NCBI GenBank assembly: GCA_021163005.1
Contig: JAGGXP010000026.1
Coordinates: 1 to 38,568 of the forward strand
Direction of reading: 5' to 3'
Source of the DNA: Candidatus Aenigmatarchaeota archaeon
GTDB lineage: Archaea > Aenigmatarchaeota > Aenigmatarchaeia > QMZP01 > JAFGSV01
DNA length: 38,568 nt
Both the position numbers and the translations under genes were made by a program. Positions 1-38,568 of the stretch are shown here, in pieces. The notes under the pieces were generated by a model. It was not told where the DNA came from. It searched no databases and was given only the letters and a program-made list of their open reading frames with translations. Numbering within the stretch: position 1 is the stretch's first letter; every line of letters starts with the position of its first letter.

Positions 1-63
1 AAGGCAGCCTGAGGTAAGCAGAACCACAGCAATGCCAATTATCAGGAGCACATTCGTTTTCAT
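1..63 (-). CDS. lipoprotein, N-terminal fragment (truncated by window edge)
   Basis: Reverse strand from 63 reads MKTNVLLIIGIAVVLLTSGCL: hydrophobic signal plus lipobox LTSGC; runs off the window. Confidence 0.6.
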   Translation of the reverse strand, partial: MKTNVLLIIGIAVVLLTSGCL

Positions 64-107
64 AACGAGATAATTGGGTTTAATAACTAATATTTATGAC
101 ACTCTTC

Positions 108-299
108 TCAGAAGAAATCCAGAAGGTTTCCCTTCTTCTGGCGGGGCGCCTCGTAGCTCCCCTTTTCGTGCTCCTCACGGATATCAGGGAGCTCAAAATT
201 GCCGGCATTTCCGTTGCATTTGTGGGTCTTCCACGGAGCTTCGCCCCATGCGAAATTCTCCACCTTCTCTCCGCATTTCGGGCACGTCCATACAGGCAT
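108..299 (-). CDS. small zinc-ribbon protein
   Basis: 63 aa ORF starting MPVWTCPKCGEKVENF; CPKCGE knuckle. Confidence 0.6.
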   Translation of the reverse strand: MPVWTCPKCGEKVENFAWGEAPWKTHKCNGNAGNFELPDIREEHEKGSYEAPRQKKGNLLDFF

Positions 300-330
300 T
301 AATTATATTGGAAGCGCAGATTAAAAACAG

Positions 331-840
331 TTACCCTTCAGTGCCGCTGACAGAGGTTGCCTCAAGGTAATATATCTCTTTGGACGTTCCGGGGGAGCAT
401 CTGAATACATTCCTCTGAATGAGGCTTCCGAGCGCCATGACAACTGCCTTTCCGTCGCATTCAGATGACACCCTTGTTCCCAGTGGCATCCAGCTGGCAT
501 TTTCCGGAGGCATGCACCCGTCTCCCGAGCAGCTGGCATACTCGCAGCCGCAGAGGGATATTTTCCTGACAATGCCTTTTATAGTGCAGTGGCCGCATTC
601 ACGGAATGTGCCGTTGAGAAGGAGCATGTAGGTGTAATCGCCTTCCCGGAATTCACTGTAAGCGTTGAAAATTCCCGAATCATTTAACATGACGCCTGAA
701 TAGAGTGTCACATTCTCTCCGAGATATGATTCAGGGCTCTTGAAAACAGCAAGCGTCTGCTCGTGGTTCTTCTGCTCCTCGCTGATGCAGCCGGACGACA
801 ATACAATGAACATTAGTGAAAATACAAGTATCCTTTTCAT
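331..840 (-). CDS. predicted lipoprotein
   Basis: MKRILVFSLMFIVLSSGCISEE signal peptide and lipobox; Cys-rich C-terminal half. Confidence 0.75.
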   Translation of the reverse strand: MKRILVFSLMFIVLSSGCISEEQKNHEQTLAVFKSPESYLGENVTLYSGVMLNDSGIFNAYSEFREGDYTYMLLLNGTFRECGHCTIKGIVRKISLCGCEYASCSGDGCMPPENASWMPLGTRVSSECDGKAVVMALGSLIQRNVFRCSPGTSKEIYYLEATSVSGTEG

Positions 841-871
841 GTTAGAAAATAGTGGCTTCTGTTATAAATAT

Positions 872-1825
872 TCAGAACCTCACAGCATGGTAGTTGTTCA
901 GCGAAGTCCCGCTGTCGCTTGTGAATGTCAGATAGAAGTTGCCGTTGTTCTCCGTCGGGTACTCAATAAGGTCGTCGGCTGTTATGGGCTTGAGGATATA
1001 CGCCTTCTCTGTTCCGACGCCTATCAAGTTTGTCTCTTTGAAGTCCTCAGGAGTAACTGTTATCTCAGCGCTGTATAGCTTCTTGGTCTCCTCTCCCTTG
1101 TCGTTCTCCTGCGTTATGAATATCTTTAATGTCCCCGCTGAGACAGTGGTCCTGCCCTTCCTGTCCTTCAGCACGAAATATGAGTTTATGGTATCGCCTG
1201 AAAGCCAGACATCAAAATACTTGAAGCCCACTGGTTCGGTTACAATGTCCCTGAATGCCAGGCACTGAAGCTTCAGGACGCTGTCTGTTATGCCGTCGCA
1301 CGCGGCCTCGTCGAAGTCGAAGAACTCCGCCTTCTGCTCTGCATAGCTGAAATAACACTGGTCGGATGCCTTCTGCTCATCAAGTTCGCTGCATACCTCA
1401 ATGTTACCTGTCCTGAATGCAACTGCCCCGTAACATCTGCCCATGTAAGCGAAATCGCTTATTTCATCGCATATCGCGGTGCTTCTGCTCTTTACGGCCG
1501 GTTCTATATATAGAGAGGAATAGCATGAATCAAGGCCGTCTCCCTCTTCAAGAGAGCAGTTGTCGGTCTTCTCTATGCACTCGCCATTCACACATTCACC
1601 GTTCGCGCCGCATGCTGCCCCCCATCTCGGGACGTTCCTGCATTCGAAATTGGACTTCTCGTCGCACAGGTCTGCTGTGCATTCGTTGCCGTCATCACAT
1701 GATGCCGGGCACTGCTTCTGAATGGTATCGGGACCCGGTGAGTTCACAACATGGCCGGTCTGGACGCATCCGGAGGCAAGAATAAGCAGGACAAGTCCAA
1801 GCGCAAGGAAAATTGGTCTGTTCAT
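872..1825 (-). CDS. predicted Cys-rich lipoprotein
   Basis: 317 aa; MNRPIFLALGLVLLILASGCVQTG lipobox; Cys-rich segment CPASCDDGNECTADLCDEKSNFEC...CGANGECVNGECI. Confidence 0.8.
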   Translation of the reverse strand: MNRPIFLALGLVLLILASGCVQTGHVVNSPGPDTIQKQCPASCDDGNECTADLCDEKSNFECRNVPRWGAACGANGECVNGECIEKTDNCSLEEGDGLDSCYSSLYIEPAVKSRSTAICDEISDFAYMGRCYGAVAFRTGNIEVCSELDEQKASDQCYFSYAEQKAEFFDFDEAACDGITDSVLKLQCLAFRDIVTEPVGFKYFDVWLSGDTINSYFVLKDRKGRTTVSAGTLKIFITQENDKGEETKKLYSAEITVTPEDFKETNLIGVGTEKAYILKPITADDLIEYPTENNGNFYLTFTSDSGTSLNNYHAVRF

Positions 1826-1914
1826 TGGTTTAGAATTGTTGTAAAGTTTTAAATTTGTATTTTCGGACGGGAAGAACAGTTAAGACTAAAAAAACTTACT
1901 GCCAAAGAAATGTT

Positions 1915-2199
1915 ATGACGAGTTTTTACAACACAAAGAGAGCCGCATTCATGGCTGCTCTGCATGAGGTTTACAGCAATACTGGTGTGATGAATGTCGT
2001 TTTCAAGGCATACACCTCTCCGCTGGGAGAAGTGGAAAACGACAGGATTGAACTGCCGCAGAATGAAAACGGTGAATACTACAGGATAAGGATCACTCAG
2101 ACAGCAGACGGATTCAGGGCGTTCAGAAAGAAACTGCAGCCCTGGTGGCCTACGATTGAAAAAGAAGTGACGTTCATGAACCGTTCCGGGAGCAGATAA
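1915..2199 (+). CDS. hypothetical protein
   Basis: ORF from ATG 1915 (MTSFYNTKRAAFMAALHEVYSNTG...), fits the gap between flanking minus-strand genes. Confidence 0.55.
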   Translation: MTSFYNTKRAAFMAALHEVYSNTGVMNVVFKAYTSPLGEVENDRIELPQNENGEYYRIRITQTADGFRAFRKKLQPWWPTIEKEVTFMNRSGSR

Positions 2200-2208
2200 T
2201 TCACGGGC

Positions 2209-2754
2209 TTATTCTGTAGTCTCCCTGCATAGCATGGTGTCGAATATGTCCTTGACCCTCTTCATGTCGTACCTGTCCTCAAGGCAGGAATAGAATGCAT
2301 AATATGTTCTGCCGCCGCACTCAATTCCTTTGGTTTCTGTGAAAAAGACGTTTCCATCTGGCATTGTCCTGTAGTTCAGCGGATGCTTCTGAAGCACCAT
2401 GCCTCCTTCTGAGACAATGGAACTGATTATGACTGATTCATATTCATCTATAGACTCGTTCACGATGTCGAGCCTGAAGCTGCAGACGCCGTCGGGCCTG
2501 TCAAGAGATATGACATTATGGGAGCCATCCCCATTATCCGCATCTTCCCAGTCACCGGGCACGGCTATCTCGAATGTTTCTCCTGATGCATTAAACATCT
2601 GCTTTTCGAGTCCCACGTTCTTCGGTGGGGGAATGTACTGGTAATGGCCCGGCGATGTGCTGTTGTCCCCTCTGGGCATATTGCTCTGGATGCATCCGCT
2701 TATCAGGATGAGTCCGGCCACCAGAAAAATCGCAGACAGATTGCATAACCCCAT
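2209..2754 (-). CDS. predicted lipoprotein
   Basis: MGLCNLSAIFLVAGLILISGCIQSN lipobox. Confidence 0.75.
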   Translation of the reverse strand: MGLCNLSAIFLVAGLILISGCIQSNMPRGDNSTSPGHYQYIPPPKNVGLEKQMFNASGETFEIAVPGDWEDADNGDGSHNVISLDRPDGVCSFRLDIVNESIDEYESVIISSIVSEGGMVLQKHPLNYRTMPDGNVFFTETKGIECGGRTYYAFYSCLEDRYDMKRVKDIFDTMLCRETTE

Positions 2755-2781
2755 AAATATTGTTTGGTTTTCTCTTAATAT

Positions 2782-3681
2782 TTAGAATTCTTTGCAGTAT
2801 TTGGTATCGAAACGCATGGATATCGTGTTCTCCGTTATGTCCATGCACAGTTCGGCTATCTTGTGCACTGCGATGCCCGCCCGGTCCCTGTCCTCACTAT
2901 ACATCTTCATTATGTTCCTGATGCCGTTCTTTACTTCCAACGAGCCGCGCTTTCGCGTGAAAAATCCGCTTATGAGTTCTATCAGCGTCAATATGCTCCT
3001 GACATGCCGAGGCCTGGTGCCAAAATTTATCATCGTGTGCATATTGTCCCCGATGTTCTCTATTTTCTTGAAGATGAGGTTGAGAAAGAACAAATCTCCT
3101 TCAGAGTTCACGTCGTTCAGCTTCATGATTTCGGCATTTCCGAGACAGGAAAACAGTATCCTCTTGGAGAGATGGTAAAGCCGGTCTATGTTTGTTTCTA
3201 TGTCCTCGACTGTCTCTTTATCCTTTCTTTGCAGCGATTCTGCCATGTGTCGGAGGAGATACATCATCCTTTGCTCTATGTTGCCGAGGTTGATGTTGAC
3301 ATCCCTGAAAAGGAATGATATGACAAGCCTGTTCTCGTCCTCTGCTGTTATGTCGTAGCCATCGAGGTATTTAAGCGTCTTCTTAACCTGTGCCACCTTC
3401 TCATAGGGGCTGCCGGTTGTGCTTAGGGTAACGTTGTCTATGTTTCTCACATAACAGAACACCAAAAACTCGGTCACATCATCTATCTCCCGCAGACTGG
3501 CTGTCAGCGAAGAGGGTCTTTTTGCCGGAGGCTCTCCTGACCTCAGTATGATCTCATTGCGCTTTCCCCTCTCTATGAACACTGTATCGTGCTGGCTGAG
3601 GTTGTTTTCTGTTACCCATGACTTCGGAAGGCAGACTGAGAATGAGCGGTTTCCGACGCTCTGAATCTTTCGTGTTTCCAT
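2782..3681 (-). CDS. SpoVT/AbrB-domain plus PhoU-like regulator
   Basis: N-terminus METRKIQSVGNRSFSVCLPKSWVTENNLSQHDTVFIE is an AbrB-type swapped-hairpin motif; helical PhoU-like C-terminal region. Confidence 0.75.
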   Translation of the reverse strand: METRKIQSVGNRSFSVCLPKSWVTENNLSQHDTVFIERGKRNEIILRSGEPPAKRPSSLTASLREIDDVTEFLVFCYVRNIDNVTLSTTGSPYEKVAQVKKTLKYLDGYDITAEDENRLVISFLFRDVNINLGNIEQRMMYLLRHMAESLQRKDKETVEDIETNIDRLYHLSKRILFSCLGNAEIMKLNDVNSEGDLFFLNLIFKKIENIGDNMHTMINFGTRPRHVRSILTLIELISGFFTRKRGSLEVKNGIRNIMKMYSEDRDRAGIAVHKIAELCMDITENTISMRFDTKYCKEF

Positions 3682-3690
3682 GTGTTTTTA

Positions 3691-3728
3691 TTAAAGTATA
3701 TATTTAAAAGCTTTGCTATATACTTTAA
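3691..3728. repeat. 12-bp perfect inverted repeat in divergent promoter region
   Basis: TTAAAGTATATA (3691-3702) and TATATACTTTAA (3717-3728), 14-nt spacer. Confidence 0.8.
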
Positions 3729-3768
3729 ATAGCGAATTTATATAACTACTGCTTTAAAAATTTCAAAA

Positions 3769-3891
3769 ATGCTCGCCGCAGAGAGTAATGACAAAAGAAG
3801 GTTTGAAGTCCTTATTCACAGGCTTTACGAGATGGACGAGGAGCCGAGGAACGCCTCATGGCTCTACGAGATGCTCAGCAAGGGAAATTAG
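3769..3891 (+). CDS. small hypothetical protein (40 aa)
   Basis: ATG 3769: MLAAESNDKRRFEVLIHRLYEMDEEPRNASWLYEMLSKGN*, preceded by AT-rich TATA-like sequence; absent from the supplied ORF list. Confidence 0.45.
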   Translation: MLAAESNDKRRFEVLIHRLYEMDEEPRNASWLYEMLSKGN

Positions 3892-3918
3892 AGAGGTTTC
3901 TCATTACTGTGGTTTTCT

Positions 3919-6420
3919 TCATTCTTCGTACATGTCGATGTAAAGGCTGTACGGACTGCACGAGAAGGCGCCGCTGTATCCTTCGACTCCTACACGGAAA
4001 TAGCGGGAATCGTCTGTGAAACCGTCACCATCCCACGAAAACGTGATGGTCTCCTCACTGCAACCGCTCAGCTTTGAGCTGGCAAGAAGGTTGCATGAAT
4101 CGTCATACAGATAGAGATCAAAGTCCGAGCAATATGCGCCCTGCGGAGGAATCAGCCTGATACGGACTGTGAAGGTCTCCGAGATTAAGGTGAAACCAGT
4201 GTCCTCATTCGCATAAAAACGGAAGAAGTCCTTGTCACCGGATGGATATAATTTATCGCTCCATGAAACCTCGGCATCGTTTTCATGAATGACGCCAAAA
4301 TAAGACGATTGTGAACATGCGTCGTTCGTTCCCCCGTCAGAAGCGCCACTGATGCCATCATCAACCACCCCGTTGCAGTCATCATCTATGGCGTTGCAAA
4401 CTTCATCAGCGCCGGGGCTTATGTTCGCATCGGCGTCGTTGCAGTCGCCTGCTGTGGTGGCTCTGTAAATTCCTGTGGGTGAGCAAAGGCATTTGCTGTT
4501 GCCAAACAAGCCGTATCCGTCACTGTCACCGTCATAATAATAGGTTGTGCATCCCATGGCTCCTTCTTCATCAATCTCTGCGTCACAATCATCATCGATG
4601 CCGTTGCAGGATTCCTGCGCCCCGGGGTTGATATCTGCATTCTCGTCGTTGCAGTCGCCTGGTGTGGTGGCACTGTAAATTCCTGTGGGTGAGCAAAGGC
4701 ATTTGCTGTTATAAAATGCGCCGTATCCGTCGTTGTCTGCATCAGGATAGAATACAAAGCAACCGAGTCCGTCTTCCTCATCAATTTGTCCGTCGCAGTC
4801 GTTGTCGACAGCATCGCCGCATACCTCCGCGGCACCGGGATTGATGGCAGCATCGGCGTCGTTGCAGTCATTCGATGTTGTGGATTCGCCGTCCTCGGCA
4901 TCACATGAGCCGTCCGGAGCAACCACGGTGGCACCCGTCATGGTTCCGAAGCCGTCGTGGTCAGCATCGACTATGCATATCACAGACTGGTTGCCGCAGT
5001 CCTCGTCCGTCTGTCCGTCGCAGTCGTTGTCGAGGCCGTCGCATCTGGTTTCCGTCTGCTCATAATCGGCTCCGTAGTCTGAAGGACCGCATGCAGACCA
5101 TCCTGAAACGCCTGCACAGGTCTTGGTTGAACCGTAGCAGACACCTGTCTGGAGCTCGCATGGAGGCGGAGTCAGATTGTCATCTACAGCCCCGTCGCAG
5201 TCGTCGTCCAGCCCGTTGCACGTCTCTGTCTGCGGAGTTCCTGCCACAGCATCACATTCAACACCGCTTCCGTCTGTGGTGCATACAATGTGACCGTTTG
5301 ACTGGCAGGCTCCTATGCCAACTGAGCAGACATCACCAAGTGTCGGGAAATCCTCATCAGTCTGTCCGTCGCAGTCATTGTCGAGGCCGTCGCATATCTC
5401 TGTCGACGGAGAACAGTTGCTGAGTATGAAAAGATATGCCATTGAAGTGCCGGCACTGCCTTTGGTATCCCATCCTTTCACCCACAGTGTATAGGGGAAG
5501 TTTGCTGAACATGTTCCGCCGCATACATAGCTTTCAACATCAGGCCACAGAAGCATCTCCTTGCTCCCGCTTGCATTATGTTCATAATCCCCGTCGCCGT
5601 CCAGGTCCCATACGTATTTTTCTATGCTGTCCCCGCAGCCCTCATCAGGGTCGGCGCTTTCGCTTGCATCGAGTTCCAGCGGCTCCCCTTCATTTATCAC
5701 ATAAGGTCCGCCTGCATCCATCTCCGGAGGCGAGTTGGTGGTGCAGCACTCTTCCCAGTAATGCAGCCCGACTGTCCCGAGGTCAAGTATGTCTATCTCA
5801 CCGTCCTTGTTGACATCCGCGCTTGGGTTCCAATAGGGATTCCCGTAATATGTCCCGTAAGCTATCCCGACCCTTGCAAGGTCGAATATGTCCACTATGC
5901 AGTCGCCGTTGACGTCGCCGTAGACAGGCGTCAGCGTTCTCGTTCCTTTCCGGGTGCTGTAAAAGAGGTAACTGCCGTCGGGATCCGAGAGCTTGAGTCC
6001 GGAAAGGTTCATGTAGGTCTTTCCCCATATCCCGAGCGGGCTGAAATATACACTGAAGAGTTCCCTGTCACCGCTTACGCCGTTCACTGCGGGGTTGAGT
6101 CTCGTGTTGGCGAAATATACCCTGCCGTTGGCGTTGTCTATGCTCACGCCCTTCGGATAGGATGTGGATGCTCCGTCATAATTTAAGAAGTTTCCTTCGC
6201 TTACAGCATTGGCCACGAGCACAGTGGGGTCAAAGTCGAGGACAGCCTGCGCAGCATACACGTCGTCAGTGGCGTTCAGTCTCACACCGACTGTGAAATT
6301 GACTCCGCCTGTGATGACCTCGTCAGCAGGATGGACGTAGAAGACATTTTCAGCATAAGCAGCAACAGGCATAATTATGATTAAGGAAAGAACCACAATT
6401 GGAAGCATGTGCCTGAACAT
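3919..6420 (-). CDS. secreted protein with cohesin-like domain, dockerin repeats and MopE-type metal-binding repeats
   Basis: Signal MFRHMLPIVVLSLIIIMPVAAYA; cohesin-like beta region (VNFTVGVRLNATDDVYAAQAVLDFDPTVLVA); dockerin pair (YGDVNGDCIVDIFDLARVGIAYG...ADVNKDGEIDILDLGTVGLHY); many CDGLDNDCDGQTDE motifs. Confidence 0.85.
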   Translation of the reverse strand: MFRHMLPIVVLSLIIIMPVAAYAENVFYVHPADEVITGGVNFTVGVRLNATDDVYAAQAVLDFDPTVLVANAVSEGNFLNYDGASTSYPKGVSIDNANGRVYFANTRLNPAVNGVSGDRELFSVYFSPLGIWGKTYMNLSGLKLSDPDGSYLFYSTRKGTRTLTPVYGDVNGDCIVDIFDLARVGIAYGTYYGNPYWNPSADVNKDGEIDILDLGTVGLHYWEECCTTNSPPEMDAGGPYVINEGEPLELDASESADPDEGCGDSIEKYVWDLDGDGDYEHNASGSKEMLLWPDVESYVCGGTCSANFPYTLWVKGWDTKGSAGTSMAYLFILSNCSPSTEICDGLDNDCDGQTDEDFPTLGDVCSVGIGACQSNGHIVCTTDGSGVECDAVAGTPQTETCNGLDDDCDGAVDDNLTPPPCELQTGVCYGSTKTCAGVSGWSACGPSDYGADYEQTETRCDGLDNDCDGQTDEDCGNQSVICIVDADHDGFGTMTGATVVAPDGSCDAEDGESTTSNDCNDADAAINPGAAEVCGDAVDNDCDGQIDEEDGLGCFVFYPDADNDGYGAFYNSKCLCSPTGIYSATTPGDCNDENADINPGAQESCNGIDDDCDAEIDEEGAMGCTTYYYDGDSDGYGLFGNSKCLCSPTGIYRATTAGDCNDADANISPGADEVCNAIDDDCNGVVDDGISGASDGGTNDACSQSSYFGVIHENDAEVSWSDKLYPSGDKDFFRFYANEDTGFTLISETFTVRIRLIPPQGAYCSDFDLYLYDDSCNLLASSKLSGCSEETITFSWDGDGFTDDSRYFRVGVEGYSGAFSCSPYSLYIDMYEE
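4435..4710. repeat. nucleotide-level tandem duplication (210-nt period) inside the MopE-repeat gene
   Basis: gtcgttgcagtcgcctgNtgtggtggcNctgtaaattcctgtgggtgagcaaaggcatttgctgtt occurs at 4435-4500 and 4645-4710; copies differ at two positions. Confidence 0.85.
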
Positions 6421-6554
6421 AATATCATTAAGTATTAGTGTGTAAGAATTAGGTGTAAGATTTAAATTTTTTACCAAAATGTTTTTTCGTGCCCTTCTTG
6501 TATTTTTGTGTAGCCCCTGATTAAGTTTTTAATAAACGAGCAATAATTTTATAC

Positions 6555-7193
6555 ATGAAAGCCGAATACGTTCTTTCTCTTGCGCTTATAATCGCTGCAT
6601 TTGTGGTTTCCGCATGGGCATACCCAAACCTCCCGGACAAGGTGGCGGGCCACTGGAACGCCAGCGGGGAAGTGAACGGATACATGCCAAAGTTCTGGGG
6701 GCTTTTCCTCATGCCGTTTGTGATGGCATTAATGCTTCCCCTATTCATGGCAATCCCGAGGATAGACCCCCTGAAGAAGAATATTCTGCAGTTCATTGGC
6801 TATTTCCGCATGCTGGTGCTCGTGCTGTTCGGGTTCTTTTTCTACATCCATATGCTTATCATATTTGCAAACCTCGGTGTCGCATTCAACATGACGGTGA
6901 TGATGTTGCCGGCCATTGCTCTGCTGTTCTATTTTCTGGGCATTGTCATCGAGAATGCCAGGCAGAACTGGTTCGTGGGCATAAGGACGCCATGGACGCT
7001 GAGCAGCAGGCGCGTATGGGACAGAACGCACAAGCTTGGCGGGAAGCTATTCAGGGTTGTAGCCCTGCTGGCGCTTGCGGCCACGTTCATGGGAGAGTTT
7101 GGGCTCTTTGTGTTCATCGCAGCTGCAATAGCGGTTTCATTCTATCTGGTAGCCTGTTCCTATTTCGAGTATCGTAAAGAAAGCGGGAAATAG
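6555..7193 (+). CDS. SdpI/DUF1648-family membrane protein
   Basis: YPNLPDKVAGHWNASGEVNGYMPK (DUF1648-like) and NWFVGIRTPWTLSSRRVWDRTHKLGGKLF (SdpI signature); multiple TM segments. Confidence 0.85.
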   Translation: MKAEYVLSLALIIAAFVVSAWAYPNLPDKVAGHWNASGEVNGYMPKFWGLFLMPFVMALMLPLFMAIPRIDPLKKNILQFIGYFRMLVLVLFGFFFYIHMLIIFANLGVAFNMTVMMLPAIALLFYFLGIVIENARQNWFVGIRTPWTLSSRRVWDRTHKLGGKLFRVVALLALAATFMGEFGLFVFIAAAIAVSFYLVACSYFEYRKESGK

Positions 7194-7195
7194 AT

Positions 7196-7579
7196 TCAGC
7201 CGAGCTCTTTCAGCAGGTTATCTATCCTGTCCATCTTTCCCATGATTTCAAGGTATGTCTTTTCCCTGCTGCCGTTCAATTCATTTTCGTTGTATCTGTA
7301 TATGCTGTTATGTATGGCTTTCAGATAAAGCCTGTCACGCAGCGCACGGCATCTTAAAGAATCTCTGTCTGATTTGCATTCTTTAATGACATCCACAACT
7401 GAATCAGCAATGCTCCTGAATCCAAGCAGCGGCATATCTTTCTTGTATGACTCGATATTACTGAAAAAAGCCTCAGGCTCTTCAACTGCTTCGAGCAGCC
7501 TTTCTGCCTCTTCGTGGTATCTTTGCGGCACCTCGAATGACATATCTGGTATAGCATCTGAATTCCAGTGAACGTACAT
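7196..7579 (-). CDS. hypothetical protein
   Basis: ORF 7196..7633; start at internal Met (7579) preferred because the upstream part overlaps an AT-rich promoter region. Confidence 0.5.
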   Translation of the reverse strand: MYVHWNSDAIPDMSFEVPQRYHEEAERLLEAVEEPEAFFSNIESYKKDMPLLGFRSIADSVVDVIKECKSDRDSLRCRALRDRLYLKAIHNSIYRYNENELNGSREKTYLEIMGKMDRIDNLLKELG

Positions 7580-7638
7580 AACTATAAACGATATAAAAAT
7601 TGTTTTAAAAATATTCTGGCAGGCAACACTCATATTTT

Positions 7639-8310
7639 ATGAAGACAACGCAAACAACTTATATGGAAGAAAAGCCTGCCACAAAAGAGGAAAAAACCAA
7701 AGCAAAGTTCTACATCTCAAAGGAAGACATAATGAAGCTTCCTCTCGGAGGATTTGAGGGAAAAATACAGGTATTATATACAGAGGACAGGGCAGAGCAG
7801 GCGGCCCGCCAGCTGCTCAGGCACAGCATGCTCGGCTTTGACACCGAGACCAAGCCTGTTTTCAGAAAAGGCCAGAAGCAGAACCCCATAGCTCTCATAC
7901 AGCTCTCCACAGAAGACACTGCATATCTGTTCAGGGTGAACGAGATGGTCATGCCGCATTCTCTCAGAAAGGTACTTGAAAGTCCGGAAATACTGAAGAT
8001 AGGGCAGGCGCTGAAACATGAGATTATGACAATGAAAAAGGAGTTCGGTGTGGAAGGCAGGGGATTCGTGGACCTGCTCGACATTGCGCATAAGATAGAT
8101 ACTGGCCCTAAAAGCGTGAGGGGACTTTCCGCCCTCTTTCTCGGCATAAGGATATCCAAACGCATGCAGGTCACGAACTGGGAGCGCCAGAGGCTTTCGG
8201 AGAAGCAGAAGCGCTATGCGGCCACGGATGCCTGGACATGCCTTGAGATTTACAGGAAGCTGAAGCAGAGAGGGCTGATGAAAGACATCAGCAGGCTTGG
8301 CCACAGGTAA
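7639..8310 (+). CDS. 3'-5' exonuclease, RNase D/DnaQ-like
   Basis: LGFDTETKPVF (Exo I), IALIQLSTED, IGQALKHEIMTM (Exo II region), AATDAWTCLEIYRKL (Exo III). Confidence 0.8.
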   Translation: MKTTQTTYMEEKPATKEEKTKAKFYISKEDIMKLPLGGFEGKIQVLYTEDRAEQAARQLLRHSMLGFDTETKPVFRKGQKQNPIALIQLSTEDTAYLFRVNEMVMPHSLRKVLESPEILKIGQALKHEIMTMKKEFGVEGRGFVDLLDIAHKIDTGPKSVRGLSALFLGIRISKRMQVTNWERQRLSEKQKRYAATDAWTCLEIYRKLKQRGLMKDISRLGHR

Positions 8311-8341
8311 GAATTTTAAATTTTTCTCTCAATAATATACC

Positions 8342-8623
8342 ATGCCTTTGTACAGTCTTCATATACCAATCCTTAAGGAGAGACTGAATGTGATGGGGAA
8401 TCACCACGGCTACGCAGATGTCATTTCAGCATATGCAAAACAGAATACTTACTATTCTTCAGCAGAGACAGCAAGAACGGCATTCTGCAGCATCTTGAAC
8501 AGGATGCTGCCAAAGGACAGAAAACAAGTTGCGAAGGAACTCAATGAACTGTTTTTCGGGGAAGAGTCTGACAGTGTACCGGAATTCATAAGGGTTAATC
8601 AGAACGGCGGGCTGACTGATTAA
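8342..8623 (+). CDS. hypothetical protein
   Basis: 93 aa ORF in a plus-strand run. Confidence 0.5.
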   Translation: MPLYSLHIPILKERLNVMGNHHGYADVISAYAKQNTYYSSAETARTAFCSILNRMLPKDRKQVAKELNELFFGEESDSVPEFIRVNQNGGLTD

Positions 8624-8670
8624 TGTGTTTATAAAACTTTCTTCAACTGATTTCTAAATAAGGTGTCAGC

Positions 8671-9360
8671 ATGGTCGGAATCAAAAGACTGGAAAAAACG
8701 CGCTACACAGTGGATGCCGAAAAGCTATACGAGGCGCTTAAGGAGACACTGTATGCGCAGGGTATCAACGACGAGCTTGGTGCAGTCGTGGGTACTCTCA
8801 AAAGGTACATAGACCACGCAGAAAGCCTTGGGTACAGGAATCATTTTCACGTCACGGCAAGGAACGAACGCGAGGCGCTCTCAAAGGCATTCGCACGCAT
8901 ACTCCCGAACACAAGGACGGCAGAAGAGATGAAAGAGATGGAAATGCCTGTAATCATCTCCCGCTCGGGGAAAAGGTACAGCCCGAAGCAGATATACTTC
9001 AATACATTCATGAATGCTGCCAAGAGCCATGCAAAAAAGAGGGCTTTTTTGAAGCCTGGAAGAACTGTCATACCCAAAAAGAACAGTGAACTGGTAAAGG
9101 GGCTTTCCAACTTCTATCTTGACAGGGACCTGAGTGATTACAGGAAACTGCACAAAAGCGGGAAGATAGACAGGGCCAATGAATTTTACGCGAGGCATGA
9201 CATACCATACCTGGTCTATCCCACGGACAGGGCGCCTACAAAGGCCCTGATGTCAGAAAGGCTGGCTGAGCGGCTCGGTAAAAACAAATACAGGCAGAAC
9301 CTCGCCATCTATCATTCAATTGCCGACAAACAGCCGCTTCAGCTGAAGCTGTCCTTCTGA
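8671..9360 (+). CDS. hypothetical protein
   Basis: 229 aa ORF, basic, in a plus-strand run. Confidence 0.65.
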   Translation: MVGIKRLEKTRYTVDAEKLYEALKETLYAQGINDELGAVVGTLKRYIDHAESLGYRNHFHVTARNEREALSKAFARILPNTRTAEEMKEMEMPVIISRSGKRYSPKQIYFNTFMNAAKSHAKKRAFLKPGRTVIPKKNSELVKGLSNFYLDRDLSDYRKLHKSGKIDRANEFYARHDIPYLVYPTDRAPTKALMSERLAERLGKNKYRQNLAIYHSIADKQPLQLKLSF

Positions 9361-9403
9361 GGGCACAAAACGACTTTTATTCATGCGCGAACAATACATT
9401 ATC

Positions 9404-9817
9404 ATGAGAGCGCAGGCCGCTTTTGAATACATGCTCGTTGCCGTCATAGTGCTTGCTTTCTTGGTGCCCCTCTGGATATACACTGTGACCGTAAACAATG
9501 AGGCCACAAACGAGCTTTCCCTTTCGTACGCGAGAAACGCTGTGGAGAGCATAACGAACGCTGCTGATCTCGTCTATTCACAGGGCTCTCCGGCGATGGT
9601 TCGCATAAAGGTTTTCATCCCGGACAATGTCATATCCTTCAACCTTACCAACCACAGCATAACAGCGAGCCTTGTGTATTACGACAAGGAGACCTATGTT
9701 TATGCTGACTCGAACGCCGTGCTGAATGGCAGTATTCCGTCAGGAAGCGGGACTTACTGGATAGAGGTGACTGCAATTGACAACCCCACATACGATGTCA
9801 ACATCTACGCGGCTTAA
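9404..9817 (+). CDS. pilin-like protein with class III signal peptide
   Basis: MRAQAAFEYMLVAVIVLAFLVPLWIY: archaeal class III signal (QAAFEYM). Confidence 0.75.
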   Translation: MRAQAAFEYMLVAVIVLAFLVPLWIYTVTVNNEATNELSLSYARNAVESITNAADLVYSQGSPAMVRIKVFIPDNVISFNLTNHSITASLVYYDKETYVYADSNAVLNGSIPSGSGTYWIEVTAIDNPTYDVNIYAA

Positions 9818-10199
9818 GGCGCAGAGCGCGTTTGAGTTCATGTTCATATTCGGCGTGTTCCTCAGCGCGCTGATACTCGGCATCTGGATATCCCAGACCA
9901 AGACCGCTGAGGTCGTCACTACGCAGAGGCTCATGGAGATTGATGACTTCCTGTCTGACATAACAGCCAAGGTTGACACAGCGTGGCTCGAGGGCGAAGG
10001 ATTCAGCAGCAACGTAACGCTTCCGGCAAAAATTGCCGGCTTTAATTACACCATAACGCACAGTTCCAATTACATATACATTAAGGTTCTCGGCGTCGAT
10101 TACGGAAAGCCGCTCGTAACAGCTAACCTGACAGGGACATTCGTTCCCGGCACGGTCCAGAGGCTGAGAAACACCGGAGAGACCATAGAGATAATTTAA
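9795..10199 (+). CDS. pilin-like protein with class III signal peptide
   Basis: MSTSTRLKAQSAFEFMFIFGVFLSALILGIWIS; ATG 9795 overlaps the preceding gene by 23 nt. Confidence 0.75.
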   Translation: MSTSTRLKAQSAFEFMFIFGVFLSALILGIWISQTKTAEVVTTQRLMEIDDFLSDITAKVDTAWLEGEGFSSNVTLPAKIAGFNYTITHSSNYIYIKVLGVDYGKPLVTANLTGTFVPGTVQRLRNTGETIEII

Positions 10200-10219
10200 T
10201 AACAAGGCTAATCATTTTT

Positions 10220-10969
10220 ATGAGATTCATAATACTGCACAAGAAGGGTTACGGAGAAAAGCTCAGGGATGAGATTGCCGCGTTTCTCGAGAGGAACGGC
10301 GCTGACTGGACAGAAAGGATAGAGAAGGCGGATTTCGCGCTCAGCATAGGCGGCGACGGAACCCTGATGAGGGACCATTATAAACTCAAATGTCCGGTTT
10401 TAGGCATAAACCCCGCAAACAGCATTGGATATTACATAAGGGCAGACAAGCACGACTATAAGGAAAGGCTGCTTGCCATGATGAACGGAAAAGAGGGCAG
10501 GGACTACTATGTTTACGAGCTCATGAGGCTTTCGGCAAAGCTCAACGGAAAGAAGATGGAGGCACTTGCACTCAATGACATACTTGTCAGTCCTGTTTAC
10601 GTGCGCAGGATGCTGGAGACAAGGCTGTCGCTGGATAGCGGGACTGGTGTCGAGCGCAACTCCGGCATACTCGTTTATACGCCCACAGGCTCCCATGCAT
10701 TTGCCCATTCAGCGGGCGCATCGAAGATGAAATACGACTGCGACAGGATGGGAGTGACTGCGCTTGCCCCGTATTCAGGAACGCTGAAGCAGAGGGAGAT
10801 AACAGTCGCGAAGGGCGATGTGAAAATAGAATGCCTGAGCCCCGAAGGCGAGGTCTGCATAGACGGCAGCGAGACGAATCTCAGGAAAATCGGCAGAGGC
10901 GACGTGGTTGAGGTTTCGAAGAGCAGCAGCCCCCTGAAGCTTGTGGGATTCAGGAAAAGATTTGATTAA
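10220..10969 (+). CDS. nadK: NAD(+) kinase
   Basis: FALSIGGDGTLMRDHYKLKCPVLGINPANSIGYY (GGDG motif) and YTPTGSHAFAHSAGAS. Confidence 0.9.
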   Translation: MRFIILHKKGYGEKLRDEIAAFLERNGADWTERIEKADFALSIGGDGTLMRDHYKLKCPVLGINPANSIGYYIRADKHDYKERLLAMMNGKEGRDYYVYELMRLSAKLNGKKMEALALNDILVSPVYVRRMLETRLSLDSGTGVERNSGILVYTPTGSHAFAHSAGASKMKYDCDRMGVTALAPYSGTLKQREITVAKGDVKIECLSPEGEVCIDGSETNLRKIGRGDVVEVSKSSSPLKLVGFRKRFD

Positions 10970-10979
10970 TAAGAAAGTC

Positions 10980-11351
10980 ATGAGAAATATTAACATGGAA
11001 GCCGGTATTGCGAAATACTTTGACAGGGCATACTACAGGAAGCTGGAGAAGCGCTTTGAAATAAAGCCGATAGTATACTGCTGGTGGTTCAACTTCATTA
11101 TTGCGCTTGTGACTTTCAACATCTCTATGTATGTTTTCGGGGACATAGTCATAAGCATCCTTTACACCATGGTTGCATGGACTGCGACGCTTACCATAAG
11201 CATACTCTACTGGATATTGTGGGTACAGCGCAGGTTAAAAGGCGGGAAGAATGTCAAGATAGTTGCGTCAACAGCCATATTGGTATTGTTCGCAATAGCC
11301 CTCGTATTCATATTCCATGTCATTGGCATGGTTATGTATATTATCCGTTAG
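10980..11351 (+). CDS. small membrane protein
   Basis: 136 aa ORF; internal start MRNINMEAG; three hydrophobic segments. Confidence 0.55.
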   Translation: MRNINMEAGIAKYFDRAYYRKLEKRFEIKPIVYCWWFNFIIALVTFNISMYVFGDIVISILYTMVAWTATLTISILYWILWVQRRLKGGKNVKIVASTAILVLFAIALVFIFHVIGMVMYIIR

Positions 11352-11353
11352 AA

Positions 11354-11968
11354 TCAGAGCGTCTTCTCAAGCGTCTCCATGCTGAACATCGTGCCTGCAC
11401 ATCCGTTCTTGAGGAGCGGTACTGCCTGAATCTTTATTCCCGTTCCTTCAAGCAACTTCATACCCAGCTTTATCTCTTCTGTACATGCTACTCCCACAAG
11501 CCCGTTGTAACGCTCTCTCGCCACTGCCTTCTTTATGCCTGACCCACCGGGAAGCACGTAAACATCGTACCCCTTCTTCTCACCGAGCTGCGTTGCCTGA
11601 TTAATAAGACAGTCGGACGAGCAGTGCTGGCATACATAAGACGGCTTTTCCGGGTCGAACTTCGCCTGGCATCTAGAGTCCATGTATTTTCTCGAACAGT
11701 GCGGAAGGAGAAGTGCCCTCTTCTTTGTGCCAAGGAATTCCTTCCTTGCTGTCATGTTCTTGGCGTTTATGTCTATAAGGTCCTCTATGAGCGTTATGGC
11801 ATCGGAAACGGGGAGCCCTGTTATCTTCTCTATGTTGAACTTCCTGACCAGCATGCGGGCGGTATTGCCTATCTTTTCATGTACCCTGTTCTTCTCCGAG
11901 AACTTCGCCAGGTCCTGGAAAAATGACTGCGAAAGTTTGGTAAGGTCAAAGTTGAATGAATATGCCAT
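11354..11968 (-). CDS. DUF116-family protein
   Basis: KKRALLLPHCSRKYMDSRCQAKF...YVCQHCSSDCLINQATQLGEKKGYDVYVLPGGSGIKK...GVACTEEIKLG resembles DUF116. Confidence 0.8.
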   Translation of the reverse strand: MAYSFNFDLTKLSQSFFQDLAKFSEKNRVHEKIGNTARMLVRKFNIEKITGLPVSDAITLIEDLIDINAKNMTARKEFLGTKKRALLLPHCSRKYMDSRCQAKFDPEKPSYVCQHCSSDCLINQATQLGEKKGYDVYVLPGGSGIKKAVARERYNGLVGVACTEEIKLGMKLLEGTGIKIQAVPLLKNGCAGTMFSMETLEKTL

Positions 11969-12019
11969 GAGTATTTTTCTCCTGTGTAAATTTATATAAG
12001 ATTGCCGCAAAATAATATC

Positions 12020-14008
12020 ATGAAACTCCCGATGGGGCTTGTGTTCGTCGCCCTGCTTCTCACATCAGGCTGCCTTGCGGTGAGCCCCGATGCGATAATA
12101 AAGAGCAGCCCCGTAGTGCAGGACTTTCTGAAGCAGTATCCGAATGCGGAGATAACTGCCACATTTTACGGTGCTGACGAGTTCTCCCAGATAAAAGAGC
12201 AGGTGCAGAAGGAATGTGAAAAGGAGAATGTGACTCCAAAGGATTATTACAAGGTCACGATAACCGACAAGGAAAGCGGTCTGTCTATCACCGCATGGGT
12301 TGACTGGAACAGGCAGATTGTCGAATGCGCCGTCAAGAAAGGCACGAAAGGCGAGACGATAGAGCCATATAACAAGGAAGAGATGGAAGGCAAAGGTTAT
12401 CATGTGTGTACTGATGCTGAGAAAAATGCCGAAGCCTGCACAATGGACTACAAGCCGGTGTGCGGTTACTCGAAGGACGGCGTCTGGAAGACATACAGCA
12501 ACGCATGCACTGCCTGCTCAAGCGGTCAGGTTTACAAATGGAAGGAAGGCAAATGCGATGAAAGCGTGAAATGCGAATCACATCACAAGGTACAGTGTCA
12601 TGACGGAAACGTGTACTGGTATGACTCCTGCGGAAACGCGGAGGAGAAGAAGACATACTGCGAGCATGGATGTGAGGACGGCAAGTGTGTGGAACTCAGT
12701 GATGAGGATTATGTAAAGAAATGTTATGATGGTCATGTTTACCTTTTTGATTCTGAAGGAAACAAGATAAAGAAATACAAGTACTGTGAACACGGATGCG
12801 AGAATGCTGAATGCATAGATCATGATGAGGAGAACTGCGAGGAATCAGACGACGGCTTTGACATTTACCACAAGGGCGCTGCCGAGCTTGGCGACAAGAG
12901 GCTTGAGGACCACTGCAATGATGACGGGACGCTGACAGAGAAATACTGCGAGGACAGCGAGATAAAGTGGAAGACTGTGCCGTGCCCGGCAGGCTATGTC
13001 TGCGACGGCGGGGAATGCGTGATTGCATACGGCTGTGAGGACAGCGACAAAGGCACCGGCGACGGTCTGAATTATTATGAAAAGGGCGTTACGAAAGCCA
13101 TTGTGAAGGGAGAAATAACCCAGATGGAAGACGACTACTGCGGCACAGAAGGCGCTGAAAAGGGCTACCTGAGGGAATACTACTGCGAGGGCGCCACGAT
13201 GAAGTCGAAGCTGGTCGCGTGCCCGCCGCACATGGTCTGTGACGGCGGCATGTGCGTGAATGAAACGGAAACAGCGTCTGTAGAGCTTGCGCTTACTCCG
13301 GCTTATGAAGGATGGTCAATAAAATCAGTTGATGAGGGTAACACCGTCTGTGAGAATCAATATGGTGAAGGCTGGAAATGGTTCGAATTCCATGACGATC
13401 CGAATTACGGAGGGTGGAAAACGACTGGTGTGCTTGAGCATGGGAGCGAATTCCTGGACGGCAAATCTCATGTTTATGCATGGATATGGATATATGACCA
13501 GAGTGCTGAATGCTTCAATCTTGGTGTTGACCACGGACTGACTTTCAAGGTAACTTCAGCAGGTGGAGATAGCATAGTCAACGCCGACTGCTTTGGATAT
13601 GATGAATATAATGGAAGCAGTTACTACAACCCCTCTTATTATGCTGGGGATGTGAAATGCAATCCATACGAAGGGGATACGCCATGCGATGAGACACGAA
13701 GCCTTCTATGCATAAAGAAGGTCTTCCCCGAGAGAATATCAGAATGCAACACAACTGACTATGGAGCATACTGTACACTGTTTACAGGTGACGAAATAAC
13801 CCATGACAACAATCTCAATCTGACTCTTGTCGGGGTCACCAGTGATGCTACTTCAGCTACAATCACAGTGAACGGTGAATACGAGGCACTTGGAAAGGGT
13901 GAATCCACATCGCTGAATGGTTATGTGGTAACAGTGGACTCGATAACGGTCTATCCAGCTGAAAACAAGGGAAGCGTCGGGTTGAAGGTAGAAAACCCGT
14001 CTTCTTGA
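12020..14008 (+). CDS. Cys-rich lipoprotein with Kazal-like segment and internal repeats
   Basis: MKLPMGLVFVALLLTSGCLAV lipobox; CTMDYKPVCGYSKDGVWKTYSNACTACSSG; repeated CHDGNVYWYDS..YCEHGCEDGKCV / CYDGHVYLFDS..YCEHGCENAECI. Confidence 0.85.
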   Translation: MKLPMGLVFVALLLTSGCLAVSPDAIIKSSPVVQDFLKQYPNAEITATFYGADEFSQIKEQVQKECEKENVTPKDYYKVTITDKESGLSITAWVDWNRQIVECAVKKGTKGETIEPYNKEEMEGKGYHVCTDAEKNAEACTMDYKPVCGYSKDGVWKTYSNACTACSSGQVYKWKEGKCDESVKCESHHKVQCHDGNVYWYDSCGNAEEKKTYCEHGCEDGKCVELSDEDYVKKCYDGHVYLFDSEGNKIKKYKYCEHGCENAECIDHDEENCEESDDGFDIYHKGAAELGDKRLEDHCNDDGTLTEKYCEDSEIKWKTVPCPAGYVCDGGECVIAYGCEDSDKGTGDGLNYYEKGVTKAIVKGEITQMEDDYCGTEGAEKGYLREYYCEGATMKSKLVACPPHMVCDGGMCVNETETASVELALTPAYEGWSIKSVDEGNTVCENQYGEGWKWFEFHDDPNYGGWKTTGVLEHGSEFLDGKSHVYAWIWIYDQSAECFNLGVDHGLTFKVTSAGGDSIVNADCFGYDEYNGSSYYNPSYYAGDVKCNPYEGDTPCDETRSLLCIKKVFPERISECNTTDYGAYCTLFTGDEITHDNNLNLTLVGVTSDATSATITVNGEYEALGKGESTSLNGYVVTVDSITVYPAENKGSVGLKVENPSS

Positions 14009-14074
14009 CTGGTAACATCCTGGTTCTTTAACCAATTAATACCAGAGAAGACAAATATTCAATAAGTGAACTAA

Positions 14075-15334
14075 GTGATACTTGAAATTATTGTGCTTGT
14101 CGTGCTCGTGGCGCTTTCGGGACTTTTCTCAGGCGCAGAAATCGCGCTTTTCTCCCTCAGTCAGATAAAGGTCAGAAAGCTTGTCAAGGAGAGAAGAAGC
14201 GGGGCAAAGACACTGAAAAAGCTCAAGGAAAACCCGCACAGAATGCTCGTGACAATACTCATAGGCAACAATGTCGTCAACATAGGCGCTGCAGCCTTAG
14301 CGACCATTCTCTTCACAGAGATGTTCGGCTCATCCGGCGTAGGCATAGCGACGGGCATAATGACGTTCCTCATTCTGGTTTTCGGTGAGATAACACCCAA
14401 GACATACTTCCATCAGAACTCGGAAACGATGTCACTCATCGTGGCAAGGCCTCTTTACATACTGACATACATCCTCTATCCAGTCATAATAGTGGTCGAG
14501 CTGCTTAGCAGGGGCATTCTGAGGATGGGAGGCGTGAGAAGGCACAAAGACGAAATAACAGAGGACGAGCTCATGGCAGCGCTCTCCCTCAGCGCCGAAG
14601 CCGGAGTAATAGAGAGGGACGAGGAAGAGATGATGCAGAACGTCATAGACTTCGCTGACAGCACTGTCAGGGAGGCATACAGGCCGCTGAAAAGGGTTGT
14701 CATGATAAGCCGCGGAAAGAGCATAATGGATGTCATAACTACGATGCTCCAGACAAAATACAGCAGGATACCTGTCTATGACAGGAAGCTTAAGAAGATA
14801 ATCGGCGTCGTGAACCTCAGGGGCATACTTCCGTACATCAAGAAGAAGGAATTCGATGCACCGGTAGATGATGTCATAGAGCCTGTCATAACAGTGAAGA
14901 TAGACGACATGCTCGATGATGTGTTTGATGCCATGAAGATGAACAGCACCCACATAGCGGTTGTCACAGATGCAAAAAGGAATATAAAAGGCATTGTCAC
15001 AATGGAAGACCTGCTCGAGGAGATAGTGGGGGAGATTTACGACGAGTCCGACAGGAAACGGCTGAGAGTGCATTACATAGACAACAAGACCGCGATAGTG
15101 AGGGGAGACATTCTCGTCAAGGACCTCCAGAGCAGGATGGGTATACCACTGAAGTCCAAATTCGTGACAATATCAGACCTTGTTTCGGCGAGGTTTGAGA
15201 GCCGGCCAAAAAAAGGCAGGCAGATAAAGCTTAAGAACTTCACTCTGACTGTTTTGGATGTGGACAAGAAAGACCCGTCTGTTGTTAAGAGGGTAAAGAT
15301 AGTTAAGAGGCGCGGAAAGATAAGAAAGAGGTAG
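14075..15334 (+). CDS. CNNM/CorC (hemolysin-type) protein: DUF21 + CBS pair + CorC_HlyC
   Basis: GTG start; SGLFSGAEIALFSLSQIKVRKL..., NVVNIGAAALATILF, CBS segment YSRIPVYDRKLKKIIGVVNLR, GIVTMEDLLEEIVGEIYDE. Confidence 0.9.
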   Translation: MILEIIVLVVLVALSGLFSGAEIALFSLSQIKVRKLVKERRSGAKTLKKLKENPHRMLVTILIGNNVVNIGAAALATILFTEMFGSSGVGIATGIMTFLILVFGEITPKTYFHQNSETMSLIVARPLYILTYILYPVIIVVELLSRGILRMGGVRRHKDEITEDELMAALSLSAEAGVIERDEEEMMQNVIDFADSTVREAYRPLKRVVMISRGKSIMDVITTMLQTKYSRIPVYDRKLKKIIGVVNLRGILPYIKKKEFDAPVDDVIEPVITVKIDDMLDDVFDAMKMNSTHIAVVTDAKRNIKGIVTMEDLLEEIVGEIYDESDRKRLRVHYIDNKTAIVRGDILVKDLQSRMGIPLKSKFVTISDLVSARFESRPKKGRQIKLKNFTLTVLDVDKKDPSVVKRVKIVKRRGKIRKR

Positions 15335-15465
15335 CCTACATTCTTATCAGCCTGTTTTCAGGCCTTGTTATTTTATCAAGCAGTGGTGACGGTATGTTTC
15401 CGGCATGCTGCCTTGACTTCATGATGTCATGCCAGGCACTGTCATAATCACCCGTTTCAATATAA

Positions 15466-15783
15466 TCATCTGCGTTGTTGTGATAGTTTGACTATCTTGT
15501 ACTTTGTGAACTGGCTTATCCAGAAAAGGCCTATCCATGTGATAACGTAGATTATGACCATGTCCGCAAAGAGGCTGATGACATTCAAATACGCATATTC
15601 GATTCCGCTGCTGTAGCTGTAGTAGTAAATGGGAAAGCCGAATCGTTCCCAGATGCTGTAGTCCGGGAAAAGCTCCGAGAGGCTGAATGCCTGGCTGGCT
15701 GTGAAAACCGCCGCGAATATGAGCCAGATGCGCCTCTCCGGCTCGAACATGTTTCTTATCTCATGGTACAGTCGCCTTATCAT
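15466..15783 (-). CDS. small membrane protein; C-terminus probably frameshifted
   Basis: 105 aa ORF with TM segments. The +1 frame continues as NYHNNADDYIETGDYDSAWHDIMKSRQHAGNIPSPLLDKITRPENRLIRM* to 15336, one base after the corC-like stop. Confidence 0.55.
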   Translation of the reverse strand: MIRRLYHEIRNMFEPERRIWLIFAAVFTASQAFSLSELFPDYSIWERFGFPIYYYSYSSGIEYAYLNVISLFADMVIIYVITWIGLFWISQFTKYKIVKLSQQRR

Positions 15784-15827
15784 ATTACTGATTGACTTGA
15801 GTCACTTAAATAATGGACCGGAGGGGA

Positions 15828-15942
15828 TTCCCAGCTTTGCATATTCCTGTTCGTTTTCTTATTGGTTGGGGAATAATGCTTTAAGGGGGCATGCAAGCGA
15901 CTGGGAGTATTTCCCAGTGAGCTGCCGAAGCCCTCTCAAGCC
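15828..15942 (-). other. tRNA-Ala intron 2 (115 nt, T-loop position 59/60)
   Basis: BHB: outer AGGGG/CCCCT, 5' bulge AAG, central UUCA/UGGG, 3' bulge AAT, inner GCUU/AAGC; splicing gives T-loop TTCAAAT. Confidence 0.9.
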
Positions 15943-15981
15943 TTTGAACCCCTGGCCTCTCGCATGCGAAACGAGCGATCT

Positions 15982-16027
15982 TTAGCGCCCTCAGCACACT
16001 GATCTTCTCTGTTTGTGTGGCACGGAC
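15982..16027 (-). other. tRNA-Ala intron 1 (46 nt, D-loop position 20/21)
   Basis: BHB: outer GATC/GATC (D-stem), 5' bulge GAG, central AGCG/CGCU, 3' bulge AAA, inner UCC/GGG; splicing gives D-loop AGCGGAA. Confidence 0.9.
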
Positions 16028-16125
16028 TCCGCTGATCTACCGGCCCTTGACAAGTCTTTGGAACTATGTTTTTAAATCATTTTACGTTCTGACTGACGTG
16101 AACATCTGACCTGCGAAAGATATAT

Positions 16126-17055
16126 TCAGCTCCACGCCTCTGGTCCGCTCTCCTCTGTCTCGAGAATCATTCCTGTGTTGTTGTATTTTGTGATATTCCC
16201 GCATCCGAAGAGGCTTATCTCTTTGGCACTGTTGCCCGTTATTATGCAATTATGGCACTTATCTAGGAGGATTGAATCGTCGAGGTCATTTCCTTCGATC
16301 AGCATTCCTTTCTGGCCATAAAAGCATGCCGCCCCCTCGGTGACTGTTTTACTGGAAATCGTGTTGTTTAGGAATGTGAAGTTGCCGCCTGCATCAACAT
16401 CAAGCTGCGCAAAAGCTACCCTGCCAGGATTCTGCCATGTGTTTCCCTCAAGCGTGTTGTTGGCGAAATAGATTCCCCAGCTTCCTTCACTGCGCAAGGC
16501 AGACCATGCATTGTTTATGAAGCGGCAATTCGTGACATTTGGATTTTCTGCATAGTAAAAATAGATGCCGTGGCCATATGAGTTTTCTATCACGCTGCTG
16601 TCAATCACGAAATTGTCTGTCTCAACAGCCAGCCCTGCGCTTGGCTTTATGCCCCAGCCTTTCTCGCCCTGCATAATTTCTTCCATTTCTTCAGGATGCC
16701 TGCTCACGTAGCCGTCCCGGTATTCCTCACTCGAATTGGCGATTACACTGTTTCTGATTATACCGATGCTTCCTTCACGAAAAATCAGGGAATGATTATT
16801 CAGGTTTATCAGGGAGTTGACGATTATCACTTGCTCTCCAGATTCGATGACGCTGTCTCCTGCCAGCATGGCACTCATATTCTCATAGAAACCCGGAGAA
16901 ATATTGTCCAAAATGAGGGTCTCGGAATATGGCTGCCCGGGCAGACCGGAATTGATGTCACTGACTGCTCCCTTATGAAGGCAGCCGGATGTCATGATGA
17001 TTGCCAGGAAAATGATTATGGGGAGGCATTTGCGGATACCGACGAAAATGCTCAT
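16126..17055 (-). CDS. lipoprotein with right-handed beta-helix repeats
   Basis: Start at MSIFVGIRKCLPIIIFLAIIMTSGCLHKG (lipobox); beta-helix ladder such as VIDSSVIENSYGHGIYFYYAENPNVTNCRFINNAW, IEGNDLDDSILLDKCHNCIITGN. Confidence 0.8.
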   Translation of the reverse strand: MSIFVGIRKCLPIIIFLAIIMTSGCLHKGAVSDINSGLPGQPYSETLILDNISPGFYENMSAMLAGDSVIESGEQVIIVNSLINLNNHSLIFREGSIGIIRNSVIANSSEEYRDGYVSRHPEEMEEIMQGEKGWGIKPSAGLAVETDNFVIDSSVIENSYGHGIYFYYAENPNVTNCRFINNAWSALRSEGSWGIYFANNTLEGNTWQNPGRVAFAQLDVDAGGNFTFLNNTISSKTVTEGAACFYGQKGMLIEGNDLDDSILLDKCHNCIITGNSAKEISLFGCGNITKYNNTGMILETEESGPEAWS

Positions 17056-17158
17056 GATGTATAATTGCAATATGGGATTAAAATGCTGAACCCTGACATA
17101 GCACACGCACCGCTGCCTTCTGCAAATGCTTTTTAACAGGCACGACGCTATAATTAAA

Positions 17159-17722
17159 ATGGTCTGGGACATACTTGGCGGCATATTCACAATAGAGCAT
17201 CTGGTGGAGGCGTTCTGGCTTGTTCTTCCCGCATATGCAGCCAATGGGCTCGTGCCGCTGTTCGGGGGAAAGCACAGGGCAGACTTCGGGAAGAATTTCA
17301 TTGACGGGGAGCCGTTTTTGGGGTCGGGAAAGACGCTCGAGGGATTCTTCTTCGGAACGCTGGTAGGCGCCCTGATAGCGACAGTGCAGATGCTGGCGTT
17401 CCCCTACCTTCCGTGGGGGCTTTCGGAAGTCCCGCTGAACATAGTGGCAATGTCCCCGGTGCTCGGCGTCCTGCTGGGTCTCGGCGCAATGACTGGCGAC
17501 TCCGCCGGCTCTTTCATAAAAAGGCGCCTGAAGCTCAAAAGGGGAGCGGCAGCACCCGGCATAGACCAGCTGGACTTCCTTTTCGGCGCGTTTCTCTTCG
17601 CTCTCATACTTGTGAAGATTGAATTGAGCTGGGTGGTTCTTATGGCAATAGTTACGCCGATTGTGCACATCACGGCATCGTTTCTTGGTTTCAGGCTCAG
17701 GCTCAAAAGGGAACCATGGTAA
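17159..17722 (+). CDS. carS: CDP-archaeol synthase
   Basis: LVLPAYAANGLVPLFGGKHRADFGKNFIDGEPFLGSGKTLEGFFFG and GDSAGSFIKRRLKLKRGAAAPGIDQLDFLFGA match the CarS/DUF46 family. Confidence 0.92.
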   Translation: MVWDILGGIFTIEHLVEAFWLVLPAYAANGLVPLFGGKHRADFGKNFIDGEPFLGSGKTLEGFFFGTLVGALIATVQMLAFPYLPWGLSEVPLNIVAMSPVLGVLLGLGAMTGDSAGSFIKRRLKLKRGAAAPGIDQLDFLFGAFLFALILVKIELSWVVLMAIVTPIVHITASFLGFRLRLKREPW

Positions 17723-17779
17723 ATTCACTACCGTTAAGTATATATAAATTACTGATTATATACCACTTAAGTGATATGC

Positions 17780-18403
17780 ATGAATTACATGAAACCCAAG
17801 CTTGTTATGGCTCTTGGATCATCAGGCGGCTACAGGGCTTTCCTTGATATAATGGAAAATGTCGACCCGGATATGATTAAAAACGGGATGATATATCTGG
17901 TAGACCACGTGGGACCTACAGAAGAGGAAATAAGCATGTACAATGAGAAGGGATTTGATGTCATAGGAAATACTGTGCGCCACAGGGAAAAACTGAGAAG
18001 CGGTACCGTCAAATTCCAGCATGACGCCTATGAGACATACGACGAAGACAGAAGAATCATGGTCATAAGCCCAAACAGGAAGGGGCTGCACTTCGTAGAA
18101 AGAAAAGCCGACAGGAAGATGATGGGATTGTCTTATAGTGTGAAGAGCGCGCTCGATTCCGGATATGGTCAAGATATGATGACACTTTTCCTCAGCGGTG
18201 CAGGCGACGACGGATGTGGTGTCATCGGAGACTTGAGAGAGAGCGGTTCAAAAGTCATCATACAGGAGCCCGGCACGGCCATAATCGGCGAGCTTCTGTG
18301 GAATGCACTTTACAGAAGCATGTATTCTGACATTCCGCCCATGGTGATTGAGCCGAAAAAGATATCAGGGGAGATAAACGACTTTCTTTTTGAGAAACTA
18401 TAA
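17780..18403 (+). CDS. stand-alone CheB-like methylesterase domain protein
   Basis: LVMALGSSGGYRAFLDIM (Ser motif), YLVDHVGPTEEEI (His motif), LFLSGAGDDGCGVIGDLRESGSKVIIQEPGTA (Asp/GxDG motif); no receiver domain. Confidence 0.75.
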   Translation: MNYMKPKLVMALGSSGGYRAFLDIMENVDPDMIKNGMIYLVDHVGPTEEEISMYNEKGFDVIGNTVRHREKLRSGTVKFQHDAYETYDEDRRIMVISPNRKGLHFVERKADRKMMGLSYSVKSALDSGYGQDMMTLFLSGAGDDGCGVIGDLRESGSKVIIQEPGTAIIGELLWNALYRSMYSDIPPMVIEPKKISGEINDFLFEKL

Positions 18404-18432
18404 AAATGCGCAAATCCTGTTAGTGAGATAGT

Positions 18433-18984
18433 ATGACAGAATCTTTCAAAGCTCTCGAGAAACTATGGCTTGACTACAAGCACATGATGCAGGATAACGG
18501 CTACGGTAACTTCATAGACATCTACGGCATAATGGCCGAGCAGTTTATTGACCAAGCCGATGGCACGATTTCGGGTATAAGCAGGCAGGAAATGGATGCC
18601 TTCATGAAGAGCCACAGAGACAGGACCGATGCGGAAAAGATGTACAACGCGTTCTTCACTGAACTCGGAAAGCGGCTCCCGGAAGATTTACCTGAGGAAC
18701 ACACTGACAGTCATGAGCAGCCGGAACCTTTCAAAATACTCAGGGAGCGCTATATGGTGTTCAAAAATGAGATTGGAATGAAGGCACCGAAGCTTCAGGG
18801 AATTGATGATGCAAAGAAAATAGCTGAAAGATATGCATCCAAAAACACGTACACTGAGGAAGATATCGAAAAGCTTATAGAAAGCGATATTAACAACCCG
18901 CAGGAGCCACTGCTTCCCGTATTTATTGAAGCACACGACAAAACACTTAAATACCGAAAATGGCGGTCTAAATTCGCTCTGTGA
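18433..18984 (+). CDS. hypothetical protein
   Basis: 183 aa ORF directly downstream of the CheB-like gene; convergent 17-nt overlap with tmk. Confidence 0.6.
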   Translation: MTESFKALEKLWLDYKHMMQDNGYGNFIDIYGIMAEQFIDQADGTISGISRQEMDAFMKSHRDRTDAEKMYNAFFTELGKRLPEDLPEEHTDSHEQPEPFKILRERYMVFKNEIGMKAPKLQGIDDAKKIAERYASKNTYTEEDIEKLIESDINNPQEPLLPVFIEAHDKTLKYRKWRSKFAL

Positions 18985-19573
18985 TTTTCAGAACAGCCTC
19001 AGCTATCTCTTCCCTGCTTTTGCTGCCGTCCACTATGAACCATTTCCCGAACACATTGTCCTTTGCCATCTGCTCATACGAGCTGTTCACACTCCTGAGA
19101 AAAGCCATGTCAGCCTCATGCCTGTCGAGTTTTCCGTTTTCCTGCATCTTGCGCCTTGCTGATTCCTCAGGAGTGATGCGCAAAAGGAATACAATGTCCG
19201 GTTTTGGTATACCGAAGTCCTCGGCGAACCTGAGGGCCTTTTCAAGCGGGAAGCCCTTTATGCCCTGATAGACAATGGTAGACAGAAAATACCTGTCGCA
19301 TATAACTGTCTTGCCATCGCTGAGCCACGCCTGTATTTTCTCCTTGTCCTTTACCATGTCTCCTGCATAAAGAACGAACTGCATCTCTGCTGAAAGCTCA
19401 TGCTTCTTCTCCAGAAAAAGCCGTATGAGTCTGCCGAAGTCGCCTTCATAGTCCGGATATTCGATGCGCTCCGCAGGCAGTCCCCTTTCGCTGAACGATT
19501 TGAGAAGCATCTTTGACTGTGTCTCTGTGCCGGAGCCGTCGATGCCCTCAAAAACAATCAACTTCCCTTTCAT
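18968..19573 (-). CDS. tmk: thymidylate kinase
   Basis: KLIVFEGIDGSGTETQSKML (P-loop), ICDRYFLSTIVYQ (DR(Y/H) motif). Confidence 0.9.
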   Translation of the reverse strand: MKGKLIVFEGIDGSGTETQSKMLLKSFSERGLPAERIEYPDYEGDFGRLIRLFLEKKHELSAEMQFVLYAGDMVKDKEKIQAWLSDGKTVICDRYFLSTIVYQGIKGFPLEKALRFAEDFGIPKPDIVFLLRITPEESARRKMQENGKLDRHEADMAFLRSVNSSYEQMAKDNVFGKWFIVDGSKSREEIAEAVLKITERI

Positions 19574-20247
19574 TATGACCCGTGCTTTTTTAACAGTTCC
19601 ACGATTTTCGGAACCATCTCGTCCGGCCCTGCAGTGGGTTTGAAATCCACAAGTATGCCCCTTTTCCTGTAGTAGTCTATCAGCGGCGCTGTCTGTTTGT
19701 TGTATGCCACAAGCCTTTCCTTGATGACTTCTACTTTGTCGTCAGGTCTCTGGTACAGCTCGCCTCCGCACTTGTCGCACTTGCCCTCAACCTTGGGCGG
19801 CATGGCAGGCATGTGAATTCCCTCGCGGTTTATGTCAGCCACGTTGTATATCTCACCGCAGTTTTTGCATACCCTTCTGGCTGATATCTTCTCTATCAGG
19901 ATGTCCTCGGGGAGGTCTATGTTCAGCACCATGTCTATTGTGGTTATTTTGTCAAGCGCCTCTGCCTGCGGTATGGTCCTCGGAAAGCCGTCAAGAATGA
20001 AGCCCTTTTTCGCGTCATCCTGCTCAAGCCTCTTCTTGAGGACGTCTATGACTATCTCATCAGGCACAAGACCCCCTGCCTCCATGATGCCCTTTACCTT
20101 GTTTCCTAGCTCAGAGCCGCTCTTTACCTCAGCCCTGAATATGTCCCCTGTTGAAATCTGAGGTATTCCCAGTATGGGTCCTGCCCTGCTGGCATAGGTT
20201 CCCTTGCCAACGCCCGGAGGTCCCAAAAATACAAATCTAAGTCCCAT
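19573..20247 (-). CDS. adk: adenylate kinase (long lid with Zn-binding Cys)
   Basis: FLGPPGVGKGTYASR P-loop, GFILDGFPRTIPQA, CKNCGEIYNV...CDKCGGELYQRPDD lid. Confidence 0.93.
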   Translation of the reverse strand: MGLRFVFLGPPGVGKGTYASRAGPILGIPQISTGDIFRAEVKSGSELGNKVKGIMEAGGLVPDEIVIDVLKKRLEQDDAKKGFILDGFPRTIPQAEALDKITTIDMVLNIDLPEDILIEKISARRVCKNCGEIYNVADINREGIHMPAMPPKVEGKCDKCGGELYQRPDDKVEVIKERLVAYNKQTAPLIDYYRKRGILVDFKPTAGPDEMVPKIVELLKKHGS

Positions 20248-20251
20248 AAAA

Positions 20252-22861
20252 TCACCTTTTCTCCTCTATTGCAGCCTGCGCTGCCGCAAGCCTTGCTATC
20301 GGCACCCTGTACGGCGAGCAGCTGACGTCGTTAAGCCCTATCCTGTGGCAGAACTTGACTGATTCTGCCTCACCACCGTGCTCTCCGCAGATGCCTATCT
20401 CTATGTCCGGCTTTACCTTCCTTGCATGCTCTATGCAGTATTCCATGAGCCTTCCGACGCCGGACTGATCGATTGACTGGAATGGGTCCCTCTCGTATAT
20501 GCCCTTGTCGACGTATATATTGAGGAACTTGCCGGCATCATCCCTTGAGAAGCCGCAGCCCATCTGAGTAAGGTCGTTGGTGCCGAATGACATGAAATCT
20601 GCCTCCTTGGCTATTTCATCTGCTGTCATGGCCGCCCGCGGCACCTCTATCATGGTGCCTATCTTGTATTTTATCCTGCCCTTAACACCGAGCTCATCGG
20701 CAACCTTCTCGATGATGTCACGTATGAGCAGGAACTCCTTGACGTTTCCTACCAGCGGCACCTCGATGTAAGGTATGGGTTTGTGTCCATCTTTTTTGGA
20801 TTCAAGAGCAGCTTCGAAAATGGCGCGTGCCTGCATCTCATTTATCTCCGGATACTTGACGCCGAGCCTGCAGCCCCTGAAGCCGAGCATCGGGTTGAAC
20901 TCGTGGAGCGCCTTTATGGTGTTTTTTATTTTCTGAGGCGATATGCCCATCTCGTCAGCCACTTCCTTTGTCTCCTTTTCCTCGTGGGGAAGGAACTCGT
21001 GGAGCGGCGGGTCGAGAAGCCTTATGATTATCGGCATCCCGTCCATCACTTTGAACAGCCCCTTGAAGTCTTCCTTCTGCATCGGACGTATCTTGTCGAG
21101 CGCCTTCTTCCTTTCGTCCAGTGTTTCCGAGAGTATCATCTCCCTGACAGCCATTATCCTCTCGGGCTTGAAGAACATATGCTCTGTCCTGCAGAGTCCT
21201 ATGCCCTCAGCACCGAAATCTTTGGCAACCTGTGCATCATGAGGCGTGTCGGCATTGGTCTTGACAGAAAGCCTCTTCCTCTTGTCGACCCACTTCATGA
21301 GAACCGCGAAGTCACCGCCTATGCCCGGTTCAACGAGATTGAGAGCGCCTTTGTAGACCTCTCCGGTGGAGCCGTCAAGGCTTATGACATCTCCTGCCTT
21401 TATGACAGTATCTCCGGCCCTGAACCGACCTGCCTTCTCATCAACGTTTATTCCATCGCAGCCGGCAACGCAGCATTTGCCCATTCCCCGTGCAACAACA
21501 GCGGCGTGTGATGTCATGCCGCCCCTTGCCGTGAGTATGCCCTCGGCTGCGTTCATGCCTTCTATGTCCTCGGGGCTTGTCTCTGTTCGCACGAGCACAA
21601 GCTTTTCCTTCGGGTTCTTTTCCTTTATGGCAGCTGCCTCCTCAGCTGTGAAAACGGCTTTTCCGACAGCAGCGCCCGGAGATGCGGGGAGGCCCTTGGC
21701 AATCGGCGTTCCCTTCTTTGACTCAGGGTCTATCTGCTTGTGCAGCAGCTGGTCGAGCTGCTCGGGCTTCATCTTCATGATGGCCTCGTCCTCGGTCAGC
21801 AGTTTCTCCTTCACCATGTCAACCGCTATCTTGACAGCGGCGGCGGCTGTTCTCTTTCCGTCCCTTGTCTGCAGCATGTAAAGTTTCCCGTTCTCTATGG
21901 TGAATTCGAAGTCCTGCATGTCCTTGTAATTCCTCTCGAGTGTTTCCCTTATCTTCTGGAGCTGTTTGTAGCTTTCCGGCATTTCCTTCTTCATGTCTTC
22001 AAAGTGCTTGGGGGTCCTGATGCCGGCAACGACATCCTCTCCCTGCGCATTCATCAGGTATTCTCCGTAGAGCACGTTCTCGCCTGTTGCGGGGTTCCTC
22101 GTGAACCCGACGCCTGTGCCTGAGTCCCATCCAAGATTACCGAAAACCATGGCCTGAACGTTCACCGCTGTGCCGAGGTCGTCCGGTATGCCGTTCAGCC
22201 TCCTGTATGTTATGGCCCTCTTGTTGTCCCATGAATTGAACACAGCGTCAACCGACATTTTCAGCTGCTCCATCGGGTCCTGCGGGAAGAGTTTTCCCGC
22301 TTCCTTCCTGACAAGAACTTTGTAAGCATCAACAACCTTTCTGAGGTCTGAGACATCGAGATCTGTATCCTGCCTTCCGTTCTTCACTCTTTCCAGTTCA
22401 TGCTCGAATCTGGCATGCTCTATGCCCATTACAACGTCGCCGAACATCTGGATGAATCGCCTGTATGAGTCCCATGCGAATCTGTCGTCGCCGGACTGCT
22501 TTGCCAGCCCCTCAACAGCCTCGTCGTTAAGTCCGAGATTGAGAACAGTGTCCATCATGCCCGGCATGGAAACCGCCGCCCCTGACCTCACGGATACGAG
22601 AAGCGGGTTTTCATTGTCGCCGAAATGTTTGTTCATCTTCTTTTCGAGCCTTTTGACATTCTCCTCTATCTGCTTCAGCAGGCCGTCAGGCCATTTCTTT
22701 GTCCTGTTTACCTCTATGCAGACCTTCGCTGTTATGGTGAAGCCCGGAGGGACTGGAAGTCCTATCTTGGTCATGGAGCCAAGGTTGGCGCCCTTGCCGC
22801 CGAGAAGCTTCTTGTCGCTGGTGTCGCCCTCACCGAAAAAATACACATATTTCTGCGTCAT
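20252..22861 (-). CDS. ppdK: pyruvate, phosphate dikinase
   Basis: GGKGANLGSMTKIGLPVPPGFTI, VSVRSGAAVSMPGMMDTVLNLGLN, GGMTSHAAVVARGMGK (phospho-His), GIGICGEHGG-type C-terminus. Confidence 0.95.
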   Translation of the reverse strand: MTQKYVYFFGEGDTSDKKLLGGKGANLGSMTKIGLPVPPGFTITAKVCIEVNRTKKWPDGLLKQIEENVKRLEKKMNKHFGDNENPLLVSVRSGAAVSMPGMMDTVLNLGLNDEAVEGLAKQSGDDRFAWDSYRRFIQMFGDVVMGIEHARFEHELERVKNGRQDTDLDVSDLRKVVDAYKVLVRKEAGKLFPQDPMEQLKMSVDAVFNSWDNKRAITYRRLNGIPDDLGTAVNVQAMVFGNLGWDSGTGVGFTRNPATGENVLYGEYLMNAQGEDVVAGIRTPKHFEDMKKEMPESYKQLQKIRETLERNYKDMQDFEFTIENGKLYMLQTRDGKRTAAAAVKIAVDMVKEKLLTEDEAIMKMKPEQLDQLLHKQIDPESKKGTPIAKGLPASPGAAVGKAVFTAEEAAAIKEKNPKEKLVLVRTETSPEDIEGMNAAEGILTARGGMTSHAAVVARGMGKCCVAGCDGINVDEKAGRFRAGDTVIKAGDVISLDGSTGEVYKGALNLVEPGIGGDFAVLMKWVDKRKRLSVKTNADTPHDAQVAKDFGAEGIGLCRTEHMFFKPERIMAVREMILSETLDERKKALDKIRPMQKEDFKGLFKVMDGMPIIIRLLDPPLHEFLPHEEKETKEVADEMGISPQKIKNTIKALHEFNPMLGFRGCRLGVKYPEINEMQARAIFEAALESKKDGHKPIPYIEVPLVGNVKEFLLIRDIIEKVADELGVKGRIKYKIGTMIEVPRAAMTADEIAKEADFMSFGTNDLTQMGCGFSRDDAGKFLNIYVDKGIYERDPFQSIDQSGVGRLMEYCIEHARKVKPDIEIGICGEHGGEAESVKFCHRIGLNDVSCSPYRVPIARLAAAQAAIEEKR

Positions 22862-22884
22862 CAAATACCACCCTATTTTTTTAA

Positions 22885-22935
22885 CTTAGCATGACTTAGC
22901 GTCTTGGACTAAGATAGTATAAATTAATGAAGGAA
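22885..22935 (-). promoter_or_regulatory. putative ppdK promoter with TATA-like box and direct repeat
   Basis: Minus strand reads CATTAATTTATACTATCTTAGTCCAAGACGCTAAGTCATGCTAAGTT: TTTATACT-like box plus GCTAAGT repeated with 10-nt period. Confidence 0.45.
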
Positions 22936-22953
22936 TATTTAAAGGTAATCGGC

Positions 22954-23385
22954 TCACATGTCTTCCAACGCACTTGTGAGTTCCGTGACCGAGCCGAGGG
23001 TGTCGATGCCTATAATACCAAGCATTCCGTCTATTTGGCTGGACTCCTCCGCGATGAAATGCGGAGGGCGTTTGTACGCGCTTTGATGCCCCCGGTAGAA
23101 AAGCAGCAAAGCTGAAAGGCCCGCGCTGTCAGTATGTTCTATCTTACTGAGGTCCAGGACAACCTCGTCCGTTTCTGCCGCAGGACGAGAGAAAACTGCG
23201 GCGAAATATTCTTTCAGCTTAGTTGAGACCATGTAATCGAGCTGTCCATGACTGCCGTCAGGTGATGGACGTTCAAGTCCTATGAGACTGATCCTGTAAA
23301 GCGAACCGTCGCCTTTAGGCACTTCAAGAAACGACCTGCTCACTTCAAGCGGTGTCTGGACATCAGCACCTCTGCCATATTCCAT
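22954..23385 (-). CDS. STAS-domain-like protein
   Basis: VVLDLSKIEHTDSAGLSALLLFYRGHQ is the STAS (anti-sigma-antagonist) core motif. Confidence 0.7.
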   Translation of the reverse strand: MEYGRGADVQTPLEVSRSFLEVPKGDGSLYRISLIGLERPSPDGSHGQLDYMVSTKLKEYFAAVFSRPAAETDEVVLDLSKIEHTDSAGLSALLLFYRGHQSAYKRPPHFIAEESSQIDGMLGIIGIDTLGSVTELTSALEDM

Positions 23386-23466
23386 AAATTTAATGTACCC
23401 GAAAGTAATAAAAATGCACACTGAAAAGTTAGCTGTTTAAATACAAAAACAAATAAACAACTGTAG

Positions 23467-24360
23467 ATGGACATTACGGGGTTTGCTGTTATGCTGGACT
23501 TTGCTGCAATCGAGGCGCATGTGACAGGCATGCTGCCGACGCTCATACTCCTTGCAGTATTCCTCGGGATATCACTCCTTGTATACAAAGTGATAACCGC
23601 GGGCATAAAGAGGGGCGTGCTGAAAAGAGCGAAAACGAAGAAACAGAAAAACAATGTTCTTGTGTTCCTGAGCTTGTGGCGCTACGCATTTACCGTGCTC
23701 ATACTCGTGACCATCATATTCCTTCTAGGAGGCGACATAACGGGCCTCGGCGTCTGGGCCGGGCTTCTGACAGCCGCGCTCGGCTGGGCGCTCCAGAAGC
23801 CCATAACAGGGGTGGCCGGCTGGATAATGGTCATCGTGAAGAGGCCGTTCCAGATAGGTGACAGGATACAGATAGGCGCTGTCAAGGGCGACGTCCAGGA
23901 GATAAGTCTCACCCACATCTACCTGAAGGAGATAGGCGGCACCATAGCAACTGAGGAGACCTCCGGAAGGGTGATAATGATACCCAACTCGAAGCTGTTC
24001 GAGCAGGACATCATAAACTACACACTGACGGACGACTACATACTGGAGCAGGTCGTTGTGACGCTCACGTATGAAAGCGACCTCGACAAGGCAATAGACA
24101 TATGCAGAAAGGCCGCTGAAAAGGTCACTAAGGACTTCGTGGACAAGATGCCCAAAAGGCCGTACATCAGGACATTCTTCCAGCAGTCGGGCATAGACGT
24201 AAAGACCAGGTTCTACGTGCCGGCGAGCGACAGGATACGCGTGGCAAGCGAGCTGACGCAGGAGATATTCAGGGGCATTGACAAAGAGAAAACCACAGAA
24301 ATAGCATACCCTCATACGGAAGTGGTTCTCAGGAAGAAAGGCCAGCAGCGGCAGCTGTGA
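23467..24360 (+). CDS. MscS-family mechanosensitive channel
   Basis: LTAALGWALQKPITGVAGWIMVIVKRPFQIGDRIQIGAVKGDVQEISLTHIYLKEIGG...GRVIMIPNSKLFEQDIINYT. Confidence 0.92.
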   Translation: MDITGFAVMLDFAAIEAHVTGMLPTLILLAVFLGISLLVYKVITAGIKRGVLKRAKTKKQKNNVLVFLSLWRYAFTVLILVTIIFLLGGDITGLGVWAGLLTAALGWALQKPITGVAGWIMVIVKRPFQIGDRIQIGAVKGDVQEISLTHIYLKEIGGTIATEETSGRVIMIPNSKLFEQDIINYTLTDDYILEQVVVTLTYESDLDKAIDICRKAAEKVTKDFVDKMPKRPYIRTFFQQSGIDVKTRFYVPASDRIRVASELTQEIFRGIDKEKTTEIAYPHTEVVLRKKGQQRQL

Positions 24361-24467
24361 CTCGCATGATGCCGTATTTTCACAACTCCATAAGCCATTT
24401 TAAAGAATAGTGACTATCTTATTAACTATCACGGCCTGCCTGAAAGGCAGCCGCCAGGTGGAGAAAC

Positions 24468-25478
24468 ATGAAAAGCCTGAACCTTGCCGCATTCGTGGCT
24501 ATGATGGGGACCGCAGCGCTTGCGCTGGCCACGAAACTCTTTTTTGACAATCTTTTGGCCCTTGGCTTTGCATACGCACTTGAATCCGGCATTTTGGCAT
24601 TATTTGCCTACTATTTTACAGTCTTCCTCGCCAGACTCGCTCACTGGAAGGATTTCAGCGAGACGCTGAAAAATCCGCAGGTAGCGAATCTATATTCAGC
24701 TATGCCGATAGCAGCCGCCCTTTCGGTCATGATGCTCATAAAGATAGGCATCCCCCTTTTCCCGTACAATGAGTCCCTTGCTTTCGTATTTTGGTCAATA
24801 AGCGCGGTGTTTTCCCTTTTCTTCCTCGTCACTGTGCCCATCAACCTCAAATTCAGGGTAGAGGTCAGGCATATAATGGGTACATGGTTCATTCCCCCTG
24901 TGGGCGTTTTTGTGTTGATATCAGCAGGCGCTGTGCTGGCATCGGCAATGCCGTGGATGAAGACGTTCATGGCATTCTTCAACCTGTTCGCGCTCGGGCC
25001 GGCATTTGTGCTCTATTTCCTGACGCTTTCACTCCTGTATTTCAGGACAAAATTTGAGAAGATGCCTGAGCAGAATCTTGCACCCACATTCAACATCGTG
25101 CTTGCACCTGTCGGCGTGTCGATAATGGCAGTGCTTTTCACGGCTAATCTTTTGGATGGTTTCTACGGACTCGGGCCTGCATTCTCGGCTGCGGCCAGGA
25201 TTTACTCGCTGACGTTCTTCGGCTACGGCCTGTGGATAATCTTTGGGCTGATACTGCTCTACAAGAGGTTTGTGACAGAGATGGGTAAAATCCCCTTCTC
25301 GGAAATGTGGTGGGCATTCGTATTCCCCGTCGGTGCATTCACACTTGCCACCTACAATATATATACTGTCTTCGGCTTCTGGCTTTTCAGGGCAGCATAT
25401 CTTATGCTTTACGCAGCGCTTCTTGGCCTGTGGGGCGTTACTGCAATAAAAATGCTGAAAAAGATGATTTCAGTCTGA
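24468..25478 (+). CDS. TDT/SLAC1-type transporter (tellurite-resistance/dicarboxylate family)
   Basis: 336 aa with about 10 TM segments; overall TDT-like layout; GGTGGAG Shine-Dalgarno before ATG. Confidence 0.6.
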   Translation: MKSLNLAAFVAMMGTAALALATKLFFDNLLALGFAYALESGILALFAYYFTVFLARLAHWKDFSETLKNPQVANLYSAMPIAAALSVMMLIKIGIPLFPYNESLAFVFWSISAVFSLFFLVTVPINLKFRVEVRHIMGTWFIPPVGVFVLISAGAVLASAMPWMKTFMAFFNLFALGPAFVLYFLTLSLLYFRTKFEKMPEQNLAPTFNIVLAPVGVSIMAVLFTANLLDGFYGLGPAFSAAARIYSLTFFGYGLWIIFGLILLYKRFVTEMGKIPFSEMWWAFVFPVGAFTLATYNIYTVFGFWLFRAAYLMLYAALLGLWGVTAIKMLKKMISV

Positions 25479-25517
25479 AGGCAAACCCTTATTTAAGAAT
25501 TCCTTCAATATTCAAAT

Positions 25518-26600
25518 GTGACAGCAAAAAAGTCCGCAAAGTCGAAGAAGCTGAAGCATATTCCCGCAGGCACCATACGAATCAAGGTGAAAGACTTCAA
25601 GCCGTATGAAAAGACAAAAATCGGCTGGCGGCCGGCGAAGCGCGAGTTTCCGGGGGCGGCGCATGTCATCGGGCTTTTCAAAGCGCACGGCAACCTGAAT
25701 GCGCTTATAGACGCAAAAGATTCGCGGTTCCTCAAAGGACAGCTCTCGCCTGACGGGAAATGCCAGGGAGCAAGGATAAATATACTCCCCGACGGCAGGA
25801 AGCTCGATAAGGCGTATTCACTTTTCGCTGACCACCTGACCATACACGACGAGAGTTCCAACGACCACTGGGACGTGCTTTACAGGAATCCCGGCGGGAC
25901 ATACTCATATGTCTATACGCTCGAAAAGAAGGCGAAATTCACAAAAAGGAAATACAAAGAAGTTGAGATTTTCGAGAAGTATTACCCCACCATCGAAGCC
26001 GTGGTGATAAAGGCGCTCGCCGATGAAAGCGATATGATGGCCGTTCCCATGTACACGCTGCTTAAGACGCGCATGAGGGTCGGCAATGAGATGTACTACA
26101 GGGCGCACGGCCACAAAGGGCTGACAACGCTTAAGAAAAACGACATATCCGTAAAAGGCGATTCTGTAACGTTCCGCTACCTCTCCAAGGGTGGAGTGCC
26201 GAGGGAGTTCACCATGGAGTTCCCGGAAATTTACATAAAACGGCTCAGGAACATGCTGAAAACAAAAAAGCCAGGTGACTTTGTTTTCACCAATAAGAGC
26301 GGGCATCCCATAAGCGACATGCAGTTCAAAAGGGCTTTTGAGCGCTACTGCGGACACCCGTTTTATCCGCACATAGTCAGGTCGTATTACGCCACGGAAA
26401 AGGCCAAGGAGTTCATATCCATGCACAGGAGTGTAGAGAAGAAAGAGCTGCTTGAATTCTACAGGTTCCTTGCGTCCGAACTCGGGCACAAGCGCTTCGT
26501 CAAGAAGGAGCAGGAATGGAAGGAAAGTTATAACGTTACAATACATCATTATATACAGCCTGAAATGGTTGACAGGCTTAACGCGCTGGTGAAGAAATGA
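25518..26600 (+). CDS. DNA topoisomerase IB, poxvirus/bacterial type
   Basis: LLKTRMRVGNEMYYRAHGHKGLTTLKKNDISVKGDSVTFRYLSKGGVPREF; second Arg region FYPHIVRSYYATEKAKEF; candidate catalytic Tyr NVTIHHYIQPEMVDRL; GTG start. Confidence 0.8.
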   Translation: MTAKKSAKSKKLKHIPAGTIRIKVKDFKPYEKTKIGWRPAKREFPGAAHVIGLFKAHGNLNALIDAKDSRFLKGQLSPDGKCQGARINILPDGRKLDKAYSLFADHLTIHDESSNDHWDVLYRNPGGTYSYVYTLEKKAKFTKRKYKEVEIFEKYYPTIEAVVIKALADESDMMAVPMYTLLKTRMRVGNEMYYRAHGHKGLTTLKKNDISVKGDSVTFRYLSKGGVPREFTMEFPEIYIKRLRNMLKTKKPGDFVFTNKSGHPISDMQFKRAFERYCGHPFYPHIVRSYYATEKAKEFISMHRSVEKKELLEFYRFLASELGHKRFVKKEQEWKESYNVTIHHYIQPEMVDRLNALVKK

Positions 26601-26619
26601 GCAGGAATGATGAAAAGGC

Positions 26620-27048
26620 ATGTCCGGAAAGAATACGGCAGCATCATCACTAAAAATGGCAGCGAAATCGCTGTGGGGAGCTGCTCCCATGCTCACGGGT
26701 GTCGTGCTCTTGGTTGGCCTGGCCAAGGCGCTCATACCGAACAGCGCATACGGCTACTTCTTCAGCCACAACATGCTCGTGGATTCTTTCATCGGAGCGG
26801 GAGTTGGCAGCGTGCTTGCAGGGAATCCCGTGACGAGCTACATCCTCGGCGGCGAGTTCCTGCACTCAGGCATAAGCCTCGTGGCTGTCACGGCTTTCAT
26901 AGTGGCGTGGGTCACCGTAGGCATCGTCCAGTTTCCGCTCGAGTCCTCGCTGCTTGGCCGCAGGTTTGCCGTGCTGAGGAACGTAACGAGTTTCATACTG
27001 TCTATAATCGTGGCCGTGATTACAGTCGTGCTGGTGGGAATGTTATGA
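26620..27048 (+). CDS. permease half-protein, N-terminal half (UPF0718/ArsP-YraQ-like)
   Basis: AAPMLTGVVLLVGLAKALIP, GAGVGSVLAGNPVTSYILGGEFLHSGISLVAVTAFIVAWVTVGIVQFPLE; TM-rich. Confidence 0.65.
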   Translation: MSGKNTAASSLKMAAKSLWGAAPMLTGVVLLVGLAKALIPNSAYGYFFSHNMLVDSFIGAGVGSVLAGNPVTSYILGGEFLHSGISLVAVTAFIVAWVTVGIVQFPLESSLLGRRFAVLRNVTSFILSIIVAVITVVLVGML

Positions 27049-27530
27049 AAGGAAAGAAGTCATGGTGCTTCCCGCTTGCCGTCGTGCTGCTCTACATCAT
27101 GCTGGCTGCATCCGGTTCCGGTGCCGTCATGGAGGCCCTGTCATTCTCCGGTGGCATCGCGCTTACCATAGCGCCTGTGTTCGTGCTGGTATTTGTCCTC
27201 ATGGCGGGGACGAACTACTTGGTGACGCCGGCAGCTGTCAAAAAGCATCTCGGAAAGGATTCCGGAACAAAGAAATGGGCAATAGCAATAGCAGGCGGAA
27301 TAATATCAACCGGCCCGGCCTTCATGTGGTATCCCCTGCTCAGGGACATAAGGGACAAGGGAGCAGGGAGCGGCTTCGTGGCAGCATTCATATACAACAG
27401 GGCCATAAAGATTGCCCTGCTGCCGCTGATGATATTCTACTTCGGCATCGTGTACACAATCGTTCTCACTCTGGTAATGATTGCCGCATCACTGCTGCAG
27501 GGCTGGCTGTTTGAGAAAGCCGGCATCTAA
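27045..27530 (+). CDS. permease half-protein, C-terminal half (UPF0718-like)
   Basis: ATGA overlap with the upstream gene; MKGKKSWCFPLAVVLLYIM...GGIISTGPAFMWYPLLRDIRDKGAGSGFVAAFIYNRAIKIALLPLMIFYFG. Confidence 0.65.
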   Translation: MKGKKSWCFPLAVVLLYIMLAASGSGAVMEALSFSGGIALTIAPVFVLVFVLMAGTNYLVTPAAVKKHLGKDSGTKKWAIAIAGGIISTGPAFMWYPLLRDIRDKGAGSGFVAAFIYNRAIKIALLPLMIFYFGIVYTIVLTLVMIAASLLQGWLFEKAGI

Positions 27531-27596
27531 GCCTGCAGACACCGGTTCAGGAGTGCTTCCCGCGGAAGATGTAACTAAGCGTAAGCATGAAAAGCG

Positions 27597-28187
27597 CTAA
27601 GCAGGGACTTCCTTCGTGACGATAGTCATGCCCCTTGCGCCGGGGCTTATGTCAGTGACGTCGAAGTCGAATGTCTTGTATTTCGTCTTAACGATGCCTC
27701 TCACGTCGTAAACGGTGTCCGATTTTCCGGTTTCCGGGAACATCATCTTCTCGGCTTCGGTGAGTCCGGTGAGATGTATCTCTGCTCCGAAGTCGTCAAC
27801 GAGGTAGTATTCGTGAACAGCAAGACTGCCGCGGCCAAGCCCTTCCACAAGCCTGTGAAGCAGCATGCCTTTTATAGTTATCTGCTTGTCGGCGTACTGC
27901 TGGTATCCTGTCATGTACCTGTCGAAGGATATGTTCTCAGGAACCTGCACGTTTACTGTCTTTGTGAGGGGCTGGTTCTGAATATCATGTGTTTCGGCAG
28001 GGGTTGACAGTCCGTATATCAGGGCAACTGCGACCACGACCACCAAAACTCCCAGAAGCATCTGCCTGTTCTTTTTGACAAAGATTTCCAGTTGCCTTGT
28101 CGGGACATTTTTCTTTATATTCGATGCAGAAGGCATACCGGGAACAGGTATTTCGACCTTTATGGTCTTCTTCCTTTTCCTGGCCAT
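27597..28187 (-). CDS. hypothetical membrane-anchored protein, possibly OB-fold ectodomain
   Basis: Basic N-terminus, single TM (MLLGVLVVVVAVALIYGL), beta-rich ectodomain with ITIKGMLLHR...YDVRGIVKTKYKTFDFDV. Confidence 0.65.
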   Translation of the reverse strand: MARKRKKTIKVEIPVPGMPSASNIKKNVPTRQLEIFVKKNRQMLLGVLVVVVAVALIYGLSTPAETHDIQNQPLTKTVNVQVPENISFDRYMTGYQQYADKQITIKGMLLHRLVEGLGRGSLAVHEYYLVDDFGAEIHLTGLTEAEKMMFPETGKSDTVYDVRGIVKTKYKTFDFDVTDISPGARGMTIVTKEVPA

Positions 28188-28247
28188 TAATTAATTTATA
28201 GCACGCGTCCCTTAAATGATTATGAGCAGTTCAAAGGAGGATTTTTG

Positions 28248-28769
28248 ATGAGCAAAACCGAGGAAAACCTCAGGGCAGCGTTCGCAGGCGAAAGCCAGGC
28301 CAGGAACAAGTACGACTACTTCGCAAAGGTCGCGCGAAAGGAAGGATACCACTACATAGCGAAGATATTCGAGGAGACTGCACTGAACGAAAAGCAGCAC
28401 GCCAAGGATGAGTTCAAGCTGCTGAAAGGCATAGGCGACACCAAAGCCAACCTCAAGGCGGCGATGGAAGGAGAAAACTATGAAGCAACAGAGATGTATC
28501 CAAACTTCGCAGAAGATGCCGAGAAGGAAGGCAACAAAGAAGCCGCTCGGCTTTTCCGTATGATTGCGAAGGTCGAGGAAAAGCACAGGGACAGGTACAG
28601 GAAGCTTCTGGAGATGGTCGAGAAAGGCACGGTCTTCAGGAGGGAAAAACCTATAAAGTGGAAATGTTCCAAGTGCGGATACGTGCACGAAGGCACCGAG
28701 CCGCCGGGAAAATGCCCGTCATGCGGCCATCCGAGAGAATATTTTGAACCGGAATCTATGAGCTTCTGA
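28248..28769 (+). CDS. rbr: rubrerythrin
   Basis: ENLRAAFAGESQARNKYDYFAKVA, EKQHAKDEFKLL, C-terminal rubredoxin-like CSKCGYVHEGTEPPGKCPSCGHP; strong AAAGGAGG Shine-Dalgarno. Confidence 0.95.
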   Translation: MSKTEENLRAAFAGESQARNKYDYFAKVARKEGYHYIAKIFEETALNEKQHAKDEFKLLKGIGDTKANLKAAMEGENYEATEMYPNFAEDAEKEGNKEAARLFRMIAKVEEKHRDRYRKLLEMVEKGTVFRREKPIKWKCSKCGYVHEGTEPPGKCPSCGHPREYFEPESMSF

Positions 28770-28798
28770 AGTTCCCTGCTCAATGCATTCTCTCCATG

Positions 28799-29353
28799 TC
28801 ACCCGAACACCTCCAGGAAACCGGACAGCACGAATCCGTTTATTACGTTATTTATCAGTTCTTTGTTCCTGCCGGATTTGAAGTCCTTCTCGCTCATGCA
28901 CATGACATGCACTTTCTTTCCTATATCATTTTCGAACCTGCTCACATCAAGATTGCCGCATTTTTTTGCAACCACGAATATGTCTATGTCGCTGTTTTCT
29001 ATGTCTTCGCCTCTGGAAGCGCTTCCATAAAGGACTATCGCGGGATAATTTAATTTTCTTTCAATGTAGCCCACAAGCCCCGAATCTCTTAATTTTTTCA
29101 CGTTATACAGAAACTTGGCGTCCCTGAAAATCACCGATTCTGTATCGGCGGAGTAGGAATCGTAAAGTTTCTCCTTTTTTAATATCAAGAACTTCCTCTC
29201 TCTTAGATTATCAAGATATTTTTTTGCAGTTCTCGGCGCGACCCCTGTCAATGAAGCCACTTCCCTTATATGGAACTTTCTTGTGCTATTGCTAAAGAAA
29301 AGGTTGAGAATTCTTTCCTTGACATCAGTCTTACTGGTTACTTTTTTAACCAT
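28799..29353 (-). CDS. winged-HTH plus minimal nucleotidyltransferase fusion
   Basis: HTH (FHIREVASLTGVAPRTAKKYLDNLRERKFL) followed by NTase motif VLYGSASRGEDIENSDIDIFVV. Confidence 0.85.
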   Translation of the reverse strand: MVKKVTSKTDVKERILNLFFSNSTRKFHIREVASLTGVAPRTAKKYLDNLRERKFLILKKEKLYDSYSADTESVIFRDAKFLYNVKKLRDSGLVGYIERKLNYPAIVLYGSASRGEDIENSDIDIFVVAKKCGNLDVSRFENDIGKKVHVMCMSEKDFKSGRNKELINNVINGFVLSGFLEVFG

Positions 29354-29380
29354 GTGTTTATTTTTATAACCACCTGTTTA
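29347..29380. promoter_or_regulatory. tandem operator-like repeats over the start of the HTH-NTase gene
   Basis: TAACCATGTGTTTA (29347-29360) and TAACCACCTGTTTA (29367-29380), 20-nt period, 12/14 identical. Confidence 0.5.
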
Positions 29381-29477
29381 AATAATTAACTGACAGTATG
29401 CCAACGGGTGTCTGATATCCTGTCTGCCACTCATGAGACATGTTCCATTTTTATTTGTCTTCAGACAGATATTATCT

Positions 29478-30434
29478 ATGAAAACTGTCATTCTCAGCCA
29501 CGCGGACTGCGACGGCCTGTGCTCGGCTGCTGTGGCAAAGGCGAAGTTCAGGGATGCCGAGGTGTTCTTCACGAAGCCAGTTTCTTTTCTCGGAGACCTG
29601 CAAAGCACAGAAGCCGACAGGATAGTGATAGCAGACATAGCCATAACAAGGAAGGACGCAAAGAGCATAGCAGACACACTCAGAAAGAAGTCAGCGTCTG
29701 CAGAGATTCTCTACTTCGACCATCACATAGTTCCGGATGTCATAACAGAGAAGGAGTTATCAGCATCAGTCACATACATCCATGGGAAGGATGTAAGCGC
29801 GTCCGAGCTCATATACAGGCATTTCCAGAAGGAGATTCCCAAAGAAAGGATCTGGATAGCGCTTTACGGAGCAATAGGTGACTATGAAGACGACAGCCCG
29901 TTCGTGCAGGAGCGCCTCGCCAACTGGGACAAAAGGGCGCTTTACTTCGAGGTTTCGACTCTCATCCTCGGCATAAAGAACAAGGAATTCGCCACATACG
30001 ATGCCAAGAGGGACATTGTTGAAACGCTGGCAATAGGCAAAAACCCCTCTGACATACCCGGACTCGTGAGGTCGGCGAAGCAGGCGGTGACAAGGGAATT
30101 CGAACTGTATGAATTCGTGAAGAAGCATGCAGAGAAGATAGGTAAAATAGGGGTCATAATAAACCTGCCGCATTTCGGTTTCAGGGGGCCTGCAGCTCTT
30201 TTCGCAGCCAATGTAATGAAGACGGATGTCGGTCTCATGCTTAACGAAAGGGGAGAGCATATAGACGTGACGGCAAGAAAGAGGAATTCCTCTGTGGAAC
30301 TCAACAGGATGATGGAAGAATGCGCCGAGGCTGTCGGCGGCTCCGGCGGAGGCCACGCATCTGCCGCAGGTGCGAGGATACCAAAGAACGCGCTCGATAA
30401 ATTCATGCACCTCGCCAACAAATACATCAGCTAA
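29478..30434 (+). CDS. DHH/DHHA1-family phosphoesterase
   Basis: VILSHADCDGLCSAAVAKAKF, IVIADIAIT, ILYFDHH, C-terminal GGSGGGHASAAGARIP. Confidence 0.92.
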   Translation: MKTVILSHADCDGLCSAAVAKAKFRDAEVFFTKPVSFLGDLQSTEADRIVIADIAITRKDAKSIADTLRKKSASAEILYFDHHIVPDVITEKELSASVTYIHGKDVSASELIYRHFQKEIPKERIWIALYGAIGDYEDDSPFVQERLANWDKRALYFEVSTLILGIKNKEFATYDAKRDIVETLAIGKNPSDIPGLVRSAKQAVTREFELYEFVKKHAEKIGKIGVIINLPHFGFRGPAALFAANVMKTDVGLMLNERGEHIDVTARKRNSSVELNRMMEECAEAVGGSGGGHASAAGARIPKNALDKFMHLANKYIS

Positions 30435-30463
30435 TTTATTTAGCCTTTTTACAAAGATTCATT

Positions 30464-31057
30464 ATGGAACTGGAAAAAGGCAAATACCTTGTAAGGACTG
30501 CAAGAAAGGCAGTTGAGGAATTTGTAAAGTCCGGAAATAAGCATAAGCCTTCTTCTGTTCCTGCTGAATTCACGAAGAAGTCCGGTGTCTTCACCACGCT
30601 GCACACATACCCCGGAAAGGAGCTGCGCGGCTGCATCGGCTATCCGGAGCCGGTCATGCCGCTGATAGAGGCGCTCATCGAGTCAGCTGTGTCAGCAACC
30701 CGCGACCCGAGGTTTCCACCGCTCACAGAAAGCGAGCTGGACAATATAATAGTCGAGGTTTCGGTGCTCTCGCCGCCGGAGGAGATAAAAGCCAACAGCC
30801 CAGATGACTATCCGAAACATGTAAAGATAGGACGCGACGGGCTGATAATAGAGAAGGGTTACTACAGTGGGCTGCTGCTCCCGCAGGTGCCTGTCGAGTG
30901 GGGCTGGGATGCACGGGAATTCCTCGACAACCTCTGCATGAAGGCCGGGCTGCCGCCGGGCTCGTGGCGCTCCGGTGATGTCCGCATATCCAGGTTTTCA
31001 GGAGAGATATTCGCAGAGAAGAGCCCGCGGGGAAAGGTTGCCAAGGAGAAGATATGA
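30464..31057 (+). CDS. AMMECR1-domain protein
   Basis: GVFTTLHTYPGKELRGCIGYPEPVMPLIEALIESAVSATRDPRFPPLTESELD is the AMMECR1 signature. Confidence 0.93.
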   Translation: MELEKGKYLVRTARKAVEEFVKSGNKHKPSSVPAEFTKKSGVFTTLHTYPGKELRGCIGYPEPVMPLIEALIESAVSATRDPRFPPLTESELDNIIVEVSVLSPPEEIKANSPDDYPKHVKIGRDGLIIEKGYYSGLLLPQVPVEWGWDAREFLDNLCMKAGLPPGSWRSGDVRISRFSGEIFAEKSPRGKVAKEKI

Positions 31058-31446
31058 AAGTGCTGCTGGATACGAATTTCATAATCGCTGTGATAGCCGA
31101 CAGGATAGACCTGCTCAACGAGCTGAGGAAGTTCGGGAAGCCTGAGGTGTTCATTCCGGAGCTCGTGGAGGAGGAGCTGAAAAAGCTGGCGGAAAGCCGC
31201 GGCAGGGACGGAGCAAATGCGCGCCTTGCGCTGCAATATATCAAAAGCTCAGGCTTCGGAACGCTGAAGACAAGGAAGGACCATACTGACAGGGAGATAG
31301 AGAGGGCAGCGCGGACACTTGGCATGCATGTGTGCACAATAGACAGGAAGCTTGCCGAGACACTCATAAGAAAGGGAATGCCCGTGATAACCATAAGGCA
31401 GAGAAAGTATCTGGCCATTGAGAAAAAGCGCGGGACCACGTCCTGA
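31054..31446 (+). CDS. PIN-domain protein (FCF1/VapC-like)
   Basis: MKVLLDTNFIIAVI, ELVEEELKKLA, DREIERAARTLGMHVCTIDRKLAE; 4-nt ATGA overlap with the AMMECR1 gene. Confidence 0.85.
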   Translation: MKVLLDTNFIIAVIADRIDLLNELRKFGKPEVFIPELVEEELKKLAESRGRDGANARLALQYIKSSGFGTLKTRKDHTDREIERAARTLGMHVCTIDRKLAETLIRKGMPVITIRQRKYLAIEKKRGTTS

Positions 31447-31527
31447 GAAGGATACATTTTTATTTGCTTGGTTACAAAGAATAGTGATAATTACTTATAT
31501 TGCATCATGTAATTATAGAGTGATATC

Positions 31528-32094
31528 ATGTACAAAATGCTTGAACTCAAGGATGAGATAAAGGTCCCGCCGGCGAAGTTCGGTCTTGGGCTTCAGGAAG
31601 CCGTAAGGCAGAGCCTCATGGACAGGTGGGACGGCGTCATAGACAAGAGGCTCGGTGTGGTCCTTGTTGTCACAAAGGTTATTGAAACAGGAGAAGGCCG
31701 CATATACGCCGGCGACGGCTCGATACATTATCCCGTCACGTTCGAGGTCATGGTCTACAAGCCGAACCAGCATGAAATAGTCGAGGGCGAGATAATAGAC
31801 GTAACGGAATTCGGCGTCTTCATCCGGCTCGGGCCTGTTGACGGAATGATACATGTCAGCCAGCTCATGGACGACTTCGTCACGTTCGACAGGAAAAACG
31901 TTACCTTCATGGGCAAGGAAACAAAGCAGCGCATGAAGGAAGGCGATGTCGTGCGCGCAAGGATAATATCGGTTTCAGTTTCAGGCGGTGAGTACAAGAT
32001 AGGTCTTACAGCAAGGCAGCCGAACCTCGGCAGCATTGACTGGCTGAAGGAGAGCAAGGCAGCCGCCAAGAAGAAAGCGGCAAAGCCTAGTTAG
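31528..32094 (+). CDS. rpoE: archaeal RNA polymerase subunit Rpo7/RpoE'
   Basis: MYKMLELKDEIKVPPAKFGLGLQEAVRQSL; S1-like domain VEGEIIDVTEFGVFIRLGPVDGMIHVSQLMDDF. Confidence 0.95.
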   Translation: MYKMLELKDEIKVPPAKFGLGLQEAVRQSLMDRWDGVIDKRLGVVLVVTKVIETGEGRIYAGDGSIHYPVTFEVMVYKPNQHEIVEGEIIDVTEFGVFIRLGPVDGMIHVSQLMDDFVTFDRKNVTFMGKETKQRMKEGDVVRARIISVSVSGGEYKIGLTARQPNLGSIDWLKESKAAAKKKAAKPS

Positions 32095-32102
32095 GTGTTT
32101 TG

Positions 32103-32300
32103 ATGAAGAAGGAAAAGAGAGAAAAGGTCTGCAGGAACTGCAGGCTTTTTGTTGACGGTGATGAATGCCCGATATGCGGAGAGTCGAATTTCTCAAACTC
32201 ATGGAAGGGAACAGCGCTGATAAACGATCCGAACGGCTCCGAAATAGCGAAATTCCTTGACATAAAGGCAAAGGGAAAATACGCACTGTGGGTCAAGTAA
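32103..32300 (+). CDS. spt4: transcription elongation factor Spt4
   Basis: CRNCRLFVDGDECPICGESNFSNSWKGTALINDPNGSEIAKFLDIKAKGKYAL. Confidence 0.93.
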   Translation: MKKEKREKVCRNCRLFVDGDECPICGESNFSNSWKGTALINDPNGSEIAKFLDIKAKGKYALWVK

Positions 32301-32327
32301 TTTAATTCTTTAGGAGAAAAGGTCTTT

Positions 32328-32663
32328 ATGAAGAGACCCTCTTCCTTTCTGGCAGCATTGTTTCTCGCAGGAAGCATTTGCTACGGACAACTCCCGGAAA
32401 AGCCCCGGGAGGGCTTCTATCCCGATGCCAAAAACGGCATAATGTACTACCTTTCTAGGATAGGGGGCACAGATTATTATTCTTGCGGACATTCGCTTTT
32501 CATAACTCCTGAAAAGGCCAAAGTGTCGTGCATCCAGAACCGTGATTCCATCATGGCGTGGGGGCTTGAAGAGCCCGAGCTCAGGGACTTCGACACAAAA
32601 GGTGATATGATAATCGATGAAAAAGAATTTGCATGCATAAGGAAGCGCTACGGAAAGAATTAG
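32328..32663 (+). CDS. secreted hypothetical protein
   Basis: MKRPSSFLAALFLAGSICYGQ signal peptide; stop overlaps the convergent gene's stop (TTAG). Confidence 0.6.
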   Translation: MKRPSSFLAALFLAGSICYGQLPEKPREGFYPDAKNGIMYYLSRIGGTDYYSCGHSLFITPEKAKVSCIQNRDSIMAWGLEEPELRDFDTKGDMIIDEKEFACIRKRYGKN

Positions 32664-34267
32664 GCAGTAGTTATGTCCGATATGGGGCCATTCTTCCACA
32701 GGTCGTCTTTCATAGTCTTTCCTGTCCTTTTCTCCCATTCCTTGATTGAGATGGAGTGCCTCTTCCTGATTTCGTCGCCTATGCCGATTCCGTTGTAGGC
32801 GCAGAAAGGCACAACACCCTCGAATGTCGTGTAGTGAATCACGCAACGCTTCAGCCTGTCTATGTTCAGGTTCCACGGATCCTGGAACCACATGGTGCCT
32901 ATGTAAAGGCTGCTCATGTGGAAGTCCCTGAGCTTGTCGTAGGTGCCCTTGATTGCGGCATTGAAGAGAAGGCTTTTCATGTTCAGGCCTTCGGGCGCCT
33001 TACTGCTGTCTATGTATTTTGACAGGTTCCTGAGCAGCAGCCATCCTATTCTGAGCTTCTTGAAAGGCCCGGTTATCTGGGATGCCTCTTTTACGAGGTC
33101 CATCAGTCCCTCGACATTGACGAAACGTGTTATGGGTATCATCCTGCCGTCCTTCACAAAGACGTAGGTCGCGCCGCCGCACATGGGGTTTGCAGTGAAC
33201 TCTATCTGTTTCTGACCCTTGATTGTCTCAACGAGCTTCGAGAACGGGTATACGAATGGCACCGGATAGAAATCATACCTGCTTATCTGGCCGTCAAGCC
33301 CCTTCTCTATCTCGTCCATCATGACGGCGTAGTCTGTCCTCTGTTCCAGCCTGCTCTTGTCTTTAAGTGTCTGCGGCCTGCCTGCGAATGCTATGGGCTG
33401 GAAATTAACGCCCCTTATCACGTCGATGTTCTCAGCTGCATATTTTATTATCTTGGGCAGTTCCTTCAGGTTTCTGGTCATTGCCACGGGCACGAGTATG
33501 ACCGAGCGGAAGCCTACTTCCCTCAGATTTTTTATGGCCTGCTTCAGCTGGTCTATCCATGGATTTGTCTCTTTGGTCATGCCGTCGAAGCTCAGGTACA
33601 GGGTATTCACGCCAGCCTCTTTTATCTGCCGGCAAAATTCGACGCTCTCCGACAGCTTTATGCCGTTCGTATTCAGCTGCACATGAGTGAATCCGAGGTC
33701 CTTCGCCATCCTGATTATGTCCAGCAGGTCTTCCCTGATTGTCGGCTCCCCGCCCGTAAGCTGTATTGCTTTCGAAGGGACGGGCTTCTCATTCCTGACC
33801 TGAAGCATGAGCTTCTTCAGCTCCTCCAGCGTGGGCTCATAGACGTATCCTGCCGCCCCCGCATTCATGAAGCAGTATGAGCAACGCAGGTTGCACCTGT
33901 TTGTAAGCATTATGTTCGTAAGAAGGCTTTGGGAAAGATGCCGGTCATAAAGCTTTTCCTTCAGGCTCAGCCAGCTCTTGATTTCTATGTTCGATATGCC
34001 GTCCCCATCCACCTTGTATTTCATCCAGCGGTGGTAGAGACCGGCGTCGCTGAAGACAATTGACTTGAATGAACCATGCTTCCCGCATTTTTTGGTAATC
34101 CATATTTTTCCGTCTTCCTCAATGACCTGTGCGTCTATTGTCTTGATTTTGCCCTCTTTGAGGCAGCCCGGACATATAGATGAGGTCTTTTCAAGCACCT
34201 TGGCTTTCGCCTTAGGGCTTTTTCCAGCCGCACCTTTTACGCTTTTTCTGGATTTTTTCAGTGTCAT
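32660..34267 (-). CDS. radical SAM protein, Tes (tetraether/GDGT synthase)-like
   Basis: N-terminal CPGCLKEG...IWITKKCGKHGSFKSIVFSDAGLYHRWMKY; radical SAM NIMLTNRCNLRCSYCFMNAG; IQLTGGEPTIREDL; further Cys (NPMCGG, CVIHYTTFEGVVPFCAYNG). Confidence 0.8.
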   Translation of the reverse strand: MTLKKSRKSVKGAAGKSPKAKAKVLEKTSSICPGCLKEGKIKTIDAQVIEEDGKIWITKKCGKHGSFKSIVFSDAGLYHRWMKYKVDGDGISNIEIKSWLSLKEKLYDRHLSQSLLTNIMLTNRCNLRCSYCFMNAGAAGYVYEPTLEELKKLMLQVRNEKPVPSKAIQLTGGEPTIREDLLDIIRMAKDLGFTHVQLNTNGIKLSESVEFCRQIKEAGVNTLYLSFDGMTKETNPWIDQLKQAIKNLREVGFRSVILVPVAMTRNLKELPKIIKYAAENIDVIRGVNFQPIAFAGRPQTLKDKSRLEQRTDYAVMMDEIEKGLDGQISRYDFYPVPFVYPFSKLVETIKGQKQIEFTANPMCGGATYVFVKDGRMIPITRFVNVEGLMDLVKEASQITGPFKKLRIGWLLLRNLSKYIDSSKAPEGLNMKSLLFNAAIKGTYDKLRDFHMSSLYIGTMWFQDPWNLNIDRLKRCVIHYTTFEGVVPFCAYNGIGIGDEIRKRHSISIKEWEKRTGKTMKDDLWKNGPISDITTA

Positions 34268-34273
34268 AGCATC

Positions 34274-34297
34274 AACTTTTAATAATTTCTAAAAGTT
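34274..34297. repeat. 8-bp inverted repeat in the tes-like/GbsR-like intergenic region
   Basis: AACTTTTA (34274-34281) / TAAAAGTT (34290-34297), 8-nt spacer. Confidence 0.5.
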
Positions 34298-34352
34298 TTA
34301 AATATATATTTTTAATTGTGTATCAGGTATATAAATATTGGTGTGTTTGTTT

Positions 34353-34820
34353 ATGCCGGACGGAATGAAAGTTGAAAACGAGGTTTTCACAGTGTTCTCT
34401 AACCTTGCGAAAACCATAGGCTATTCACCACTTCACGGCAAGATAATAGCTACGCTCATCGTTAAAAAGAATCCGCTCACGCTGCAGGAGGTTGCAAAAA
34501 GGACAGGATACTCCACCGGCATGATATCGCTCAGCCTCGACCTCCTTGAAGTGCTCGGGGTCATAAAGAAAATCAAGAAGACAGGGGACAGGAAGCTTTA
34601 TGTCCAGCTTGAGGGCGACCTGCTGGAGATACTGAAGAAGGCTGTCATAGTCAAGGTCAAGAACGGCATAGCAGGCGCGCTTGAGGAAATAAGCGAAAAG
34701 AAGGCGGAGGCGAGAAAAGAGAAAAGCCCCCGTTCACTGGAGCTTCTCGGCACACTGGAAAAGGAAGTCAGGCGGCTGGAAAAGTATGTGGACATGCTTT
34801 CCGGCATCAGACTGCCGTAA
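34353..34820 (+). CDS. GbsR/MarR-type HTH transcriptional regulator
   Basis: GKIIATLIVKKNPLTLQEVAKRTGYSTGMISLSLDLLEVLGVIKKIKKTGDRKLYV winged HTH. Confidence 0.8.
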   Translation: MPDGMKVENEVFTVFSNLAKTIGYSPLHGKIIATLIVKKNPLTLQEVAKRTGYSTGMISLSLDLLEVLGVIKKIKKTGDRKLYVQLEGDLLEILKKAVIVKVKNGIAGALEEISEKKAEARKEKSPRSLELLGTLEKEVRRLEKYVDMLSGIRLP

Positions 34821-34852
34821 GAATTATATATTAACAAATCACAAAAATAGTC

Positions 34853-36196
34853 ATGGCTCTGGACGCTGTGACACTTTCGGTGATGTATTTCGCCATACTG
34901 CTTGGTTTCGGCGTCCTCGTGGCGAACATCCTCAGGAAGAGGAACATACCTGACACGTTTTTCCTTCTTCTCCTCGGCCTGCTGTTCAGCCCCACGATAA
35001 CGGCAAATCCCATGGTTACCAAATACATAACAATACACCTCGTGGATGTTGCCGCAATGGGCACCATCCCGGACTTTTTCAGGACGCTGGCGCTGATACT
35101 TGTCATATTCGTTGGCAGCTTCAACCTGAACTTCAGCGTCTTCAAGCGCTATTCCAGTATCTCCATAAAGCTGGCTTTTGTTGGTGTCCTGTTCAATACA
35201 GTTGTGCTTGGCCTCGCAGCAAGCTTCCTGTTCAGCATGGACATAATATTCGCGCTGCTTCTGGGAGCAGTTGTCAGCGGCACCGGAAGCGGTGTTGTCT
35301 TCGCTTTTGAAAAGGCACTGTCAAAGGCCAGAACAGCACTCACTGTGCTGAAAGTCGAATCCATATTCAATTCGCCCATATCCGTGCTCGTGCCGCTCAT
35401 ATTCCTTGACCTTGTGAATGTGACGCCCGGAGCGCTCATAGAACCCATCAAATACCTGTCCCAGTTCTGGCTCATGATATCTGTCGGCGTCGGGACCGGA
35501 CTCATAGTAGGCCTTGCCGCCGCGAACCTGCTTAAGGGAACGATGAGGGAATACACGCCGCTTCTGCTGTTCTCGATAGCGCTGATAACGTACGCACTTG
35601 CAACGGGAGTCGGCGGCTCCGGCATGCTCGCCGTGGCCATATGCGGCCTTGTGGCAGGCAACTTCACGCTGAAAGGAAGGGAAGACAGGCAGGAAATACT
35701 GCATTTCCAGGACCAGTTCTCTGAAATGCTGAGAATATCGGTGTTCACATTGCTCGGTGCTCAGGTAACGCTGCTGATGGGAATGAATGAATTGCTGATG
35801 ATGCTGTTCTTCTTCGTTCTTGTGGTTGTTGTCAGGCCAGTGATGCTCTTATCGATCATGGGGGACTTCAGGGAAAAGTTCTCCAGAAAGGAGATGCTCC
35901 TCATGAGCCTCATAGCGCCGAGGGGCATATCGGCGGCTGCCATGATACCGATAGTAGCCGCAGCTGTCATAGCGGCAGGTCAGGCGGCCATGGCAGAAAC
36001 CATGGTCAACATAGTCTTCATGACCATACTGCTTTCAGTCCTTTTCAGTACAATCGTGGCCAAGATAGCAAGCCTCGAGAGGTTCCAGGGAGAGGAGAAG
36101 AAAAAGCGGAAAAAGGGCAAGAAGGTGCCTGAAGTGAAGGTCAAAAAGGAAGACGACGTCTCACTCATGCTCGAATACGAGAATCCGGAGGGATAG
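34853..36196 (+). CDS. CPA-family cation:proton antiporter
   Basis: 12-13 TM segments; GAVVSGTGSGVVFAFEKALSK, LIAPRGISAAAMIPIV typical of CPA1/CPA2 antiporters. Confidence 0.85.
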   Translation: MALDAVTLSVMYFAILLGFGVLVANILRKRNIPDTFFLLLLGLLFSPTITANPMVTKYITIHLVDVAAMGTIPDFFRTLALILVIFVGSFNLNFSVFKRYSSISIKLAFVGVLFNTVVLGLAASFLFSMDIIFALLLGAVVSGTGSGVVFAFEKALSKARTALTVLKVESIFNSPISVLVPLIFLDLVNVTPGALIEPIKYLSQFWLMISVGVGTGLIVGLAAANLLKGTMREYTPLLLFSIALITYALATGVGGSGMLAVAICGLVAGNFTLKGREDRQEILHFQDQFSEMLRISVFTLLGAQVTLLMGMNELLMMLFFFVLVVVVRPVMLLSIMGDFREKFSRKEMLLMSLIAPRGISAAAMIPIVAAAVIAAGQAAMAETMVNIVFMTILLSVLFSTIVAKIASLERFQGEEKKKRKKGKKVPEVKVKKEDDVSLMLEYENPEG

Positions 36197-36197
36197 C

Positions 36198-36350
36198 ATG
36201 CAGGTATCGTCCTTGTGCTCCATCTGCGGTGGGCTGGCGAGGCCTGCATATACATGCTCGGCCTGCGGTGCGATAGTCTGCTCCAAGTGCTTCAACTCCG
36301 ACCTCGGTCTCTGCATCAGGTGCGCTGGCCAGTTGCGGAGAGGTTTCTGA
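36198..36350 (+). CDS. small Cys-rich zinc-finger protein (50 aa)
   Basis: MQVSSLCSICGGLARPAYTCSACGAIVCSKCFNSDLGLCIRCAGQLRRGF*: CxxC knuckles; ATG directly after the antiporter stop; absent from the supplied ORF list. Confidence 0.65.
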   Translation: MQVSSLCSICGGLARPAYTCSACGAIVCSKCFNSDLGLCIRCAGQLRRGF

Positions 36351-36352
36351 TA

Positions 36353-38568
36353 TTAAACGTTGTACTCAAAAGCTCCTATGTCCGGTTCATTTCCGTACCA
36401 CTCAACACAGCCCTCGTCTGGATGGAATCCTGCTGTTTCACAATGAAAGCCGGGAATAAGAATACCAGTATCAATAGCAGGACTGTCTGGAGCAAGATGA
36501 AAATCTCTGTTAGCAGCATCGACAAAATCAGGATTCTCCCAATAGCTATGTGTGTCGAAACCAAAATCATTCTTCCACTCCTCAAAGTCTCCTGAGATAT
36601 AACTACCCCAAGGAGTATTAGTGAAACGATGACCACCAGAATCAGAACTTTGATACCAACAATTATAGTCGACATCGAAATCGGTTCCGCCGGCATAGAA
36701 AAAGCATGCGTTTTTGACGTCCATCACTATGTTGTTTCTGACATATATGTCGCTCATGCCGGAAGCTCCGAGGAAGATGCCTGCAGAATAGCCATGCGTG
36801 TTGAGCGGATTAGTGCCATAGATGGTGTTATGGTATATGTAAACATGATCAGTCACAGAATTTTCTAATTGTATGCCTATGCCGAACATGTCGTACATGG
36901 TATTATTGTATATGTGAATGTCTGTCTGCCTGTGATTCCCGCCAACAACTATTCCTTCTGTGTCCGTGCCTGTGTCTGCGTATGAACCGTCACTTGAGCA
37001 GTAGAACAGGTTGTTTCTTATTATGTGACCCGAGGAAACAGCATCAGCGAGGTTTTTTATGTCCACGCCTGTGTAATAATTATCGAATATTTGGTTGTTT
37101 TCTACGACATTTCCGGTGACACTATCGGTCCCGCCGGCGAATATGTAGATGCCGTGGCGCCCGCACTGGCTGATTTTGCAGTTGCGGACCGTATTGTATG
37201 AGCCCATGAGGTTTATGCCTTCCTGCACAGGTATTTCTATGGCGCCTACATGATGCACCGTGCAATTGTCTATGACATTGTAGTCGCTTCCGTAGGTCAC
37301 GCGTATTCCCATGTCGTGGATGTAGGCTATCTCCAAATCTGTTATGTTAACATAATCGGCATTGTCGATGTCAATGCCGTACATTCTTGCTGCCGCCTCG
37401 ACTGAATCATAGACCGTGGACGGATCCTGATCGCTGTATATGCATAAAGAACCGCTTGGGGCATGGTACCAGTCATGCTCTGCGGAAAGCTGGTCAATGG
37501 ATGCCTTTTCGCTGCCCCATTTCGTATCACCGTTTTTCAGAAACCAGACAACGTTAGGCGTTGTCGGCATCTCTGCCCTCCAGACATCTGCCGGGAGTAC
37601 GATTGGAGGGACCTCAAAGCCTTCTGTGGAAACCCTCAGGTTGTCGAAGTAAAGCGTTGTTCCGGCTGACGGGTTGATGAAAACTATCATTTTTGTCCCG
37701 GTCCTGCAGGAACCCTGCAGGGTTCCGGAGATGATAAGTATTCCGTCAATATAGCATGAATAGCTGTTCTTCTCGAGGTCGTAAGAGAACTGTATGTGGT
37801 ACCATCTGTTAAGCTCTATGCTTTCCGGCGTGTTGATGTCCGGATAAAGCGCAGAAGGCCAGCTTCCATCTGCGTAGAACTCAGGAGAGAACTTCAGGTT
37901 GCCCTTGGAATCCCTAGTAAGAGCAAGATAGGTAGCAGGTGCCCAGTTGTCATCAAGACCCCTGTAAATATATTCCCTCTGGCCGGAAGCAAGGTCTGTT
38001 TTCTTTACCATCACATAGAAGTCGACATAGGCGGATGTTGCAGTCGTGGGTGAAGTGTACATCGTACTGCTGTCGGAATCTGACAATTTAAGCACCTCGC
38101 TGCCTCCACCGTCAGGGGGCGAGACTTCAGTATTGTCTTCATCAACAACACCATTGTTCAATGTTTCATCCCATGCATGTTCATAGCCGGTGCCCTCAAA
38201 ACTCTCGGTCAGGAAATCGTAAACGACCTGCACCCCGGGTATGTCGTCCTGTGTCCATTGGCTAAAGTTTTCAGAGCCGAGAATCCTCGGCTTATCGCCG
38301 GTGCCGTATGCGCTGAATGTTATGTAATCAGTGCTGTTGCCTGAACTCGGAACAGTGAGCGTTTCCCTCCACGTGTCGCCCCTCCTGAAGAGCACTGCGT
38401 CGCCCGGCTGCAAAGTCATTGAGTTGACTTTTGAGATTGTCCTCCATGCAGTCTGCGGGGTGAGACCGTCCCTGGAATCGTCGCCGAGGGAGGAGGAGAC
38501 ATAGTAAATAGTGCCTGATGTCTGGGGAGGGGGTAATTCGCTTTCTATGGATACAGTGAACTGCTCTA
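36353..38568 (-). CDS. surface protein with right-handed beta-helix and LamG-like insert (5' end outside window)
   Basis: Frame stays open upstream of 38419 to the window edge (YYVSSSLGDDSRDGLTPQTAWRTISKVNSMTLQPGDAVLFRRGDTW); beta-helix ladder (YNTVRNCKISQCGRHGIYIF, NVVENNQIFDNYYTGVDIKN). Confidence 0.85.
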   Translation of the reverse strand, partial: EQFTVSIESELPPPQTSGTIYYVSSSLGDDSRDGLTPQTAWRTISKVNSMTLQPGDAVLFRRGDTWRETLTVPSSGNSTDYITFSAYGTGDKPRILGSENFSQWTQDDIPGVQVVYDFLTESFEGTGYEHAWDETLNNGVVDEDNTEVSPPDGGGSEVLKLSDSDSSTMYTSPTTATSAYVDFYVMVKKTDLASGQREYIYRGLDDNWAPATYLALTRDSKGNLKFSPEFYADGSWPSALYPDINTPESIELNRWYHIQFSYDLEKNSYSCYIDGILIISGTLQGSCRTGTKMIVFINPSAGTTLYFDNLRVSTEGFEVPPIVLPADVWRAEMPTTPNVVWFLKNGDTKWGSEKASIDQLSAEHDWYHAPSGSLCIYSDQDPSTVYDSVEAAARMYGIDIDNADYVNITDLEIAYIHDMGIRVTYGSDYNVIDNCTVHHVGAIEIPVQEGINLMGSYNTVRNCKISQCGRHGIYIFAGGTDSVTGNVVENNQIFDNYYTGVDIKNLADAVSSGHIIRNNLFYCSSDGSYADTGTDTEGIVVGGNHRQTDIHIYNNTMYDMFGIGIQLENSVTDHVYIYHNTIYGTNPLNTHGYSAGIFLGASGMSDIYVRNNIVMDVKNACFFYAGGTDFDVDYNCWYQSSDSGGHRFTNTPWGSYISGDFEEWKNDFGFDTHSYWENPDFVDAANRDFHLAPDSPAIDTGILIPGFHCETAGFHPDEGCVEWYGNEPDIGAFEYNV

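Follow-up and report, generated by a model that had tools for sequence, protein, structure and literature searches.

Among Archaea, tRNA genes with several introns have been described in the Thermoproteales, in Pyrobaculum and its relatives (Sugahara 2008, as cited in PMC4033280 and PMC4090602), for which position 59/60 is a known intron site (PMC4090602), and similar introns in different tRNAs have been read as the product of intron transposition (Fujishima 2010, as cited in PMC4033280). The published extreme is Pyrobaculum calidifontis, whose 46 genes contain 71 introns (PMC8450103). In ARMAN/Micrarchaeota, multiple-intron tRNAs go together with an epsilon2 endonuclease (PMC4033280), and in the Asgard Atabeyarchaeia and Freyarchaeia 92-95% of the tRNA genes are interrupted, often at non-canonical sites and more than half of them by several introns (PMC11291895). 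Caldiarchaeum subterraneum carries tRNA fragments beside an intact gene, and intron gain there has been ascribed to the integration of a mobile element (PMC3293823).

Here we report that a tRNA-Ala(CGC) gene within a 38,568-nt stretch of DNA (the window) from a Candidatus Aenigmatarchaeota archaeon is, taken alone, a further instance of this known multi-intron kind. What is new is its setting: in this DPANN genome, introns of repeated families break up nearly every tRNA gene that was recognised, most often within the T-loop, and the literature searched contained no account of such a pattern for the Aenigmatarchaeota. As in the Thermoproteales, genes hold two or three bulge-helix-bulge (BHB) introns at non-canonical sites, and similar introns are found in different tRNAs. 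Unlike that group, the host belongs to the Aenigmatarchaeota (DPANN) and encodes a predicted epsilon2-type rather than an alpha-beta endonuclease, and T-loop introns are present in about three-quarters of the genes found. The pairing of an epsilon2-type endonuclease with multiple-intron tRNAs is shared with the Micrarchaeota, and its association with intron-rich tRNAs is here extended to a second DPANN phylum.

An alanine tRNA gene in three exons

The gene spans 233 nt on the minus strand (15814..16046), in the gap between open reading frames at 15466-15783 and 16126-17301. Read from 16046 to 15814, it consists of GGGCCGGTAGATCAGCGGA, 46 nt, AGATCGCTCGTTTCGCATGCGAGAGGCCAGGGGTTCAAA, 115 nt and TCCCCTCCGGTCCA. 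Exon 1 (16028..16046, minus strand; 19 nt) holds the acceptor 5' strand, U8-A9, the D-stem 5' strand and the D-loop to position 20; exon 2 (15943..15981, minus strand; 39 nt) continues with the D-stem 3' strand, the anticodon arm, the variable loop, the T-stem 5' strand and the T-loop to position 59; and exon 3 (15814..15827, minus strand; 14 nt) supplies position 60, the T-stem 3' strand and the acceptor 3' strand with U70 and A73. Joined, these exons give a 72-nt molecule whose fold is a perfect cloverleaf (-29.1 kcal/mol) and which has the invariant positions of an archaeal tRNA together with G3:U70, A73 and an alanine anticodon, the identity elements of an alanine tRNA. The anticodon CGC (15966..15968, minus strand) lies in an uninterrupted 7-nt loop with no intron at 37/38, and CCA is absent from the encoded sequence. 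A TATA-like element, TTTAAAAA (16069..16076, minus strand), precedes the mature 5' end by 30 nt, and similar A+T boxes are found ahead of the intronless copies of the gene in the congeners G003 and G001. Together with a contiguous orthologue at the syntenic position in G003 (see below), the cloverleaf and identity elements establish 15814-16046 as a real alanine tRNA gene, far above chance.

The earlier note had read a minus-strand tRNA-Ala here from the letters alone, with 46 nt inserted at 20/21 and 115 nt at 59/60, an intact anticodon loop, CGC and G3:U70. Each of these elements is present in the spliced 72-mer, and an intron-aware scan that chose its cut sites unaided returned the same two junctions. 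The note's suspicion that finders limited to anticodon-loop introns would miss the gene also proved sound: ARAGORN, one of the checks it proposed, reports no tRNA in the unspliced window, with introns permitted or not, and calls the spliced product tRNA-Ala(cgc). Its suggestion of an intron-rich or DPANN archaeal host fits the actual source. Introns of this type are part of the default search of tRNAscan-SE 2.0 (PMC8450103), and some current tools might therefore detect the gene. Rfam yields no match to the unspliced locus at the gathering score, and relaxing the threshold to E≤10 brings up nothing but snoRNA and lncRNA matches at chance level.

Splice motifs and endonucleases

Both introns end in BHB motifs, defined here as two 3-nt bulges that flank a central helix of 4 bp, the cut (^) falling after the second bulge nucleotide; both central helices are paired at four of four positions. 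Intron 1 (15982..16027, minus strand; 46 nt) follows A20 in the D-loop, at position 20/21. Its outer helix is the D-stem (GATC/GATC), its central helix pairs AGCG (16033-16030) with CGCT (15987-15984), and its bulges are GA^G (16029-16027) and AA^A (15983-15981). Intron 2 (15828..15942, minus strand; 115 nt) follows A59 in the T-loop, at position 59/60, and uses the T-stem (AGGGG/CCCCT) as its outer helix; TTCA (15948-15945) pairs with TGGG (15833-15830), two of these pairs being G-U, the bulges are AA^G (15944-15942) and AA^T (15829-15827), and an intron stem GCTT/AAGC comes next. When the exons were held fixed, the introns shuffled and the permitted registers scored, motifs this good arose by chance with P 0.00087 for intron 1 and 0.00025 for intron 2. 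We rejected a group I or group II self-splicing origin, as Rfam has no such match for the introns up to E≤10, and likewise a box C/D guide RNA within intron 2, for which matches were at chance level only.

The source genome (G000; a draft of 945 kb in 43 contigs, 91% complete, 49% G+C) encodes a three-unit epsilon-type EndA of 398 aa, which would provide the epsilon2-type endonuclease suited to non-canonical intron sites. It aligns over residues 14-398 with the ARMAN-2 enzyme (4fz2, 9w2k; E 1.4e-87) and retains the catalytic Tyr, His and Lys as well as the substrate-loop Tyr-Lys required for cleavage (PMC12397907). EndA-domain reading frames of about this size are present in most genomes of the order, and the splicing-endonuclease relatives from named genomes are nearly all from Candidatus Aenigmatarchaeota. 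A second, alpha-type EndA of 188 aa (G000:C1:4652-4924; L020:1234-1800) adjoins tRNA-Asn and tRNA-Phe genes. It has Ala at the catalytic-Lys position (SIRARM, compared with SVRKKL in M. jannaschii), as do the five relatives checked (SIRARM in L229, L230, L226 and L231; SIRATM in L232), and is therefore probably not catalytic by itself.

Nearly all recognised tRNA genes are interrupted

The intron-aware scan recognised 27 tRNA genes in the source genome, a lower bound, as at least ten further loci hold tRNA pieces that it did not assemble; the proportions given here refer to the recognised set. It found none in the reversed sequence of this genome or of a congener (G002; 742 kb, single contig), and scan sets of 24 and 26 genes were all accepted by ARAGORN after splicing. 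Interruptions affect 25 of the 27 genes, with 40 introns in total (about 1.5 per gene), so tRNA-Ala(CGC) is no oddity in its own genome. The interrupted fraction resembles the 92-95% of the Asgard lineages (PMC11291895), and the number per gene matches the P. calidifontis extreme (PMC8450103). By site, the introns lie at 59/60 (n=17), 58/59 (n=3), 37/38 (n=12) and in the D-loop (n=5), with one each at 30/31, ~44/45 and 53/54, D-loop and variable-loop numbering being approximate; a T-loop intron (58/59 or 59/60) is present in 20 of the 27 recognised genes. Allowing T-loop introns of up to 1500 nt added a single low-scoring candidate, probably spurious. In G002, 14 of the 18 recognised genes are interrupted. 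A second alanine gene of the source genome, tRNA-Ala(UGC), is split at both sites used in tRNA-Ala(CGC), 20/21 and 59/60, a further point in favour of the reading proposed below.

With introns permitted, ARAGORN reports seven tRNA genes in the source genome, and at least two of these differ in anticodon from the intron-aware result. Set against at least 27 genes, this means that arguments about completeness or host dependence based on tRNA counts can fail badly for DPANN genomes of this kind.

A family of T-loop introns

Intron 2 has the same start as T-loop introns in seven further tRNA genes of the genome, all at 59/60, which makes a family of eight genes. Six of the seven others also share the same kind of end, with lengths of 176-500 nt, while the seventh runs off its contig. 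The family signature is a start GGCTC/T after A59, an internal GCCCCCTTAAAGCATTATTCCCC and an end AGCTGRRA before T60, and the alanine intron has all of these. Within it, a segment common to other T-loop introns, with the core GCATGCCCCCTTAAAGCATTATTCCCC (15868..15899, minus strand), shows 91% identity over 32 nt with the introns of Gly-GCC and Ser-CGA and 100% identity over 25 nt with that of Trp-CCA. The family stem GCUC/GAGC has become GCUU/AAGC in the alanine gene, a compensatory change, and no other member of the family is as diverged as intron 2. Such related introns escape standard gene finders and are apparently spreading, which adds the Aenigmatarchaeota to the lineages in which intron spread is recognised.

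Gain of the introns and competing explanations

In a member of the same genus (G003), the orthologous tRNA-Ala(CGC) gene is one uninterrupted 72-nt block (L122:2226-2297). It lies within a gene order common to both genomes (p19573, p17078, the tRNA, the open reading frame at 15466, a CNNM protein and a Kazal protein); 59 of 72 exon positions are identical, and the differences in stems are largely compensated. An intact, intronless copy (66/72) is present as well in G001, which is assigned to this genus. The assembly of G001, at 1.9 Mb and with 81 tRNA matches of which several lie on short contigs, is possibly mixed, so the case for presence and absence within the genus rests mainly on G003. 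The G001 assembly also has about 35 tRNA genes, mostly intronless, packed into 3.5 kb (G001:C74:144597-148045), possibly a mobile element or contamination. No tRNA-Ala gene was recognised in G002, an absence that is uninformative in an assembly with N gaps and 72% completeness.

Judged from the two congeners G003 and G001, both introns most probably entered the gene after its lineage had separated from that of G003. The best of the alternatives is that the gene is functional and spliced as proposed here but inherited its introns from an ancestor, G003 and G001 having lost them. Other alanine tRNA genes lend this some weight: an intron at 20/21 or 59/60 is found across the order in Ala(GGC) of G003, G004, G019 and G036 and in Ala(UGC) of G000 and G016. 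In both congeners examined, however, the CGC gene is uninterrupted, so that loss would require exact removal of both introns in each of them, or once in a common ancestor. The intron 2 family, moreover, recurs at 59/60 in unrelated tRNAs of the source genome, as recent spread predicts. We therefore regard ancestral introns as unlikely.

A much less probable explanation is that the locus is a tRNA pseudogene broken by two unspliced insertions, GCG codons being read by tRNA-Ala(UGC). A tRNA-Ala(UGC) gene is indeed present, and wobble pairing would in principle let a UGC anticodon read GCG. Against this, a BHB motif marks the exact ends of each insertion, the exons retain all stems and identity elements, and 12 long open reading frames of the window contain 90 GCG codons. 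Furthermore, nearly all other tRNA genes recognised in the genome, including the Trp, His, Tyr and Cys genes, each detected a single time, are interrupted in the same way, so insertions that remained unspliced would be lethal. That three exons merely resemble a tRNA by chance, given the many ways of placing two introns, is virtually inconceivable, as the same search has no hits in reversed G000 and G002 and the contiguous orthologue at the syntenic position in G003 refutes it.

In light of these comparisons, the sequence evidence makes it very probable that the locus is a functional tRNA-Ala(CGC) gene whose two introns are spliced by EndA, and that these most likely entered it after the split from G003 as part of a genome-wide spread of BHB introns. 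The pre-tRNA would be transcribed from the TATA promoter and fold into its two BHB motifs, with the D-stem and T-stem as outer helices; the epsilon2-type endonuclease would cut them at 20/21 and 59/60, a tRNA ligase would join the three exons, and CCA would be added afterwards. Transcription, cleavage and ligation, as well as gain rather than loss, are steps that we infer from sequence. BHB introns would have spread between the RNA genes of the lineage, mostly into the T-loop at 59/60, as proposed for the Thermoproteales (PMC4033280, PMC4090602), by either reverse splicing at the RNA level or insertion at the DNA level.

A second family of hairpin elements in tRNA and rRNA genes

A second family (R1) has a hairpin core in which both partners have changed at 8 of the 12 pairs; its compensatory cells number 56, compared with 16.2 +/- 2.9 in shuffles and at most 9 in slid controls. 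Copies of R1 are found in tRNA introns in the D-loop and at 37/38 and 59/60, and also lie next to tRNA genes or inside rRNA genes. Its profile has 64 matches in G000 and G002 and none in reversed sequence; as the alignment was built from these two genomes, their scores follow by construction, and matches in other genera are independent. It was detected in 44 of 146 genomes at E≤0.001 (relatives, the source genome included) and in 27 of 160 genomes of the phylum at E≤1e-6. The distribution is patchy, with many copies in G000 and none in G001 and G004. As a source of the tRNA-Ala(CGC) introns R1 was rejected, its best match in the window having E 0.62.

Within rRNA genes, R1 lies inside 16S and apparently 23S (G000:C23:11973-12536 and 17449-17835; G002:436113). 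A 68-nt insertion in the 16S gene of G000, at ATTAGAT|ACCCCC, has a complete BHB motif and is cleanly absent in G002. For four other 16S insertions that differ between these genomes the BHB check failed or the junctions are uncertain, and so this is the only one that we claim as a 16S BHB intron. Syntenic presence and absence, together with an intron family common to tRNA and 16S genes, make the movement of BHB introns in Archaea directly testable.

More tentatively, it is possible that Aenigmatarchaeota carry small non-coding mobile elements with fixed sites in the D-, anticodon and T-loops of tRNA genes, in 16S and probably in 23S, which would be kept through BHB-dependent removal from RNA by the epsilon2 enzyme. 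Such splicing-dependent selfish elements would sometimes leave duplicated tRNA ends, and may share the T-loop and 3'-end sites of viral integrases.

Additional observations

At Lys, Arg, Ile and Thr tRNA genes, a 5' fragment of the tRNA (1 to ~15) is followed by an element and then by the complete gene (G000:C3:21590-21740, C1:12680-13100, C29:17690-17960 and C4:10200-10420), in tandem at the Lys gene. These loci resemble the outcome of integration with target duplication. They are like the arrangement in Caldiarchaeum, and unlike it the elements are short and related sequences themselves serve as tRNA introns. A duplicated tRNA-Leu 3' end follows a T-loop element at G000:C13:10440-10820, and an orphan tRNA-Trp-like 3' end (CCATAGACCCCA) is found in repeat DNA at G000:C21:6385-7100. 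Tandem copies of a 40-nt hairpin unit make up parts of two anticodon-loop introns, about four in Thr(UGU) (G000:C4:10396-10707) and about two in Val(GAC) (G000:C18:13618-13790). The hairpin element also lies, on the opposite strand, in a gene that by eye is RNase P RNA-like (GAGGAA.GTCC; G000:C23:20323-20374, G002:237358-237413).

The window also encodes a large protein (3919-6477) with six MopE-type metal-binding motifs as well as dockerin and cohesin domains, and a protein (12002-14008) with a Kazal-type inhibitor domain, which surprised us in a small DPANN genome.
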